From an uncultured Desulfomonile sp. (GTDB lineage: Bacteria > Desulfobacterota > Desulfomonilia > Desulfomonilales > Desulfomonilaceae), in NCBI GenBank assembly GCA_903952205.1, contig CAJBEZ010000105.1:1-64000 (forward strand): DNA of 64,000 bases, written 5' to 3'. Numbering within the stretch: the first letter of the stretch is position 1; each line of letters opens with the position of its first letter. The position numbers were made by a program, and so were the translations under genes. Below are positions 1 through 64,000 of the stretch, piece after piece. The notes beneath the pieces were generated by a model, which was not told the DNA's origin, ran no database searches, and saw only the letters and a program-made list of their open reading frames with translations.

Positions 1-1
1 C

Positions 2-112
2 AATCGGTTCTTTAAAACCTTGAGTGAACTCAAAGAAAGACTTTTCAGAAGATTCAACCGATTTCAGGGCAATCCCGCATCATTGAGAAGCGTCCTGGAA
101 TCTTTCGCTTAG
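2..112 (+). mobile_element. C-terminal remnant of an IS630-like transposase (cut by window edge)
   Basis: Frame 2 is open from the first base to TAG at 110-112 and encodes about 36 residues that include FRRFNRFQGNPASLRSVL. This basic, arginine/phenylalanine-rich tail resembles the C-terminus of IS630/Tc1-type DDE transposases, as I remember that family. The catalytic part lies outside the window, so I cannot say whether the copy is intact. No terminal inverted repeat could be assigned with confidence. The bases directly after it encode an unrelated protein end (121-312), which suggests the element ends at about 112-121. Confidence 0.45.
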
Positions 113-120
113 GACCTAGT

Positions 121-312
121 TTCATTGCGTATCACTATAGTCTTGCCATTACTCCTGCCCCATCAAGCTGGGGGCCGGCGGTTCCCTCAAGCCTTGTCTA
201 CGATCACTACGCATGGTTCAGATCGATTTATAGGATCAAGTCTACCTTGAGAGGACCGGAGTTCTTGCTACCCGGACATGAACCGTCTCTTGTGGGAAAG
301 ACTTTTGGTTAA
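121..312 (+). pseudogene. 3' remnant of a metallo-beta-lactamase-fold hydrolase gene
   Basis: Frame 1 reads a protein-like stretch ending at TAA (310-312), with the pieces FIAYHYSLAITPAPSSWGP and EFLLPGHEPSLVGKTFG. The LLPGHEP segment matches the C-terminal metal-ligand histidine motif (PGHDP/PGHEP) of the lactonase/glyoxalase-like branch of the MBL superfamily. No start codon or N-terminal HxHxDH motif is present. The reading frame begins next to the end of a transposase-like ORF, so this is probably the stump of a gene broken by a mobile element. It could also be the end of a gene that continues outside the window in another arrangement. Family call is moderate; pseudogene status is inferred. 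Confidence 0.4.
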
Positions 313-436
313 ACAATTAGCGTCGTGGAGAAGAAATTCACACTGTCCAATGAAATCTTGACTATAAATTGTATTTTTTGACGCTCTGAGCCGAGGAAAG
401 GGCTCGTTCTCAAGGAGCAATTATTAGGAGAACATT

Positions 437-1363
437 ATGGATAAACTCATTATTACTGCGGCAATTTCTGGGGCTGCAACAGTACCCTCTCTCACTCCCT
501 ATCTTCCTATAACACCCAAACAGATTGCGGACTCAGCCATTGAAGCGGCAAGTGCGGGCGCAGCCGTAGTCCATGTCCACGCTCGCAGGCCGGAGGATGG
601 TTTTCCTTCATCGGATCCCGAACATTTTAGGGAAATATTGACCAGGATAAGAGAAAAGTCAGATGTTGTTATATGTATTACTACTGGCGGTTCAGCGATG
701 ATGACGGTTGAGGAGAGGGCCGCTGTAGTGCCTCTTTTCAAGCCGGAAATGTGTTCTTTTAATATGGGTTCAATAAATTTTGCTTTACACCCAGCTTTAA
801 GAAGTATCAAAGAATTTAAATATCCTTGGGAAAAACAGTACCTTGAGATGAGCAAGGATTTCGTCTTTAAGAACACGTTCAAAGATTTTGAATATTTATG
901 CGATGTTACCTCGGCCAACAATACCAAGCCAGAACTTGAAATCTACGATGTTGGGCATCTATACAATCTGGATTATCTTGTTTCCGAGAAACTTATGAAA
1001 TTGCCGGCGCATATGCAGTTTGTAATGGGGGTTCTTGGGGCGATAAGGGGGACTCCCGAAGACCTGACATATTTGGTAACTAAAGCTACGATTCTATTCG
1101 GGAAAGAACATTTTACTTGGTCGGTTATTGGAGTCGGAGCTGCTGAAATAAACCTTTCGACTATGGCCATTCACATGGGTGGTCACGTCAGGGTTGGGTT
1201 AGAAGACAACATTTACATTAGAAAAGGTGTTCTTGCCAAGAGTAACGCCGAGTTGGTGGAGAAGGTGGTCGGTCTGGCTGATATTCTACACAGAGACGTT
1301 GCGACACCCTTAGACGCAAGACGTATTCTAAAACTCAAAGGACCTGAAAATGTAAATTTCTAG
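437..1363 (+). CDS. BKACE family (DUF849) beta-keto acid cleavage enzyme
   Basis: The 308-residue product has the full length of the BKACE/Kce family. These are zinc-dependent TIM-barrel enzymes that condense a beta-keto acid with acetyl-CoA and cleave it to acetoacetate plus a new acyl-CoA. The type member is the 3-keto-5-aminohexanoate cleavage enzyme of lysine fermentation. The N-terminal MDKLIITAAISGA, the metal-binding HVHAR at about residues 46-50, the CITTGG strand near 80 and the HMGGHVRVGLEDNIY segment near 245-259 are family hallmarks. AGGAG at 426-430 precedes the ATG. No other lysine fermentation genes are nearby, so the keto-acid substrate cannot be named. It stands alone after the transposon debris. 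Confidence 0.9.
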   Translation: MDKLIITAAISGAATVPSLTPYLPITPKQIADSAIEAASAGAAVVHVHARRPEDGFPSSDPEHFREILTRIREKSDVVICITTGGSAMMTVEERAAVVPLFKPEMCSFNMGSINFALHPALRSIKEFKYPWEKQYLEMSKDFVFKNTFKDFEYLCDVTSANNTKPELEIYDVGHLYNLDYLVSEKLMKLPAHMQFVMGVLGAIRGTPEDLTYLVTKATILFGKEHFTWSVIGVGAAEINLSTMAIHMGGHVRVGLEDNIYIRKGVLAKSNAELVEKVVGLADILHRDVATPLDARRILKLKGPENVNF

Positions 1364-1375
1364 AAAAGCTTTTCC

Positions 1376-1472
1376 AGGCGGAACTGACTTAACAAGGGGA
1401 AAAAATCGAGTAATAGCGGAAATTGCTTAAGGTATATGAGTCTATAATAATTAAGAAGCTTTGGTTCCGCCT
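1376..1472. repeat. Inverted repeat pair downstream of the BKACE gene
   Basis: AGGCGGAAC at 1376-1384 is matched by its exact reverse complement GTTCCGCCT at 1464-1472, with an AAGCTTT motif near each arm. The enclosed 79 nt contain no ORF. It could be a long weak stem, or the ends of a small non-autonomous element. No T-run follows, so it is not an obvious terminator. Confidence 0.4.
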
Positions 1473-1507
1473 TACAAAAAGTGTGCGTTACAAATGAGAT
1501 TTGTAAT

Positions 1508-1951
1508 TTATCTTGGCGGGGTCTGAAGAGTCACCGGAAAACCACGGACAAAAGTTCTTATCTCATCACGCACCCTGCGGTAGTGCTTCAATGAGTCTTC
1601 CTGCGTGGTTTCGTGAGCAGCGAGCGTTGGTGGATCATCGAAGGCCACATGAATTAACGATGTCCTTGCGGGGAAAAAAGGACAGGCGTCCTGAGCATGA
1701 CTGCACAGGGTCACCACATAGTCAAATTGCATGTCCTGAAGCGTGTCAAGGTTTTTTGACTCCTGTCCGGAGATGTTTACGCCTACCTCCATCATTACCC
1801 GGATGGCAAATGGATCAACCCCGCGAGCTTCTACGCCCGCCGAATATGGATCAAATGTTTCCCCTTTAAGCTCTCGTGTCCAAGCTTCAGCCATCTGGCT
1901 TCTGCATGAATTACCCGTGCACAGGAAAAGTATCCTGACCTTATCTGGCAT
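1508..1951 (-). CDS. arsC: Arsenate reductase, thioredoxin-coupled (ArsC/LMW-PTP fold)
   Basis: I place the start at the ATG at 1951, which has GGAGGATTCGACC in front of it and gives 147 residues. A start at 2023 would add an unrelated 24-residue tail. The product opens with VRILFLCTGNSCRSQMAE, containing the CX5R phosphatase loop. LCSHAQDACPFFP near residues 82-94 supplies the two redox cysteines expected of the Staphylococcus pI258-type enzyme. That enzyme reduces arsenate to arsenite with thioredoxin as donor. No arsenite pump or ArsR repressor is visible next to it. It could act in general phosphatase-fold redox chemistry, but the cysteine triad favours arsenate reduction. Confidence 0.88.
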   Translation of the reverse strand: MPDKVRILFLCTGNSCRSQMAEAWTRELKGETFDPYSAGVEARGVDPFAIRVMMEVGVNISGQESKNLDTLQDMQFDYVVTLCSHAQDACPFFPARTSLIHVAFDDPPTLAAHETTQEDSLKHYRRVRDEIRTFVRGFPVTLQTPPR

Positions 1952-2154
1952 GGTCGAATCCTCCAGAATAAAAGAAACAAATAGACCTGCAAACCTAAGC
2001 CAAGAGTTGTTGGCTGAAATCAATATCGATAGTTTGGTTGGACTCAGTTTTTCGCACGTGTTCTTTCACCTCAGCCAGTGTTTCAATACAGTTGATCGAT
2101 TTACGATTAACGGATTGACACGGTCATTTTAACCAATCTTTAGCCCCAGGCTGT

Positions 2155-2502
2155 TTATAATTGATTCTGACAGCTTTTGGCGGCGATTTCCAACCATTGG
2201 TCTATGGTAATTCCGCAAGCGCAATGGTCTGGTCTTGGATTCAAATCGGAACATTCCTCGAAAATGGCTTCTCTTGTGACGAAACATACCGGCCAACCCG
2301 GAACGTGATGCTTATGTCCCTTGCAATGATTAATCCGGTACACCACAAAACACTCTGAATTCAAAGTCATACGATAGCAATCTCCACCAAGTTCAACATT
2401 GAGGTCCCGACGGTTGATGCCCAATTCGTTGAATCTGTGTCTGATCGATTCCAATGCTTGAGAGGGAGTCATTTTATTGCCCAAATGAAGTGAGTTCATC
2501 AT
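2155..2502 (-). CDS. Hypothetical protein translationally coupled to the PfkB kinase
   Basis: With the ATG at 2502 the product has 115 residues. This start overlaps the stop of the kinase gene (TAATG), typical of translational coupling. The protein has a charged N-terminal helix (MTPSQALESIRHRFNELG), then a histidine/cysteine-rich half with HCKGHKHHVPGWP and PDHCACGITIDQW. The His/Cys content suggests metal binding, but I recognise no family. It is the second gene of a two-gene unit with the upstream sugar/nucleoside kinase. Confidence 0.6.
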   Translation of the reverse strand: MMNSLHLGNKMTPSQALESIRHRFNELGINRRDLNVELGGDCYRMTLNSECFVVYRINHCKGHKHHVPGWPVCFVTREAIFEECSDLNPRPDHCACGITIDQWLEIAAKSCQNQL

Positions 2503-3437
2503 TATTGAACGTTTCCAAATGTCCGATGGTGGCGTTTCCAAAAATCCTGTACAGTGAATTTGTGACATTGAGTTCCCTGGCACTCGACTCCGAAGCTGGC
2601 TGATACAGTACCCATACGAGCGGCTTCTACGAGTGTTTTTCCAGTAACCAGCCCCTTGATCAACCCAGCCCGAAAGGCGTCGCCTGCCCCAGTTGGATCG
2701 CTCACCTTGTCGGGAATCACTGCGGGAATAACATATTCTCCCTCAAGCGTAGTTACCACTGATCCATTTTCCCCCAAGGTTGTGATAATTGCGGAAGTTT
2801 CTTCAAGCATGTTTTGCTTGGTGACGCCAATCGCCCTTGTTACCATTTCAAGTTCGTAGTCATTCGATATGAAAATCCTTGAACCACGAAGTCCTTGTAG
2901 TATCCTTTCCGGTCCCAAGGCTGGAATGGACTGTCCCGGATCGAAAATAAAGGGTATTCCCCTCGCACGGAAGAGTTCAGGATAATTGGACATATCATCC
3001 AGGTTCCCTGGCGCAACTATGGCAATGGTGTCACTTGGGTCGAACCTCTCTATGTCCTGATTGCATGGTTCTTTCATGGCGCCGGGATTGAAACCGGTGA
3101 TTTGGTTGTCGGACAGGTCCGTGGTAATGTACGCCCCTGCGGTAAATTCGTGGGGAACCCGGCGGATGGACTCCATTGGAAGACCAAGACTTCTCAGCCA
3201 CTTTTCGTAGGAATCGAAATCCTTACCGGCGCTCGCCAGTATCAGCGGACGTTCTTCCAACAGGGCCAAATTATAAGCTATGTTTCCCGCTGTGCCTCCA
3301 AACAGTTCCCTGAGCCCATTAACCATAAAGCATACGTTGAGAATGTGAATCTTGTCGGGTAATATATGATTCGAGAATTTATCAGGAAAATCCATAATTC
3401 TATCGTAAGCTAGTGAGCCCAAAACCAGTATATTCAT
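2502..3437 (-). CDS. PfkB family carbohydrate/nucleoside kinase
   Basis: The 311-residue product is a ribokinase-fold kinase. It starts MNILVLGSLAYDRIMD, has the GGTAGNIAYNLALL substrate-side motif near 47-60 and the C-terminal anion-hole motif DPTGAGDAFRAGLIKG near 245-260 with the catalytic Asp. The PfkB family phosphorylates sugars or adenosine with ATP. The GGTAGNIAYNLA motif and the overall layout resemble the adenosine kinase-like branch. The substrate cannot be fixed from the sequence. A GAGGT Shine-Dalgarno lies just before the ATG. It forms a unit with the small downstream gene at 2155-2502. Confidence 0.88.
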   Translation of the reverse strand: MNILVLGSLAYDRIMDFPDKFSNHILPDKIHILNVCFMVNGLRELFGGTAGNIAYNLALLEERPLILASAGKDFDSYEKWLRSLGLPMESIRRVPHEFTAGAYITTDLSDNQITGFNPGAMKEPCNQDIERFDPSDTIAIVAPGNLDDMSNYPELFRARGIPFIFDPGQSIPALGPERILQGLRGSRIFISNDYELEMVTRAIGVTKQNMLEETSAIITTLGENGSVVTTLEGEYVIPAVIPDKVSDPTGAGDAFRAGLIKGLVTGKTLVEAARMGTVSASFGVECQGTQCHKFTVQDFWKRHHRTFGNVQ

Positions 3438-3677
3438 TGATTACCTCTTGTTATTAGCGCCGGTGGTTGGATATTCAACTGAAAACTTACGTTACGCAAA
3501 GAGGTCATGACTGTCAAGTTTGAGTTTTGTTTCCGAATCAGAGCTTATAGCCTGACGCCAAAAGCGATGTGAACAGTCAGATTTACCGTCATTATGGAAA
3601 AACATTCTGGAGATGAATCAAAATCCCTAGATAGGAGTCTACACTTATTGATTACGTTAAACACCAAGGAGAGATTT

Positions 3678-4034
3678 ATGACAACGTGTTCCCTTACAAC
3701 GACGGACGAATCGAAACAATGGCCGGAAGGTGTAATCTCTGTGAAACTCACGATGAATCCATATTTGTTGGCCTTTGCTGAGGAAAAGTCCATGCAGGCA
3801 GGCGTAAAGGTATGGGAGTTTATCAATCTGGCATTGTGGGAAAAGTTTGGCAAGCCGACGGAGCAAGAATTACTCGATTTCGCAAGTTCAATAGAGGTTG
3901 ACGACCTTGAGCCGAAATGGAAGAAAAGACTCAAGTTGACTGCCAGGCACGAACTGGAAGTTAGAGAGGCTTTGAAACATGTAGACTCCTGTAAAGGTTT
4001 CGTGGAGTCTCATTCAGAAGACAACCAAGTCTAA
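3678..4034 (+). CDS. Hypothetical protein, 118 residues
   Basis: I prefer the ATG at 3678, preceded by AAGGAGA at 3667-3673, over an upstream ATG at 3594 that lacks such a site. The product begins MTTCSLTTTDESKQWPEG and contains a predicted helical core (NPYLLAFAEEKSMQAGVKVWEF). It ends with a highly charged helix (EPKWKKRLKLTARHELEVRE). There is no signal peptide or membrane segment and I recognise no family. It lies just upstream of the FmdB-type zinc-ribbon gene on the same strand and may share its transcript. Confidence 0.6.
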   Translation: MTTCSLTTTDESKQWPEGVISVKLTMNPYLLAFAEEKSMQAGVKVWEFINLALWEKFGKPTEQELLDFASSIEVDDLEPKWKKRLKLTARHELEVREALKHVDSCKGFVESHSEDNQV

Positions 4035-4066
4035 CCGAGCTACAACAAAAGGACTGTGGAGGGAAA

Positions 4067-4285
4067 ATGCCAATTCTAAACTATATATGCTCTGATTGCG
4101 GAAACAAATTCTCAAAAATATTTGTGGACGAGCAGAATGCTCCAAAGGCTTGTCCAGTATGCGCCTCTGGTCGGATAACAGAACATGGAACTGCATTTTC
4201 TACGGATGTAAACGCATTTGCGAGGTTATCCTGTGAGTCATGTGGAACTTGCGAGTCATGTGGAACCTCGCATGATAACCGGTGA
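4067..4285 (+). CDS. FmdB-like zinc-ribbon protein
   Basis: The 72-residue product starts MPILNYICSDCGNKFSKIF and continues with a second pair in CPVCASG, forming the single zinc ribbon of the FmdB/CxxC regulatory family. Members have been proposed as regulators (named after the formamidase regulator), but the function is poorly established. GGAGGG lies just before the ATG. The C-terminus carries a short tandem duplication CESCGTCESCGTS, made by two copies of GAGTCATGTGGAAC in the DNA. This adds two further CxxC pairs. Confidence 0.75.
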   Translation: MPILNYICSDCGNKFSKIFVDEQNAPKACPVCASGRITEHGTAFSTDVNAFARLSCESCGTCESCGTSHDNR

Positions 4286-4463
4286 GATCGGGTTTGAGAT
4301 TTAAAAGCAGGGAACAGACCTCCTCAGCTTAGGATGTCCACTTCCTTGATTTTATTTTTTGCGTCTTCTAGTATAGGTTTAGACATTGGGCGATTTGATC
4401 ACCGCTATTTTATGCGTTGAACAATACGCTTAAATTTTTGTTTTAGGTTCGCGAGGGTTCAAA

Positions 4464-5309
4464 ATGCGCAAGTTTCTATGGGTAGTGGTGTCAATCGTTG
4501 TTTTAACTCAAGGGTATGCAATGGCCCAACCCACGGTAGACGAAAAAGGTGGAGATTTATTGGCTACGGTAGGTAATCAAAAAATAACCCGTGAAATGCT
4601 GGACAACATAATTGCGACAATTCCCGAGGAAAACAGAGTACCATTTCTGACTCCGGATGGACGAAAGAAAATTCTAGACGAAGTGGTCAATTTCGAATTG
4701 TTCGCTCAAGCTGCCAAGGATTCAAAAATTGAGGGTGAGCCCGCCATTAAAACGAGGCTGCAATATGAAGAGGCACAATATCTGGCCAGAGAATATTTCA
4801 GGCGAATGCAGGCGCGCCAAGCGCCAATACCTGAGGATGCGATAAAAGATTTCTACAAGAGTCACGTAAATGAATTTACCCCGCCTGAAGAGATTCAAGC
4901 ACGTCATATTCTGGTGAAGACCGAGGTTGAGGCTAACAAGATACTTGAAGAATTGAAGAATGGAACTGATTTCGCAGAGCTTGCCAAAAAGAAATCCATA
5001 GATCCGGCGGCCCAGAAAGGTGGTAAGCTGGAACTCATGGATGGCAAGGACTGGCTGCCAAGAGGGTCTTTTGAGAAATCTTTTGAGCATGTTCTTTTTA
5101 AGATTTCTAAAGGCCAAACAGGAGGACCAGTCAAATCTCAGTTTGGGTGGCACATTCTGAAAGTGGACGACCGTCGCCAACCTGAGCCGCCAAGCTTTGT
5201 TCAGGTCAGAAGTATGATTAAGAGTAGATTAGAAAACGAAAGAAACTCTGAGCTCCATAAAAAGGTCACGGAGGATCTTAAAACAAAGATTCCAGTCGTG
5301 ATAAAATAA
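4464..5309 (+). CDS. Periplasmic parvulin-type peptidyl-prolyl cis-trans isomerase
   Basis: The 281-residue protein has a signal peptide (MRKFLWVVVSIVVLTQGYAMAQ). A SurA/PrsA-like N-terminal helical region holds ATVGNQKITREMLD near 35-48. The parvulin domain at about 140-235 is marked by EIQARHILVKTEVEA, FAELAKKKSIDP and GWHILKVDDRR. Such proteins isomerise X-Pro bonds and chaperone exported proteins. The single parvulin domain and short length resemble PpiC/PrsA-like proteins rather than two-domain SurA. No lipobox is evident, so it is probably soluble in the periplasm. Confidence 0.9.
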   Translation: MRKFLWVVVSIVVLTQGYAMAQPTVDEKGGDLLATVGNQKITREMLDNIIATIPEENRVPFLTPDGRKKILDEVVNFELFAQAAKDSKIEGEPAIKTRLQYEEAQYLAREYFRRMQARQAPIPEDAIKDFYKSHVNEFTPPEEIQARHILVKTEVEANKILEELKNGTDFAELAKKKSIDPAAQKGGKLELMDGKDWLPRGSFEKSFEHVLFKISKGQTGGPVKSQFGWHILKVDDRRQPEPPSFVQVRSMIKSRLENERNSELHKKVTEDLKTKIPVVIK

Positions 5310-5463
5310 GACTATCTATGTCAGACTCTTTCCTGGGGGAAAGGACTCTGAAAAGAGCGCAACACTTCGTTCTTGAACAAATTTGGGGTGTTAATGTCTT
5401 GCCTGCCTGCCATAGACCGGCAGTGGATTAATCAAATCTTTTTTGAATGGTGGCCTTGAAAAT

Positions 5464-8400
5464 ATGTCAGTAGCGTTTATGACAATGTTGGTAGGATCGC
5501 ATAATGATTGTCCAGGACTGAAGCCTCTTTTATCCCGGGGTTTCTGTCTACGTTTATTGCTCTGGTTATTCACCATGGTGTTACTTGTCCTTTCTCCAGG
5601 AATTTCCAAGAATTGTAAGGCAGCGAATGGAGATGAAAAATCCGATTCTAAGGAGCAATCTTCAGATAGGATTCATGTGAGCCCAGAGAAACTTTATGAA
5701 GCTGTTTCCGGATATCTGGAGGGAATTCATCGTTCTAGGTCGAAGTCTGGGGCCAGCGATAATAAGCCTCACAAACAAAACCGTGATCCCAATAGGATTG
5801 TTATAAGTAAATCTGACAAATCGGAGATGATAGAGTCTGACTTAAATCTGTCGAGACGCCGGACCCAACGGGGGGAATTTGAACTGGCTTCAATATCTCT
5901 CAATAGGGCTTTCAAGATTGCTGGCTCAACCCATGACGACAAGATGAAGTCCTTGAAGGAAAGGCTGGAAGACCTCAAACGAGGCGTGGCTGAACGGGGA
6001 CAACTCGAGGAGACCTACACATCTGAAAATAATAACTCGATTGGGATGAAAATGGTATTGCTGCCAGGGGGAACTTTTAAGATGGGAAGCTCGACGGCGG
6101 AGGTCCGTAGAGTGAGGGCCACCTGGAACATCCCCGAAAATTTGGCGGATTCGGAAACTCCAGCGCATTCGGTGGAATTGTCGAGGCCGTTCCTAATTGG
6201 GAAGTATGGCGTCACGGTAGGCGAATTCAAGCAGTTTGTTAATGAAACCGGATACAAGACGGTAGCTGAAGTCCAGGGATGGGGATGGGGATATGACAGT
6301 TCAAAAAAGCACTGGTCGAAAAAAACCGGCCTATCATGGATGACCCCGGGATATCAGGTTTCTGACGATTATCCAGTCACGATGGTATGCCATGTGGACG
6401 CAGAGGCCTTTTGTAGCTGGATGAGTAAACGGGAGGGACACAAGTATACACTTCCAACCGAGGCCCAGTGGGAATATGCGGCAAGAGGGGGAAGGGAAAG
6501 CCTGACTTATCCATGGGGAAATGATTACCCTGATGGCAAGAAAATGAATTTTGCCGATCGGAGTTCAGATTTACCGTGGGCAGATAGATCTGTAGTTGAC
6601 CTTCACGTCTTTACTGCGCCAGTGGGGAATTACGAGCCAAACGATTTCAAGCTTTATGACATGGCCGGCAACACTTGGCAGATGTGTTCAGACTATTTCG
6701 ACCCCAAAGAATATAAAAGACGGGATAACGGACGCACGCTTGATCCTACCGGCCCGAAGAATAGCAAGACCAAGGTGGTCCGTGGCGGCAGCTGGGCTTT
6801 TGACGCTTGCGAGGCTCGAAATGCGTTTCGTTTCGGAGTAGATCCCAAGCTATGCGTAGACGTGAGTGGTTTTAGGGTAGTCAGAAGCAGTGAACCCGGA
6901 GACAGGAACCAGCAAGCTTCTGATACCGAGGTCAGACCCATTGCGCCTCTTAGCGATGAACATGTGACAGCCCTGTTTAGAAGAGTAAAAGAAATGGTTG
7001 AATCGGGTAAGAGGCTGCAAGCTAGGAGTTTTGTTAACAGAGTATCGGATCAACAGACCCCTGAGAAAAAATGTCTCGAGGACTCAACAGGTTTTGTAAA
7101 AAATGTCCTAGAGAATCTCATAGATCAGAGCGCAAACAAAACTTCGGAACAGTTCACCAACTCGTTAGGCATGAAGATGTCGAGAATCCCCGAAGGATCA
7201 TTCGTCATGGGTAGTTCCGAAGCCGACATAGCGTGGGCCATGAATGTGCTTGCGGCAGGTCAGCCGGTTTCGTTAGAAAACGAATATCCATTTCACAAGG
7301 TTAGAATCTCTAGGCCGTTTTTCATCTCGCAAACCCCTGTGACAGTGGCCCAGTTCAAAGCTTTTGTTGACGAAACCGGGTATGTGACAGACGCGGAGGA
7401 AGAAAAAGGAGGAGAGGTTTTTGACATCAAAAACAATAGATTTGTTAAGAAAGATGGAAGTTCATGGCGTAACCCCGGATGGCAAACAGAACCTAATCAG
7501 CCAGTTACCATGATTACATACCATGATGCGTCGGCGTTCTGCGAATGGCTAACAGCCAAGGAGCGCATGCCTTATAAATTACCCACTGAAGCCCAATGGG
7601 AATACGCGGCCAGGGGAGGAATTCCTATGGGCCAATTTCCCTGGGGTGATCAGCTGGTTGATGGTAGAAGGGCAAATTACGCCGATAAAAATACCGAATT
7701 TGAATGGCGTGACAGAGACTCTGATGATGGGCACAAATTCGTAGCCACTGTGGGAAGCTATGAGCCCAATGGCTACGGGCTTTATGATATGGCGGGCAAT
7801 GTGCTTCAGTGGGTAAGAGATTATTACGTAGAGGATTATTATAGGTTCTCGCCTGAGATTGACCCGGAAGGACCAGGGCAGGGCGAAAACAGGGTGATGA
7901 AGGGTGGTGATTGGACATCAGGTCCAGTTGGCCTCAGATGCGCGTTCAGGGGATGGGCTCGTCCGGATCTCGCTCTCTACAACGGCGGTTTCAGGGTCAT
8001 AGTGGATGCTTCTTCAACCCAGCGCCCTTATCATTTCAGTGAGAACTTTCTTACACAGGAATGGGTTCCCAATCCGGATCAAAGGGAGGTGGCCAAGGCT
8101 GTCGCCAATGAGAAGGAGCGGACCGCCAGACTGGACGACAAGCCCAAAAACTTGAAGAAAAGCGCTCCACCTGAAATTGTAACTTCCGGCGTCTTGATAA
8201 TGGATTTCACACCTAAATCCGACGCAAAAAAATCGGGATTTCTCAAAGGTGATGTAATTATCGAGTATGATGGCCTCACAGATTTGAATTCCGGCCGATT
8301 GATTGCTGCTACAGCTAAAACCAAAAAAGAACGAAAAAGGGCTACGATTAAATTTGTCAGAGATGGTTATGAATATTCAGTGAATGTGCCGCCAGGATCT

Positions 8401-8520
8401 TTAGGTATTTCAATCACGGACACCGTTTTGAAGGGGCCGTTCAAGCGCCAGGATCTCGAGGAGAGTGATAGTCCTTCGCTTGAACGTGACAACAAGGGGA
8501 AAAAGAAGCAATGGACTTGA
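5464..8520 (+). CDS. Exported protein with two FGE/SUMF1-like domains and a C-terminal PDZ-like domain
   Basis: The ATG at 5464 gives 1018 residues; an in-frame TTG at 5443 is possible and neither has a strong Shine-Dalgarno. A hydrophobic segment near residues 28-48 serves as signal or anchor. Two formylglycine-generating-enzyme folds follow, at about 190-475 and 565-855. Each holds the family signatures: GTFKMGSS or SFVMGSS, YTLPTEAQWEYAARGG or YKLPTEAQWEYAARGG, LYDMAGN, and RGGSW or KGGDW before GFRV. The paired active-site cysteines of true FGE are missing: the first copy has only one Cys at RGGSWAFDAC and the second none in the equivalent place. Catalysis is therefore unlikely and a binding or structural role is more plausible. 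A PDZ-like module (SGFLKGDVIIEYDG) lies near 910-985. Confidence 0.85.
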   Translation: MSVAFMTMLVGSHNDCPGLKPLLSRGFCLRLLLWLFTMVLLVLSPGISKNCKAANGDEKSDSKEQSSDRIHVSPEKLYEAVSGYLEGIHRSRSKSGASDNKPHKQNRDPNRIVISKSDKSEMIESDLNLSRRRTQRGEFELASISLNRAFKIAGSTHDDKMKSLKERLEDLKRGVAERGQLEETYTSENNNSIGMKMVLLPGGTFKMGSSTAEVRRVRATWNIPENLADSETPAHSVELSRPFLIGKYGVTVGEFKQFVNETGYKTVAEVQGWGWGYDSSKKHWSKKTGLSWMTPGYQVSDDYPVTMVCHVDAEAFCSWMSKREGHKYTLPTEAQWEYAARGGRESLTYPWGNDYPDGKKMNFADRSSDLPWADRSVVDLHVFTAPVGNYEPNDFKLYDMAGNTWQMCSDYFDPKEYKRRDNGRTLDPTGPKNSKTKVVRGGSWAFDACEARNAFRFGVDPKLCVDVSGFRVVRSSEPGDRNQQASDTEVRPIAPLSDEHVTALFRRVKEMVESGKRLQARSFVNRVSDQQTPEKKCLEDSTGFVKNVLENLIDQSANKTSEQFTNSLGMKMSRIPEGSFVMGSSEADIAWAMNVLAAGQPVSLENEYPFHKVRISRPFFISQTPVTVAQFKAFVDETGYVTDAEEEKGGEVFDIKNNRFVKKDGSSWRNPGWQTEPNQPVTMITYHDASAFCEWLTAKERMPYKLPTEAQWEYAARGGIPMGQFPWGDQLVDGRRANYADKNTEFEWRDRDSDDGHKFVATVGSYEPNGYGLYDMAGNVLQWVRDYYVEDYYRFSPEIDPEGPGQGENRVMKGGDWTSGPVGLRCAFRGWARPDLALYNGGFRVIVDASSTQRPYHFSENFLTQEWVPNPDQREVAKAVANEKERTARLDDKPKNLKKSAPPEIVTSGVLIMDFTPKSDAKKSGFLKGDVIIEYDGLTDLNSGRLIAATAKTKKERKRATIKFVRDGYEYSVNVPPGSLGISITDTVLKGPFKRQDLEESDSPSLERDNKGKKKQWT

Positions 8521-8671
8521 GTTGATATGAGTAAAAACAAATTTGGAAAAGACGTAAATTAATTTCTAGTAGCGTTTGAGGAGAAAATGAATCAATTTAA
8601 CGATGCAAAAAATACTGGATTTTAATACAAAATGTGATAGAGGAAAACAAATCTTCAACTGGGAGACGCCT

Positions 8672-9076
8672 ATGAAAAAGGCTTTTTATCTGCTTTTGAC
8701 TCTAATGTTGGTTCTTGTGGTCGTTGGAAACTCAGGAGCCGAGAACAAGAGAGCCCAACTAATACCCGTGAAACCCCCAACAATCGAGGCCCCCTCAAGC
8801 GAGCAAAATGTTCCTTCAGGGATGAATTATGACACGCAATACGCTGACCCAGCTCCCAGGGATCAACTTTACGTGTTCTGGATCCTGGGCAAGGTCATTA
8901 GCTATCCGATTGACAAGATTGAATCCTATATTTCCAGGAGAATCAGCTCCGTCCAACAGCCAAAAGCTGTGCCCGCCGCAGCGCCTGGGCGAGTCTATAA
9001 TCCTTTTGATTCTCTTAATTGGCGGGAAATTCCACCAGCGCCTCCAGTTGAGCAAAAGAACACCCAGAATAGATGA
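8672..9076 (+). CDS. Hypothetical exported protein, 134 residues
   Basis: The ATG at 8672 follows a GGGAG site and gives a clear signal peptide (MKKAFYLLLTLMLVLVVVGN, then SGAENK). An upstream in-frame ATG at 8603 would bury it. The mature part is proline-rich (VKPPTIEAPSS, IPPAPPVEQ). It has an amphipathic middle (YVFWILGKVISYPIDKIESY) but no recognised domain. It follows the FGE-like gene on the same strand with a 151-nt gap, so a shared role at the cell envelope is possible but unproven. Confidence 0.65.
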   Translation: MKKAFYLLLTLMLVLVVVGNSGAENKRAQLIPVKPPTIEAPSSEQNVPSGMNYDTQYADPAPRDQLYVFWILGKVISYPIDKIESYISRRISSVQQPKAVPAAAPGRVYNPFDSLNWREIPPAPPVEQKNTQNR

Positions 9077-9105
9077 AAGCGGAATTTTTTCGTAAAGTAG
9101 CCTTC

Positions 9106-11409
9106 TTAGGTCTTCTTCGTTTTACATTTTGGACATTGCAGAAAAGATCCTTCGTTTTTTGATACTTTCTCTTCCATGATCAAAGAGTCGCAATCAGGGT
9201 TAGGACATTCAGTTGCCACAGGCTTGCTCCACATTGAGAAATCGCATTCAGGATAACTGCTACATCCGTAAAACATCCTTCCTCTTTTGGTTCTTTTCTG
9301 AATAACATCCCCCTTGCCGCACTTAGGGCATAGAACTCCCGTAGAAATCGGGCTGGAACTCTTGCATTCCGGATATCTTGAACATGCTAGAAAAGGACCG
9401 GACCTCCCTTTTCTTAGGACCATGGGAGCTCCACATGAACAAACCTTGTCGGTAGGAACCGGCGTCGAATCAGAGGAGGCTTCTGAAGACAATTTTTGAG
9501 TATAAGAACATTCCGGATAAGATGAACAACCCAAGAACAGCCCATACCTACCTGCTCTTATCATTACTGATTTTCCGCATAAAGGGCAATGTTCCTTGGT
9601 TTGTATGCCATCCCTCTTGATGCTTTTCATGCTTTTTTTTGCCTCAACAAAAGCAGAGTTGAAAGGTTCGTAGAATTTATCGAGGGCTTGTGGCATGGTT
9701 TCAGAGCCTTCCTCGATAAGATCGAGAGAAGATTCCATTTCCGCCGTGAACTGTGGGTTAACAAGGTCCGGAAAACTTTCCACCAGTAATGAGGCGATGA
9801 TCCTCCCAAGAACTGTGGGTTGAAATTTCTTGTCAACTATTTCAACGTATTTTCTTTTTTGAATGGTGGTAACGATCTCAGCGTATGTTGAAGGCCGGCC
9901 AATTCCCCGGTCTTCGAGTTCTTTTATCAATGAAGCTTCATTGAAAGCTGGGAGGGGTTGAGTGAATCTCTGGCGAGGCAGAAGCTGCTTTAGGAGCAGC
10001 AGGTCACCCTCTTTAAAATCAGGGAGAATCATACCTGGATTGTCTTTTTCGTCCTGCCCATTTCCAGAATCCTCTTCCGACGAAACAGCGTAGATTCGTG
10101 TGAATCCGTCGAACTTCATGACAGAACCTGATACTCGAAACAAAAGGTCACCAGCAACTATATTGGCGGTAGTCATATAAAATAATGCCGGAGCCGCCTG
10201 GCTTGCCAGGAAACGATTCCAAATAAGAGTGTACAGATCCTTTTGCTGTTTATCCAGGAAAGGGGTCACGCGTTCGGGTGTAAATTCCAAAGATGTTGGC
10301 CTTATCGCCTCATGAGCCTCCTGTGCGCCCTTCTTGCTCTTATACAAGTTTGGTTTTACCGGGACATACTGTGGTCCATAACTTTCTGAAATAAATTTTC
10401 TGGCTGCTTCAATGGCCTCTGGAGCTACCCGTGGATCATCAGTTCTCATGTAGGTTATGAGTCCAATTGAGCCGTGCTGGCCAAGTTCAATTCCTTCGTA
10501 GAGTTGTTGTGCGATCCGCATTGCTCTGTTGGGAGAGATGCGAAGTTTTCTCGAAGCCTCTTGCTGGAGAGTCGAAGTTATGAAAGGGGGAAGAGGCCTT
10601 CGATTTCTCTCCTTGCGCTTTACCTCACTGACAGTAAATATCTGCTTCGAGGCGTGTTGCGTAATTTCATTAGCTCTGACCCAATTCGGGATCTCGACCT
10701 TACTCTTATCCATTTGGACTAGTTTGGCTTCGAAAGGCGCCGAATCGGACCTAGCCAGTTGGGCCGAGACAGTCCAGAATTCGGCTGGCACGAATGTTTC
10801 TATTTCCAGGTTTCGGTCAACAATTAGTCTTAAAGCAACTGATTGGACACGACCAGCGCTTAAACCATATTGAACCTTGTCCCACAACAACGGACTTATC
10901 TGATATCCAACTATTCTGTCTAGAATTCTTCGGGTTTGTTGTGCGTTGTACCTGTTTGCGTCGAGTTGGGACGGATTAGCCACAGCCTTTTTGATGGCTT
11001 TTTCTGTGAGTTCGTTGAAACGAACTCTAAAAATCGATTTTTGGGGTTTCCCCAGTTCCTCGCTCAGGTGCCACGCAATTGCTTCGCCTTCTCTGTCAGG
11101 GTCTGTAGCCAACAACACGCGCGACACTTTTTGAGCTATGTTTCTGAGTTCAGTAATAACCTTCTCTTTTCCTGGTATTATTTGGTAATAGGGTTTGAAT
11201 CCGGCTGTCACATCCACGCCCAGAACCGGGCCGTTCCACTTGACTTGACCGTCTGGTTTTTCTTTTGATTTAGTCGCAGTCTGGGGAAGGTCCTTTACAT
11301 GCCCAATTGATGCTTTCACCTCGAAATTGGGGCCCAAATATTTTTTTATCGTTTTAGCTTTCGCCGGCGATTCAACGACCAACAATGTTTTATCCGCTGT
11401 ATCTTTCAT
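9106..11409 (-). CDS. topA: DNA topoisomerase I (type IA)
   Basis: The 767-residue protein begins with the Toprim domain (LLVVESPAKAKTIKKYLG, later DPDREGEAIAWH). It carries the catalytic tyrosine motif GLITYMRTD near residue 315. At the C-terminus four zinc-ribbon modules start with CPLCGKS, CSCGAP, CPKCGKG and CPNPDCD. Type IA topoisomerases relax negative supercoils through a 5'-phosphotyrosine intermediate. Length and domain order match bacterial TopA. It lies downstream of dprA on the same strand, a common order, with a 173-nt gap containing no other gene. Confidence 0.97.
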   Translation of the reverse strand: MKDTADKTLLVVESPAKAKTIKKYLGPNFEVKASIGHVKDLPQTATKSKEKPDGQVKWNGPVLGVDVTAGFKPYYQIIPGKEKVITELRNIAQKVSRVLLATDPDREGEAIAWHLSEELGKPQKSIFRVRFNELTEKAIKKAVANPSQLDANRYNAQQTRRILDRIVGYQISPLLWDKVQYGLSAGRVQSVALRLIVDRNLEIETFVPAEFWTVSAQLARSDSAPFEAKLVQMDKSKVEIPNWVRANEITQHASKQIFTVSEVKRKERNRRPLPPFITSTLQQEASRKLRISPNRAMRIAQQLYEGIELGQHGSIGLITYMRTDDPRVAPEAIEAARKFISESYGPQYVPVKPNLYKSKKGAQEAHEAIRPTSLEFTPERVTPFLDKQQKDLYTLIWNRFLASQAAPALFYMTTANIVAGDLLFRVSGSVMKFDGFTRIYAVSSEEDSGNGQDEKDNPGMILPDFKEGDLLLLKQLLPRQRFTQPLPAFNEASLIKELEDRGIGRPSTYAEIVTTIQKRKYVEIVDKKFQPTVLGRIIASLLVESFPDLVNPQFTAEMESSLDLIEEGSETMPQALDKFYEPFNSAFVEAKKSMKSIKRDGIQTKEHCPLCGKSVMIRAGRYGLFLGCSSYPECSYTQKLSSEASSDSTPVPTDKVCSCGAPMVLRKGRSGPFLACSRYPECKSSSPISTGVLCPKCGKGDVIQKRTKRGRMFYGCSSYPECDFSMWSKPVATECPNPDCDSLIMEEKVSKNEGSFLQCPKCKTKKT

Positions 11410-11582
11410 TCTACCGCCTAAAAAGGATCCTTAAACGAAAAAGACTTAAGTTCAATCACCCGAAGTGTCAACTAAATTCATTCGATGAAGTCCAACATCC
11501 TGAATGAAATTGTTTGCAATCCATTGTTATCATGTTGTAACTGTCAACGTACACCCTGATTCGGCAAACTTAAAGAAACAAA

Positions 11583-12719
11583 TCACACACGAACTCTGGA
11601 AAACATTTTCCCTGGACTCTGTTTCACCAACCCAAGCAATTCGAGTTCAAGTAAGGAACCCAACAGCCTCCCAGGTTCTATTTTAATGCTTTCGCACATT
11701 AAATCAATTGGTGTCGGATCAAGATCAAGGAAGTCGAGAATAAGCTGAGCTGTTTCGGACACTTCTTCGTCACGGCGGGCATCTTGGAATGATGAACAGC
11801 AACCGCTAACGTTTCCCACTTCAGAAGTAATTAACGAAGCTAAAATATCGTCCGCAGATTCAACCAAGCCGGCTCCCTGCTTGATAAGATAGTGCGGCCC
11901 GCGAGATCTTTCGTTAGTAATATTCCCTGGGACAGCGAACACATCACGGTTTTGGTCCAACGCGTGAGATGCGGTAATCAATGAACCGCTCTTTTTGGAG
12001 GCCTGCACAACAACCACAGCCCTTGATAGTCCGGAGACGATTCTGTTCCTTCTGAAGAAATTGGTTTTCAGAGGGGCAATGCCAGGCCTGAACTCACTGA
12101 TGACGGCTCCGGACTCTACGATACGTTGTACCAGGCTGTCGTTTTCCTTGGGATATGATATGTCCAACCCACATCCAAGAACGGCAATTGTTCTGCCTCC
12201 TGCTTTAAGCGCCGACTGATGGCATGTAGTGTCGATTCCTCTGGCCAACCCGCTGATTATAGTGAAATCGGATCGAACGAGATCGCTGGTTATGGATTTT
12301 GCAAACTCGACACCATACCCAGTCGGATTCCTAGTTCCGACCATGGCGACTGCCCGGGAGTCTTTGGGTAAAAGCGAGCCCCTTACAAACAATAGAGCAG
12401 GGGGGTCATAGATGTCTTTTAGGTTTTCGGGATAACCCTCATCCCATCGTGTAACGATACGAACTTTTAATCTTTCAAGAGTTGTGAGATCTTTTTCGAT
12501 CTCAGAGGCTACGGGATTGAAACAGGAAATGGAATTTGACAGACGTTCAGAAATTCCTGACCTCTCACGAATGGAACGTGCGTTTGCCTTTAGGATTTTC
12601 TCCGGGCAGCCGAAAGCTTCAATAAGTTTCGCAATGGTGAGCGGCCCAACTAATGGTATCCTTTCCAGCGTCAACCAGTCTCGGACATTATTATTGGATA
12701 CGGATGTTGTTTCAATCAC
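11583..12719 (-). CDS. dprA: DNA-processing protein DprA (Smf)
   Basis: The 378-residue product has a helix-hairpin-helix-like N-terminus (LTLERIPLVGPLTIAKLIEAFG). The Rossmann-fold DprA core carries YPENLKDIYDPPALLFVRGS, VGTRNPTGYG, SGLARGIDTTCHQSAL and GSLITASHALDQNRDVFAVPG. A winged-helix-like tail follows (LILDFLDLDPTPIDLMCESI). DprA loads RecA on incoming single-stranded DNA during transformation and is widespread in bacteria not known to be competent. It sits between a membrane-anchored unknown and topA. Confidence 0.95.
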   Translation of the reverse strand: MIETTSVSNNNVRDWLTLERIPLVGPLTIAKLIEAFGCPEKILKANARSIRERSGISERLSNSISCFNPVASEIEKDLTTLERLKVRIVTRWDEGYPENLKDIYDPPALLFVRGSLLPKDSRAVAMVGTRNPTGYGVEFAKSITSDLVRSDFTIISGLARGIDTTCHQSALKAGGRTIAVLGCGLDISYPKENDSLVQRIVESGAVISEFRPGIAPLKTNFFRRNRIVSGLSRAVVVVQASKKSGSLITASHALDQNRDVFAVPGNITNERSRGPHYLIKQGAGLVESADDILASLITSEVGNVSGCCSSFQDARRDEEVSETAQLILDFLDLDPTPIDLMCESIKIEPGRLLGSLLELELLGLVKQSPGKMFSRVRV

Positions 12720-12934
12720 TTGTGAATTCCCCCTCTTACGATTTGTTGTTGTATTCTAAATGAGCGCAGTCTGAGAAATGTTTCCGATTTGCGAAGTTCA
12801 CAACGGGACAGCAGAAACAGGATCCAGATATTTTCTATTTATGCTTATTTTAGAGTCACGCCAGGCAATTCTTCCTTTCATTTTGATATGTCAGCGGGAG
12901 CGCTTGATCGATCGATGGCATCTATTTGACATGT

Positions 12935-13657
12935 TTAGGAATGAAACACTTCAGCTTTGTCAACCCTGTCTAGAATATTTAATCGACCGCCATCCAGAGA
13001 ATGTTGCCGCTCAATGCCAATCGTGGAAAATCTCACTATCCTGTACCCCTTAAGAATTTCGGCACGACAATCGACTATTATTCCCAAGACAAGATCCGAC
13101 CCGACAGAGGTAATTTCAATTTCTCCGACAATCTTTGATTCTGGATCTGGAGGGTCTTGATTAATGTTCAGTTGAGAATGTAATGAAGTATGGGCCAAGA
13201 TTTCGAAGCGGTCGCCTTCTCTCACAAATTCATGCTTTTCTTTGCAACATCTTATATATACAAGATCCCTGATTCTGAACAACTCTTTTGGGGCTAAAGG
13301 TGAATCAACTATCTTGCCCCATAGTTGACCATTCTGAAATTCATGGTTTTCAGGTTGCATTCTTGTCAAATCTGCCTCACAAAAGATGTGGCGTCCAGGC
13401 ACGCTGTTATCCCTGACATTAACAGACGGCCCAGAGAAAAGTTGGATTGGCGAAAGAGTGTTTACGGGGAGTCTGGAACCATTGTTGTTTTGGAATTGGG
13501 AAACAAATTGAAACAGGAACGGCAATATACAAGACATCAGACAGCAGGAAATAAAGCACAACCTAATCTTCTTTTTCGAAGAATTCAGACCTGTTTCCCG
13601 GGAAATCGCGTCATGTTTGAGGGGCCGGAAGATTAATTGTGACAATTTTACATTCAT
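12935..13657 (-). CDS. Hypothetical membrane-anchored protein upstream of dprA
   Basis: The 240-residue product has one hydrophobic segment at about residues 32-52 (IRLCFISCCLMSCILPFLFQ), preceded by basic residues. The rest therefore probably faces the periplasm. The C-terminal half (EKHEFVREGDRFEILAHTS and VGEIEITSVGSDLVLGIIVD) looks like a small beta-rich domain. I recognise no family with confidence. The start lies in a strongly AT-rich stretch without a Shine-Dalgarno, so the true start may be further in. It is transcribed towards dprA with a 215-nt gap. Confidence 0.6.
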   Translation of the reverse strand: MNVKLSQLIFRPLKHDAISRETGLNSSKKKIRLCFISCCLMSCILPFLFQFVSQFQNNNGSRLPVNTLSPIQLFSGPSVNVRDNSVPGRHIFCEADLTRMQPENHEFQNGQLWGKIVDSPLAPKELFRIRDLVYIRCCKEKHEFVREGDRFEILAHTSLHSQLNINQDPPDPESKIVGEIEITSVGSDLVLGIIVDCRAEILKGYRIVRFSTIGIERQHSLDGGRLNILDRVDKAEVFHS

Positions 13658-13780
13658 AATATAAAATCTTTTAAATATAAATAATTGGGTTAATAAGTTA
13701 AATTATAAATTAACTTAAATTGAATAACAAATTGATTATATATTTAAAAATTAGTTGAGTCAAGGTCATTGCTTGCGGTG
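13658..13780. promoter_or_regulatory. Very AT-rich intergenic stretch
   Basis: This segment is made almost only of A and T, with runs such as AAATATAAATAATTGGG and TTATATATTTAAAAATTAG. It stands out from its surroundings. It lies directly upstream of the minus-strand gene at 12935-13657 and probably holds its promoter. It may also be a binding site for HU/Fis-like proteins. No single promoter can be picked because many positions fit a -10 box. Confidence 0.4.
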
Positions 13781-13883
13781 TAGGTGAAGTGGGATGCGAG
13801 TCTCAGGGGCATTGGATCATGACAATGTTGATGATCGAAGGCGCGGGACAATTATGCCCGCGCCAAATATCTGAAACAAGACG

Positions 13884-16800
13884 CTAGCAGGACATTGAAA
13901 GTACTAAAGATTCTATAGGCGATAGCACGAGTTCTCTGGGTGTGACTCGCGCAATAAAATCCGCCATTGAGCATGAACTGTTTTGTTCCTGGAGTTTTTC
14001 CACAACGTCATGAAATCGGCCCCCGAGAGCTCTCAGTGTGTTCGTTTTCTGGGAGATTGTAGCCTCTGGGACGAAATCTACATGGAACAGAGCCAGATAG
14101 CGGCATTCACCAGAATCGTCGCTAAACATGGGCAAGACTAATAAACTTTCTTTTCCACCTTTTCCAGAACTCCAGACGGCTCTACGCAGTCTTAACGCCG
14201 TTCTTTTGCTGCCGCCCACAGTGTTGGGTTGATCATACCGAGAGGGTTTCCCTTCAGAAAAACCGAATCGAGCCACGACCTGAATGGGAAGGAATTCTCT
14301 GGTTAGAGCGGTTGGTTTTGAAACAGTCCCAACACTGTAAAGCATGCCGCCTTTCACCTCATGCATAACTTGAGCGATGACCTTGAGGACGCGCTTGTCC
14401 TGTTCTTTTATCCATCCGGGATGAGCTCCGAGAAGTTCTATCGCTTTTGATAGGAGTGAAGGTAACGAGTCCTGGGGACGCGAAATACCTACTGTAACTG
14501 TTTTAGCTTGATGTCTTATCGAGTCTATGGGCCGAGTCATTTCTTCTATAGCCTTGCTGAGGATTACTATTCCTTCCTTAACAAGCAGTTCACGGTCTTC
14601 CGCTGTTTCTGCGCTCAAAGCCAATTTACCGGCATAAAGCGCAATGGTCGCTGCTGTTGAAGCCGGCAAGGCAGCGTTCATATCACCATCCGCTATCGAT
14701 TTCAGAGTTGAGTCCAGAGTGTTTTGGAGTTGCAAACGATCCCATGCCTGTGGATCCTCTAGGAACGTTGTGAGTGTGGAGCGAATTTCTCTCAACCCAT
14801 TGGCCTGTTCGTCAATTGCCTTAGCCGTGTAAAATCCCCATAGATGACCCGCTACTGTCGCCAGAACGAATCCAAGGCCACCGCCGGAAATTGGTAATTC
14901 GAGAATGCTTTGCGCATGGTCATCAAATCGTTTTTCTCCCTCGGAGCAAAAAACCAGAGGTTTTCCTGAATGAGCCTTAAATATGGCGACTTCCTTGGCC
15001 GTGTCCTGAACTATTTGATCGGGGAGGTCATTTGCGATTACCAGCGTGAGTGGTTCTGTTGAAAGATCGATATGTTTCTTGTCCTCGGTGATATCGCAAG
15101 GTATGGACTTGTAGCAGAGTTCGCTGAGTTTGATTCGAATTTCGTCGGCGGCGATCTTGTTGGGGCCATTGCCCACTACAGCCCAGTTTCTGCTGCCGGG
15201 ACCATAAAGTTCAGCCATGAGTCTTATTGAGGGTCCTTTCTTTAGAACAGCCCCAATAAGCTCCGGCAGTTCCTCCAGGCAACAAATTTCGTCGTAGAAT
15301 TGATCATCTGAGAGGTTGCCAAATTCTCTTCCTAAGACAATGGCGGTAAGTTTTCCAGCGGCTATCTGAGAATAAAACGCTTTTGTTGAAGCAACCGCCA
15401 TTTCAACATCCCGACCATCGCTGGTGTAAAAATGTGAATTGGATTTTGCCACCAACGGCGAGTTGCGGCGGTTTACTATAGCGTGCGCCCATGCGCCCTG
15501 AGCGCTCGCAACATCTACAGTTCTATTTGTGTCAGTCGTTGTGCCGCTTTGGGAAATGGCTATCAGTAGCATGTCGTCGAGAGACTGATCCGGTAAAAAA
15601 CCCGATAATTCAGACGATTGGCAAGACGTTATAGCTACGCCTTTGCCTTCGAGGGCTTTTTCAATGAGATAAGCCACGCCTTTAGCGGCAACCGCAGCGG
15701 TCCCTTGTCCTATGACTGTGATTCTTCGAATCGGTTTCTGACTTGAGTCTCTTAACCTTCCAACTAATGTCGTAAATGTGCTTGGCCCTACGTCAACAAA
15801 TTTTATAATCTTGCCCTGTTTATAATATTTTCCCTTGATGGTTTTAGATATACTCAAGGGCGCCTCATGAATTTCTTTTTCAAAATAGTATGCAAAATCG
15901 CCTCTAAAAATGTCGCGAGAGTGAATATAAATCGGTTCTCTCTTTATGTCGTAGGTTTCCCCATTCTCAAGAAAATAGGACTTAAGTGTTCCTCCTTCAC
16001 AGGAGGAAATTGCCACTTCAGTCCCACCTTTTTCCAGGCCGGATAGAGCCAGGCAACTTCTTGTCCATGCAGCGAGCCCATAAACTTCTGAGGCAAAGAT
16101 GAAACCATCTGTGGGAGTTCCCACGAAAAGACTTTGGCCACTACCCTTCTGACCCATTATCAGTTCATCTGGAGACTGTGGGTTTTGCATGACTATAGCT
16201 AGTGAGCCTTCGCAACTATTCATCAATTCGGCAAATCGACTCAAGTGTGGCTGGGAGAGGCTGGTTCCCAAGCGATAGAACACTGGAAGTATTTTTGCGT
16301 CAGTTGTGACTGAAGGGTCTATTCGGTAGCCTCGAGCATGGACTTTATTTTCAACGAGATCATGATAATTGTCGACATCACCATTCAACACGAATTGACA
16401 TTCTTTGTCATAGATTGATTCATTTTCTTCATTTTCAAACAATTCACCATCCACAGGGTGACAGTTTGCGAGACTGATGATTCCATTGGAGGCCCATCTC
16501 GTATGGGCTATTATATTTAATTCCTGAGTGAAACCAGCGATCTTCCACAACTCTCGATCGTTTCTTATGGCGGACCGCAAGAGTCGCGTGTTGTCACCTA
16601 GATGACCGACCAGATTCGCAACCTTGTAAACAAAGGTTACAACCAGCCCTCTGGAATGGAGATCAATTCCACGATAGCTAATTTTAACGCCATCTTCTGT
16701 TCTTGAACGTTTTTCCAGGGCCCATTCCAGGTCCGCTTCCATTATGGCAGGAACCAAAGGCTCGCGATCTACCAGGCACTGAATGGAAATTCCAGCAGAG

Positions 16801-17288
16801 TCGCGACCCCGGACCTCCAATCTGTCAATATTCTCGAGAATTTTTTCAATCGACCATGCTACGAACAATTGAGAGCGATTTACTTTCATGGTCGTTAGAT
16901 GAGGGGTGATAAGATGATTAGTTCTTGTAACGTTGTCGAGAATTTCAGCCCTGATTTGCCATATAAAATCCATCAGTTCCTGACGAAGAGATTCATTAGC
17001 TTCGGAGGCTGGTTCATCGGAAATTAAACTGACCGCTTTTTGCATTAGAATGGCAAGGTTTTCAACTAGGGCAAAAAAGTTGGAATCCGAACAAAGTTGA
17101 AAATGAAAAGAGAACCTCATCAACTCGTCAAACTTCATGGTCAGCCTGTTTACAGGATCTCGCAACTTGGAGAAATCTTCCCGTTCGTTGACAATTCTCA
17201 AGATCGAGTTGTGAATTTCTTCAATCCATTCTGATTCAACGTCGACTTTCCACATTTCATTGCTGAGAAAGCCAGCTATTCCGCACAT
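13884..17288 (-). CDS. Oversized GlmS-like protein: class II glutamine amidotransferase plus two SIS domains with a C-terminal extension
   Basis: The product has 1134 residues, against about 610 for normal GlmS (glutamine:fructose-6-phosphate amidotransferase). It starts MCGIAGF, giving the N-terminal catalytic Cys. About 150 residues of helical insertion precede RGRDSAG at 159-165, where ordinary GlmS has only about 20. HTRWASNG near 262, the LNGDVDNY oxyanion region near 301 and the linker YYFEKEIHEAPLSISKTIKG near 468 follow GlmS order. SIS1 (about 520-650) keeps AISQSGTTTDT and VASTKAF. SIS2 (about 700-800) keeps DEIRIKLSEL but lacks the usual EAYxAGELKHGP sequence. Residues from about 800 to 1134 match no part of GlmS. 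It may make a different amino sugar or be a regulatory paralogue. It stands alone. Confidence 0.8.
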   Translation of the reverse strand: MCGIAGFLSNEMWKVDVESEWIEEIHNSILRIVNEREDFSKLRDPVNRLTMKFDELMRFSFHFQLCSDSNFFALVENLAILMQKAVSLISDEPASEANESLRQELMDFIWQIRAEILDNVTRTNHLITPHLTTMKVNRSQLFVAWSIEKILENIDRLEVRGRDSAGISIQCLVDREPLVPAIMEADLEWALEKRSRTEDGVKISYRGIDLHSRGLVVTFVYKVANLVGHLGDNTRLLRSAIRNDRELWKIAGFTQELNIIAHTRWASNGIISLANCHPVDGELFENEENESIYDKECQFVLNGDVDNYHDLVENKVHARGYRIDPSVTTDAKILPVFYRLGTSLSQPHLSRFAELMNSCEGSLAIVMQNPQSPDELIMGQKGSGQSLFVGTPTDGFIFASEVYGLAAWTRSCLALSGLEKGGTEVAISSCEGGTLKSYFLENGETYDIKREPIYIHSRDIFRGDFAYYFEKEIHEAPLSISKTIKGKYYKQGKIIKFVDVGPSTFTTLVGRLRDSSQKPIRRITVIGQGTAAVAAKGVAYLIEKALEGKGVAITSCQSSELSGFLPDQSLDDMLLIAISQSGTTTDTNRTVDVASAQGAWAHAIVNRRNSPLVAKSNSHFYTSDGRDVEMAVASTKAFYSQIAAGKLTAIVLGREFGNLSDDQFYDEICCLEELPELIGAVLKKGPSIRLMAELYGPGSRNWAVVGNGPNKIAADEIRIKLSELCYKSIPCDITEDKKHIDLSTEPLTLVIANDLPDQIVQDTAKEVAIFKAHSGKPLVFCSEGEKRFDDHAQSILELPISGGGLGFVLATVAGHLWGFYTAKAIDEQANGLREIRSTLTTFLEDPQAWDRLQLQNTLDSTLKSIADGDMNAALPASTAATIALYAGKLALSAETAEDRELLVKEGIVILSKAIEEMTRPIDSIRHQAKTVTVGISRPQDSLPSLLSKAIELLGAHPGWIKEQDKRVLKVIAQVMHEVKGGMLYSVGTVSKPTALTREFLPIQVVARFGFSEGKPSRYDQPNTVGGSKRTALRLRRAVWSSGKGGKESLLVLPMFSDDSGECRYLALFHVDFVPEATISQKTNTLRALGGRFHDVVEKLQEQNSSCSMADFIARVTPRELVLSPIESLVLSMSC

Positions 17289-17647
17289 TATCTTTGCCTC
17301 CAGAGAAATATCAATTTCTACAGACCATATAAATTGGCATGGTTTAGTTAACAGAATTAGAAGGAAAAAGGCTAGTCCTTCGGAATCGGCGAGACATTAA
17401 AGCCTGGAAAAGTGTAAAAGTTATTGGAACTGATCTTCATCCAAATGAACAGTTATGAGCATTTGCGTTTTGTCTCCGGTATTTTAGTCTGCTATGATAG
17501 CCGGTGAGAAATTCAACGGTGATCTCATCTTAACCTCAAGAGCTACTACGCGCCTCCCAGGATATTTTCGTCCTGACTCATGGCGGTTTCAGGAAATATG
17601 TTGTTGCGACTTGCCCTAAACTCTGACTTCGAAAGGAGTGTTCATCA
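17289..17647. other. 359-nt intergenic region between divergent genes
   Basis: This region separates the minus-strand GlmS-like gene from the plus-strand PHP gene and should hold both promoters. I found no RNA gene, no glmS-ribozyme-like sequence and no convincing -35/-10 pair. AAGGAG near 17632-17637 is the ribosome binding site of the PHP gene. Confidence 0.5.
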
Positions 17648-18310
17648 TTGATAGATTTTCATACCCATACTATTTTCAGCGACGGAGTTCTAGTCCCCAG
17701 CGAGTTGGTGAGAAGAGCCCATGTGATTGGATACACGGCTATTGGATTGACCGATCATGTGGACGCGTCAAACTTAGAATTCGTCGCGCCTCGAATCATT
17801 AGAGTTGCACGTGAATTGAACAAGCACCAGGACGTGTTCGTAATTCCTGGCGTTGAAATCACACACGCTCCTCCCTCTCAGATTGAAGAATTGGTTCTGG
17901 AAGCCAGAAACATTGGCATAGTTCTGGTGGTAGTTCACGGAGAGTCTCCAGTGGAACCTGTTATGTCGGGAACTAACCATGCCGCAATAATCTCAGGAGC
18001 TGACATATTGGCTCATCCGGGTCTGATATCCAGGGAGGACACAGTATCTGCGAGAGAGAAACACGTGTTTCTAGAAATAACCTGTCGATCAGGCCATAGT
18101 TTTACCAATGGGCACGTTTATAAAATGGCTTCTGACTGTGGTGCCCAAATGGTCATCAGTACGGACACTCATATTCCGGAAAACCTTGCAACTAGCGAAA
18201 ACGCCGAAATGGTTCTAAGAGGAGCAGGGATGAATTCTTTGGAGTCTGCCAATGTTTTTGATTCAAACCGAAAGCTTCTGGAAATTCTCAAAGCCAGAAT
18301 GGATTGGTGA
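17648..18310 (+). CDS. PHP-domain phosphoesterase
   Basis: The 220-residue product is a compact PHP domain. It has IDFHTHTIFSDG at the N-terminus (motif I), GLTDHVDAS near 37-45 (motif II), VIPGVEITHAP near 63-73 (motif III), DILAHPGLIS near 118-127 and STDTHIPENL near 176-185 (motif IV). These His/Asp residues bind a metal cluster that hydrolyses phosphoesters. The family includes histidinol-phosphatases, TrpH-like RNA/nucleotide phosphatases and polymerase exonucleases, so the substrate is open. The start is TTG, supported by AAGGAG ten bases upstream. Confidence 0.85.
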   Translation: MIDFHTHTIFSDGVLVPSELVRRAHVIGYTAIGLTDHVDASNLEFVAPRIIRVARELNKHQDVFVIPGVEITHAPPSQIEELVLEARNIGIVLVVVHGESPVEPVMSGTNHAAIISGADILAHPGLISREDTVSAREKHVFLEITCRSGHSFTNGHVYKMASDCGAQMVISTDTHIPENLATSENAEMVLRGAGMNSLESANVFDSNRKLLEILKARMDW

Positions 18311-18460
18311 GTCATTTTGAAACAGGCGAGCTTGCTGGACTAATCTCCCCACATGTCTTATATTGAGACCCCTTTATTTTTTGATAAGTTTTGACTCTCA
18401 CCTCTTTGTGAGTTGTTGCTGAAGGTACCTAAATATGTGATTTAGACGGGTAAGGTTATT

Positions 18461-19372
18461 ATGAAAAAGTCCAGGCTTGGCGTTTCCATATTATTTCTAA
18501 TAATTTTAATGGTCATTTTTGTGGGCATGGTGTTCACGTTTTCCAGATTCTTTGACAATGATGAACGATCGTCCCGAATGGTTGAATTCCTGGATTATGG
18601 GAACAAAATCGGAGTTATACCAATCGAAGGAACAATAATTAGTTCTGACGAGACCCTTAAGGATCTAAGAAAGTTTAGCAAGAAATCCTCAATTCGCGCA
18701 ATCGTTCTCAGGATAAATTCTCCAGGGGGGACTGTAGCGCCAGCCCAGGAAATTTATCGTGAGATCGAAAAAATAAGGAAGATTAAGCCTGTTGTCGCTT
18801 CGATCGAAACGGTGGGAGCCTCCGCCGCTTATTACATCGCCTCAAGCACAGACAGTATTGTTTGCTCTAAGGGGTCTATAACCGGGAGCATTGGTGTGAT
18901 AATGATGTTGCCGGATCTTCACAAGGTGATTGAAAAAATAGGGGTCAATGTTAATGTCATCAAAGCTGGAGTTTTCAAAGATATCGGAACAGGAGTAAAG
19001 CCCCTGAATGACCAGGAACGTGAAATACTTCAAAACTTTGCGACCGAGGTACATGAGCAGTTTATTGCAGATGTCCTTGCGGGTCGGAAAGGAAAAATTG
19101 AGGAAGACAAACTAAGGCAAATAGCTGATGGTAGATTTTTTACCGGAAGCACAGCCAAGGAATTCGGACTGGTTGACGCAATGGGCAATTTCTATGACGC
19201 TGCAAGCTTGGCTGCCCGTCTGGGTGAAATCAGAGGTGAACCACAGTTTGAATATCCCAGGAAGAAATGGAACAGCTATATGGATGTATTTATGGAGTCG
19301 GCGTCCCGTCATGTTGTTAAAGGATTGGAATACGTGGGGAGAGTCCAAGACGGAGCGCCTGTTCCTCGCTAA
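18461..19372 (+). CDS. sppA: Signal peptide peptidase SppA, single-domain 36K type
   Basis: The 303-residue protein has an N-terminal transmembrane segment (VSILFLIILMVIFVGMVFTF). The S49 peptidase domain holds IGVIPIEGTI, LRINSPGGTVAPAQEIY, and the catalytic Ser in VGASAAYYIAS followed by GSITGSIGVIM. The catalytic Lys lies in the FKDIGTGVKPL region near 187. It degrades cleaved signal peptides in the inner membrane. Length matches the short bacterial/archaeal SppA rather than the duplicated E. coli form. Confidence 0.94.
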   Translation: MKKSRLGVSILFLIILMVIFVGMVFTFSRFFDNDERSSRMVEFLDYGNKIGVIPIEGTIISSDETLKDLRKFSKKSSIRAIVLRINSPGGTVAPAQEIYREIEKIRKIKPVVASIETVGASAAYYIASSTDSIVCSKGSITGSIGVIMMLPDLHKVIEKIGVNVNVIKAGVFKDIGTGVKPLNDQEREILQNFATEVHEQFIADVLAGRKGKIEEDKLRQIADGRFFTGSTAKEFGLVDAMGNFYDAASLAARLGEIRGEPQFEYPRKKWNSYMDVFMESASRHVVKGLEYVGRVQDGAPVPR

Positions 19373-19500
19373 AGCTTTTTTTTTCATGGTTGTATAAGAA
19401 TATTTCTTGAATCGTCTTGTCATACTTTTGTGACTCGAAGTGAGGCGTGAATCCATAGAAAAGAATGAATTGACGCTAAATATTTTATGGAGAGTTTTTA

Positions 19501-20958
19501 ATGGTCGTTCAAGAATCGCTAACCTTTGATGATGTTTTCCTGGTTCCCTGCTATTCTGAGTTATTGCCCTCAGAAGTCGACGTCCAAACTAGGCTGACCA
19601 ACACGATCAGTTTGAAGATTCCGATTGTAAGCGCAGCTATGGACACGGTCACTGAATCTGAGATGGCTATAAGTCTGGCGCGCCAGGGAGGGATAGGCAT
19701 AATTCATCGTAATCTTAGTATCCCCGACCAGGTGCGAGAAGTTGACCGTGTGAAGAGGTCGGAGTCAGGAATGATTGTGGATCCTATCACAATTCATCCC
19801 GATCAAAAGATTCTGGACGCCCTCCAGATAATGAAAAAATATCATATTTCCGGAGTTCCAGTTACGGTCAACGGTTATCTAAAGGGAATACTGACGAATC
19901 GGGACCTTCGTTTTGTTGAAGACCTGGATTTAAGAGTGGAAGAGGTCATGACGAAGGACAACCTTGTCACTGTCGACGAAAAAATAGGGATAGAAGAATC
20001 CAAGGCATTACTTCACAAGCATAGAATTGAGAAATTGGTCGTTGTAGACAAGGAAAACCGAGTGAAAGGTCTGATAACAATCAAGGATATTCAAAAAGCG
20101 ATAATGTATCCAAATTCGGCAAAGGATGCGTTCGGCCGTCTGCGGGTTGGGGCGGGCGTTGGTGTTGGCGCTGACAGGGAAGAGAGAGTCGAAGCCCTGA
20201 TCAGGAGGGGCGTAGACGTCATTGTCGTGGATACTTCACATGGACATTCGAAAAACGTCATGGATACTATACGGGAAATAAAGACCAATTATGAGAATTG
20301 TCAAGTCATAGGCGGAAACATTGCTACCTCTGAAGCCGTCCGTGACCTTGTTAGAGCTGGAGCGGACGGGGTTAAGCTCGGGGTTGGCCCTGGTTCGATC
20401 TGTACTACGAGGATTGTAGCAGGCGTCGGAGTCCCTCAAATTTCCGCCATACTAGAATGCTCCAAGGTTGCTGCAGAGTTGGGTATCCCAATAATCGCAG
20501 ACGGAGGAATCAAGTTTTCTGGAGATGTTACCAAGGCTCTGGCTGCAGGAGCGGACACGATCATGGTTGGAGGTCTTCTGGCTGGAACGGACGAGAGTCC
20601 CGGGGAGACGGTGCTGTATCAGGGGCGATCTTACAAGTCTTACCGTGGGATGGGGTCCCTTGAAGCAATGAGGGAAGGCTCTCGCGATAGATATGGTCAG
20701 CATGAAGGAGTGGCGGAACACAAGTTGGTACCGGAAGGTATAGTGGGTATGGTCCCAGCCAAAGGTCCGGTTGCCGATTCAATAACCCAGCTTATCGGAG
20801 GACTCAAGGCCGGGATGGGATACCTGGGAGCGAGCACCCTTAGTGAACTCAGAGTCAAGGCAAAATTCGTGAAGGTCACATCCGCCGGTCTCAAAGAGTC
20901 CCATGTGCACGATGTGGTAATTACCAAAGAAGCTCCCAACTATAGGCGGGAGTCTTAG
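19501..20958 (+). CDS. guaB: Inosine-5'-monophosphate dehydrogenase
   Basis: The 485-residue protein has full length and order: N-terminal [18 protein letters not shown], two CBS domains at about 93-205, and the catalytic loop [20 protein letters not shown] with the active-site Cys near residue 301. The flap [10 protein letters not shown] follows. It oxidises IMP to XMP with NAD, the first step towards GMP. GGAGAG lies before the ATG. argC follows after 18 nt on the same strand and may share its transcript, though the two pathways are unrelated. Confidence 0.97.
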
Positions 20959-20976
20959 AGGGGATTCCAATCTGAA

Positions 20977-22014
20977 ATGATAAGGGCGATAATATTTGGA
21001 GCAACGGGATACACCGGATTAGAGCTGATTAGAATACTTTCAGGTCATCCTGATGTTTGCGTCATTGGAGGCAGTTCGCGGACGTGGGCCAATACGAAAG
21101 CGAGCGAGGTTCTAGTTTATCTTCCTCAGGACAAAGACTTTCCTCTTGTTGGCATTGATGAGCTAATTCAAACCAGAGAAGCTGATTTGGCCTTTTTGGC
21201 TTTGCCGCATGGAGATTCAGCGTCGGTAGCGCGTCGCCTACTTGAAAAGGGAATAAAGGTCATAGACCTATCGGCGGATTTTAGGTTGAAGGATCTAGGA
21301 ACTTACGAATCATGGTATGGAAATCACAAGGACCCAGATTTACTAGCCAGCGCCGTATACGGTCTACCTGAGATACACAGGCAGGAGATTAAGAAAGCGG
21401 AGCTAGTGGCCAATCCTGGTTGTTATCCATCTACAGTAGTTTTGGGACTTGCGCCTATAATAAATTTGCCGGAATTTGAAACAACATGCGTAATTGCCGA
21501 TTCAAAGTCCGGGATATCGGGCGCAGGGAGAGGGGCAAAACTTAATACCAGCTTCTGTGAAGCGGGAGAAGGATTCAAACCGTATGGTGTCGTTGGACAT
21601 AGGCACATTCCTGAGATGGAGCAAGAACTCTCCCTTTTGGCAGGGAGAAGTGTCAAGGTAAGATTTACTCCGCATCTAATTCCTATCAGCCGAGGCATGG
21701 TGAGCACAATTTATGTAAGGACCCGGTCTGGAGTTCAACCCGAGATGTTAAGGCAAGCGTATAGAGACTTTTACAGGAATGAACCATTCGTAAGGGTTCT
21801 GGACGGCGGTGTGTTTCCTGATACTGTCAAGGTTAGAGGTTCCAACTTTGCTCACATTTCCTTTGAAATAGACGCGAGGACAGACTACGGCATAATAATG
21901 GTAGCCATTGACAACCTTGTCAAAGGGGCGTCCGGGTGTGCGGTGCAAAACATGAACATCATGTTTAATCTTGAAGAAACGTTGGCCTTGACTGGCCTTT
22001 CACTCTTTCCCTAA
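20977..22014 (+). CDS. argC: N-acetyl-gamma-glutamyl-phosphate reductase
   Basis: The 345-residue protein has the NADP-binding AIIFGATGYTGLELIRIL at the N-terminus. It has the catalytic Cys in LVANPGCYPSTVVLGLAP near 148 and the catalytic His in VVGHRHIPEMEQEL near 208. It performs the third step of arginine synthesis, reducing N-acetylglutamyl phosphate to the semialdehyde. argJ, the gene usually linked with it, is at 34516-35718 on the other strand, so the arginine genes are dispersed here. Confidence 0.96.
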   Translation: MIRAIIFGATGYTGLELIRILSGHPDVCVIGGSSRTWANTKASEVLVYLPQDKDFPLVGIDELIQTREADLAFLALPHGDSASVARRLLEKGIKVIDLSADFRLKDLGTYESWYGNHKDPDLLASAVYGLPEIHRQEIKKAELVANPGCYPSTVVLGLAPIINLPEFETTCVIADSKSGISGAGRGAKLNTSFCEAGEGFKPYGVVGHRHIPEMEQELSLLAGRSVKVRFTPHLIPISRGMVSTIYVRTRSGVQPEMLRQAYRDFYRNEPFVRVLDGGVFPDTVKVRGSNFAHISFEIDARTDYGIIMVAIDNLVKGASGCAVQNMNIMFNLEETLALTGLSLFP

Positions 22015-22062
22015 AACGTTGATTTGTAATTAGCCTATCACAGCAATTGTAAGGTGATCGAC

Positions 22063-22632
22063 ATGAGTCTTAGGAAGAAAGAAGTTGGCGTAGACATGGG
22101 GTTGACCGACGACGAAAAGAGAGAGCTTCTTGATCTAGTCAAGACCACGGTCGAATCCAAAGTAAGAGGGCTGAAACCGCCCAAGTTTGAGCCAGTTTCG
22201 GAAAAGCTTAACGAAAAGAGGGGAGTTTTTGTTACTATCCATAAAAGAGAGATGCTTCGTGGATGTATAGGATGGCTTCAAGCCAGTGAACCCCTTTATA
22301 AAACTGTTACGAACATGGCGGAGGCGGCAGCCTTCAAGGATCCCAGGTTCAGGCCTGTTTCGACGGATGAACTCGACTTCCTTGAATACGAAATATCTGT
22401 ATTGACTCCTTTTCAGAAGGTTCTAGATATAAACGAAATCCAGGTTGGAACTCACGGATTACTCTTGCGCAATGGAGGACGTTCCGGATTGCTACTTCCT
22501 CAGGTAGCGGCTGACCGCAGTTGGGATAGGGTCACGTTTCTAGAAGAGACCTGCAGAAAGGCTGGGCTCTCTCGTGAAACCTGGAAAGATCCGGAAACAG
22601 AGGTTTTCATTTTCTCAGCTGACGTTTTCTAG
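22063..22632 (+). CDS. AMMECR1 domain protein (AmmeMemoRadiSam system protein A)
   Basis: The ATG at 22063 follows AAGGTG at 22051-22056 and gives 189 residues; a GTG at 22054 overlaps that site and is less likely. The product has the AMMECR1 signature: GVFVTIHKREMLRGCIGWLQ near 57-76, AAFKDPRFRPVSTDEL and LEYEISVLTPFQKV. Family members are often found with Memo-like and radical SAM proteins. Those partners are not in this window. The biochemical role is unknown; the fold and the conserved LRGCIG motif suggest an enzyme. Confidence 0.9.
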   Translation: MSLRKKEVGVDMGLTDDEKRELLDLVKTTVESKVRGLKPPKFEPVSEKLNEKRGVFVTIHKREMLRGCIGWLQASEPLYKTVTNMAEAAAFKDPRFRPVSTDELDFLEYEISVLTPFQKVLDINEIQVGTHGLLLRNGGRSGLLLPQVAADRSWDRVTFLEETCRKAGLSRETWKDPETEVFIFSADVF

Positions 22633-22696
22633 ACGTTCATCTTAAAGGAACTTATCAATCTTTCTGATTCTAAAGTTAGCCGATCGAGGATGACCT

Positions 22697-23464
22697 GTGA
22701 TTTGTCGTAAATGCGGAAAAGATTTTGACCTAGCGTCCAACATGACTGAACTATGCTCTGAATGCTCTCAGAGTTCTTTACGGAATGAGAGTGACATTGC
22801 ATACGATCAATCTGTATCTTTTCTGCCCGGTTCTGAGGAAACTAGCGATGAATATAGTCCATGGGAAGATGAACAACAAATCGGTTTCTTTCGGGGACTT
22901 TTTCTAACCTTTAGACAGTCGTTATTTCATCCAACGAATTTTTTCAGACGCATCCCTTTACATGGTGGATACAAGTTGCCTTTTCTTTACGCTCTCATAA
23001 TTTACACCATGTCAATTGTAGCCGCTTATTTTGCCACTGCTATCGCCGACTCGAGCAGTATGCCGATGTCCGTGCCTCAGGGGATGCTTTTTGCGGGACC
23101 AGGAATTGGTAGTCTCATTTATGTATTGCTTGTCGTCACACTAGAAATTTTTATAAAGCCTGTCATTCTATTTATTTGTTTACTCGTCTTGGGGGTTAGA
23201 AATTCTTCGTTGGAGGCGACATTCAGGATTAGCTGTTACTCAAGTGGACCTGGGCTGCTCAACATACTGCCATTCTATGGATCCGTGTTAGCAGGAATAT
23301 GGGAATTTGTCATTCTTGTAATAGGCCTCAGGGAGGGATTCAAAATAAGTACAGGAAGATCGGTCCTGGCGATCCTGGCCCCGTTATTGGCCATGATAAT
23401 CTTAATTCTTGCCGTTGCCATGCTTCTCGTAGGCCGGTTGTTTTCTCTTGCGCTTTTTAATTAA
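22697..23464 (+). CDS. Yip1-domain membrane protein with N-terminal zinc ribbon
   Basis: The start is GTG at 22697, preceded by GAGGATGACCT. The 255-residue product begins with a zinc ribbon (MICRKCGKDFDLASN...CSECSQ). A linker is followed by FRGLFLTFRQSLFHPTNFFR, the amphipathic lead-in usual for Yip1/DUF1282 proteins, and five hydrophobic segments between about residues 97 and 252. Yip1-type proteins are integral membrane proteins of unknown bacterial function. Its 3' end overlaps the end of the convergent heparinase-like gene by 63 nt. Confidence 0.82.
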   Translation: MICRKCGKDFDLASNMTELCSECSQSSLRNESDIAYDQSVSFLPGSEETSDEYSPWEDEQQIGFFRGLFLTFRQSLFHPTNFFRRIPLHGGYKLPFLYALIIYTMSIVAAYFATAIADSSSMPMSVPQGMLFAGPGIGSLIYVLLVVTLEIFIKPVILFICLLVLGVRNSSLEATFRISCYSSGPGLLNILPFYGSVLAGIWEFVILVIGLREGFKISTGRSVLAILAPLLAMIILILAVAMLLVGRLFSLALFN

Positions 23465-25885
23465 CAAGTTGATATGATTCTCGTCTGGAATGTGAATAGT
23501 TTCCGATAGTCCTGTTTTATGATGAATGATCAGAGATATTTTCCCCGATGAGTGTTCCCCAAGGTACAATGAAGGAATCTGCTCACTATCATTTCGTATG
23601 CTACGCATTATCCAACAGAAAGTCGTTGGCAGTTCGACTCTGGTATTAAATTTCACAGAATAAGCAGGACGGTCCACTCCACTCCAGGAAACCCATCCCG
23701 AATGTGGTTTAATGGATCCGAAAAAATACTCGATGTCCGACGTAGCGCCTGGCAGCATCTTCTGAATCATCATCTTTCCGGAATGACTCGACGCTACGAC
23801 TGATTGCTTGTCATGAGATTGTACCTTCTCAACTTCGGTAGAGAATTGCCAACGATGAGTGACATCATGGATGCCTGAACCATCTATGTGGTCAAGCAGC
23901 GCCCAGAATGAGTTCTTCAATAGCAACAGTGTCCTTCTACAGAAAAGCCTATTGGAGTCCCCATCGACAAATTCTTTTGATTCGCCGGTTACCCCCACTA
24001 AATCAAGATGTTGAAGCTTTCTTACTCTCTTTCTGGCTGATTTGATCTTTTCGGAAGTGGGTAGCTGAGATCTATCCGGTTCAACCCCGTCCACGACAAA
24101 TATGTTGTGGGAACCGGCAGTTCTGTAATAGTCGGTCATCGCTGCGGGAGCATACGCGGAGATTCCGGGGTCCACCAGCCATTTTGTGTTGTTATCAAAA
24201 AGTTCAACTGACAACAGATCACTGTGAATGTGGAATGCGCCTGGTGGCCCAGCTCTTAACATAGCCCATTGACCGTTGCAGGTTTCAGTTCTTCTGATTA
24301 CGGATATACCTGAGTCTTTAAATACCCGAACTCCGCTCCGGAGAGGTTTTCCGTGTTTGCCTTTTGAAGCGATCCACATATATTCGGGTCTTTTGTTCAG
24401 AATATATATCTTTTGAAAAAGCTGGCTGTAATCTCTCGCAATGCTTCCTGAATCATTTATCGATGGCCAAGTAAAATCGGGTCTCATAATTTCCATCAAG
24501 TATTTAATGCCTTTGTCAAGAGTCTCAACAAATGTTTTGGGAAGAGCCAATTCATTGGCGTAAGCTACATGCTGAACCTCTAGAATAGCGTTTAAGCAAA
24601 TTGATTGATAAAGAGGTGACATTTCAAAATGGCTTCCGTCGCGGAAGAATTGTAAACAAAAGGCTTTTTGAATTCGGTTTATTCCGGTTTCCCACCACTC
24701 GACTGATTCACGGAATTCCGGAAACAAAGCGCCTGTGATCGCCAGTGCCGCTGATTCTACAATGATCCAGTTGTTCGGGTGTCCCTGGTGGTCCACCAGG
24801 CTTCTGGCGTGTTCCCATACCGACCTAAGCATCAACTTTACGGCATCGTCAGGAAAAAGACCGGTCGGCCACAGTATTCCCTTGATCCAGAACCACTCTC
24901 TCAACCTCCAGGCAACGGTCAAGGTTTCCCATGTGGGTCCTGCTCCTCCATTTGAATCGACAGGCGCTGGGCACTCCCGAATCCAACTGGTGACTATCGA
25001 GGAGACCTTGTCCATCAGCGCCATATCTCTGTTTCGAGCATATTCACGAATTAGGGTCCTTAAGAAGTGATGTCGATTCAGAAAATGCGTCCACTCTAGT
25101 TCCCCCAATGGGTTAGCGTCCCATGGGATTTTGCATGAAACGCTCTGCCCCATGATTGTCCCGTCCATGATCTCTTGGGCGTTTTCCACAGGATAGCTAT
25201 GAGGCGCAGGAATGCTTAAGCCAGGATCATTTTCGGAAAAAGGAGTCACAAGACCTTTGTTGGAATGGCGCGGCGCTGAATTCAGATCGTGCAAATTTGT
25301 GGTTCTTGAGAGGATTGAGTTTTCACCCACTGGTCCTGACATCAAGCTTTCCAGGCCAAAGGAAGTTAGTCTTGGCCCATTTGGCCTGGAGCTTCTCCGA
25401 AATTCCGCGTTACGGAACGCCACACTAAAAAATTTGGCGCCGGTGAAGAATTTCTCGGTTGAAATACTGATACTGACATCGATTATGTGTTTCCACCCAT
25501 TTGGTCTGCCGTAAATACCGAAACACTCGATGGGAAATTCGAGATGAGCGGGTAAGAAAGGGGGAAGGGGTTCTCTGCCCCCAGAAAAGGAGGTTGCGAT
25601 TTTGTGTTCCGGCGAGCCGTTGCTCCCGTGCCTTATGGTAACTCCCACAAGGAGAGGTACGTCTGACAGGTTTTGCATGGACAGGCTTAATCTATTGTAA
25701 AGCGAGAGATCTTGACAATTCGGCTTGATGATTGTCGTAAATGTTTTGGTTGAGGAAATTATGACATTGTTTTCGACCAGTTTAACGCCAGGTAAGCCAA
25801 CCAGACTATTCAGATCTAACTGAATGGATCCAGAAAGGGGTCGGTCGCGGTTGAATTTCGTTTTATCTAGCCCGGGAGCCTTCAT
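23402..25885 (-). CDS. Heparinase II/III family (alginate lyase-like) protein
   Basis: The 827-residue product has an N-terminal beta-rich region (about 1-190). An alpha/alpha-toroid part at about 250-530 holds WETLTVAWRLREWFWI, HPNNWIIVESAALAITG and FFRDGSHFEMSPLYQSICL. The heparinase II/III-like beta-sandwich at about 560-780 holds GPPGAFHIHSDLLSVELFD and YYRTAGSHNIFVVDG. These enzymes cleave uronic acid-containing polysaccharides by beta-elimination. The FHIHSD and AGSHN motifs and the N-Y-H pattern are kept. No signal peptide is visible. The C-terminal tail is very basic (LLIKKRKRKQPAYEKHGNGKN) and overlaps the opposite gene. It may act in exopolysaccharide turnover; its start overlaps the LOG-like gene by ATGA. 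Confidence 0.87.
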   Translation of the reverse strand: MKAPGLDKTKFNRDRPLSGSIQLDLNSLVGLPGVKLVENNVIISSTKTFTTIIKPNCQDLSLYNRLSLSMQNLSDVPLLVGVTIRHGSNGSPEHKIATSFSGGREPLPPFLPAHLEFPIECFGIYGRPNGWKHIIDVSISISTEKFFTGAKFFSVAFRNAEFRRSSRPNGPRLTSFGLESLMSGPVGENSILSRTTNLHDLNSAPRHSNKGLVTPFSENDPGLSIPAPHSYPVENAQEIMDGTIMGQSVSCKIPWDANPLGELEWTHFLNRHHFLRTLIREYARNRDMALMDKVSSIVTSWIRECPAPVDSNGGAGPTWETLTVAWRLREWFWIKGILWPTGLFPDDAVKLMLRSVWEHARSLVDHQGHPNNWIIVESAALAITGALFPEFRESVEWWETGINRIQKAFCLQFFRDGSHFEMSPLYQSICLNAILEVQHVAYANELALPKTFVETLDKGIKYLMEIMRPDFTWPSINDSGSIARDYSQLFQKIYILNKRPEYMWIASKGKHGKPLRSGVRVFKDSGISVIRRTETCNGQWAMLRAGPPGAFHIHSDLLSVELFDNNTKWLVDPGISAYAPAAMTDYYRTAGSHNIFVVDGVEPDRSQLPTSEKIKSARKRVRKLQHLDLVGVTGESKEFVDGDSNRLFCRRTLLLLKNSFWALLDHIDGSGIHDVTHRWQFSTEVEKVQSHDKQSVVASSHSGKMMIQKMLPGATSDIEYFFGSIKPHSGWVSWSGVDRPAYSVKFNTRVELPTTFCWIMRSIRNDSEQIPSLYLGEHSSGKISLIIHHKTGLSETIHIPDENHINLLIKKRKRKQPAYEKHGNGKN

Positions 25886-26466
25886 CGGCCTGCAATTTTT
25901 CCTTTCAGATAATACTCGGAAAGAGATTTTTGCACCAAGACACGAGGGGCTTCATCTGTTACGATGGGCGCTTTGGGCATCCGATTGGTTAGGCTGGCAA
26001 GATCTTGAAATGTATTCGAGAGTCCTCCGGATTTAGAAAGGATTCCAATAATGTTGTTTTCAGATAATTCATCAAAAGCAATGGTGAATTCATTTAGGGT
26101 CCCTATGCCACCCCCGATAAAGATGCAAATGTCGGCGCTTTGGACCAGTATTACGTTTCGTCCTTTATTTCCCATGCCGGTAAAAATCATCACATCACTG
26201 TCAACCGGATAACCATACCTTTGGGTATGCTCTATTCTACTGGCGCCTGGGGAGACCGCCACAGTAAGGCCGTTACTTGCTCTTGCCCCTGACGCCGCCA
26301 TGTGAGGCAGGCCTGGACATCCTCCTGTCAGGAGTATTCCTCCGATTGATCCAATCTCTTGGCCAAGTTCAAACGCCAGTTGTGCGACTGGAGAATTATC
26401 AGCTTCACGCGCTGAACCAAGAACAGCAAATTTTAGGGCATGTGCGATCAATTGATCAACCTCCAA
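25882..26466 (-). CDS. LOG-like Rossmann protein (TIGR00725 family)
   Basis: The 194-residue product has the nucleotide-binding elements of the LOG/molybdenum-cofactor-carrier-like superfamily: FAVLGSAREADNS, GILLTGGCPGLPHMAASGAR and the PGGGTxxE-like FIGGGIGTLNEFTIAFDE. The usual PGGxGTxxE reads GGGIGTLNE, close to the form seen in TIGR00725 proteins. These bind nucleotides or cofactors; activity is not established. It is the first gene of a two-gene unit, overlapping the start of the heparinase-like gene by 4 nt. Confidence 0.8.
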   Translation of the reverse strand: MEVDQLIAHALKFAVLGSAREADNSPVAQLAFELGQEIGSIGGILLTGGCPGLPHMAASGARASNGLTVAVSPGASRIEHTQRYGYPVDSDVMIFTGMGNKGRNVILVQSADICIFIGGGIGTLNEFTIAFDELSENNIIGILSKSGGLSNTFQDLASLTNRMPKAPIVTDEAPRVLVQKSLSEYYLKGKIAGR

Positions 26467-26669
26467 ATTTTATGACAATGAGATGATCATAGCCTGAAAA
26501 AGACTTAAATCAACACAATCAAATCTTGATCCATCTCGGCGTGCAGAGAACGCCCAAAAGCAAAACTGACCCAGTGGCGGTAAGTAACGCAAGAGTTTTC
26601 GGAGCTAGCGCAGACTTAAGTAGTCGCTTAGATTTGAATGAGTATAATAGTTGAGCCTGTCAATTAACC

Positions 26670-26697
26670 TTGACACTTCATAGACAAAGAATATAGT
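26670..26697 (+). promoter_or_regulatory. Sigma-70-type promoter for glmU-dusB-fis
   Basis: TTGACA at 26670-26675 and TATAGT at 26692-26697 are separated by 16 nt and lie 40 nt before the glmU ATG. It is the only good match in the 270-nt gap at 26467-26736, which otherwise shows no gene. Confidence 0.65.
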
Positions 26698-26736
26698 TTT
26701 TTCGCTGACTCATTCTCAGATTGGATATCATAAAAT

Positions 26737-28128
26737 ATGGAACGATATGGCGCAGTAATCCTTGCCGCCGGCAAAGGGACGCGTATGAAGTCCAACTATT
26801 GCAAAGTGCTTCATGCTGTGGCTGGGAGGCCTATGCTCGGCTATGTCCTTGACGCTGTGAGAAATTTGCGGCTCGAAAAAATTTGTGTAGTGGTTGGTCA
26901 TCAGGCCGACGATGTTGTTCATCGCTTCGATTCCTCCGATCTGAATTTTGTAATTCAAGAACCTCAGATGGGAACCGGGCATGCTGTCAAGCAATGTTCC
27001 AAGCTGTTTCAGGGATTCAGTGGCCACGTTCTAATCATGTGTGGTGACACACCTCTCGTAACACCTCAATTACTGTCCGATTTCATAAGTTTCCACGAAA
27101 GCCGCTCCAGCAAACTTACTGTGTTGACGACCCGGCTTGAAAATCCATTCGGTTATGGACGAGTCGACGTGGATGATCATGGAATAGTATTGCGGATAGT
27201 TGAAGAAAGGGACTCCGACCAGATTGAGAAATTAATCAAAGAAATAAATACCGGTATTTATCTCGTTCAATCCCAACTTCTTTTTGACTTGCTCGAAAAT
27301 CTTAAGAATGACAATGACCAGAACGAATATTATCTCACAGACCTGATTTCAGAGGCCCATGGAGCAAATGTAAGACCACTAGCGTTTCATACCGAGCAGG
27401 ATACGGTGGTCGTTGGGGTAAACAGCCGCAATGACCTGGCAAAAGTTAACTCCCTGATGTGGAATAGTATACGAAACCGGCTCATGTCTGAAGGAGTGAC
27501 GCTTTTGGATCCTGGGACATTTTACCCGGACGGTGATGTCACTATTGGATTTGACACCACTATTTGTCCGAATGTCATGATTTCCGGAAGCTCATCAATT
27601 GGAGAAGAATGTTATATAGAACCTGGGTGTGTTATAAATGACTCCACGATTGGAAATCGAGTTAGGATACTGTCTGGGTCAAAGCTTGATAAAGTCGAAG
27701 TGGACAGTGATGTCTTCATAGGACCTATGGCTCATTTGCGTCCTGAAACGAAGATTGGTCGTAGAGTAAAAATCGGCAACTTTGTAGAAATAAAAAAGAG
27801 CATAGTTGGGGTTGGTTCAAAGGCTTCCCATCTGACTTATCTTGGAGACAGCCAGATAGGTGAGAACGTAAACATAGGCTGTGGGACAATCACATGTAAC
27901 TATGATGGAAAGACCAAGCACCCGACAATAATCGAAGACAGGTGCTTTGTTGGATCGGATGTCCAGTTTGTGGCGCCTGTAAGGGTTGGTTCAGGCAGTG
28001 TAATTGGAGCCGGTAGCACCATAACAAAGGATGTTCCGAAGAATTCTCTGGCAGTTGCCAGGTCTAAGCAAAAGGTCTTCCCCCTTCGTTTTGGACAAGG
28101 CTTGGCTACCAAGAATGAAGATAGGTAA
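26737..28128 (+). CDS. glmU: Bifunctional UDP-GlcNAc pyrophosphorylase / glucosamine-1-phosphate acetyltransferase
   Basis: The 463-residue protein has the uridyltransferase domain (AVILAAGKGTRMKS, QEPQMGTGHAV, CGDTPLV, up to about 230). The left-handed beta-helix acetyltransferase follows (hexapeptide repeats; RPETKIGRRVKIGNFVEIKK, CGTITCNYDGKTKHPT near 380, FVGSDVQFVAPVRVG). It makes UDP-GlcNAc for peptidoglycan and LPS. Length and motifs match typical GlmU. The 3' end overlaps dusB by 14 nt, indicating co-translation. Confidence 0.97.
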   Translation: MERYGAVILAAGKGTRMKSNYCKVLHAVAGRPMLGYVLDAVRNLRLEKICVVVGHQADDVVHRFDSSDLNFVIQEPQMGTGHAVKQCSKLFQGFSGHVLIMCGDTPLVTPQLLSDFISFHESRSSKLTVLTTRLENPFGYGRVDVDDHGIVLRIVEERDSDQIEKLIKEINTGIYLVQSQLLFDLLENLKNDNDQNEYYLTDLISEAHGANVRPLAFHTEQDTVVVGVNSRNDLAKVNSLMWNSIRNRLMSEGVTLLDPGTFYPDGDVTIGFDTTICPNVMISGSSSIGEECYIEPGCVINDSTIGNRVRILSGSKLDKVEVDSDVFIGPMAHLRPETKIGRRVKIGNFVEIKKSIVGVGSKASHLTYLGDSQIGENVNIGCGTITCNYDGKTKHPTIIEDRCFVGSDVQFVAPVRVGSGSVIGAGSTITKDVPKNSLAVARSKQKVFPLRFGQGLATKNEDR

Positions 28129-29077
28129 TCTGGAGCTCGACGGCGCTGTTTTTATGGCGCCGATGGCGGGTATAACTGACCCCCCATATAGAAGGGTGGT
28201 TCAAGAATTTGGAGTTTCAGCTCTATGGACGGAAATGATCAGTTCGCACGCAGTCGTAAAGGCGCATAAAGTTCTTCCTACTATGGATATTGCGAACCAC
28301 AGACTTCCAGTCATCTTTCAAGTTATAGGCAAAGATCCCGAAATCATGGCTGAGTGCGCCCGGATTGTTGAAGGTTTCGGAGCCGCTGCTATTGACATCA
28401 ACATGGGTTGTCCAGCAAGACAGGTGGTTGGCGCCGGTGGAGGCGCAGCTCTTATGTGTGACCCTGGTCTCGTTAAACACGTTGTAAGAGAGGTAAGAAG
28501 GGCTGTCTCCATCCCCTTAACCGTTAAGATGCGGGCTGGTTGGGATGAAAAAAGGCTTAATGCGCCTGAAGTAGCCGGCATAGTTGAGAAGGAGGGCGCA
28601 GACGCCATCGTTGTCCACGGAAGGTGTCGTAGCGCAGTCCATTCTGGACCAGTCTCGTTGGAATTGATCAGGCAGGTTTGCGAAACAGTTTCCATTCCTG
28701 TGATTGGTAATGGAGGCGTTTCGGACATTACGACAGCGGTTAACATGTTTCAGGAAACCGGATGTCGAGGAATAATGGTCGGCAGAGGCGTTTTGGGACG
28801 ACCATGGTTTCCACGAAAAGTCTTGGAATCGATTTTTGGATTTCCGGTTTATAATACGGGTTGTTCTTTAGGGGGCATAGTGAGATCACATTTTGAAGAT
28901 CAGTTGAGTTGTTCGGGTGTCTTACAAGGAATACGGAAAATGAGGAAACACTTGGGATGGTACTCTCGGGGGTTTGCGGGGGCGTCCGAATTTAGGTCAA
29001 GCGTGTTTACAGAGAATGATCCTAAACGGGTAGTGGTTTCCATAAACAATTTCTTCGGAAAGGTCGTTGTTCCATGA
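28115..29077 (+). CDS. dusB: tRNA-dihydrouridine synthase B
   Basis: I start the gene at the ATG at 28115 (MKIGNLELDGAVFMAPMAGI), the normal N-terminus of the family; an upstream ATG at 28031 would run through glmU. The 320-residue TIM-barrel flavoprotein has MAPMAGITDPPYR, DINMGCPARQVVGAGGGAAL with the catalytic Cys, VHGRCR, VIGNGGVSD and GIMVGRGVLGRPW. It reduces uridines in tRNA. It overlaps glmU by 14 nt and the fis-like gene by 4 nt (ATGA). Confidence 0.95.
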   Translation: MKIGNLELDGAVFMAPMAGITDPPYRRVVQEFGVSALWTEMISSHAVVKAHKVLPTMDIANHRLPVIFQVIGKDPEIMAECARIVEGFGAAAIDINMGCPARQVVGAGGGAALMCDPGLVKHVVREVRRAVSIPLTVKMRAGWDEKRLNAPEVAGIVEKEGADAIVVHGRCRSAVHSGPVSLELIRQVCETVSIPVIGNGGVSDITTAVNMFQETGCRGIMVGRGVLGRPWFPRKVLESIFGFPVYNTGCSLGGIVRSHFEDQLSCSGVLQGIRKMRKHLGWYSRGFAGASEFRSSVFTENDPKRVVVSINNFFGKVVVP

Positions 29078-29403
29078 AATCGGAGCGAGGAAACACCAAT
29101 CTGGGGGCAGATGGTGAGGGGGTAGTTATCGAAGACAGTAGCCCTGGAACAATTTCTAAATACAATATTGGTGATTCATTGGATTCTCTTGTAGAATATC
29201 TGGTAGACAACAATGTTGAGGGGATTCATCCGCTCATAATGGGCGAAGTGGAGAAAAGGCTTATCATAAAGGTTCTGGAAAGAAGCCGCGGTAATAAACT
29301 GAAAGCTGCAAAAAGTCTTGGTTTGAGTAGAAATACATTCCATCGCAAAGTTCTAAAGCTCAAGGAGTCTTTCGAGATGCTGGGAATTGAATCGGATTCT
29401 TGA
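29074..29403 (+). CDS. Fis-type helix-turn-helix protein
   Basis: The 109-residue product ends in a Fis/NtrC-type DNA-binding domain: HPLIMGEVEKRLIIKVLERS then NKLKAAKSLGLSRNTFHRKV. The N-terminal half is acidic and not conserved. Directly after dusB, with an ATGA overlap, it reproduces the dusB-fis operon known from gammaproteobacteria. Its family name fis is therefore plausible, but sequence similarity in the N-terminal half is too weak to assert orthology. Confidence 0.85.
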   Translation: MKSERGNTNLGADGEGVVIEDSSPGTISKYNIGDSLDSLVEYLVDNNVEGIHPLIMGEVEKRLIIKVLERSRGNKLKAAKSLGLSRNTFHRKVLKLKESFEMLGIESDS

Positions 29404-29946
29404 TTTCAGAAATGATTATTCCTTTATTACTTCCCAGTTTATGGTTGTGGAAAGAACTGGAATTCGACTCCCCCTCCTTTTTTGTTCGCCGATAACATAC
29501 GATTGTAGATTGATTAGGAAACGGTGATCCAGAGGAAAGTCATTTAATTATAATTGGTTAGGTTTTGGGACTATAACTGGTGGCAGCAGATATATCTTGA
29601 CACCTTAGCCCAATAAAATATAATTACACTTGTTAGGCAAATTTTCAGGAGTATCTTAGACCATCTGATTAATTTGTTGTTAATCATGGACAGTTCAAGA
29701 TAGGTTATCAGCAAAGGATTCTATTAAGGTTCAAGGCGAGAGATAAGCTTGTAAATGTAGATAGAGAATTACCAAAGCAGGAGAGTTAGATAAATTTTTA
29801 CGATTGTTTCAACTACATAGAAATTTAGTAGACGAATAAACAGACCGCATTACAAATGAACTGGAGGCTTTGATCTGAAAGAAGGTCACAGAGTAAGTTC
29901 AAGAGTCCTGAAGACAGAAAACAGGCCGGACGCTCTAACTATTAAT
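29404..29946 (+). other. 543-nt intergenic region with a consensus promoter and a hairpin, upstream of zapA
   Basis: No gene of normal size is visible. It contains a full-consensus promoter (29597-29624). A perfect 7-bp hairpin TGATTAA/TTAATCA lies at 29666-29686 with a 7-nt loop and no T-run. A GGAGG at 29862-29866 sits before a CTG that is in frame with zapA. The roughly 250 transcribed bases before zapA could be a regulatory leader or a small RNA. Confidence 0.5.
29597..29624 (+). promoter_or_regulatory. Full-consensus sigma-70 promoter upstream of zapA
   Basis: TTGACA at 29597-29602 and TATAAT at 29619-29624 have a 16-nt spacer. Both boxes are perfect. The nearest downstream gene is zapA, about 240-320 nt away, followed by the 6S RNA and rny. 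Confidence 0.7.
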
Positions 29947-30237
29947 GTGACTCTATTTGGACGACAATACAGCGTTCGAGGTCAAGGGTCGAAAGAATAC
30001 ATAGATAGCCTTGTAGAGTTCATAAATGCCCGAGTTTTAAAGATCAAAGAAAAGACACAGGTTGTAACTACTCTGGATTTGGCAATTCTCACTTTGCTCA
30101 ATGTAACGGATGAACTTTTTGAATGTCGGCTTGCGATTCAAGAAGGAATCGAGAAAGTTGAGGAAAAAAACAGCGGTCTCTTGGAGCCCAGTGATCTGAG
30201 AGAGATCGATTGTGAGGCTCCCCTGCGCGGCTCGTGA
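29947..30237 (+). CDS. zapA: Cell division protein ZapA
   Basis: The product carries the ZapA signature: an N-terminal beta strand (TLFGRQYSVRG), a helix (KEYIDSLVEFINARVLKIKE) and the long coiled-coil-like helix (TLDLAILTLLNVTDELFECR). ZapA tetramers cross-link FtsZ filaments at the septum. The GTG at 29947 gives 96 residues but has no Shine-Dalgarno and starts inside the first strand. An in-frame CTG at 29875 with GGAGG at 29862-29866 would add 24 residues. Followed by 6S RNA and rny, an order familiar from other bacteria. Confidence 0.87.
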   Translation: MTLFGRQYSVRGQGSKEYIDSLVEFINARVLKIKEKTQVVTTLDLAILTLLNVTDELFECRLAIQEGIEKVEEKNSGLLEPSDLREIDCEAPLRGS

Positions 30238-30246
30238 GGGGTAGAA

Positions 30247-30412
30247 AATTTTTGAGCCAACACTCGAAAATTGGGAACCGTCCTCGATTGTGGTGAGCAA
30301 GCCTGCCATTGAAGCAGGAAGCCTTAAACAGTCGTATTGGATCCCACCTGGGAAACCAGGTTCAAAAGTTCTATTTCCACGGCCGATTGCGGGGGAGCCA
30401 ACCTAAACATCA
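30247..30412 (+). ncRNA. ssrS: 6S RNA
   Basis: The segment shows the 6S RNA core. GGTGAGCAAGCCTGC (from 30292) and GCAGGAAGCCTTAAACAGTC (30314-30333) correspond to the E. coli GGTGAGCATGCTCG and GAGAAGCCTTAAAACTGCG parts of the open bubble and its hairpin. CCACCTGGGAAACCAGGTTCA follows (hairpin ACCTGG/CCAGGT), like E. coli CACCTTGAACCAAGGGTTCA. The location directly after zapA is the classical position of ssrS. 6S RNA mimics an open promoter and sequesters the main RNA polymerase holoenzyme in stationary phase. The ends are approximate: the 5' end may begin near ATTTTTGAGCC and the 3' end near GGGGGAGCC. Confidence 0.8.
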
Positions 30413-30527
30413 GGCACTTATTTTAACCCGATAACCGGGATGTGCGACGAAGCCTCTGGATGGCAATTCGGGGATGAATATATAGAGTTGGAATTGTCTT
30501 AATTGTCAGCTTGTCACTGTAGCCCGC

Positions 30528-30546
30528 GGACAATGAATCATTGTCC
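30528..30546. promoter_or_regulatory. Perfect 9-bp palindrome in front of rny
   Basis: GGACAATGAATCATTGTCC is a perfect inverted repeat around one central base, 62 nt before the rny start. With a single-base centre it cannot form a stable RNA hairpin in full. It fits an operator for a dimeric regulator better than a terminator. No T-run follows. Confidence 0.45.
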
Positions 30547-30607
30547 CTCATCCGTTTGGTTTCTAAGCCTGAAACGTCCCGCTAAATAAAATGATACGGA
30601 GGGGGTT

Positions 30608-32170
30608 GTGGGATCGATTCCCTTTTTAATTTACGCTCTTTTTGCAACTATTTTGGGATTGGGGGCCGGGTATGCGGTTGCTAGAGTTCTTGACAACAGA
30701 CGAATTGACTCGTCTAAATCTAGTGCTGAACAGATTGTCAAGGATGCCCAAAAGGAAGCGGAAACAATAAAAAAGGAGGCTCTGCTCCAGACCAAGGATC
30801 AACTGTTCCAGGCTAGGGCGGAGTTGGAAAATGAAATAAGAGAAAGAAGGTCGGAACTCTCTGCACGAGAGGCGCGACTACTCAAGAAAGACGAAAATCT
30901 TGAAAGAAAATCTGTTCAACTGGAGCAGAAAGAGGCTCAACTGGCAAAGCATGAGAGAGAGATTGATTCTGGCCAGAAAAGGGCCAAAGACAAGGAACGT
31001 GAAGCGGATGGACTTGTAAAAAAGCAGCATGAAAAACTCGAAGCGCTGGCAGGACTATCTAACGCAGAGGCTCGTGATATGCTGCTAAAGAAAGTTGAAG
31101 ATGAAACTCGTATCGAAAGCGCCCGTATAATAAGGCAAATAGAAGAAGACACTATTGCCCAGTCTGACAAGAAGGCCAAAGAGATAGTTTCGACCGCCAT
31201 TGGCCGATATGCGGCAGATTTTGTGGCAGAGAGAACCGTGTCGGTTGTCAGTCTCCCCAACGAGGAGATGAAGGGGAGGATCATAGGTAGGGAAGGCCGC
31301 AACATTAGGGCCATTGAGGCCGCTACTGGAGTAGACCTGATAATTGATGACACTCCGGAAGCGGTTATCCTCTCCGGTTATAATTCTATTCGGCGTGAGA
31401 TAGCACGTATTGCTCTGGAAAGACTTGTAAATGATGGAAGAATCCATCCTGCCCGTATAGAAGAAATTGTGAAGAAAGTTACTCAGGAGATGGAAGAAGC
31501 AATTGTCGAAGCTGGAGAACAAGCCAGTTTCGATGTTGGAGTTCACGGCATTAATCCTGAACTTATTAAATTGATCGGAAAACTTAAGTACAGAACTTCA
31601 TTTGCCCAAAACGTTTATCAGCATTCAATAGAAGTAGCGTTTCTTTGCGGAATAATGGCGGCCGAGTTGGGGTTAAATCAGAAGAAAGCCAAAAGGGCTG
31701 GTTTGCTCCACGACATTGGTAAGGCCATCGATCACGAAGTTGAGGGAGCCCACGCTATAATTGGGTCGGATATTGCTAGACGTTTCGGGGAATCTCCCCT
31801 CATTGTAAACGCTATCGCTTCCCATCATGGAGATGAGGATCCCACTAGCGCCATTGCAGTTCTTGTGCAGGCGGCGGACACACTGTCGGCTGCGCGACCA
31901 GGCGCACGGCGTGAAATGCTGGAGAACTACGTCAAGCGGCTTGAAGATCTTGAAAGAATCGCTGACTCTTTTAAGGGGGTGAGTAAGTCTTTTGCTATTC
32001 AGGCTGGTCGAGAAATCAGGATCATAGTAGAGAATTCAAACATCCGAGACGAACAGTTGACGTTGCTTGCAAGAGATATACGAAAGAAGATAGAGAAGGA
32101 ATTGTCGTACCCGGGGCAGATCAAGATAGTAGTGATTCGGGAAAGTCGCGCGGTAGAATACGCCCGATAG
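30608..32170 (+). CDS. rny: Ribonuclease Y
   Basis: The 520-residue protein starts at GTG with GGAGGGGG in front. It has an N-terminal transmembrane helix ([20 protein letters not shown]) and a long charged coiled coil (about 40-180). A KH domain ([20 protein letters not shown]) and an HD domain ([34 protein letters not shown]) follow. RNase Y is a membrane-tethered endonuclease that initiates mRNA decay. Length and architecture are canonical. Confidence 0.97.
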
Positions 32171-32336
32171 TTGATATCTCAAAATTTGCTCTATGTCGAA
32201 GCTGATATGTGATCGAAATAGGAAGATGAAGGTTTTTTGAAGGAAAAGAAATAGCGCGGATTTGTATGATTTAGTTCACCACGTCGTTTGGTGACAAAAT
32301 GGACGAGTCTGAAGATTTCATGCCTAAGGTTGATTA

Positions 32337-33047
32337 ATGATTGAATGTCAGACGTTACTTGACGAAGAGTTGCTGATGTTGACAACTTTTCCAGAGCTTA
32401 TCGGAGGGTTGGCTCACGAAGTCGCCCAGCCCCTAAATGCTTTGTCATTGATATGTGAAGTGTTGAGATTAAAGGTGGATAGGCTGGAACTTAGTCAGAA
32501 TGACGCGAAATTTTTTGGCGATAAACTTGAAAACATAAAGAATCAAGTCTTGAGAGCAACTGAAACTGTTCATGGGGTTAGAAGATATGTTTCTCCAGTA
32601 GATGATTCGACCCCAGGCAACATGGAGAATTCTCTCAGGACCATTGGGGGGTTGCTGAGGCAGCAATTTATTTCCCGAGGGATAGACTTTGACTTCGACA
32701 TTCAGGGAGAGTTTCATCCCGTGAATTTAGAGTCCATATTGCTTGATCTAATGGTGGCGCAGTGTTTGGTATTTGCCCGAAACAGAGTTGAGGCTCTGGA
32801 TATTAGGCATAGACACAACGGTTTAAAATTTTCGAGGAAAATTCAGGCCATTTTATCATCAGTTGAAGGGAAAGATTTGCTGCTTGTTAAATGGGACCAG
32901 GGAACACTCGAAGAGATGGATTGGCAACAGGGTCTACCCGCAACTTTATTTGTGGGGCTAAAGGCCTCCGAATTGCTGGCCAGCAAATCAAACGGCAAAA
33001 TGGAAATTAACACGGGATATATATCTCTGAGATTACAGCGGAAATAA
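32337..33047 (+). CDS. HisKA-containing protein with a degenerate ATPase region
   Basis: The 236-residue product has a histidine-kinase dimerisation/phosphoacceptor H-box, GGLAHEVAQPLNALSLICEV, near residues 23-42. The rest is too short and lacks clear N, G1 and G2 boxes of the HATPase_c domain. No sensor, transmembrane or receiver domain is present. It could act as a phosphotransfer or dominant partner of another kinase, or be a decaying kinase. No response regulator gene is nearby. Confidence 0.65.
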   Translation: MIECQTLLDEELLMLTTFPELIGGLAHEVAQPLNALSLICEVLRLKVDRLELSQNDAKFFGDKLENIKNQVLRATETVHGVRRYVSPVDDSTPGNMENSLRTIGGLLRQQFISRGIDFDFDIQGEFHPVNLESILLDLMVAQCLVFARNRVEALDIRHRHNGLKFSRKIQAILSSVEGKDLLLVKWDQGTLEEMDWQQGLPATLFVGLKASELLASKSNGKMEINTGYISLRLQRK

Positions 33048-33188
33048 TTAGATTCTTGTCTAATACGCCAGCCTGAACTTCACCCAAGCGCATAATTGTG
33101 TTAAAATTTGAAAAGTTTAGAATTAGAAGGAGTTCTGTCATCCCTGTCACTGCCTACGCCTTTCATTTTTAAGAAGGTCGTATCAAAT

Positions 33189-34475
33189 ATGGAGACATCA
33201 TTGCGCTACCCTTGCATCCGTGAAAACGGTTTTTTGGAATGGAAGTCGCTTTTTGTGTCTGCATTCTTTAAGATTGGTTTTGTGGGGTTTATGCTAGTCA
33301 ATTTATGCGGTTGCGGAACTTCATCCAGCTTGGTCAAGAAGGACAGCTTCAAATCCTTACCATTTTCTAACGCCTTCGCCAGAGCCCTCAACCTTGGTCA
33401 GGAAAAATCCCAAATTCAGTCAAGTAAGCCCGGTAACTACCCTCCCATACCTTTGGAAGCGAACGAGCCGAGAGTAAGAAAATTCCTCAGGGAATACGGC
33501 TATGAGAGGCGAAACACAACCCGAAGCTATTTGGCTCAGTCAGAAAAGTATTTACCAATGGTTATCGAGCAGACCCGCAAGCATGGGTTACCCCAGGAAC
33601 TGGCCTATCTTTTTCTCCTTGAATCCGGAGCGAACCCTGACGCAAGGTCCCCTGCAAACGCCCTGGGTATGTGGCAGTTTATGCCCGCTACCGCCAGGAG
33701 TTATGGGCTACGCGTAGACAGTTATGTTGATGAACGGCTTGATCCCGACAAATCTACCAACGCAGCTCTAATTTATCTGAAAGATTTGTACGGTATGTTT
33801 GGCTGCTGGAGACTTGCTCTGAGCGCATATAATTCGGGAGAAAACAAGCTGGACAGAGTTCTTTGTAAAGAAGACGCGAACGAATACGAAGATATTTGCT
33901 CGAGTCGAATGCTAAAACGCGAAACCAAAGAGTTTCTGCCTCGTTTCCAGGCTATTTCGATAATTGCCAAGAACCCCAAGGCTTATGGCTTTATGCCCAT
34001 GTCTGCTAACCGTAACGACTCAAGAGTGGAAGTCGTCCCGGTCCGGGGAAGTTATTCATTGGACAAATTAGCCCGGATCTTAAATATTTCTTATCCTGAA
34101 CTCTTGGAAATTAATCCTGCCTTGGTCAGAGGAATCACCCCACCGGAAGGTACGACCTATTCACTTAGGGTCCCGATAGGAAAAAAGGATGTCCTACTTG
34201 CGGGACTCGAAAAGATCGAGGAAGAATCGCCCCAAAACCACATTGTTCATGTGGTTAAAAAAGGCGACACTTTGATTAAAATAACCAAGAAATACGGGGT
34301 TTCAAAAGAGATGTTGGCTCAACTTAACCCTGATGTTAATCTATCCCGAAGAATCAAATGGGGAGCAAAGATCAATGTTCCAAGAATTGCCACAGCCAAG
34401 AAAGTTGTATCGAAAACCAACGGATTAAAACAAAAAGCTAAGAGCAAACCCAATATAGCCGCCAAGAAGTCCTAA
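33189..34475 (+). CDS. Membrane-bound lytic murein transglycosylase with LysM domains (MltD-like)
   Basis: From the ATG at 33189 (AAGAAGG upstream) the product has 428 residues. The N-terminal signal ends in a lipobox-like LCGC, suggesting a lipoprotein. The GH23 transglycosylase domain is at about 100-235: LPQELAYLFLLESGANP with the catalytic Glu, ALGMWQFMPATARSYGL and RLALSAYNSGE. A divergent LysM-like segment (YSLDKLARILNISYPELLEI) is followed by a clear C-terminal LysM (HVVKKGDTLIKITKKYGVSK) and a lysine-rich tail. It cleaves peptidoglycan to anhydromuropeptides. A TTG at 33108 would extend it but breaks the signal peptide pattern. Confidence 0.9.
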   Translation: METSLRYPCIRENGFLEWKSLFVSAFFKIGFVGFMLVNLCGCGTSSSLVKKDSFKSLPFSNAFARALNLGQEKSQIQSSKPGNYPPIPLEANEPRVRKFLREYGYERRNTTRSYLAQSEKYLPMVIEQTRKHGLPQELAYLFLLESGANPDARSPANALGMWQFMPATARSYGLRVDSYVDERLDPDKSTNAALIYLKDLYGMFGCWRLALSAYNSGENKLDRVLCKEDANEYEDICSSRMLKRETKEFLPRFQAISIIAKNPKAYGFMPMSANRNDSRVEVVPVRGSYSLDKLARILNISYPELLEINPALVRGITPPEGTTYSLRVPIGKKDVLLAGLEKIEEESPQNHIVHVVKKGDTLIKITKKYGVSKEMLAQLNPDVNLSRRIKWGAKINVPRIATAKKVVSKTNGLKQKAKSKPNIAAKKS

Positions 34476-34515
34476 TAGCGCCATTGAAACTTCTACATTC
34501 CTGACTCAAATCATT

Positions 34516-35718
34516 CTATGAACGATAATCAGCATTTATTTCCACATATTCTTCAGAAAGATCACAAGTAAGAATGGAGGCTTCGTAGTGCCCCTCCTTA
34601 AGGTCTATTGTCACAGAGAATTCTGGTTTAGCCATTTCCCGTTTGGATTGTGTTTCCCAATCTCCGTCTATTAATCTGCCTGATCGGACTATTTGTACAG
34701 CCCCTATCCAGAGGTCTATTCTTGATGGATCGAAGGATATCCCGGCCGAACCCGCGGCGCAGACTATCCTGCCCCAATTCGGATCTTCACCATGAAACGC
34801 AGTCTTGACTAATGGTGATTCTGCTATTCTCCTGGCCACTTTTTCGGCGGCGGCCTCATCGTAGGTTCCCCTGACTTTGATATTTACTACCTTAGTGGCC
34901 CCTTCTCCATCTTTGACTATTTGGTTTGCCAGACTTGAACAAACATCAAACAAAGCTTCAGAAAAAATCTCCAGATCCGATATGTCGGTCTTCAACTCCC
35001 TAGGGAAGGCCAGTCCACCGGACAAGACCAAAGCGGTATCATTTGTGCTGGTGTCTCCATCTATGGTGACTCTGTTGAACGTTAACCGGTTGGCGTCAAT
35101 AAATGCTTTTTGAAGGACCGATCTTTCGACAAGCACGTCGACAAGTATTACTGCCAGCATTGTAGCCATGTTCGGCGCTATCATTCCTGCGCCCTTGGCC
35201 ATGCCAATGATTTTCATAGGGCCGTTGCTGAGTGTTTTTTCTGAAGAGGCTATTTTGGGTTTGGTGTCCGTTGTCATAATTGCCGAGGCTACGCGTTCAA
35301 ACTTGGACGAGTGCAATGACTTGACCAATTCGGGAAGTTTTTCCTGCATACGCCCCAACGGGAGAGGTTGGCCTATAACTCCTGTGGACATGGGTATGAC
35401 TAACTCTTCGTTTATAGAAAGCAAAGTGGCGACGCCAGAGGCCAACGCCAAAGAATCTCTGATTCCTGACTCCCCAGTGTACGCATTGGCGTTTCCGGAA
35501 TTAATCAAGACTGCCTGCGAAAGGCCCCCGAGGAGTCGCTGTCTTGTGACTGTGACTGGAGCAGCGCAAACCAGATTCGTTGTAGTGACGCCTACAGTTA
35601 CGGCGGCATGATCCGAGAAAATTAACGCAAAATCCGGCCTTACCAAGTCAGGTCGTTTTATGCCTGCGCTGACAGCAGAAAACCTGAAACCCTCGATTTC
35701 AAAACCACCATTACTCAA
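34516..35718 (-). CDS. argJ: Bifunctional ornithine acetyltransferase / N-acetylglutamate synthase
   Basis: The 400-residue protein starts at TTG, supported by AAGGAG nine bases upstream. It includes GMAKGAGMIAPNMATMLAV with the autocleavage site (Ala-Thr) and nucleophilic Thr. DGDTSTNDTALVLSGG, FHGEDPNWGRIVCAAGSAG and the C-terminal EEYVEINADYRS follow. It recycles the acetyl group from N-acetylornithine to glutamate and can also make N-acetylglutamate from acetyl-CoA. Its start overlaps the end of the upstream HAD gene by 8 nt. Confidence 0.96.
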   Translation of the reverse strand: MSNGGFEIEGFRFSAVSAGIKRPDLVRPDFALIFSDHAAVTVGVTTTNLVCAAPVTVTRQRLLGGLSQAVLINSGNANAYTGESGIRDSLALASGVATLLSINEELVIPMSTGVIGQPLPLGRMQEKLPELVKSLHSSKFERVASAIMTTDTKPKIASSEKTLSNGPMKIIGMAKGAGMIAPNMATMLAVILVDVLVERSVLQKAFIDANRLTFNRVTIDGDTSTNDTALVLSGGLAFPRELKTDISDLEIFSEALFDVCSSLANQIVKDGEGATKVVNIKVRGTYDEAAAEKVARRIAESPLVKTAFHGEDPNWGRIVCAAGSAGISFDPSRIDLWIGAVQIVRSGRLIDGDWETQSKREMAKPEFSVTIDLKEGHYEASILTCDLSEEYVEINADYRS

Positions 35719-36364
35719 CTGATTGTCTCCTTGAGATAGATCTGGTAAATAAACCCAATTGGGTCAACTCATCTAACAATGAATCAAAATCAGTGAACTG
35801 AATAGCGTTTATACCGATACCCTTGGCCGCCGTGACATTTTCTTCCAGGTCATCAATGAATACTGCCTGCTCCGGTCTTATACCGAATAACTCAATTGCC
35901 TTGGTAAAAAAAACTGTTTCAGGTTTTTTGGACCCCAACTCGTAGGACAAGGCAGCCTTCCTAAAAAAAAGAATCTCGGGAAAATGTTCAACTATATAAG
36001 TGTAATGGGCTTCATTAGTGTTGGAGGCTAACCAGACATTATAGTGTATCGCTAGTTTCTTCCCCAACTCGACGACATTCGCGTCGAGTCTGAAAATTTC
36101 GCTCCAAGTCTTACGAAAACTATGCTCAGAAATGTTCAATCCAGTTCGAGAAGTCACAAGGCCATGAAATTGACGGAAATTTATTGCTCCTATTTCCAGA
36201 AGATCTACGAGATCTCCTATAACCGATAAGAACGCTTGAGGATCATTTTGCCTGTTTTTACCAAATCCCTCCGGAAATTGCCTCTCAAGCATTCGAAGTG
36301 CGATCCCCCAATCAAACGGGACAAGCACTTTCCCCAAATCAAAAATTACATCTGTAATCAACAT
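35711..36364 (-). CDS. HAD-superfamily phosphatase (YihX-like)
   Basis: The 217-residue product has motif I as VIFDLGKVLVPFD, where the usual second Asp of DxD is Gly. This FDLGxV form is normal for the YihX-like branch (alpha-D-glucose-1-phosphatase). Motif II SNTNEAH, the motif III lysine in ELGSKKPE and motif IV FIDDLEENV are present. It is a cap-type haloacid dehalogenase fold phosphatase acting on a small phosphate ester that cannot be named. It is coupled to argJ by overlap. Confidence 0.87.
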   Translation of the reverse strand: MLITDVIFDLGKVLVPFDWGIALRMLERQFPEGFGKNRQNDPQAFLSVIGDLVDLLEIGAINFRQFHGLVTSRTGLNISEHSFRKTWSEIFRLDANVVELGKKLAIHYNVWLASNTNEAHYTYIVEHFPEILFFRKAALSYELGSKKPETVFFTKAIELFGIRPEQAVFIDDLEENVTAAKGIGINAIQFTDFDSLLDELTQLGLFTRSISRRQSVE

Positions 36365-36409
36365 CAGGATTCACCAAAGTCACAAAAAAGACTTGTAAAA
36401 TGGTGTATA

Positions 36410-36847
36410 TCAGAATCGTCTATTTTTCTTAATACAGCTGAATTGAGAATGAATGTCGTTTTCCCATTCTTCTACAAATGATGTAACGATATGTTTCAGT
36501 GAATGTCCGGAAATTTCAGCTTCCAGTTTTAAAGAATCCCAGAATTCGGTGATCTGTGGCATTATTTCTTCTGTAATGGTAACTACCAGCGTATTTCCAC
36601 AGGAGCAATTTCTGTAAACCATTGTAAACGATTTGCCCATGATCTCACCAACGTCTTCCATCGTCTGGGCCTTAGCTTCAGTATCGCAAATGTAGTGATG
36701 CAGACTTTCGTATTCCTTACCACAAGTCCTGCATTTTTTGGGAAAAACACCTTCATGACTGTTGACAGAACAGAAATGTTCTATGAAAGCATCGAAAAGT
36801 TGTTTTCTTGGATTGTCAGGCTCTATTGATTCTGGCCCCGTTTCCAT
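36410..36847 (-). CDS. Hypothetical cysteine-rich protein
   Basis: The ATG at 36847 follows CGGAGGATTA and gives 145 residues; an upstream start at 36901 has no such site. The product has CRTCGKEYESLHHYIC and NCSCGNTLVVTITEE, which look like two halves of one zinc ribbon around residues 35-90, followed by a helical C-terminus. No family recognised. It lies between the TVP38-like gene and the HAD gene on the same strand. Confidence 0.65.
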   Translation of the reverse strand: METGPESIEPDNPRKQLFDAFIEHFCSVNSHEGVFPKKCRTCGKEYESLHHYICDTEAKAQTMEDVGEIMGKSFTMVYRNCSCGNTLVVTITEEIMPQITEFWDSLKLEAEISGHSLKHIVTSFVEEWENDIHSQFSCIKKNRRF

Positions 36848-36984
36848 TAATCCTCCGAGTAATAATCGATTAACAGAATAGTGTTCGGCCATACTGGCCA
36901 TGCAAATGGTGGCCAGTATAGATTAATCCACAATAATCCCACATGGTCAAGGGCGATAGTCCTAAGCAAAAAAAACGGCAAATA

Positions 36985-37707
36985 CTATCGACTTTCTGAA
37001 TGTTTTCGCCTGATCCATTCTCCAATACGATCACGTTGGTAGAACACAAATGTAAATATAATAGCGCAAGCCAATGATAATAGTAAAACGGACTTCCAGT
37101 CACCATCATAAATTGCGGATCCGCCTAAACTCAACATTATCGTCCCCGGAATTCTTCCTAGAAAACTGACCCAGAAAAAAGTCAGAAATCCCATAGGGCT
37201 CAGACCCAAAATATAAGAGAGTATATCTTTGGGCACACCGGGAATGGTGAACAAAACCAAAGAAATTATAGCGCCCTTACGTTCAGTCAGAAAATGGAAC
37301 TTATTTAGATGTTCTTCGCTCACAAAGAATTTTACTAAGGGCATTCCGATAATCTTTGACGCAGTGAACGCCAATATGGATCCAATGGTCAGGCCTATTG
37401 TAGAATAAATCACATTCGGCCATACTCCGAAGATGAATCCGCCTACCGCTCCTGTAAATTCTCCAGGTATCGGAGCTATTAGAACCTGCAGGATCTGAAT
37501 CATTAGAAACGCCAAGGGAGCTAAAGTCCCCCAACTCTCCACATAACTCCGTAGTGTGTCCCTATTTTCAAAGACCTTCATCATTTGTGAACACAATGAA
37601 GCCAGATGCCCTGATATCGCGAGGTAAGTTATAATTAGAGCAATAACTACCAAAGATCCAACCGCTACCTGGAGTCTTTTCCTGTCATTCGGATCAAGTT
37701 CTTTCAT
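36985..37707 (-). CDS. TVP38/TMEM64 (DedA/VTT domain) membrane protein
   Basis: The 240-residue product has a first transmembrane segment near 15-32. The VTT-domain core follows: PLAFLMIQILQVLIAPIPGE, GAVGGFIFGVWPNVIYSTIG, then FTIPGVPKDILSYILGLSPM and FLGRIPGTIML. The last transmembrane segment near 205-225 leads to a basic tail. This superfamily includes lipid scramblases/flippases such as TMEM41B and DedA proteins; a role in moving lipid carriers is possible. It starts 3 nt after the hflX stop and so belongs to that transcript. Confidence 0.9.
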   Translation of the reverse strand: MKELDPNDRKRLQVAVGSLVVIALIITYLAISGHLASLCSQMMKVFENRDTLRSYVESWGTLAPLAFLMIQILQVLIAPIPGEFTGAVGGFIFGVWPNVIYSTIGLTIGSILAFTASKIIGMPLVKFFVSEEHLNKFHFLTERKGAIISLVLFTIPGVPKDILSYILGLSPMGFLTFFWVSFLGRIPGTIMLSLGGSAIYDGDWKSVLLLSLACAIIFTFVFYQRDRIGEWIRRKHSESR

Positions 37708-37710
37708 CGA

Positions 37711-39387
37711 TCAGGCTCCTGAGGCCACGGTTTCGGCATCCTTGTTATCTAGCTCCAATTCTAAACGCTTGAGAATTTCATCTTCCACGCGTTCAATCAG
37801 CCTGTGGAATGTTCTTGAATCTAATGCGGATAATGCCAAACCCTCGTATGATGCGCATAAGTTGGATACCACCTCTGCGTCCGCCAAGTCAATCTTGTTA
37901 AAAACCCTTATAATCGTCTTGTCAGAAAGACTCAGTCTATCGAGAAGACTCTCAACAGCTTCAAGTTGATTCTCAACGTTGGGGTTTGCGCTGTCGATGA
38001 CGTGTAGTAAAAGATCTGCGTCCGCCAATTCATCCAGTGTCGCCGCAAAGGCTTTGACCAGGGTTTCCGGCAAGTCTTTTATGAAACCAACGGTATCGGT
38101 AATTATCACTTGAGTCTCACGAGGGAATCGCAATCTTCGACTTGTCGGATCCAGCGTTGCGAAGAGTTTGTCCTCCACTAGGACTTTAGATCTGGTCAGG
38201 TTATTCATCAATGTGGACTTTCCAGCGTTAGTATAACCAACAATAGAAACGATCGGGACTTTTCTCCTAGAGCGCAGGCTGCGCCGAATCAGTCTTGCTT
38301 TTCCTACCTGGACTATCTGTCGCTCAAGAAAGCCAATCCGGCTACGAATTCTACGCCGATCAATTTCGAGACGAGTTTCCCCCGGGCCTCTGCCCCCAAT
38401 GCCTCCAGTGAGTCTCGACAAAGCGTCATCTTTTTCAGAAAGTTTAGGAAGAGCGTAACGCAATTGAGCAAGTTCAACCTGTAATTTTCCCTCGCTGGAT
38501 TTTGCCCTCTGCGCAAAAATATCAAGAATTATCTGAGACCTGTCCAAGACTTTTATTTCAGTAAATTCGGAAATAGCCTTTACTTGTGCCGCTGTCAATT
38601 CGGTGTCAAATACTAGCACATCAGCGCCTTTTTGAAGAGCGTCAATAACAATCTCCTTAAGTTTGCCTCTTCCAACCAAATAACGAGGATCCGCAGATTC
38701 CCTGTTTTGTATGCATGTTGCCACAACATCCAGTCCACAAGAGTTGACAAGTTCGACAAGTTCATCAAGTGATTCATTTTTGTCCCATTCGTTGCCGATT
38801 ACTCTGCCGATCAAATAGGCTCTTTCGTTTTCAGCGCCGATACGTTTACCTTTTAGTGTTCGTGAAATTTCATCCTCGAGAGATTTTACAAAAACAAGAA
38901 ATTCCAGGTCCAATTGGGAGGGTGGCGCCGGTTCCAGGAATTCCCATACTTGATTCTTGGGATTCGGTGGCAGGAGATAGGCGATCCTCATCAGAGTTGG
39001 AAGACCATATTGATCGACCCCAATCGTGGAGACAAGATCGAACCTTAGTAAAGCCAGATCCGACAGATCCTCAGAGGACAAAGGTTCATCCTTTAGGTGC
39101 GTATGGATGAGCCGGAGGCCCCTCAGTCTTCCCGCTCCTACGCGCCACCCGGAAAGTTTGGGAATTAGAATTGATCGGGCATCGCCAACTATGATTCTCT
39201 CAAGCCGTCCCTTTCGATCTATTAACAAACCGAGTTGACGGTTGATCTCGAAAGACAGATCAGTTAGACTCCTTGCGAGTTCATGAGTAATTACCATATT
39301 TGCTGGAACACGCCGCTTTGCAAATTTCTCGAGCCTGGTTACCTGCGACGGCTTTAAACCGAGCGTGGACCCTGAAATGAAGCTCAA
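37711..39387 (-). CDS. hflX: Ribosome-associated GTPase HflX
   Basis: I prefer TTG at 39387, which has GGAGG five bases upstream; further in-frame starts lie at 39423 (ATG) and 39441 (TTG). The product has about 558 residues, longer than E. coli HflX, because of a conserved N-terminal region of about 190 residues (LGLKPSQVTRLEKFAKRRVP). The HflX domain (RYLVGRGKLKEIVIDAL, FDTELTAAQVKAISE, LSRLTGGIGGRGPGETRLE) and the G domain (IVGYTNAGKSTLMN, DTVGFIKDLP, NKIDLAD) follow. HflX splits stalled or stress-damaged 70S ribosomes. Confidence 0.93.
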   Translation of the reverse strand: MSFISGSTLGLKPSQVTRLEKFAKRRVPANMVITHELARSLTDLSFEINRQLGLLIDRKGRLERIIVGDARSILIPKLSGWRVGAGRLRGLRLIHTHLKDEPLSSEDLSDLALLRFDLVSTIGVDQYGLPTLMRIAYLLPPNPKNQVWEFLEPAPPSQLDLEFLVFVKSLEDEISRTLKGKRIGAENERAYLIGRVIGNEWDKNESLDELVELVNSCGLDVVATCIQNRESADPRYLVGRGKLKEIVIDALQKGADVLVFDTELTAAQVKAISEFTEIKVLDRSQIILDIFAQRAKSSEGKLQVELAQLRYALPKLSEKDDALSRLTGGIGGRGPGETRLEIDRRRIRSRIGFLERQIVQVGKARLIRRSLRSRRKVPIVSIVGYTNAGKSTLMNNLTRSKVLVEDKLFATLDPTSRRLRFPRETQVIITDTVGFIKDLPETLVKAFAATLDELADADLLLHVIDSANPNVENQLEAVESLLDRLSLSDKTIIRVFNKIDLADAEVVSNLCASYEGLALSALDSRTFHRLIERVEDEILKRLELELDNKDAETVASGA

Positions 39388-39542
39388 ATAATCCTCCAAC
39401 CCGAATGTCGGCGTCCATATCATGCAACGCCGACCAATCAATGGAATCCAGTTGTTTGAATGCTGACTTTGACATGGGATGTCCCAAATGTTTCAGTATT
39501 CAGTCAACCAATCTTACTGTCCTAGGACCCAACCCATAAAAT

Positions 39543-42206
39543 CTATTTAGCGTTGTCTTCGGGAAGAATCTTCATAACTACCCGTTTCTGTGGATCAAGA
39601 TATTTCTTGGCCACTCTCAAAACATCCTCGGGCCTGACTTCGGAGATCTTTTTGATATATTCGTCCTCGTAATTCCAGCCTAGCCCGTATAATGTGTTGA
39701 GACCATAGTTTTCGGCCCTGGCCCAGGAGCTTTGAAGGGCAATCTCATGATTTCCTATCAGATTGGTGACAGCGTTTTTGACATCTTTCTCCGAGATGGT
39801 GTCGGATCTTATTTTGTCAATTTCACTTAATAATCCCGATAGGGCTTTGTCGACTTTTGGAGCGTCGCACGCAATATAAAATCCGAATACGCCGGGCTGC
39901 AAATTTGGTCTGACGAAAGACGCTACTGTATATGCCAGTGACTCCTTATCTCTTAATTCAAGGAATAGTATGCCTCCTTGCCCGGAAAGCAGATTGCTCA
40001 ACACTTCAAGAGGATATCTGTCCGGATCCGTCATACTTACGGCCTTAAAGCCTATCGCTATATGCGCCTTGGCTCGAGGAATTGAAATAGTTTTGTCACG
40101 TGGTTTCTCAATCGGAGTTTCCTCAGGTACATCGGGCGCGTCGAATGGTGTAGCCGGCTCCACTCCAAAAAGATTATCAAGGATCTTGAGTGTCTTTTCT
40201 GGATCTATATCTCCGACTATTGAAATTACAGTGTTAGATGGATTCGAATACTTTCGATAACATTCGATTAGATCCTTATTGGAAAATTTGGCGACTGAGT
40301 CGAGAGTGCCTTCTTTGTCAAAACCGTAAGGGTGTTTCTCAAAGAGGGCCCGGTTCAAGCAATTTATGGCAAATTGCACAGGTCGATCCGGTTCGGTCTT
40401 GATCCTATTGATAATGAGTTGGCGCTCCCTTTCCATTATTTCCGGAGAAAACGCCGGTTTTTTATAGATTGTTTCGAGGAGCTTTAATCCATCTTCGAGA
40501 TAACGACTGAAAAAGCTAGTCGAAAGTCCAAAAGAATCATATCCGGAAAACCCGGACAATCGACCTCCCATATCTTCAATTCTTCGAGAGATTTCGAACT
40601 CTGAAAGGTCCCCGGCGCCCTTCGGCAACATCTGTGCCACAAAATTCATTATTCCCTCTGTTTCTGTGGTTTCATATCTCTTACCGCCCAAGTGGGCAAT
40701 TTTTACTGAGATAACGGGGTTTGAATCGTCTGGCACAAGCGTTACCCGAATTCCGTTTGACAATTTTGTAAAAATCGGCTTTTTGTCTTCGGCCTTCTGG
40801 CCGAGGATCGATCTTTTTTCAGGCTCAAATGAGCCTATGATCTTTGCCTGAGTGTCTATCTTGAAGTCCTTGGAGCCATCTTCAGGTGAAAGAACAGAGA
40901 TGGTGGCGTTTGATGGCTTCATGTACATCCTTACCACTTCGGATACTTCTTCAGGAGTGACTGCCCTGTTGAGAATGAGATACTTTTCTTCGTAATTGGG
41001 GTCTCCAACATCAGCCCTGGAGCTTCCAATACTCCTTGCAACTCCCTGTACCGTTTCCAGCGAATAAACATGCTGGGATTCCAAGTTGACTTTGGCTCGA
41101 TCCAGTTCTGAGACCGAAGGAGGTTCTTTGGCGAGTCTGGTTATTTCTTCCATTATGCCTTCAGTGACCACATTTATATTGGCAAGGTCCAATGTAGCGG
41201 AAACCACCATTACACCAGGATCCTTTGGCGTCATCGCATAAGCTGAGATCGAATGAACCAATCCTTTTTCCTTTTTCAATGACTTCACCAAACGGGAACT
41301 TTCCCGGCCTCCAAGAACGTCCGCTGCCAGATCGAGAGGATTAACATCTACAGATATTCCGGCCGGAACATGGAAAACCAAATGCATTCTGGTTTCGCGT
41401 GAATTTCTGTCAGCTAGGTAGGATGTTCGGATGTTCTTTTGAGTAGGTTCAATCGCCCTGGGTGGCCTGAAAAATCCAAGGGGTTTGAGGTCATCTGTCA
41501 GTTTATTAATTTCTCTTAGTACCGAAGGTGTATCAACATCTCCTACCACCAGGAAGAACATGTTTTCAGGCACATACCATTTCTTTCGGAATGCCAATAT
41601 GTCATCTCTGGAAAGTTTCTCCACAACATCCTTGTATCCGATAACCGGATATTTATAAGGGCTGGACACATAGGCCGTATCAAAAAGAAGTTGTGAGGAT
41701 TTTCTTTCAGGCCTTTCCGCCGATTCGAGTATTTCTTCCAACACAACCTGTTTTTCCTTTGAAAGCTCTTGAGGGTCTAATGTCGGGTGAAGCACAGCAT
41801 CTGTAAGGATTTCTAAAGATTGACCAATGGCTGTCGATGGCCCAGTGATATGAAATACGGTTTCATCCCAGCTCGTGTATGCGTTAATTTCTCCGCCAAG
41901 GGCCTCAACCTCGGACGCTATCTGTCCCAATCCTCTCTTGGCGGTACCCTTGAATGCCATGTGTTCAATCAGGTGGCTGATTCCTCTCTCCGTGGAATCC
42001 TCGTCCGCACTGCCCACCATAATCCACAATTGGGCCGTGGCCACTTTCTTTGCGTGATCCTCCTGGATTAATACTTCCAGACCATTTGGTAACGTGTGAC
42101 GCGTCAACTTTTCCTCCTTGGCATCAACATTTCTAGCAGAAAATGCTACTAATAAAACAAATAAAAGAATCGAAACAATTAATAAGCGCTTTGAATCGTG
42201 AATCAT
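39543..42206 (-). CDS. M16 family zinc metallopeptidase (duplicated, pitrilysin type)
   Basis: The 887-residue protein has a signal sequence (LLIVSILLFVLLVAFSARNV) and four M16 units in two halves. The first half keeps the inverted zinc motif HLIEHMAFKGTA (HxxEH) near residues 81-92 and the distal Glu in VVLEEILESAERP. The second half (from about 470) lacks HxxEH and has the R/Y pair region (FLELRDKESLAYTVAS). That is the usual split between active and inactive halves. Likely a periplasmic peptidase that clears peptides. It ends 156 nt before hflX on the same strand. Confidence 0.93.
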   Translation of the reverse strand: MIHDSKRLLIVSILLFVLLVAFSARNVDAKEEKLTRHTLPNGLEVLIQEDHAKKVATAQLWIMVGSADEDSTERGISHLIEHMAFKGTAKRGLGQIASEVEALGGEINAYTSWDETVFHITGPSTAIGQSLEILTDAVLHPTLDPQELSKEKQVVLEEILESAERPERKSSQLLFDTAYVSSPYKYPVIGYKDVVEKLSRDDILAFRKKWYVPENMFFLVVGDVDTPSVLREINKLTDDLKPLGFFRPPRAIEPTQKNIRTSYLADRNSRETRMHLVFHVPAGISVDVNPLDLAADVLGGRESSRLVKSLKKEKGLVHSISAYAMTPKDPGVMVVSATLDLANINVVTEGIMEEITRLAKEPPSVSELDRAKVNLESQHVYSLETVQGVARSIGSSRADVGDPNYEEKYLILNRAVTPEEVSEVVRMYMKPSNATISVLSPEDGSKDFKIDTQAKIIGSFEPEKRSILGQKAEDKKPIFTKLSNGIRVTLVPDDSNPVISVKIAHLGGKRYETTETEGIMNFVAQMLPKGAGDLSEFEISRRIEDMGGRLSGFSGYDSFGLSTSFFSRYLEDGLKLLETIYKKPAFSPEIMERERQLIINRIKTEPDRPVQFAINCLNRALFEKHPYGFDKEGTLDSVAKFSNKDLIECYRKYSNPSNTVISIVGDIDPEKTLKILDNLFGVEPATPFDAPDVPEETPIEKPRDKTISIPRAKAHIAIGFKAVSMTDPDRYPLEVLSNLLSGQGGILFLELRDKESLAYTVASFVRPNLQPGVFGFYIACDAPKVDKALSGLLSEIDKIRSDTISEKDVKNAVTNLIGNHEIALQSSWARAENYGLNTLYGLGWNYEDEYIKKISEVRPEDVLRVAKKYLDPQKRVVMKILPEDNAK

Positions 42207-42337
42207 TCGAATCCCCTTTCAGGATATGTACAAGTTCGGGTCAGCTTTGAGATTTTACCGACATTATCTAATGACACGGACAAAACGATTTCGTTTCTGA
42301 GAAACGACTTGGAGTGCAACATTAATTGTACGGTCGA

Positions 42338-44023
42338 TTAGGCAATCTTGGAGAAATTCTCCAGATCATTCTTCAGTCTCACCAGGTCAAGAATAGCTTC
42401 TTCACTGGGAGCCAGGTCTATTATAATTTTTATATATATATAAGCCTGCTGTCTGAGAATGTTTCGAAGCGCCTCACGGCGCTGATCATCAATCCGTTGA
42501 GCAATATCTCGGAGTATGTCGATTATCTTTAGTTTCAATAACCACTTGGGAATGAACGGAACAATTACCGTGTTCAGGACTACGTCAAGGAGAGTCAGGC
42601 CTCCACCGATGGTAATCTCCGCTGTGATCAGGAACAGTGACCACAAAGTGTAAGAACCATATAATTTGATTTCATCAAATGTGGAAAGGCCGTCCTTGAA
42701 TTTCTCGAACTCGGCCTCAAGCAAATGTTCAACTTCCGGAAAGGCATTTTGGTAGAATGTTTCGATCTGTTCGGAGGTGAACCGATGGCACGAGTCTGAC
42801 ACTATTCGCCTGAAATCAGAAAACTCTTCTGTTGATAAAAGAATTTCGGCAACTCTGAGGTTGAGTTTTGCGATGGATGCGTCAAGCTGAGGTAAAGGCG
42901 CCCCACAATCGTTCTGAGCAAACTTTCCGACAAGACGCATGGTGTCCGATTGACCGGTGTCGCTTTCCATCCGGGAAGAAAATATCGACGATCGAACCGT
43001 CGAAACTATCTTTTCAACAGCACTCCTCAATGCCGCTCTAGGTACGTAAAGAATATCATACTTGCGCAGAATATCGCCGAGGCGAATTTGAATCTTTTGT
43101 TCCACCTCGTGAGACGGTGAAACCTGAAGTCTTGCTTCCATTTCTTCTGTAACCTGAGTCAACGCATCCTGTATTTGGACGATAGCGTTCGCTACCCTAT
43201 CCCGGAGTAGTTGAAGCTCTGTTGCAGTCCCGTTTATAGACTGTATCAAGCTCGATCTTAATCGATGCAACTCGATGGTTCGCAGTTTGGAAGTTTCGTC
43301 TGAAGATTTAAACCTGGAAAACAGCGAGACCAGTGGTTCAATCTGAGCGCTGCTATCCAATATCTCCGGAATTCCGGGGATCCGGCCGATCTTCACTACT
43401 TCAAGCTCACCAAATTCATTGTTGAGACCCTTGGAAAAATCGTTAAAAGCGGTTTCCGTCAATGACTTGTTGAGGACAATTTCAACTTTCTTTCCCCACT
43501 CCAATGATCTCCTAATGACGTTGCGACCCAACAAATCGGCATATTTCTCCTCAGACGCGACAAATATAATCACATCCGACAAAATGAAGAATCTGTCTGA
43601 AATGATGACGTTGTCTTTTTCAACGCTATCAAAATCAGGAGTATCCACCAGTATGATGTTTGCTAGATACTCACGGTCGGAAGTCACTATCCTGGTGGTC
43701 CCATCAACAGCCCATTCCTTTCCCAATTCCCTTAAAATGTTGACGGATGTTGGCGGGGAAGATATTACAGCGCCTCGAGTGCAAGGTCTCCTGACACCCA
43801 CTTCACTGAATTTTGAGCCAACAAGCGAATTGAAAAGGAGGCTCTTTCCCGCCCCTGTTCCCCCTATTATGCAAATGAAAATTGGAAAGTCGGGACGCAA
43901 ATGTTTTTTCATCTCATAGGCTTGCAATAACTCGTTAGTAACGGCGATTTTGTTTACAAGCGCAAGACAATTATTAAGTCGTGTGTCCAAAGTGTATTCA
44001 AGCTTGCGCGGTTTGAAAGTCAA
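42338..44023 (-). CDS. Dynamin-like / ribosome-binding-type large GTPase
   Basis: The 561-residue product has a P-loop IIGGTGAGKSLLFNSLVG near residues 52-69. A G2-like Thr in RPCTRGAVISSPPTS, G3 DTPDFDS near 127 and a degenerate G4 (VLNKSL, no NKxD) follow. Long helices are next, then a hydrophobic hairpin near 465-505 (WSLFLITAEITIGGGLTLLD and VIVPFIPKWLL). This layout is seen in bacterial dynamin-like and related membrane-associated GTPases. The role is unknown. It lies upstream of the M16 gene and may be co-transcribed. Confidence 0.78.
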   Translation of the reverse strand: MTFKPRKLEYTLDTRLNNCLALVNKIAVTNELLQAYEMKKHLRPDFPIFICIIGGTGAGKSLLFNSLVGSKFSEVGVRRPCTRGAVISSPPTSVNILRELGKEWAVDGTTRIVTSDREYLANIILVDTPDFDSVEKDNVIISDRFFILSDVIIFVASEEKYADLLGRNVIRRSLEWGKKVEIVLNKSLTETAFNDFSKGLNNEFGELEVVKIGRIPGIPEILDSSAQIEPLVSLFSRFKSSDETSKLRTIELHRLRSSLIQSINGTATELQLLRDRVANAIVQIQDALTQVTEEMEARLQVSPSHEVEQKIQIRLGDILRKYDILYVPRAALRSAVEKIVSTVRSSIFSSRMESDTGQSDTMRLVGKFAQNDCGAPLPQLDASIAKLNLRVAEILLSTEEFSDFRRIVSDSCHRFTSEQIETFYQNAFPEVEHLLEAEFEKFKDGLSTFDEIKLYGSYTLWSLFLITAEITIGGGLTLLDVVLNTVIVPFIPKWLLKLKIIDILRDIAQRIDDQRREALRNILRQQAYIYIKIIIDLAPSEEAILDLVRLKNDLENFSKIA

Positions 44024-44119
44024 ATTTGAAACCCAATTCTTTTACTCGTGTAACAACGTGACAACTTGCGAAATAAATCTGAAATAATTTTGTCGTTCCA
44101 GTAAAGGGCTGATGAAGTT

Positions 44120-44386
44120 TTACCAGTGCGATGAATATATTATACGTCGAAGAGCGGGGGGAACAAAGATGGCTTCTAAATCAAAGCGTCCTAGGGAAGT
44201 AGCCAGCAACTTGATTTTTCTTTTCTTGGAGTCATTTTTGTCTATCAGAATGAGATGATCTTTGTCCAATCTGCAGTACCCCCCACTGGATCTGAACGGC
44301 CCCTTGGCCAGATTTTCATAACGTATTTTTACTCCCAGACGATCAGCCAGATCTTCAAGCTTTGACAACACGTCGGAATCATTCAT
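44120..44386 (-). CDS. Conserved small hypothetical protein
   Basis: The 88-residue product (MNDSDVLSKLEDLADRLGVK..., later SGGYCRLDKDHLILIDKND and FVPPALRRII) resembles a small uncharacterised protein that I recall as widespread in Desulfobacterota. It ends in an Ile-Phe-Val-Pro-Pro-Ala-Leu-Arg motif. No membrane segment or known domain is visible. It precedes the GTPase gene by 96 nt on the same strand. Confidence 0.7.
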   Translation of the reverse strand: MNDSDVLSKLEDLADRLGVKIRYENLAKGPFRSSGGYCRLDKDHLILIDKNDSKKRKIKLLATSLGRFDLEAIFVPPALRRIIYSSHW

Positions 44387-44877
44387 ACTGATAATCCAAG
44401 ACCTTGATTAGGATTTTACCCGATTAGGTTGAATTTGAACTGTTGTCAAGCAAAAATCCCAACAACCAGCGGCGCAAGAGCGACAATTTGTTTCACTATC
44501 GGTTGTAGCGAGAGTTGCCGTGAGATTCCAACAAGCCGCTAATCTTTCCTTTCAGAAAAATGTATAAAGTTTTGCCGTTGATCCCACAGATCCGCGATAA
44601 ACGGAGCGAGTCCGACATTGCGCGCTATGCCGGCTTTCGGGATGGGCCGCTCAATAGGTGGCCTATGCCCCAGGAATTCCCAACTATGATCAAGATAGCC
44701 GCAGCGCCAGGTTCGCCAGATTTTTAGCGTCATCGGCAAGTCAGGCGCAAGAACTAAGGAGAATGATTGGAGCGTCAAAGAGTAAGCGCAATAAGAATGA
44801 CGTTCGCGTTCATTGGCGTGGCTTTGGTCATCACCTCAGCGAGCTTGGGAGCGAAGGCGGGCCGAGTAGATCCAAGA
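44387..44877. other. 491-nt region without an accepted gene; holds a protein-like minus-strand fragment
   Basis: No full gene is recognised. The minus strand from 44730 to 44539 reads a protein-like segment (LKIWRTWRCGYLDHSWEFLG, then HRPPIERPIPKAGIARNVGL, ending FSERKD at a stop). It could be a gene remnant downstream of the sulfatase maturase, but no family could be assigned and no ribosome binding site was found. The part above 44570 shares the higher GC content of the maturase gene, so the boundary of the compositional change may lie here. Confidence 0.35.
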
Positions 44878-46194
44878 TCAACGGCCGTGGCATTTCTTAT
44901 ACTTGAGACCACTACCGCATGGGCATGGTTCATTGCGGCCGACTTTGGAGAAAGCCTCGGCCTGGTTTGCATATTCCTGATCCAGGACCTGCATGACCTG
45001 CGCAGCCGGAGACCCGCTACGAATCAACTGGGCCATGATCTGCGCCGGTTTGTCGATATGTTGAAAAAACGCTTTGTAGCCATGGCAAAGGTAATTCAGT
45101 CCGAACTCCCCATTCGGTGTGGTTAGAAATCGGTTCTTAGGACATTCCCCATGGCAGGCAAAACGTACCTCGCATTGTCGACAGGAAAGCGGCAGCGTGT
45201 CGAATTTATCTCGTCCGAACTTTCTTTGCCGCTTCGAGCCAACTAGGTCGATCATGTGCTGCCCAAGTATGTTGCCCAGCAAATACGGTGGCTCGACAAA
45301 GTGGTCACAGGAGTAAAGATCACCGTTATGCTCGAGGACCAGCCCGTGACCGCACACGGGATCGAAAACGCACATGCCGGATGAACCCATACCCACCCAG
45401 TTGCGAACAGCGGCTTCGAAGGTTTGCACGAATATCTTGCCGACATCTCGCCGAACCCATTCGTCGAAGACGGCAATCAGGAAACTTCCCCACTGGCGAG
45501 ACTCTACCGAGCGATCTGAGACGGTTGTCCCCTGCTGGTACATGGTAACGGATCCTTCGGTCAGGCGCTCAATTGCCGGAATGAATTGCATCCAAGTTGC
45601 GCCGGCCTCGTCACGTAAAAACCGGTAGACATCGAGAGGATGGTTTGCGTTTACATGATTGATGGTGACCAAAACGTTGTATTCGACCCTATGCTTCTGT
45701 AATAGCCGCAGTCCTTTCATTACTCTGTCAAAGGTTGGCCCCCCTCTCTTGTCCACCCGGTGCGCATCGTGGAGTTCCCGTGGACCGTCGATGCTGATTC
45801 CGATGAGGAAGTCGTTCTCGTTGAAGAACTTGCACCATTCGTCGTTCAGTAGGATACCATTCGTTTGAAGAGTGTTTTTGAAAGTCATGCCAGGCCTGCG
45901 GTACTTTTCCTGTAGCTCGATGGCCCGTCGGTAGAAGTCGACGCCCATGAGGGTCGGCTCGCCGCCCTGCCAGGCGACCGTGACCTTATCGGAGCGATGG
46001 GATTCAATTAGCTGGCGTATGTAGTTCTCCAACACCTCATCGCTCATGCGAAAATTACTACCGGGGTAGAGAAGTTCTTTCTTGAGATAGAAACAATAGG
46101 AGCAATTTAGGTTGCAAGCCGAACCAGTCGGCTTGGCCAACACATGAATTCGCGAGGGATCTGTCTTCGGGTTTATGACGCCAATTTCGTTCAT
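44878..46194 (-). CDS. Anaerobic sulfatase-maturating enzyme (radical SAM, SPASM) with a C-terminal SEC-C motif
   Basis: The 438-residue protein has the radical SAM cluster motif [13 protein letters not shown] (CxxxCxxC) near residues 28-40 and [11 protein letters not shown]. The SPASM-type cysteine set [42 protein letters not shown] lies near 282-360. These are the hallmarks of anSME, which converts a Cys or Ser of sulfatases to formylglycine. The C-terminus [17 protein letters not shown] is a SEC-C zinc motif. No sulfatase gene is in the window. The gene is clearly GC-richer than its neighbours: the line at 45001-45060 has 36 G/C of 60, the line at 42301-42360 has 24. That suggests recent acquisition. 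Confidence 0.92.
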
Positions 46195-46317
46195 AATTTT
46201 ACCGTATAAAGGATTCTTCGGAAGGGTTTGAATCCTCCATCATTCTTGGTGGCCGGTGGATCTTTGTCAAGGCTGAGACTCTTATAGCGTAACGCTCCGC
46301 TCGGGAACGTACCGATC

Positions 46318-46344
46318 TTGACAATTCCTATGATTGTCTATAAC
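46318..46344 (+). promoter_or_regulatory. Probable promoter of the HU gene overlapped by an inverted repeat
   Basis: TTGACA at 46318-46323 and TATAAC at 46339-46344 have a short 15-nt spacer. GACAAT (46320-46325) and ATTGTC (46333-46338) form a perfect dyad filling the spacer, as expected for an operator. The remaining sequence at 46195-46407 shows no gene. Confidence 0.5.
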
Positions 46345-46407
46345 ATGGCTGCATCCGTGTTCTTTGTAACATATTGAATAGATTCTAATTTGTTTGGAGG
46401 TGATTTG

Positions 46408-46692
46408 GTGAGGACATCCGAGGTAGTAGATTTGGTGGCTCAAGAAGCCTGCATAACCAAGAAGGCTGCTTCTGTAGCCATTAAGACGGTGGTAAAGGCA
46501 ATACAGGATTCTCTGAAGACAAAGGATGGCGTGATCCGCATACCTGATCTGGGTACATTCAAGGTTTTAGAGAGGAAGGAAAGGATGGGTACTAACCCAA
46601 AAACAGGCGCAAAGATAAAAATACCTGGTGGAAAAGCTCCTAAATTCAGCGCATCCTCAACTTTGAAGAAAATTGTAGCCCAAGGAGGATGA
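46408..46692 (+). CDS. HU/IHF family DNA-binding protein
   Basis: I use GTG at 46408, with GGAGGTGA seven bases upstream; the TTG at 46390 would place that site inside the gene. The 94-residue product (VRTSEVVDLVAQEACITKKA...) has the HU fold: two N-terminal helices, IRIPDLGTFKVLERKERMG, the arm region NPKTGAKIKIPGGKAPKFSA and a C-terminal helix. HU proteins bend and package DNA. The site-2 protease gene follows immediately and probably shares the transcript. Confidence 0.93.
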   Translation: MRTSEVVDLVAQEACITKKAASVAIKTVVKAIQDSLKTKDGVIRIPDLGTFKVLERKERMGTNPKTGAKIKIPGGKAPKFSASSTLKKIVAQGG

Positions 46693-46726
46693 TTCTATCC
46701 AACGCTCTTGGATCGTAAATATTGCG

Positions 46727-47536
46727 TTGTTTGTAGTGACATTGTGTACGACAACGGTTGCAGGCACGCTTTATGCCAACCAGGAGTTTATTTCCTGGGC
46801 TTCTTTCTTTTTGAATGGACTAATGTTCTCCGTTCCTCTGATGTCAATTCTTCTGGTTCATGAGATGGGACATTTCCTGGCGGGTAGACGTCGCCATTTA
46901 GATGTGACGCCGCCTTATTTTATCCCGGCTATACCACCAGTAGGAACTTTCGGAGCGTTTATAAAGATCAGGTCTCTTATTCCTGATCGCCAGGCGCTGA
47001 TAGAAGTTGGAGCCGCTGGGCCGGTTTGTGGGGCGATCTTAGCCATTCCTTTGTTGTTTGCAGGTATCTGCCTGTCTGATTTTCGTATGGGACCGCAGCC
47101 TGATGGTAGTGGTCTTTCCTTTGGAACTTCGATCATACTAGAATTGGCTTGCTTGATCTGGTTTGGAAAATTTTCTTTCGAGTCGGTGATAATTCTTCAT
47201 CCTATTGCTATAGCCGCCTGGTTTGGCCTTTTTGTAACTGCGATGAATCTGCTTCCTATGGGGCAACTCGATGGTGGCCACGTAGTCTACGCTCTGTTTG
47301 GTCCCAAGGCTGCCAGATATGTCAGTTATGGTGTATTTGGAGTTCTGCTGCCTCTAGGTTATTTTACATGGCCTGGATGGATAATGTTTGCAGCGCTAAC
47401 ACTTATTATCGGTTTGAAACATCCACCACCAATTGACAGTTATACTCCGCCATCCGCTCAGGGGAGGGCGCTGGCATGGACCGCCATTGCGCTGTTTATT
47501 CTCACATTTGTGCCTACCCCTATTACAATTTTCTAG
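46727..47536 (+). CDS. Site-2 protease family (M50) membrane metalloprotease
   Basis: The product of about 269 residues has the zinc motif LVHEMGHFLAGRR near residues 45-57 (HExxH). The FIPAIPPVGTFGAFIKI loop typical of the FtsH-linked/EGY1-like S2P branch and the second metal motif LLPMGQLDGGHVVYALFG near 190-207 follow. Six hydrophobic segments are visible. It cleaves substrates within the membrane, often releasing regulators. The TTG at 46727 has no Shine-Dalgarno and lies inside the first membrane segment. An in-frame ATC at 46697 lies eight bases after a perfect AAGGAGG (46682-46688). Confidence 0.9.
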   Translation: MFVVTLCTTTVAGTLYANQEFISWASFFLNGLMFSVPLMSILLVHEMGHFLAGRRRHLDVTPPYFIPAIPPVGTFGAFIKIRSLIPDRQALIEVGAAGPVCGAILAIPLLFAGICLSDFRMGPQPDGSGLSFGTSIILELACLIWFGKFSFESVIILHPIAIAAWFGLFVTAMNLLPMGQLDGGHVVYALFGPKAARYVSYGVFGVLLPLGYFTWPGWIMFAALTLIIGLKHPPPIDSYTPPSAQGRALAWTAIALFILTFVPTPITIF

Positions 47537-47552
47537 TTCATTTTCTTCATTA

Positions 47553-47581
47553 TTGACAGGTTTTTAATGTTAGGTTACAGT
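47553..47581 (+). promoter_or_regulatory. Promoter of the trpE-aroQ operon with overlapping direct repeat
   Basis: TTGACA at 47553-47558 and TACAGT at 47576-47581 are spaced by 17 nt. GTTACAG occurs at 47574-47580 and again at 47584-47590, ten bases apart, covering the -10 box and the likely start site. A regulator could bind there. Confidence 0.65.
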
Positions 47582-47604
47582 TAGTTACAGAGACGATAGG
47601 CCAC

Positions 47605-47754
47605 ATGAAAAATATTTACGCTGAATCAAAAAATATGCTTGTAGGGCAAAAAGGCGTTTTAAACGCCGGGAATAAGACTGAGTCGGGTTTTCTTTTTTAT
47701 TGGTGGCGCCACTCACCGATAACGGTGTGGTCTGCCCTGGATTTTTCAGGTTAA
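47605..47754 (+). CDS. Leader peptide of the trpE operon (49 codons, F/Y/W-rich)
   Basis: A 49-residue ORF begins at ATG 47605 and ends at TAA 47752-47754. It sits between the promoter and the intrinsic terminator in front of trpE. Its diagnostic part is GFLFYWWRHSPITVW: Phe29, Phe31, Tyr32, Trp33, Trp34 and Trp42. Clustered codons for all three aromatic amino acids match the operon, which holds both trpEG and five common-pathway genes. No strong Shine-Dalgarno precedes the ATG; an internal ATG at 47635 is an alternative start. See the attenuator entry for the RNA structures. Confidence 0.8.
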   Translation: MKNIYAESKNMLVGQKGVLNAGNKTESGFLFYWWRHSPITVWSALDFSG

Positions 47755-47808
47755 CTGTTTTTCGTATACAGAAAACAAGACCCACCTTCATGAGACGGTG
47801 GGTTTTTT
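47724..47808 (+). terminator. Attenuator of the trpE operon
   Basis: The terminator is ACCCACC (47780-47786) paired with GGTGGGT (47797-47803), loop TTCATGAGAC, followed by TTTTT. The competing anti-terminator strand is GGTG-t-GGTCT (47724-47733), which pairs with AGACCCACC (47778-47786) over 9 bp with one bulged T. A protector hairpin CACCG/CGGTG (47715-47727, loop ATAA) can occupy the anti-terminator strand. The Trp33-Trp34 codons end at 47706, 18 nt before the anti-terminator. A ribosome stalled there would disrupt the protector and favour read-through. Confidence 0.82.
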
Positions 47809-47832
47809 GTTTTTGGAGAAAGGGATCAAGCT

Positions 47833-49221
47833 GTGAAAGTTCTCAAAGCAATGTCAAAAGAATTACTGTCAGACCTCGAAACTCCTGTCTCAGCATATCT
47901 AAAACTTTGCGCATGCGAGGAAGTGTCTTTCTTGTTTGAAAGCAGTGAAAATGTTGAAACTATTGGGCGGTACTCGATCATCGCATGGGATCCTCTAGTC
48001 TCTGTGTCGTTGTCTGGAAATGGAACCGAGGTCACATCTTTTGGCCAAACTTCCTTATTCCCAACGGATGATTTCTTTCCAACCGCGCGTGATATTCTAC
48101 GCACGATCAATTGCGCCGATTTGCCCGGGCTTCCTTTTGTAGGAGCATTTGCAGGATACATTGGTTATGACGCCGTAAGGTTGATCGAGAAACTGCCCAA
48201 AGCCATCCCCACCGAACTCCCAACTGCGCAACTGTGCTATCCGGCAAGATTCGTAATATTCGATCACCTGTTGAGAACCATGACAATTTGCGCAATTGGA
48301 GAGAACGATACTGAATGCGAGTTGAAACTCGCTGATACTCGAAAGAGACTCGATCAAAAACTTTCTCTTGATGTCGGAGGGGGAAAGTTCTCGGTAACTT
48401 GTCCCGCAGAAGATCGCTTCATGAAATCAGTGATGAAAGCAAAAGAGCATATAATCGCCGGCGATATATTTCAGGTTGTTCTTTCAGATCAAATCACAGG
48501 TGAGATCGATTTTAATCCTTTTGAGGTCTATAGGTGGATGCGAATTAACAGTTCGTCTCCATATATGTTTTTTCTAAAATTCGGAGATCTTAGACTCGCA
48601 GGGGCTTCTCCAGAGACTTTGGTCAAGTTGGAGAAGGGCAAAGTGCTGATCAGGCCCATTGCTGGGACAAGGGGGCGGTCATCCGACCCGGTCGAAGATA
48701 GGGCTTTGGAGAAGGAACTCCTGGAATCGGAAAAAGAGTGCGCGGAACATGTAATGCTGGTTGACTTGGCCAGAAACGATGCAGGCCGAGTTTGCCGTTA
48801 TGGTTCGGTTCATGTTGATCCATTCATGATTGTGGAACGCTACAGTCATGTTATGCATATTGTTTCCCAGGTTACTGGCGATTTGCTGGAAGGTCTGGAC
48901 GCATGGGACGCTTTTAGGGCCGGTTTCCCAGCGGGCACCGTTTCGGGAGCGCCAAAAATCAGAGCAATGGAAATTATTGATGACCTGGAAGTTGAGCCAA
49001 GGGGACCTTATGGAGGGGCTGTAGGCTACTGGGGTCCTGGTCTCTTAATGGACACCTGCATAGCCATACGCATGATCCGATTTTACAAGAACAGGTTTGT
49101 CTTGCAGGCTGGCGCAGGTATTGTCGCTGATTCGTCTCCAGTGTTCGAATACGAAGAGATAATGAGAAAGGCGGCGCATGGCATAGCTTCTATCAAGACT
49201 GCGGCGGGAGTTTCGCAATGA
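47833..49221 (+). CDS. trpE: Anthranilate synthase component I
   Basis: The 462-residue protein starts at GTG. It has the regulatory tryptophan-site region near residues 32-48 (SFLFESSENVETIGRYS, equivalent to the LLES motif) and the chorismate-binding domain. That domain carries IIAGDIFQVVLSDQ, PSPYMFFLKFGD-like SSPYMFFLKF, ASPETLVKL, IRPIAGTRGR, AEHVMLVDLARND, FPAGTVSGAPKIRAMEII and GAGIVADS. With TrpG it makes anthranilate from chorismate and glutamine; feedback inhibition by Trp is likely. First gene of the attenuated operon; overlaps trpG by ATGA. Confidence 0.97.
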   Translation: MKVLKAMSKELLSDLETPVSAYLKLCACEEVSFLFESSENVETIGRYSIIAWDPLVSVSLSGNGTEVTSFGQTSLFPTDDFFPTARDILRTINCADLPGLPFVGAFAGYIGYDAVRLIEKLPKAIPTELPTAQLCYPARFVIFDHLLRTMTICAIGENDTECELKLADTRKRLDQKLSLDVGGGKFSVTCPAEDRFMKSVMKAKEHIIAGDIFQVVLSDQITGEIDFNPFEVYRWMRINSSSPYMFFLKFGDLRLAGASPETLVKLEKGKVLIRPIAGTRGRSSDPVEDRALEKELLESEKECAEHVMLVDLARNDAGRVCRYGSVHVDPFMIVERYSHVMHIVSQVTGDLLEGLDAWDAFRAGFPAGTVSGAPKIRAMEIIDDLEVEPRGPYGGAVGYWGPGLLMDTCIAIRMIRFYKNRFVLQAGAGIVADSSPVFEYEEIMRKAAHGIASIKTAAGVSQ

Positions 49222-49805
49222 TTCTGATAATTGATAATTACGATTCGTTCACATTTAACGTAGCTCACGCGTTGGGAACACTCGGCAAGGAAGTCAAGGT
49301 TGTGAGAAATAATCACCTTGCTGTCGAGGAGATCGAAGACTTTTCCCCTGAAGCCATAGTAATATCTCCGGGGCCGGGCAGGCCTGAAGACTCAGGGATT
49401 ACCTGTGAGGCGATAAGAGTTTACGCTGGTAAGATTCCAATCCTTGGGATCTGTCTGGGACATCAGGCGATAGGTCATGTTTTTGGCGCAACCGTGACCC
49501 GTGCCAAGCGCCCAGTTCATGGAAAAGTTTCCAAGATTTTTCATGATTCTTCAGGAATGTTTGCTGATTTACCAAATCCCTTTCCTGCAACCAGGTACCA
49601 TTCTTTGATCGTTCAGCGTGCCACGATAACAGAACCACTTGCTGTTACTGCGGAAACCTCAGAAGGCGAGGTGATGGGACTCAGGAGTCTGGAAATGAAA
49701 ATTGAAGGAGTTCAGTTTCATCCTGAGTCGATAGCGACCGAGCATGGCGCCAAGCTGTTCCAGAACTTTCTGGCTACTCATCTCGCAAAGGGAAATAAGA
49801 TATGA
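49218..49805 (+). CDS. trpG: Anthranilate synthase component II (glutamine amidotransferase)
   Basis: The 195-residue class I amidotransferase has IIDNYDSFTFNVAHALG, ISPGPGRPEDSG, the nucleophile in ILGICLGHQAIGHVFG (Cys78) and GVQFHPESIATEHG with the catalytic His-Glu. It hydrolyses glutamine to give ammonia to TrpE. It may also serve para-aminobenzoate synthesis, as in organisms with one shared subunit; no second copy is in the window. It overlaps trpE and aroA by 4 nt each. Confidence 0.96.
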   Translation: MILIIDNYDSFTFNVAHALGTLGKEVKVVRNNHLAVEEIEDFSPEAIVISPGPGRPEDSGITCEAIRVYAGKIPILGICLGHQAIGHVFGATVTRAKRPVHGKVSKIFHDSSGMFADLPNPFPATRYHSLIVQRATITEPLAVTAETSEGEVMGLRSLEMKIEGVQFHPESIATEHGAKLFQNFLATHLAKGNKI

Positions 49806-51055
49806 GACTGCGAGGTTCCTTTGCGCCTCCGGGTGACAAGTCGATTTCACATCGTGTAGCCCTGCTGTCGCTTCTTGCAAGAGGCGGGTGCGAAGTTCGA
49901 AATTACTCTACAGCGGAAGACTGCATGACTTCTGTGAGGTCAGTCAAACTGCTTGGCGGTTCAGTTGGTTTTAGTGGCGGGAAATTGAAGCTGGTAGGTT
50001 CCAAAGGACGTTTGGTGGACCGAGCCGACATTGACTGTCAAAATTCTGGAACCACCATGCGGCTACTCATGGGAATTCTGGCCGGTTCGAAAGGTCCATA
50101 TGTCCTAACCGGCGACGATTCTTTGATGAAGCGGCCCATGGCAAGAATTGCAAAACCCTTGGTGGAAATGGGAGCGCAAATTTGTTGGAACGAAGGAGGG
50201 ACCCCCCCTGTAAAAGTAACAGGGGGCGACCTTGTGGGCATAGACTATTTGATGCCGGTTGCGAGCGCCCAACTAAAGAGCGCAATACTACTTGCCGGTT
50301 TACAGGCGGATGGGGTGACCAGGGTTACCGAGCAAGTCAAGAGTCGAGACCATACTGAACTTATGCTCAGGCAATTTGGGGGCGATATCTTTTGGGAAGA
50401 TGGCGCATGGGTTGTAAGGAAGTCGGATTTAGAACTGCCGGAATTCTTTGATGTCCCTGGTGATCCTTCTTCCGCTGCGTTTCTTATATGCGCCGCAGCC
50501 ATGTTACCGGGGAGCGACATCGTGGCTGAAAGGATCTTGCTGAATGTCACCCGTTCAAAATTCCTGGACAAATTGACCAGTATGGGCGCTGAAATCAAGG
50601 TTGAACCTCAGGGGGATTACCCGGAACCCTGGGGCGCCGTTAGACTCGTTTACTCCCAAAGACTTTCCGCGTGCGAAGTTACTGCAGATGAACTGCCTCA
50701 GCTTATTGATGAAATTCCTATACTGGCCTTGCTGGCGACACAGTCCGAGGGTGTTTCTGTTTTTAATCAAATCGGAGAATTGAGGATCAAGGAATCGGAC
50801 CGAGTAGCCGCTCTGGTTTCGGAATTGGGTAAGATGGGGGCCAGACTCGAAATCAAGGACGACGACCTCTTGATTTATGGCCCTACTCCTTTGAAACCCG
50901 CTCGTGATTTGCAGGGTTTTGGAGACCACAGAATTGCGATGACGCTTGCAATTGCCTGTATGGTTGCGAACACAGCCATAAACATCGAGGACATTGGGTG
51001 TATTGCTGTGTCATTCCCAAATTTCCTGACTATTCTCGGAGAATTACGCCAATGA
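49802..51055 (+). CDS. aroA: 3-phosphoshikimate 1-carboxyvinyltransferase (EPSP synthase)
   Basis: The 417-residue protein carries PPGDKSISHRVALLSLLARG at the N-terminus and NSGTTMRLLMGILAG (the glyphosate-site region) near 80-94. It also has GDDSLMKRPMARI, PGDPSSAAFLICAAAMLPGS, RIKESDRVAAL and FGDHRIAMTLAIA. It joins PEP to shikimate 3-phosphate. It overlaps trpG and aroE by 4 nt or fewer, so translation is probably coupled along the whole operon. Confidence 0.97.
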   Translation: MRLRGSFAPPGDKSISHRVALLSLLARGGCEVRNYSTAEDCMTSVRSVKLLGGSVGFSGGKLKLVGSKGRLVDRADIDCQNSGTTMRLLMGILAGSKGPYVLTGDDSLMKRPMARIAKPLVEMGAQICWNEGGTPPVKVTGGDLVGIDYLMPVASAQLKSAILLAGLQADGVTRVTEQVKSRDHTELMLRQFGGDIFWEDGAWVVRKSDLELPEFFDVPGDPSSAAFLICAAAMLPGSDIVAERILLNVTRSKFLDKLTSMGAEIKVEPQGDYPEPWGAVRLVYSQRLSACEVTADELPQLIDEIPILALLATQSEGVSVFNQIGELRIKESDRVAALVSELGKMGARLEIKDDDLLIYGPTPLKPARDLQGFGDHRIAMTLAIACMVANTAINIEDIGCIAVSFPNFLTILGELRQ

Positions 51056-51870
51056 GAGTGTATTGCGTAATTGGCGATAATCGAGTGGTAAATTCTCAAT
51101 CTCCCCGAATGCATAATTCTGTTTTTGCGGAACGCTTCCCTGATTCAAAGTATGTGACCTTCAGTGTCGATCAACGTAATTTGAGGCAAGCTGTCAATGG
51201 GATCAAGGCATTCGGAATTGCCGGCGCCAATGTAACTGTCCCACATAAAGAAGCGATCGTTCATTTTGTTGACGGGTTATCCAGTGAAGCTGAAACCATA
51301 GGAGCTGTAAACACAATTGTTCCTGACGGCGATACGCTGATCGGACACAATACGGATGTTGGCGGATTTAACGATTTGCTGGAGTTTGCCAATTTTTGCA
51401 GTGAGGGGTCCAATATCCTGATTCTGGGCGCAGGCGGCGCTACAAGGGCTGTTCTAAGTTCTCTAATTGGTCGGGGCTCATACAAAGTATTTGTAGCTAA
51501 CCGCACTTACGAAAAATGCCTGGTCTTAACTCAAAAACTTGGAGGAATCCCTATTTCTCTTGAACATACCTCGGATGTGTTACACGATGTAGATCTTCTG
51601 GTAAATACCACGAATGTGTCAAGTTTTCAGGAAGCTTCAGGCATGACTGGCATAATGGGCATAGTGACGGACAGATTAAGAAGATTGAAACTGATCATTG
51701 ATATAAATTATGGAAGAGACACAAACATTTGGTCCGATATGGCGGCTTTGAACAAGGCGCGTTTCCTTGATGGACTGTACATGCTGGCGGCTCAGGGGAG
51801 AAGGAGCTACGAATTGTGGACAGGTCAAACAGTTCCTATAGATGACTATCTCAGGCCGCTGGGTTTGTAA
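51052..51870 (+). CDS. aroE: Shikimate dehydrogenase
   Basis: The ATG at 51052 overlaps the aroA stop (ATGA); the frame is open further upstream but only inside aroA. The 272-residue product starts MRVYCVIGDNRVVNSQSPRM. It contains GANVTVPHKEAIV with the catalytic Lys, AVNTIVPDGDTLIGHNTDVG, the NADP-binding LILGAGGATRAVLSSL and a C-terminal LDGLYMLAAQGRRSYELWTG. It reduces 3-dehydroshikimate to shikimate with NADPH. Confidence 0.96.
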   Translation: MRVYCVIGDNRVVNSQSPRMHNSVFAERFPDSKYVTFSVDQRNLRQAVNGIKAFGIAGANVTVPHKEAIVHFVDGLSSEAETIGAVNTIVPDGDTLIGHNTDVGGFNDLLEFANFCSEGSNILILGAGGATRAVLSSLIGRGSYKVFVANRTYEKCLVLTQKLGGIPISLEHTSDVLHDVDLLVNTTNVSSFQEASGMTGIMGIVTDRLRRLKLIIDINYGRDTNIWSDMAALNKARFLDGLYMLAAQGRRSYELWTGQTVPIDDYLRPLGL

Positions 51871-53439
51871 ATGAATGGCAACATTTACATCACAGGTTTT
51901 ATGGGAGTCGGCAAGTCCACAGTTGGAAAGGCCCTGTCAAAATTATTGAAACGACCCCTGATAGATATGGATAAAGCAATTTCTAGGAGTAGTGGATTGT
52001 CTATCAGGTCTTATTTTAAACAATTAGGGGAAGAAAGATTTAGAAGGGCTGAAACCGAACTGTTGAAAGATATTGCTTCGAACGAGAGGCTTGTCGTTGC
52101 GACAGGAGGCGGGCTTCCTGTAAATCCTGAGAATAGGGCTATCATGCGCTCCTCTGGTAAGGTTATCCATCTGGACATGCCGCTAGACGATTATTTTAGG
52201 CGGATGGGAAATGGATCGAATCTGTCCAGACCAAAGTGGACGGACAGGGATTCAGTCGAGGCCTTGTATAATCAACGGGCTCCGATGTACGAGGACTGTG
52301 ATTACACAATCGATGTTTCCAGCAAGCTACCGGGTGATTGCGTCTGGGAAATCTGTGAACGGCTTCATGATAATGAATCCATGGATGTTAAGTTGGGTTC
52401 CTCCATCCACAGCCTCAGCATTTCATGGAGAGTTCCTGAGGAGCTTCCAGCCCTCATTGGAGAACGAAAGGTTTTTGCAGTCACTGACCGCAAGGTGGAA
52501 AAACTGCATCTCAGCCGATACATTCCATTCATGTGTGGATCTACGGTTTTTACATTGCCCGTGGGCGAACGCAGCAAGAGCCTTAACAACGCTAGACGAC
52601 TTTATGAATCCATGCTCAAGTGCCACATAGGTCGGGACGGCATTCTCATAGCTATCGGAGGAGGCGTGGTCACTGACCTCTGCGCGTTCGTGGCGTCGAC
52701 GTACAAAAGGGGCATCCCCTTTGTTCTTGTTTCAACCTCCCTGGTAGGTTGTGTGGATGCAGCGATAGGTGGGAAGGCCGCTGTGGACCTGAACCAGGTT
52801 AAGAACCCGGTGGGATGCTTCAGCTTGCCATCGTCAGTGATGCTTGATCTGCGCGCATTATCCACTCTTCCTTTATCATGCAGATCGGAGGGCCTGGTAG
52901 AGGCTTACAAGACAGGGCTGGCTGTCAACCCGAACTTGGCTAAGATTATTGAAAAGAACCTGGATAACCTCATGCTCGGTGATGCGCTTCTGTTGGCCAT
53001 GGTCGTCAAACTGTCCGCTTCGGCAAAAGTGGGAATCGTTAACCAGGATTTTACGGAGAAAGGCCTTAGACGGATTCTCAACTTTGGTCATACTTACGGA
53101 CACGCGGTTGAAAGCTTCAATGACTATAAGATAAGACACGGAATGGCTGTGGCTGTTGGCATGATAGTCGCCGTTTCGCTCTCTGAGAACCGTGGATTCC
53201 TGGACGAGGAAATATCCTCAAGGACACAAATGACTCTGAAGAGATTTATCCGGGGAAAAGTCAGCCTGCCTAACGCTCATGATGCGTGGGACATAATGAT
53301 GAATGACAAGAAAAATCGTAGAGGTAGGATAGGTTTTGTATTACTTGAGGGGTTGGGGTCTCCTGTGTTTGTGGAAGACGTTCAGCCTGACGAACTTACT
53401 CAGGCAATCCATGTAGTAAGAGGTTTACTCAATGGGTAG
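51871..53439 (+). CDS. aroKB: Fused shikimate kinase - 3-dehydroquinate synthase
   Basis: The 522-residue protein is a natural fusion. Residues 1 to about 165 are shikimate kinase (IYITGFMGVGKSTVGKALSK, DMDKAISRSSG, ATGGGLPV, RPKWTDRDSVEALYNQRAPMY). Residues about 185-520 are 3-dehydroquinate synthase (PVGERSKSLNNARRLYESML, IAIGGGVVTDLCAFVASTYK, GCVDAAIGGKAAVDLNQVKN, ILNFGHTYGHAVES with zinc ligands, and NDKKNRRGRIGFVLLEG). The two steps are not adjacent in the pathway. AroKB fusions are known in a few lineages. It starts directly after the aroE stop and overlaps aroC by 8 nt. Confidence 0.95.
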   Translation: MNGNIYITGFMGVGKSTVGKALSKLLKRPLIDMDKAISRSSGLSIRSYFKQLGEERFRRAETELLKDIASNERLVVATGGGLPVNPENRAIMRSSGKVIHLDMPLDDYFRRMGNGSNLSRPKWTDRDSVEALYNQRAPMYEDCDYTIDVSSKLPGDCVWEICERLHDNESMDVKLGSSIHSLSISWRVPEELPALIGERKVFAVTDRKVEKLHLSRYIPFMCGSTVFTLPVGERSKSLNNARRLYESMLKCHIGRDGILIAIGGGVVTDLCAFVASTYKRGIPFVLVSTSLVGCVDAAIGGKAAVDLNQVKNPVGCFSLPSSVMLDLRALSTLPLSCRSEGLVEAYKTGLAVNPNLAKIIEKNLDNLMLGDALLLAMVVKLSASAKVGIVNQDFTEKGLRRILNFGHTYGHAVESFNDYKIRHGMAVAVGMIVAVSLSENRGFLDEEISSRTQMTLKRFIRGKVSLPNAHDAWDIMMNDKKNRRGRIGFVLLEGLGSPVFVEDVQPDELTQAIHVVRGLLNG

Positions 53440-54496
53440 CGTTTACGGCAGATGCTTCAAGGTATCGACTTTTGGGGAATCTCATGGTTTAGCGGTCGGT
53501 GTAATCGTAGACGGTGTTCCACCGGGGTTGGAGTTGGATAACCAAGTCATTCAATATGAATTGGACAAACGTAAACCAGGGACAGGCAAATTCGTTTCGC
53601 AGCGGCGGGAGTCAGACGCCGTTGAGATACTTTCCGGCGTTGATGGGAATGGAAAGACACTGGGGTCGCCAATTTGCATGGTTGTCAGGAACATGGACTC
53701 CAGGTCCAAAGATTATGAGTCCATTGCGGATATGTTCCGGCCAGGGCATGCGGACTACACCTATTTTAGAAAATACGGGGTCGCGCCTCAACCGGGCGGT
53801 GGCCGCTCATCCGGGCGGGAGACGGTTGCCAGGGTGGCTGCAGGGGCGTTGGCAAAGATGATTCTGGCCAAGATTGGAGTCAGTCTGACCGCCTACACAG
53901 TGAGAATTGGAAGTGTCAGGGCTCAAAAGGTGGAAATCGGTTTTGCCATGGAGGACCCGCTACGGTGTGCGGACCCGGATAAAGCGGAACAGATGCAGTC
54001 TGAGATTGCTAATGCAATTTCGGATGGTGATTCCATCGGAGGCATTGTTGAAGTGATTGCGGATGGCGTGCCGCCGGGTCTCGGAGATCCTGTCTTCGAT
54101 AAACTTGACGCAATGCTGGCGGCGTCCATGTTGTCGATAGGTGGAGTCAAGGGGATTGAATTTGGAGAAGGATTCCGGGCGGCTCAATTGCGCGGGTCCG
54201 AAAACAATGATCAAATGGGATCAGAAGGATTTCTGTCCAATCATGCGGGCGGAATACTCGGAGGGATATCTACCGGTCAACCAATAGTTATGCGACTTGC
54301 TGTTAAACCTACGGCATCCATCTCAATTGAACAGCAAACGTTAGATACCGCCGGAAAGGCGTGTAGAATTTCCGTCAAAGGGAGGCACGATCCCTGCCTG
54401 TGCCCAAGGATTGCGCCAGTAGCGGAATCTATGGCGGCTATCACACTTGCTGACGCATGGCTCTTCAATAGAGTTTTTCAAGGAATATGTTCATGA
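53432..54496 (+). CDS. aroC: Chorismate synthase
   Basis: The 354-residue protein begins [20 protein letters not shown]. It contains [21 protein letters not shown] in slightly diverged form, [67 protein letters not shown] and [18 protein letters not shown]. It converts EPSP to chorismate with reduced flavin, a cofactor readily available in an anaerobe. It overlaps both neighbours. Confidence 0.97.
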
Positions 54497-54927
54497 AATT
54501 ATATGTGATCAACGGACCGAATCTGAACAGGCTGGGAACAAGAGAGCCTGAACTCTATGGTAAAAAGACGCTGAAGGAAATAGAAGTTGAACTCATGCAA
54601 CTTGGATCCGAACTGGGAATTGAGATCAGGTGCTTTCAGTCCAATATCGAAGGCGAGATAGTTTCTTTGATACAGGCGGCGAGTGATGAATCCGACGGGA
54701 TTGTGTTGAACGCTGCGGCCTACACGCACACGAGTGTGGCCATCAGGGACGCAGTCCTGTGTTGTGCCGTTCCCGTTCTGGAGGTCCATTTAACGAATCC
54801 GAATGGACGGGAGTCGTTCAGGAAGGATTCTCTCCTCTCAGATGTGTGTAATGGTCTCATTGCCGGATTTGGGTGGCGGTCATACTGTCTGGCGGTCCTC
54901 TGGTTTGGAAAATATCGTAGAGATTAA
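54493..54927 (+). CDS. aroQ: Type II 3-dehydroquinate dehydratase
   Basis: The ATG at 54493 overlaps the aroC stop and has AAGGA upstream. The 144-residue product has LYVINGPNLNRLGTREPELY with the catalytic Arg/Tyr, RCFQSNIEGEIVSLIQ, NAAAYTHTSVAIRDAV with the catalytic His region, and VLEVHLTNPNGRESFRKDS. GLIAGFGWRSYCLAV closes the domain. Type II enzymes are dodecameric and remove water from 3-dehydroquinate. It is the last gene of the first operon; the next 340 nt hold a new promoter and attenuator. Confidence 0.96.
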   Translation: MKLYVINGPNLNRLGTREPELYGKKTLKEIEVELMQLGSELGIEIRCFQSNIEGEIVSLIQAASDESDGIVLNAAAYTHTSVAIRDAVLCCAVPVLEVHLTNPNGRESFRKDSLLSDVCNGLIAGFGWRSYCLAVLWFGKYRRD

Positions 54928-54967
54928 TGATAATTGAAGTCAGCCGGGAAAGTGAACGAATAATTTC

Positions 54968-54997
54968 TTGACAACACTCTGCTTCTGCTGTAAGAAT
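54968..54997 (+). promoter_or_regulatory. Promoter of the DAHPS-pheA-tyrA operon
   Basis: TTGACA at 54968-54973 is a perfect -35 box. AAGAAT at 54992-54997 (18-nt spacer) is the best -10 box. It lies about 28 nt before the leader peptide start. Confidence 0.6.
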
Positions 54998-55024
54998 GTT
55001 TTAACTTTATGCAAGGAATGGTTT

Positions 55025-55147
55025 ATGGGTTCTCAGATTAATAATACCGCTAAGATCAACGTCGAGTTTAATAACGGCGTGTATTTTTATTTTTGGCGAT
55101 ATTATTATTCGTCTGTCTACCCGTTGCCGGAGGGCTATAGAGACTAA
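55025..55147 (+). CDS. Leader peptide of the DAHP synthase operon (40 codons, Tyr/Phe-rich)
   Basis: A 40-residue ORF begins at ATG 55025, with AAGGA seven bases upstream, and ends at TAA 55145-55147. Residues 20-33 read YFYFWRYYYSSVYP: six Tyr, two Phe and one Trp within 13 codons. This is the classical composition of a Phe/Tyr-sensing leader, fitting an operon with DAHP synthase, pheA and tyrA. It lies between promoter and terminator, and its second half includes the anti-terminator strand. Confidence 0.9.
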   Translation: MGSQINNTAKINVEFNNGVYFYFWRYYYSSVYPLPEGYRD

Positions 55148-55214
55148 AAGAATTTAGACAGAAAGCAACAAGGCCATGGGTAGACAGCGAATCCGCCCAT
55201 GGCCTTTTTTATTT
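55113..55214 (+). terminator. Attenuator of the DAHP synthase operon
   Basis: The terminator is AAGGCCATGGG (55170-55180) paired with CCCATGGCCTT (55196-55206), 11 bp, followed by a T-rich run to 55214. The anti-terminator strand CTGTCTACCCGTTGCC (55113-55128) pairs with GGCCATGGGTAGACAG (55172-55187): ten perfect pairs, then G-U, T-A, one mismatch and three G-C pairs. A second TAGACAG at 55155-55161 can compete for the same strand. The Phe/Tyr/Trp run at 55082-55096 ends 17 nt before the anti-terminator, so stalling there should favour read-through. Confidence 0.88.
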
Positions 55215-55215
55215 T

Positions 55216-55242
55216 GGGCCTTGGGCGTAAAACCCGAGGCCC
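55216..55242 (+). promoter_or_regulatory. Second hairpin between the attenuator and the DAHP synthase gene
   Basis: GGGCCTtGGG and CCCgAGGCCC can form a stem around the loop CGTAAAA, immediately after the terminator T-run. It has no T-run of its own and lies 12 nt before the AAAGGAG of the next gene. It may stabilise the processed mRNA end or affect translation. Confidence 0.5.
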
Positions 55243-55269
55243 TCTTCGTTTGTGAAAGGAGCGTTTCAG

Positions 55270-56163
55270 ATGATTCAGACAAGCATACCGATGATCAAGG
55301 CGGTTTCTCCCGTTGCGCCAACAACGTTGAGTTGTCTTAGGCCACCCACGAGAAACGGTTTCACAAGCCGCGATTTTAAGGCGGAAGACTCGATCATCCG
55401 TGTAGGAGAAGCCGTAATAGGCGGAGGATCGTTCGCCGTTATAGCCGGTCCGTGCTCGGTAGAAACACTTCAGCAACTTGTTGACACGGCTTTCGCAGTC
55501 AAGGAATCCGGGGCTGTGATACTTCGCGGAGGGGCTTTCAAGCCTCGTACCAGTCCTTACAGTTTTCAGGGATTGGGCGAAGAAGGGCTGAAACTCCTGT
55601 CTCTCGCCAGAGAAATTACCGGTCTTCCTGTAGTGACTGAAGTCATGGACACTGCTGATGTTGAGCTTGTTGAAGATTATGCCGATATGCTCCAGGTAGG
55701 CGCCAGGAACGTGCAAAACTTCTCTTTGCTGAAGAAAGTCGGCAGGTGCCAAAAGCCCATAATCCTGAAAAGGGGCCTTATGACGACGATAGACGAGTTC
55801 CTGTCCTCCGCCGAATACATTATGGCGGCTGGAAACCCCGAAGTGGTCCTATGTGAACGTGGGATAAGGACTTTTGAGACGGCGACCAGAAACACTCTGG
55901 ATTTGAGCGCTGTGTGTGTCTTGAAGGAGAGGACTCATTTACCGGTCATTGTGGACCCCAGTCATGCTGTTGGCTTGAGACGTTTTGTGCAACCCCTGGC
56001 GCGAGCTGCGGTGGCGGTTGGAGCCGATGGAGTCATGGTTGAGGTTCACTGCTCGCCTGAAACAGCTCTTTGTGACGGTGATCAATCTCTCCGTCCTGAA
56101 GATTTTTCCCATCTTATGAGGGATCTGGCGGTCATGGGGAAAGCCATGACCCTCCTGTCTTGA
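55270..56163 (+). CDS. aroF: 3-deoxy-7-phosphoheptulonate (DAHP) synthase, type I-beta core
   Basis: The ATG at 55270 follows AAAGGAG and gives 297 residues. The TIM barrel has [11 protein letters not shown] near residue 60, [76 protein letters not shown] and [12 protein letters not shown]. This is the KDO8PS-like I-beta class. The N-terminus is short: neither the ferredoxin-like allosteric domain nor a chorismate mutase domain is present. Direct feedback inhibition is therefore unlikely. It commits PEP and erythrose 4-phosphate to the pathway. The symbol is by class; aroG would be equally valid. Confidence 0.95.
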
Positions 56164-56205
56164 TTAAGTGAACACTCCGCAACTGGAATCTGGAAAGAGG
56201 AATTG

Positions 56206-57351
56206 ATGCGATTATCTGAATCCCAGAAAAATAACGAGGCTAATAGTGATTCGAATTTGATGCCTGACGCCTCGATTCAAGGAATCCGGGAAAAAATTGA
56301 TAAAATCGACATGGATTTGCTGAGGCTTGTTAATGAAAGGGCGTTTCACGCTCTGAGAATAGCCGAATTGAGGAACTCAGCCAATGTTACGAATTTCTCA
56401 CCGGACAGGGAACTTACTATTATAAAGGCGATATGTGAATCAAATATGGGACCTCTGTCAAAGTCCGCTGTAGCAAATGTATTTTCTGAAATAATATCAG
56501 CCTGCAGAAGCGCCAAGCGCCCTCTTAGGGTCGCTTTCTTGGGGCCGGAGGGAACATTCAGTCATCTTGCGGCCCTACGGAGATTCGGTAATTCCGCTAA
56601 GTACATTTCTCAATTCTCTATTGATGACATATTTGATGAGATTGAAAAAGGCGCTGCCGACGTTGGAATCGCACCGGTCGAAAACTCTACCGAAGGCTCT
56701 GTGACAGCGACAATGGACCGGTTTATAGATTCAGACATCAACATATGCGGAGAGATCTTTTCAAGAATACGCCACGTATTGATGTCCACGGAACCATCGC
56801 TGGAGACTGTGTCTGTTGTATATTCTCATCCGCAGGCTCTTAACCAGTGCAGGCAGTGGTTGCGAACCAATCTTCCATCAGTTTCTCTGGTTCCAGAGTC
56901 CAGCACGGCTGAGGCCGCTAGAATAGCCTTGTCCATTCCAGGGGCGGCTTCTGTGGGAAATGAAATTACAGCCACACGTAATGGCCTAAAAATACTCGCG
57001 AATGACATTCAGGACAGCGTCAGCAATACCACGCGTTTCCTGCTTCTCGGAAAAAACAAGAGCGCTCCGACCGTTTCCGATAAAACATCCCTACTTTTTT
57101 CTGCGGCGCACAAGCCGGGATCTTTGCACTCGGCCCTTGAACATTTTGCAAAGAGATCTGTTAATCTGACCCGTATCGAATCTCGACCGCGAAAAGACAG
57201 GAATTGGGAGTACTTTTTCTTTCTTGATGTGGAAGGTCACCAGGAATCTTCCATCGTAAGGGAAGCTATTGAAAGTTTGAGATCGGATGTGGAGTTCCTG
57301 AAAATACTTGGGTCATATCCCGTTGGTAATGTTGAATCAACTGATTCCTAG
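56206..57351 (+). CDS. pheA: Bifunctional chorismate mutase / prephenate dehydratase (P-protein)
   Basis: I use ATG 56206 behind AAAGAGG. The product of about 381 residues has three parts. AroQ-type chorismate mutase (about 28-110) holds IREKIDKIDMDLLRLVNERA. Prephenate dehydratase (about 112-285) holds VAFLGPEGTFSHLAALRRFG, GIAPVENSTEGSVTATMDRF and SNTTRFLLLG. The ACT domain (about 295-375) holds HKPGSLHSALEHFAKR and LTRIESRPRK, the Phe-binding ESRP motif. It makes phenylpyruvate and is probably inhibited by Phe. Middle gene of the attenuated operon. Confidence 0.96.
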   Translation: MRLSESQKNNEANSDSNLMPDASIQGIREKIDKIDMDLLRLVNERAFHALRIAELRNSANVTNFSPDRELTIIKAICESNMGPLSKSAVANVFSEIISACRSAKRPLRVAFLGPEGTFSHLAALRRFGNSAKYISQFSIDDIFDEIEKGAADVGIAPVENSTEGSVTATMDRFIDSDINICGEIFSRIRHVLMSTEPSLETVSVVYSHPQALNQCRQWLRTNLPSVSLVPESSTAEAARIALSIPGAASVGNEITATRNGLKILANDIQDSVSNTTRFLLLGKNKSAPTVSDKTSLLFSAAHKPGSLHSALEHFAKRSVNLTRIESRPRKDRNWEYFFFLDVEGHQESSIVREAIESLRSDVEFLKILGSYPVGNVESTDS

Positions 57352-57379
57352 TCAGTTACTGAGAAAGTATTTGTTAACA

Positions 57380-58249
57380 ATGATGAGTTCAAGAGTTTTC
57401 GAGAAATCCAATATCTGTGTTATCGGCGGAAAAGGCCGTATGGGCCGTTGGTTTGAAGCCCGTTTCAGAGAAGCGGGCATGAAGCCGGTGGTTTTGGATC
57501 TCGAAGATTTCCCTGTGTCGGAAAAGGTCCTTAAATCATTTGACATCATTTTTCTGGCTGTGCCAATCGGCGCGGTGGAAGATGTCATGGCCTCAATTGG
57601 TGGATACTTACGGCCTGATTCGGTAGTTATGGACATTACATCCATCAAGATCAAGCCATTGAGTTCTATGCTCAAGCATTCCCGAAGCGAAGTGATAGGT
57701 TCTCACCCCCTGTTCGGTCCTTCCGCCAAATCCCTTGACGGCCAGACGGTATTCTTATGCCCAGTAAGGACGAGCCTGTGGATGGAGCCTGTTTGTGCTT
57801 TCCTGGAGGCCGGCGGGGCCAAAGTAGTGGAAATTAAAGGAGAAAAGCACGACAGACTAATGGCGTGTTTTCAGACCTTGAGACATTTGATGCTGACGGC
57901 TCTTGGAAGAACTCTTATCGATATCAATGTTGAACCTGAGATTGCCACAGTTCTTGCGGGGCCATGGTTTGGTAGGTTGCTTGAAATGTTACGGCATCAA
58001 TCTCTACAACCGGCGGAGCTCTATGCTGATCTTGCAATCGAAAACGGGTTTGTCCCCGAGACACTTGAAGTTTTTCGGAACAATTTTAGTGAACTGGCCG
58101 CTTTTGTGTCCAATCGAGATAAATCAGGACTTTTAAATTTAATAGATGAAGTAGCCCAAACCTGCTCGAATGATGGAAAACTTTCCGAAGATCGCTTTTG
58201 GGGTTGGTGGCGCGACATGGGAGGAGATTCGCGGCATCCGGACGTCTGA
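57380..58249 (+). CDS. tyrA: Prephenate dehydrogenase with a Trp-rich C-terminal tail
   Basis: The ATGs at 57380/57383 give about 289 residues; an ATG at 57329 overlapping pheA is possible. The N-terminal NAD domain has ICVIGGKGRMGRWF and IIFLAVPIGAVEDVM. The catalytic region has IGSHPLFGPSAKSLDGQTVF and a helical dimer domain with ACFQTLRHLMLTALG. No chorismate mutase domain is fused. It produces 4-hydroxyphenylpyruvate for Tyr. The last residues read RFWGWWRDMGGDSRHPDV. This Trp cluster and the codons after it are the sensing and switching parts of an attenuator for trpD (see the next entry). Confidence 0.93.
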   Translation: MMSSRVFEKSNICVIGGKGRMGRWFEARFREAGMKPVVLDLEDFPVSEKVLKSFDIIFLAVPIGAVEDVMASIGGYLRPDSVVMDITSIKIKPLSSMLKHSRSEVIGSHPLFGPSAKSLDGQTVFLCPVRTSLWMEPVCAFLEAGGAKVVEIKGEKHDRLMACFQTLRHLMLTALGRTLIDINVEPEIATVLAGPWFGRLLEMLRHQSLQPAELYADLAIENGFVPETLEVFRNNFSELAAFVSNRDKSGLLNLIDEVAQTCSNDGKLSEDRFWGWWRDMGGDSRHPDV

Positions 58250-58318
58250 CTCAAAGACCGAAACAATAAGACTACAGAAGGCCGTGAATCGAAATTCCAC
58301 ATGATTCACGGCCTTTTT
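58199..58318 (+). terminator. Attenuator of trpDCFBA with its Trp-sensing codons inside tyrA
   Basis: The terminator is GGCCGTGAATC (58280-58290) paired with GATTCACGGCC (58303-58313), 11 perfect pairs, then TTTTTATTTT. The anti-terminator strand GATTCGCGGC (58226-58235), within the tyrA codons D-S-R-H, pairs fully with GCCGTGAATC (58281-58290) with a single G-U. A protector stem CGCGA (58211-58215) / TCGCG (58229-58233) starts right after the Trp codons. Trp codons TGG lie at 58199, 58205 and 58208; the last ends 16 nt before the anti-terminator. The tyrA stop is at 58247-58249. No separate leader ORF is present. Confidence 0.8.
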
Positions 58319-58348
58319 ATTTTATGAAATTAAAGAATGGAGGCAAAA

Positions 58349-59386
58349 ATGATTCAGGAATCTATTGAAAAGGCGGTATCGGGAATAAATATCCCTGAGG
58401 CCCAAATGATTGAGACTATGGAAGAGATCATGGAAGGAAAGGCGACTCAAGCCCAGATTGGCGCTCTACTGGTAGCGTTACGAATGAAGGGTGAGACCGT
58501 GGACGAGATAACCGGCGCTGCACGGGTAATGCGATCCAAGAGCGCTCAGATTCCTTACATCCTCAAGGATGGAGAATTTCTTATAGACACCTGCGGAACC
58601 GGGGGGGACTGTTCAAACACATTCAACGTGTCCACTACGGCGGCGTTTGTGGCTGCAGGAGCTGGAGTAAAGATCGCAAAGCATGGAAATAGGTCGGTCT
58701 CGAGCAAGTGCGGGAGCGCAGACCTGATGGAAGCGCTTGGGTTGCCTTTGGATCTGACGCCTGAACAGGTCGCCCTGTGTATACAGGAGGTTGGTATAGG
58801 TTTTTTGTTCGCCCCCGTGATGCACAAAGCGATGAAGCATGCTATAGGACCGCGTCGGGAAATTGGGTTACGCACAATTTTTAATCTCCTGGGACCTCTG
58901 ACTAACCCAGCCGGGGCTCAGGTTCAGGTCATGGGGGTCTATGACGATCAGATGGTAGAACCACTTACTCATGTGATTGCCCGCCTGGGTGTTAAGAAAG
59001 CTTTTGTAGTGCATGGCCACGGGGGACTCGATGAAATAAGCCTAAGCGGTCCAACTCGTATGGGGACGGCCCAGGACGGCGAGGTCTCCTTCAGCTACAT
59101 GGATCCTTCAGATTTTGGAGTCCAAGCCAGACCTTCCTTTGGGATTGCAGGCGGCAACGCAAAAGAAAATGCGGAGCTGACCAGGTCCGTTCTCAACGGA
59201 GATCCTGGTGAGCACAGAGACATGTCGCTTGTTAACGCCGCTGCCGCTCTGGTAGCCGCTGAAAGGGCGGCGACATTCATAGAGGGCATGTCTCTCGCAG
59301 CCTATTCAATCGATTCAGGGGCAGCCAGGAGAAAATTGGAACATCTTATCAAATTCGCCCGCCTGCTCAAGGACGGAGGGCACTAA
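58349..59386 (+). CDS. trpD: Anthranilate phosphoribosyltransferase
   Basis: The ATG at 58349 is five bases after GGAGG; the ATG at 58337 overlaps that site. The product has about 345 residues with DTCGTGGDCSNTFNVSTTAA near 82-101 (PRPP site). KHGNRSVSSKCGSADLMEAL, APVMHKAMKHAIGPRREIGL, RTIFNLLGPLTNPAG and HGHGGLDEISLSGPT follow. It transfers a phosphoribosyl group to anthranilate. It is not fused to TrpG. First gene after the tyrA-embedded attenuator. Confidence 0.97.
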   Translation: MIQESIEKAVSGINIPEAQMIETMEEIMEGKATQAQIGALLVALRMKGETVDEITGAARVMRSKSAQIPYILKDGEFLIDTCGTGGDCSNTFNVSTTAAFVAAGAGVKIAKHGNRSVSSKCGSADLMEALGLPLDLTPEQVALCIQEVGIGFLFAPVMHKAMKHAIGPRREIGLRTIFNLLGPLTNPAGAQVQVMGVYDDQMVEPLTHVIARLGVKKAFVVHGHGGLDEISLSGPTRMGTAQDGEVSFSYMDPSDFGVQARPSFGIAGGNAKENAELTRSVLNGDPGEHRDMSLVNAAAALVAAERAATFIEGMSLAAYSIDSGAARRKLEHLIKFARLLKDGGH

Positions 59387-59387
59387 A

Positions 59388-60188
59388 TTGGAAACATCGA
59401 CAGAATGTTTTCTGGACCGGGTGGTTCAATATAAACGCAAGGAAATAAACGATCTCAAGTGTATTGGGCTCAAGAAACTACGAGAACTCGCGGAAGCGGC
59501 TACGTGTCCCAAAGATTTTCTCTCCAGCGTTAGGACCAAGGCCCGAACTCCGATAATTGCGGAAATTAAGAAAGCGGCGCCTTCGTGGGGAACATTGCGT
59601 AAGGAAGTTGATGTTGTGGGCTTGGCGAAAACATATCAAGCTAATGGCGCTGCGGCAATCTCAGTCCTAACGGATATGACCTTTTTTGGAGGCTGTATGG
59701 AAGACCTTGCGTCGGTTAGTTCTGAAGTCGCCATTCCTGTCTTGAGAAAAGATTTTATGATGAGTGTTGAACAACTGTGCCAGGCCAGGGCGGCTGGATC
59801 TGACGCTGTTCTTCTCATTGTAGCCGCTCTGGATGAAGGGGAGTTGAGCGATCTTTACAATGCTTCAAGAGAATTGGGCATGACCCCTCTTTTGGAAGTT
59901 CATGACGAAAAGGAGTTAAACAGAGCTCTTTGTTTAAATCCTGAGATCATAGGAATCAACAACCGTAACCTGAAGACACTACAGGTTGATTTAAAGGTTT
60001 CAGAGGCGCTTAGACGGAAGATTCCCAAGGATGTTACGGTTGTGGCGGAGAGCGGGGTTTCAACTAGCGCTGATATCAAGAGACTCCTGGAAGCGGGTAT
60101 TGATGGCTTTCTTGTCGGAACAAGCCTCATGAAGTCATCTGATCCCGGAGCGACGCTTCTTTCTTTTGTCAACACAGGGAGGGCATGA
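59388..60188 (+). CDS. trpC: Indole-3-glycerol phosphate synthase
   Basis: The 266-residue product starts at TTG, with GGAGG nine bases upstream inside the end of trpD. It has FLDRVVQYKRKEI, PIIAEIKKAAPSWGTLRKEV (catalytic Lys region), ISVLTDMTFFGGCMEDL, PVLRKDFMMS, GINNRNLKTLQVDL and VAESGVSTSADI. The usual K-x-SPS reads KKAAPSWG. It closes the indole ring. It overlaps trpF by ATGA. Confidence 0.95.
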   Translation: METSTECFLDRVVQYKRKEINDLKCIGLKKLRELAEAATCPKDFLSSVRTKARTPIIAEIKKAAPSWGTLRKEVDVVGLAKTYQANGAAAISVLTDMTFFGGCMEDLASVSSEVAIPVLRKDFMMSVEQLCQARAAGSDAVLLIVAALDEGELSDLYNASRELGMTPLLEVHDEKELNRALCLNPEIIGINNRNLKTLQVDLKVSEALRRKIPKDVTVVAESGVSTSADIKRLLEAGIDGFLVGTSLMKSSDPGATLLSFVNTGRA

Positions 60189-60805
60189 TGGTACGTGTGA
60201 AGATTTGTGGAATCACCAATAAGGAGGACGCTCTGTGCGCTTTTACCGCAGGCGCCGATGCCCTCGGTTTTGTTTTTGCCCCAAGTCCGAGGAAGGTTTC
60301 TCTTGATCAGGCTTTTGAGATCATAAGGCTCCTGCCTCCTTTTGTACAGACGGTAGGTGTTTTTGCAGATAGTGAAATTGAGGAAGTTATCTTTTTTCGA
60401 AACCACTTGAAACTTGATCTGATTCAATTGAGTGGCAATGAAGATAACGATTATGTTAGAGCGATCGGGCCACGCGTGATCAAGTCGGTGCACGTGACCA
60501 ATGGGACTGAGCCAGTTCTTGATGAGCATGAGTCCGCAACGATACTTTTTGATACTTCATGCAGGGGATTAAAGGGAGGAACGGGCACGACCTTCGACTG
60601 GGGACTGGCGGCTAAAGCCGCTGTTTCGAGACCCGTAATTCTTGCGGGAGGACTCACTCCCGAGAATGTAGTTGACGCAATTACCAAAGTCAGACCCTAC
60701 GCAGTGGATGTTTCTACTGGAGTCGAAATAAAACCGGGCAGGAAAGATCATGAGAAAATTAAGTGTTTTATACAAAGAGCAAAAACAGCAGGTTTTGATG
60801 CCTGA
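60185..60805 (+). CDS. trpF: Phosphoribosylanthranilate isomerase
   Basis: The 206-residue TIM barrel starts [20 protein letters not shown] with the catalytic Cys. It continues with [56 protein letters not shown] with the catalytic Asp, and [10 protein letters not shown] and [14 protein letters not shown]. It catalyses the Amadori rearrangement in Trp synthesis. Monofunctional, not fused to trpC. The stop overlaps the probable trpB start (ATGCCTGA). Confidence 0.95.
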
Positions 60806-61985
60806 CAACAGGGGTTATTTCGGAAGGTTTGGAGGACGTTTCGTCCCGGAAACCTTGATGCCGGCGCTGGAGGAGCTTACAGAGGTTTATGACAGGATAA
60901 AAGAAGATAAAACCTTCCATTCGGAGTTGAATGATCTCCTGAAAAACTACGCAGGCAGGGAGACCCCTTTGTACTACGCGCGGCGTCTTTCCGAAAGCCT
61001 TGGAGGGGCACGGATTTTCCTAAAACGTGAAGACCTCACACACACAGGAGCGCATAAGATCAACAATGCTCTTGGTCAGGTCCTGTTGGCGTTGAAGATG
61101 GGGAAAACCCGAATAATCGCCGAAACAGGCGCAGGACAGCATGGCGTGGCGACCGCTACAGCCGCAGCGCTCATGGGTTTGGAATGTGTCGTCTATATGG
61201 GTAGTCTCGATATTGAGAGGCAGGCCCTCAACGTGACGCGCATGAAGATGCTCGGGGCCACGGTTGTGCCGGTCAATGACGGTAGCTGTTCGCTGAAAGA
61301 TTCGGTAAACGCTGCCATACGCGACTGGGTCACGAATGTCAAGAATACACACTATATAATCGGGTCAGTAATCGGACCACATCCTTATCCTCTTATTGTG
61401 AGGGACTTTCAATCCGTTATAGGCAAAGAAGCCCGGAAGCAGATGCTGGAACAGGCCAAGAAGCTTCCCGATGTCGCTATGGCGTGCGTGGGAGCGGGGA
61501 GTAACGCTATTGGTCTCTTTCACGCGTTTCTGGATGATCCGGTTCGTCTGATCGGGGTCGAAGCGGCTGGTTACGGTCTTGACACCGGACGTCATGCGGC
61601 CAGTTTGTGCGAGGGAAGTCCCGGAGTCCTTCACGGAGCGATGCTATACCTATTGCAGGATGAAAACGGGCAAATCACCGAAGCCCATTCAATAGCTGCG
61701 GGCCTCGATTATCCCGGCGTGGGCCCTGAACACGGAATGTTGAAGGACACGAACAGAGTCACTTACGTTTCAGTAACGGATAGGGAGGCGGTTAAGGGCT
61801 TTATGGATCTTGCGAGGATGGAAGGGATCATTCCTGCGCTTGAAAGCGCTCACGCCATAGCTTATCTGGGGAAATTCGCAGGGACCATGACCAGAGAAGA
61901 GACTATTCTGGTTTGTCTTTCAGGCCGTGGAGACAAGGATGTGTCTCAAGTTTCGGATTATTTGGAAATAAATCAAGTTAATTAA
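60798..61985 (+). CDS. trpB: Tryptophan synthase beta subunit
   Basis: The ATG at 60798 gives the normal N-terminus [20 protein letters not shown]; an earlier ATG at 60750 lies inside trpF. The 395-residue protein has [20 protein letters not shown] with the PLP lysine, [69 protein letters not shown] and [16 protein letters not shown]. It joins indole and serine. This is the TrpB1 type that pairs with TrpA. Confidence 0.97.
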
Positions 61986-61997
61986 CAGATATATCAA

Positions 61998-62022
61998 CCT
62001 CCTGATCAGTTTTATCAGGGGG
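61998..62022 (+). promoter_or_regulatory. Hairpin directly upstream of the trpA ribosome binding site
   Basis: CCTCCTGAT (61998-62006) can pair with ATCAGGGGG (62014-62022), nine pairs with one G-U, loop CAGTTTT. CCTCC can also pair with the trpA AGGAG (62024-62028). No T-run follows. It could balance trpA translation or protect the mRNA. Confidence 0.5.
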
Positions 62023-62036
62023 CAGGAGTAGTGGTT

Positions 62037-62858
62037 ATGGTTTCGAAAATTACTTCAGGTTTTGAAAAGGCTTCGAAAGCAAACAGGGCGGCCTACATTC
62101 CTTTCATAATGGGGGGATTCCCGAACAAGGGAACATTTGTGAGTTTGCTTAAAACCCTGGATGATGGTGGAGCGGATATCATAGAGGTAGGCATCCCGTT
62201 TTCCGACCCACTTGCTGATGGACCAACGATACAGAAGGCTGGACAGATAGCGCTAGAACAAGGCGCTAATCTTGTGAATATAATTCAAACGCTTCGCGAG
62301 GAGGATTTGCCTCTACGTGCGCCTTTGGTTCTAATGAGCTACTGGAACCCGATACTCAGGATGGGAATAGAGAAGTTTGGCAGTGAAACAAAGGCTTCGA
62401 ATGTCTCGGGGGTCATCATTCCTGACTTGCCTCCGGAAGAGGCCGGACAGTGGATTGAGATTGCGGAGACCTATGGAATTGACACCATCTTCATGGTGGC
62501 CCCGACGACCACAGCGACGAGACTGGAGAGCATCGTCAACTTATCTAAGGGTTTTGTCTATGTGGTTTCCATGACGGGCGTCACGGGAAGCTCATTAGTG
62601 GTCGGGCAGGAGTTACTCGACACCATTGCCAATGTCAAAAGAATTTCATCGCTGCCTGTAGCGGTAGGTTTTGGCGTGTCAAACCCGGATCAGGCCGCCT
62701 CTCTTTCCAAAGTCGCTGATGGAGTCATAGTCGGAAGCGCTTTGATAAAGAAGTGTCTTGAATCTCCTGATGGGATGGCTGCTATAAAGGCGGTTTCAGA
62801 TCTATCCCTGGGGATTGTTGAACGGCTGGGCAAGTCGCAGGCAGCAGGGCACGCATAA
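62037..62858 (+). CDS. trpA: Tryptophan synthase alpha subunit
   Basis: The ATG at 62037 lies eight bases after AGGAG (62024-62028); the GTG at 62031 is too close to it. The product of about 273 residues has AYIPFIMGGFPNKGTFVSLL and GGADIIEVGIPFSDPLADGPTI with the catalytic Glu and Asp region. LMSYWNPILRMG, GVIIPDLPPEEAGQW, MVAPTTTATRLESI, VYVVSMTGVTGSS and AVGFGVSNPDQAA follow. It splits indole-glycerol phosphate and channels indole to TrpB. Last gene of the supercluster. Confidence 0.97.
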   Translation: MVSKITSGFEKASKANRAAYIPFIMGGFPNKGTFVSLLKTLDDGGADIIEVGIPFSDPLADGPTIQKAGQIALEQGANLVNIIQTLREEDLPLRAPLVLMSYWNPILRMGIEKFGSETKASNVSGVIIPDLPPEEAGQWIEIAETYGIDTIFMVAPTTTATRLESIVNLSKGFVYVVSMTGVTGSSLVVGQELLDTIANVKRISSLPVAVGFGVSNPDQAASLSKVADGVIVGSALIKKCLESPDGMAAIKAVSDLSLGIVERLGKSQAAGHA

Positions 62859-62971
62859 AATTTTCATTGTTCCTTGAGGGTAAGTGTATAATTGCAGAGG
62901 GTAGGTGGTCTTGAATAGTTCAGTTCCTGAAAGTTACCACGGACGGACTGTTCTCTTTCATGGAGGATGCG

Positions 62972-63793
62972 ATGTTTGACACTTCTGAACTCAAAGGATT
63001 TTTGTCGGCTTTAGGCGCGACCGAAGAACCATTCGGAATGATGTACTCCGACGTAGAGCCGGACGACGGGATACACCCCAAGTCGGCGGCGTTACCCACT
63101 CGTGAAGATGAAAAGAGCGGCAAAGTCGACTGGCCTGCTCTTAACAGCGCGCGGTCCTGCGTGATCGGATTAATCTGGCGCGCCCGTAAGAAAAGAGGTG
63201 TCGCATATTTTGACAGGGAGCATTTTGGCTGCCTGGGTGGGGCCTTTTACCTTGGATACATGGAATCCCAGTTAGATTCCATTGCCCATTATGTTTCCTC
63301 GGGTGTCCCCGGACAGATGGAAGGGGAGAAATATCTGGCATCTCCCCAAGTCACAAGGCAATTTTTTGATACTTTGAACCCGAGACCCGCTCCGGCCAAA
63401 TATTGTGTGTTCAAACCGATTTCTTTATTTCAGGAAAATGAAGATCCTGAGTTGGTCATATTTTTTGTTCGGCCCGAGGTTATGTCAGGCTTATTCACGA
63501 TCGCCACTTTTGTCACAGACGACTTTGAGGCTGTTAAGACTCCCTTTGGCGCGGGGTGTACCGCAATAGTAACCTGGCCGATCAAATATGCGGCTGAAGG
63601 AAAACTCAAGGCGGTACTCGGCGGATGGGACCCATCTGAAAGAAAATACCTTGGCCACGATGAACTTTCCTTAAGTCTTCCCTATGAAATGTTCAAGAAT
63701 ATGGTCGAAAAGTGGAGGGACAGCTTTTTGACTACCCATACGTGGGTAAGTCTGAAAAGCCGACGAGAAAAAAATGAGGAGTTTGGGAGATAG
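62972..63793 (+). CDS. DUF169 domain protein
   Basis: The ATG at 62972 follows GGAGG (62962-62966); the ATG at 62960 overlaps that site. The 273-residue product matches the DUF169 family of anaerobes and archaea: a start like LGATEEPFGMMYSDVEPDDG, FGCLGGAFYLGY, VFKPISLF, LVIFFVRPEVMSGLFTIATF and FGAGCTAIVTWPIKYAAEGK. Function unknown; conserved Cys and Gly suggest cofactor or metal binding. Not obviously linked to Trp synthesis, with 113 nt between it and trpA. Confidence 0.88.
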   Translation: MFDTSELKGFLSALGATEEPFGMMYSDVEPDDGIHPKSAALPTREDEKSGKVDWPALNSARSCVIGLIWRARKKRGVAYFDREHFGCLGGAFYLGYMESQLDSIAHYVSSGVPGQMEGEKYLASPQVTRQFFDTLNPRPAPAKYCVFKPISLFQENEDPELVIFFVRPEVMSGLFTIATFVTDDFEAVKTPFGAGCTAIVTWPIKYAAEGKLKAVLGGWDPSERKYLGHDELSLSLPYEMFKNMVEKWRDSFLTTHTWVSLKSRREKNEEFGR

Positions 63794-63866
63794 CACAGGT
63801 GTGGGCGACAGGCTGCAGATTAAGTGATCCCGTCCAAGCGCAAACATACCAAGAGTTCCGGAAAGG

Positions 63867-63896
63867 TTGACAGGATACATCTCTTTGTTCTATTTT
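63867..63896 (+). promoter_or_regulatory. Probable promoter of the tRNA-Thr gene
   Basis: TTGACA at 63867-63872 and TATTTT at 63891-63896 with an 18-nt spacer lie 42 nt upstream of the tRNA. Confidence 0.55.
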
Positions 63897-63937
63897 TTCT
63901 GACGCTGCGGAGAGTAGTGTCCTAACTCTCCATCGGT

Positions 63938-64000
63938 GCCGGGGTAGCTCAGTGGTAGAGCAGATGATTCGTAATCATCAGGCCGTGGGTTCAACTCCCA
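63938..64000 (+). tRNA. tRNA-Thr (anticodon CGU), 3' end cut by the window
   Basis: Acceptor 5' strand GCCGGGG (63938-63944) and D-arm GCTC-AGTGGTA-GAGC (63947-63961) are followed by the anticodon stem GATGA/TCATC. The loop TTCGTAA (63968-63974) has anticodon CGT at 63970-63972. T-arm GTGGG with loop TTCAACT and the beginning of CCCAC follow. The anticodon CGU reads ACG, a Thr codon. The 3' acceptor strand lies beyond the window. Confidence 0.93.

Follow-up and report, generated by a model that had tools for sequence, protein, structure and literature searches.

INTRODUCTION

To our knowledge, leader peptides are treated as dispensable mini-ORFs, and searches for attenuators cover only intergenic space or short ORFs. 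A 1:2 protector hairpin is common among trp-type attenuators, but the mechanism does not need one. In Escherichia coli, rph-pyrE responds to pyrimidine nucleotide (uracil/UTP) supply via transcription-translation coupling, and we know of no sensor codons and no antiterminator within rph. The classical trp attenuation mechanism (PMC1183508), as represented by E. coli trpL and Rfam family RF00513, shares with the locus described here tandem Trp codons, an antiterminator and a terminator that exclude each other, a stop codon that places the ribosome over strand 2, and downstream trp genes. What rph-pyrE shares with it is a full structural gene as the leader and a stop codon whose position relative to the terminator matters (PMC2784333). 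In Chlamydia trachomatis ytgCR, likewise, a structural gene contains consecutive Trp codons that render the transcription downstream Trp-dependent (PMC7755916). Genomic proximity of tyrA to the trp operon, as well as attenuators of tyrA supra-operons, has been noted for Desulfovibrio and others (PMC1173090). A published terminator-based survey of attenuators covered intergenic regions and ORFs of <200 nt (PMC2965389).

Here, we describe the junction of tyrA and trpD in a 64,000-nt stretch of DNA from an uncultured Desulfomonile sp. (the window). A sequence-only reading had proposed that this junction is an attenuator of trpDCFBA with the C-terminus of TyrA as its leader peptide, and all but one of the sequence tests suggested in that reading agreed with it, as does a counterpart in a sister family. 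The 3' end of tyrA is very probably a ribosome-mediated attenuator of trpDCFBA, in which the unstructured tail of TyrA, acquired by in-frame fusion of a trp leader ORF, acts as the leader. The case is built on the anatomy of the junction, its conservation, a nucleotide-level constraint on the tail, predicted alternative folds, and a stand-alone counterpart at the same junction.

RESULTS

The tyrA-trpD junction lies within an aromatic supra-operon

The supra-operon is encoded on the + strand of the window. Its first segment consists of a Trp leader followed by trpE, trpG, aroA, aroE, aroKB, aroC, and aroQ. The second segment opens with a Phe/Tyr leader and continues with the DAHP synthase gene, pheA, and tyrA, after which come the putative attenuator element and then trpD, trpC, trpF, trpB, and trpA. 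Pfam assignments were made for seven proteins of the supra-operon. The tyrA gene (57380–58249, + strand), called from its ORF and the Pfam domains PDH_N and PDH_C, encodes a prephenate/arogenate dehydrogenase of 289 amino acids, and its last 16 codons appear to double as a Trp leader peptide. The first gene of the segment under the proposed control is trpD (58349–59386, + strand), and trpC, trpF, trpB, and trpA extend behind it to 62858. No match to the TrpR family was found in the window's genome.

Two classical stand-alone leaders in the same supra-operon served as sibling controls. The Trp/aromatic leader ORF before trpE (47605–47754, + strand) contains FYWWRHSPITVW internally, ends in FLFYWWRHSPITVWSALDFSG at its stop codon, and is followed by a terminator at 47777–47806. 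The Phe/Tyr leader ORF before the DAHP synthase gene, pheA, and tyrA (55025–55147, + strand) contains FYFWRYYYSSVY, ends in VYFYFWRYYYSSVYPLPEGYRD at its stop codon, and is followed by a terminator at 55170–55206. In the sister genomes, both leaders and their terminators likewise occur wherever the contigs extend over them. The region of the trpE leader (window 47695–47811) matches Rfam Trp_leader RF00513 with 24 bits, under the 41-bit cutoff, and Rfam thus misses a clear Trp attenuator at this leader. Directly 3' of the Phe/Tyr leader terminator and 5' of the DAHP synthase gene is a second GC-rich hairpin with a weak T-run (55216–55242).

The 3' end of tyrA combines Trp codons with strands complementary to a terminator region

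Direct reading of the sequence confirmed the Trp-rich tail of tyrA, its position, and the presence of a terminator before trpD. The C-terminus of TyrA is W-G-W-W-R-D-M-G-G-D-S-R-H-P-D-V, and the 3' end of the gene reads TTT TGG GGT TGG TGG CGC GAC ATG GGA GGA GAT TCG CGG CAT CCG GAC GTC TGA. The candidate Trp sensor codons, TGG GGT TGG TGG (58199–58210, + strand), encode W274, W276, and W277, with the TGG codons at 58199–58201, 58205–58207, and 58208–58210. Given the Trp frequency of the operon, three Trp residues within the final 20 residues have a probability of ~1.4e-4; every other gene of the operon has at most two.

Strand 2 of the predicted antiterminator, GATTCGCGGC (58226–58235, + strand), lies inside tyrA codons and begins 15 nt after the end of the last TGG. 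It pairs with GCCGTGAATC (58281–58290) at 10/10 positions, one of which is a G-U pair. A second antiterminator strand, GTCTG (58244–58248, + strand), runs from the final Val codon into the stop codon of tyrA (TGA, 58247–58249); its GTCT pairs with AGAC at 58269–58272 (+ strand), both in the RNAalifold consensus and in single folds of seven genomes of the genus. The AGAC is conserved within an otherwise drifting linker.

The intrinsic terminator (58278–58315, + strand) is a hairpin of 13 bp with a 12-nt loop, and its stem is invariant in 7/7 genomes. Its 5' arm, AAGGCCGTGAATC (58278–58290), includes antiterminator strand 3 (58281–58290); its 3' arm is GATTCACGGCCTT (58303–58315), and the U-run occupies 58314–58318. 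The earlier description of a terminator with a T-run was correct, although the stem had been given as 11 bp. A pattern scanner missed this terminator because the 12-nt loop is above the scanner's limit. Downstream, trpD is preceded by the ribosome-binding site GGAGG (58339–58343, + strand) and starts with ATG at 58349. Rfam RF00513 has no match at 58199–58318. A Shine-Dalgarno-like sequence, GGAGGAG (window 58220–58226), occurs in the tyrA tail just 5' of strand 2 and might slow the ribosome; the run is present in 6/7 genomes of the genus, and the remaining one has AAGGAG.

The tail lies outside the TyrA fold and is constrained at the nucleotide level

The Pfam PDH_C domain ends at TyrA residue 255. 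When TyrA is modeled using AlphaFold, the mean pLDDT is 86.7, with values <50 for residues 266–289; these tail residues are predicted to be unstructured and to lie outside folded TyrA. A TyrA profile search of 395 genomes of the phylum matched 207, and among the matches listed, only members of the genus reach the last profile positions, which correspond to part of the tail. This comparison sets aside a few read-through matches with internal stops. The domain boundary, the pLDDT values, and the lack of a match from outside the genus among those listed all agree with the expectation that the tail lies outside the conserved fold.

The genus set comprised the window's genome and six others (G001–G006; records L032–L037, metagenome-assembled genomes titled Desulfomonile tiedjei isolate, Deltaproteobacteria, or Syntrophaceae bacterium). 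All seven carry the tail, the terminator, and trpD ~100 nt behind tyrA. Members of the family in which trpD instead follows trpE/trpG lack the tail. The prediction that the tail occurs only where trpD follows thus held. Because the seven genomes form one clade, the association of tail and trpD counts as one evolutionary event.

The TyrA proteins of the six relatives are 53–76% identical to that of the window. TGG TGG is shared by 7/7 genomes and the first TGG by 6/7, and the peptide WWRDxGGDSRH is conserved in the genus. At invariant degenerate residues, the codon itself is invariant at 7/9 positions in the tail versus 6/87 in the TyrA body (Fisher P = 4.6e-6). Invariant third codon positions make up 62% in the tail versus 11% in the body. 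No other 16-codon window of tyrA is as conserved as the tail, and only 2 of the 25 residues preceding the tail are invariant. Judged from these codon comparisons, the freezing of the tail is a constraint on RNA and not only on protein.

Beyond the stop codon, the linker to the terminator drifts with the exception of AGAC, and the GTCT and AGAC strands are both invariant; the longer pairing GTCTG:CAGAC is found in 5/7 genomes. In strand 2, a C replaces the window's G in 5/7 genomes, which leaves one internal C-U mismatch. In four of these five, the mismatch is partly offset by a helix extension of 2–3 bp on the other side, and the pairing score is kept. The relatives have a stop-to-stem distance of 24–26 nt and a variable stem foot.

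Antiterminator and terminator are predicted as alternative folds

We folded the transcript up to the 5' arm of the terminator with a modeled ribosome, the edges of which are an assumption (for the stalled state, the edge was placed 13 nt 3' of the first nucleotide of the second codon in TGG TGG). With the ribosome stalled, the antiterminator fold is predicted in 7/7 genomes, at −16.9 to −19.5 kcal/mol. Once the ribosome is moved to the stop codon, this stretch loses its predicted structure (~0 kcal/mol), and the terminator, which has a folding energy of −22 to −25 kcal/mol by itself, is then free to form. The ten-base pairing of 58226–58235 with the terminator's 5' arm, which the sequence-only reading had pointed out, is real, with one of the ten pairs being G-U, and it goes beyond what shuffled sequences provide: dinucleotide shuffles of the codons 3' of the last TGG reached the observed pairing score in 0.15–0.65% of cases for 6/7 genomes and in 2.75% for the seventh. 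The RNAalifold consensus contains the GTCT:AGAC helix across the tyrA stop together with the long 2:3 helix, and we regard the former (GUCU:AGAC in the RNA) as a probable part of the antiterminator.

A protector stem had also been proposed to begin right after the Trp codons. Of the seven genomes, only that of the window and the one closest to it have such a 1:2 stem; RNAalifold found no shared 1:2 structure across the genus, and we rejected the stem as a conserved part of the element. Since there is no shared protector, termination without translation is not ensured, and a stalled or absent ribosome should give read-through.

Measured against trp-type ribosome-mediated attenuators as a class, the element has the regulatory codons, the downstream trpDCFBA, and the terminator, and it is predicted to have a mutually exclusive antiterminator that is exposed on stalling and masked when the ribosome is at the stop codon. 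It has neither a conserved 1:2 protector hairpin nor a short dedicated ORF with its own start.

A stand-alone Trp leader occupies the same junction in a sister family

In the sister family f17, probably Desulfarculaceae, a short W-rich ORF that has its own start and ribosome-binding site lies 3' of tyrA (identified by profile match), and a terminator and trpD come after it. The loci with stand-alone leaders are L088–L096 and L116–L121, and the W-rich ORF with its terminator is present at the tyrA-trpD junction at 13 loci. The gene order, DAHP synthase-pheA-tyrA-leader-trpD, is that of the window, and trpD is 57–66% identical. Leader peptides of this family include MQLGTSWRWWRIRFPGRPRAAVV, MFATCWRYWWWYEDRSGPPALAR, and MPNQTCRRNWWWPTQAMGPCAVGV, each ending at a stop codon, and MLQHTLWRGWWRADAGRPPGRG, which runs to a contig end.

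The terminators are also alike. The arms are GGCCGTGGACC and GGTTCACGGCC at most f17 loci versus GGCCGTGAATC and GATTCACGGCC in the genus, with 9/11 and 10/11 letters equal. Position 10 of the terminator is a C-G pair in 13/13 f17 loci and a T-A pair in 7/7 genomes of the genus, such that both sides have changed. Compensating changes had been expected in the pairing strands; inside the genus, that one letter of strand 2 aside, the strands are invariant, and the compensated pair between the two families is a terminator pair.

The f17 leader and the genus tail thus have in common the gene junction, a W-rich peptide, near-identical terminator arms, and the direction, whereas the f17 leader has its own start codon and ribosome-binding site and often its own promoter-like sequence. 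We base the homology of tail and leader on their position, the Trp motif, and the sequence of the terminator, as peptides this short do not allow proof by sequence comparison. At L088, only 15 nt separate the tyrA stop from the leader ATG, the two being in frame with each other, which makes this arrangement a plausible pre-fusion state. At least two f17 genomes have tandem Trp leaders between tyrA and trpD, at L134 (G208) and L088 (G385). The second leader, with its own terminator, lies between the first leader and trpD and ends in GVWGWWWRSAAGEVCPR at L134 and in IIAWRWWRFCGQRSVPP at L088, in each case before a stop codon. In the second leader of L134, GGTCTGCCC faces GGGCAGACC, with a GGTCTG:CAGAC motif as in the genus helix over the tyrA stop.

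A conserved GTATAC palindrome (within TTTTTGTATACAATTTT or GGTATACTGTATACAAA) lies in the gap between tyrA and the stand-alone leader, 15–60 nt 5' of the leader ATG, at L116, L118, L089–L091, L093, L096, L119, and L120; it does not occur in the fused genus. The GTATAC region looks like a promoter with an operator.

The distribution of the element points to an in-frame fusion

In a tree of TyrA, the genus forms one clade (97/91), and f17 forms another together with f110_G465 (98/95). The rest of the window's family, with f109_G464, adjoins f17, bar one long unplaced branch. Readable members of this family outside the genus have DAHP synthase-pheA-tyrA without trpD. Their trpD lies behind trpE, with or without trpG, and at these ordinary trpE-(trpG)-trpD junctions, no attenuator was seen.

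We ran a degenerate pattern of the whole attenuator on the 395 phylum genomes, with a reversed control. It matched the genus, two f17 genomes, L155, and L165 (family f38); the other matches were at the chance level of the reversed control, and this pattern found no independent fusion in the 395 genomes. L155 (G292) and L165 (G077), from other families, are stand-alone Trp leaders with GGCCGTG..CACGGCC terminators, and the L155 leader stands before trpE.

Collectively, the comparison with f17 suggests that the element arose when an ordinary trp leader ORF became fused in frame to the 3' end of tyrA, a direction of change that we infer. The stand-alone leader in the sister family gives a clear evolutionary path to the fusion. 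The tyrA-leader-trpD junction may be ancestral or may have moved by transfer, and the stand-alone and fused states occupy the same junction.

DISCUSSION

From this anatomy, we infer that ribosome stalling and transcription termination at the junction depend on Trp. A shortage of charged tRNA-Trp would make the ribosome that is completing TyrA stall at TGG TGG (58205–58210), and the stall would free 58226–58235 and 58244–58248 to pair with 58281–58290 and 58269–58272, respectively. The antiterminator would form, and RNA polymerase would read into trpD. When Trp is ample, the ribosome would reach the stop codon at 58247 and sit over both antiterminator strands; the terminator, which starts 28 nt past the stop and hence would not be covered, would form, and transcription would stop at about 58318. 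Terminators of amino acid attenuators stand >20 nt behind the leader, and a ribosome at the stop codon then does not repress them (PMC4824070), a rule that the 28-nt spacing between stop and stem fits. Unlike E. coli trpL, a gene end has no dedicated initiation that would synchronize ribosome and polymerase, and the response must therefore depend on their coupling along 870 nt; the lack of a conserved protector, too, goes with the location at a gene end.

We consider it likely that the enzyme's own C-terminus is the amino acid sensor of the next operon segment, with each round of TyrA synthesis ending in a reading of the Trp supply that decides on transcription of trpDCFBA. The default for an untranslated or stalled transcript would be read-through, and together with the upstream Phe/Tyr attenuator, the element would form two gates in series, the first for Phe/Tyr and the second for Trp.

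A simpler account, which we regard as improbable, is that a plain, leaky intercistronic terminator ends the aro-phe-tyr transcript, that an unseen promoter drives trpD, and that the Trp tail is a chance feature or has a role in the protein. The terminator is indeed strong by itself, and the stand-alone leaders of f17 often stand behind promoter-like or GTATAC sequence, such that a separate trpD transcript may exist elsewhere. However, the terminator stem is only 33 nt away from trpD, and no sigma-70-like site was found on the + strand from 57306 to trpD. Nor does this account explain why the codons of the tail are invariant or why the tail is complementary to the terminator's 5' arm, and an overt Trp leader stands at the same junction in f17.

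Less probable still is control of the rph-pyrE kind, in which the terminator would respond not to an amino acid but to how far the last ribosome on tyrA trails RNA polymerase, with a close ribosome preventing termination. The end of rph translation is known to control the downstream attenuator in E. coli (PMC2784333), and ribosomes near a stop codon can repress terminators (PMC4824070). Such repression vanishes, however, when stop and terminator are more than ~27 nt apart (PMC4824070), and the distance of 28 nt here argues against this sign of control. The Trp codons, the conserved antiterminator, and the f17 Trp leader would also go unexplained.

We assign a slightly lower probability again to a nested leader, that is, an internal start in tyrA from which a separate short Trp peptide is made, the enzyme itself not being the leader. 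Four genomes do have in-frame ATG and GTG codons 31–35 codons before the stop. However, such a start is not conserved in the genus: within 46 codons of the stop, neither the window nor the genome closest to it has an ATG, GTG, or TTG in frame. No listed start is preceded, within 16 nt, by a clear Shine-Dalgarno-like sequence, and ribosomes translating tyrA cross the element anyway. Least credible of all is that the tail, with its conserved peptide, is a protein feature (for example, a peptide through which TyrA binds a partner) and that its match to the terminator arose by coincidence, since the tail is predicted to be unstructured, its third codon positions are frozen far beyond those of the TyrA body, and the conserved stretch runs on into the non-coding AGAC and the terminator arms.

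The preferred reading, an attenuator of trpDCFBA within the end of tyrA, makes a simple prediction: swapping two Trp codons in the tyrA tail should uncouple trpD from the Trp supply. It would also mean that sensing codons can be the end of an enzyme, in which case annotation would miss such switches. In the open-access literature that we searched, we found no description of an amino acid attenuator that has the C-terminus of a full enzyme as its leader and acts in cis on the pathway of that amino acid. The sequence-only reading knew of no described case either; this stands for the exact form, but rph-pyrE and ytgCR are partial precedents. Neither of these two, nor the tyrA supra-operons noted for Desulfovibrio and others, combines an enzyme C-terminus as sensing leader with control in cis of the matching amino acid pathway. 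Compared with E. coli trpL and RF00513, the leader here is the C-terminus of a 289-amino-acid enzyme, there is no conserved 1:2 protector, and Rfam gives no match. In ytgCR, starvation leads to termination of ytgR and acts in trans on trpBA via the repressor, whereas here starvation is predicted to cause read-through in cis.
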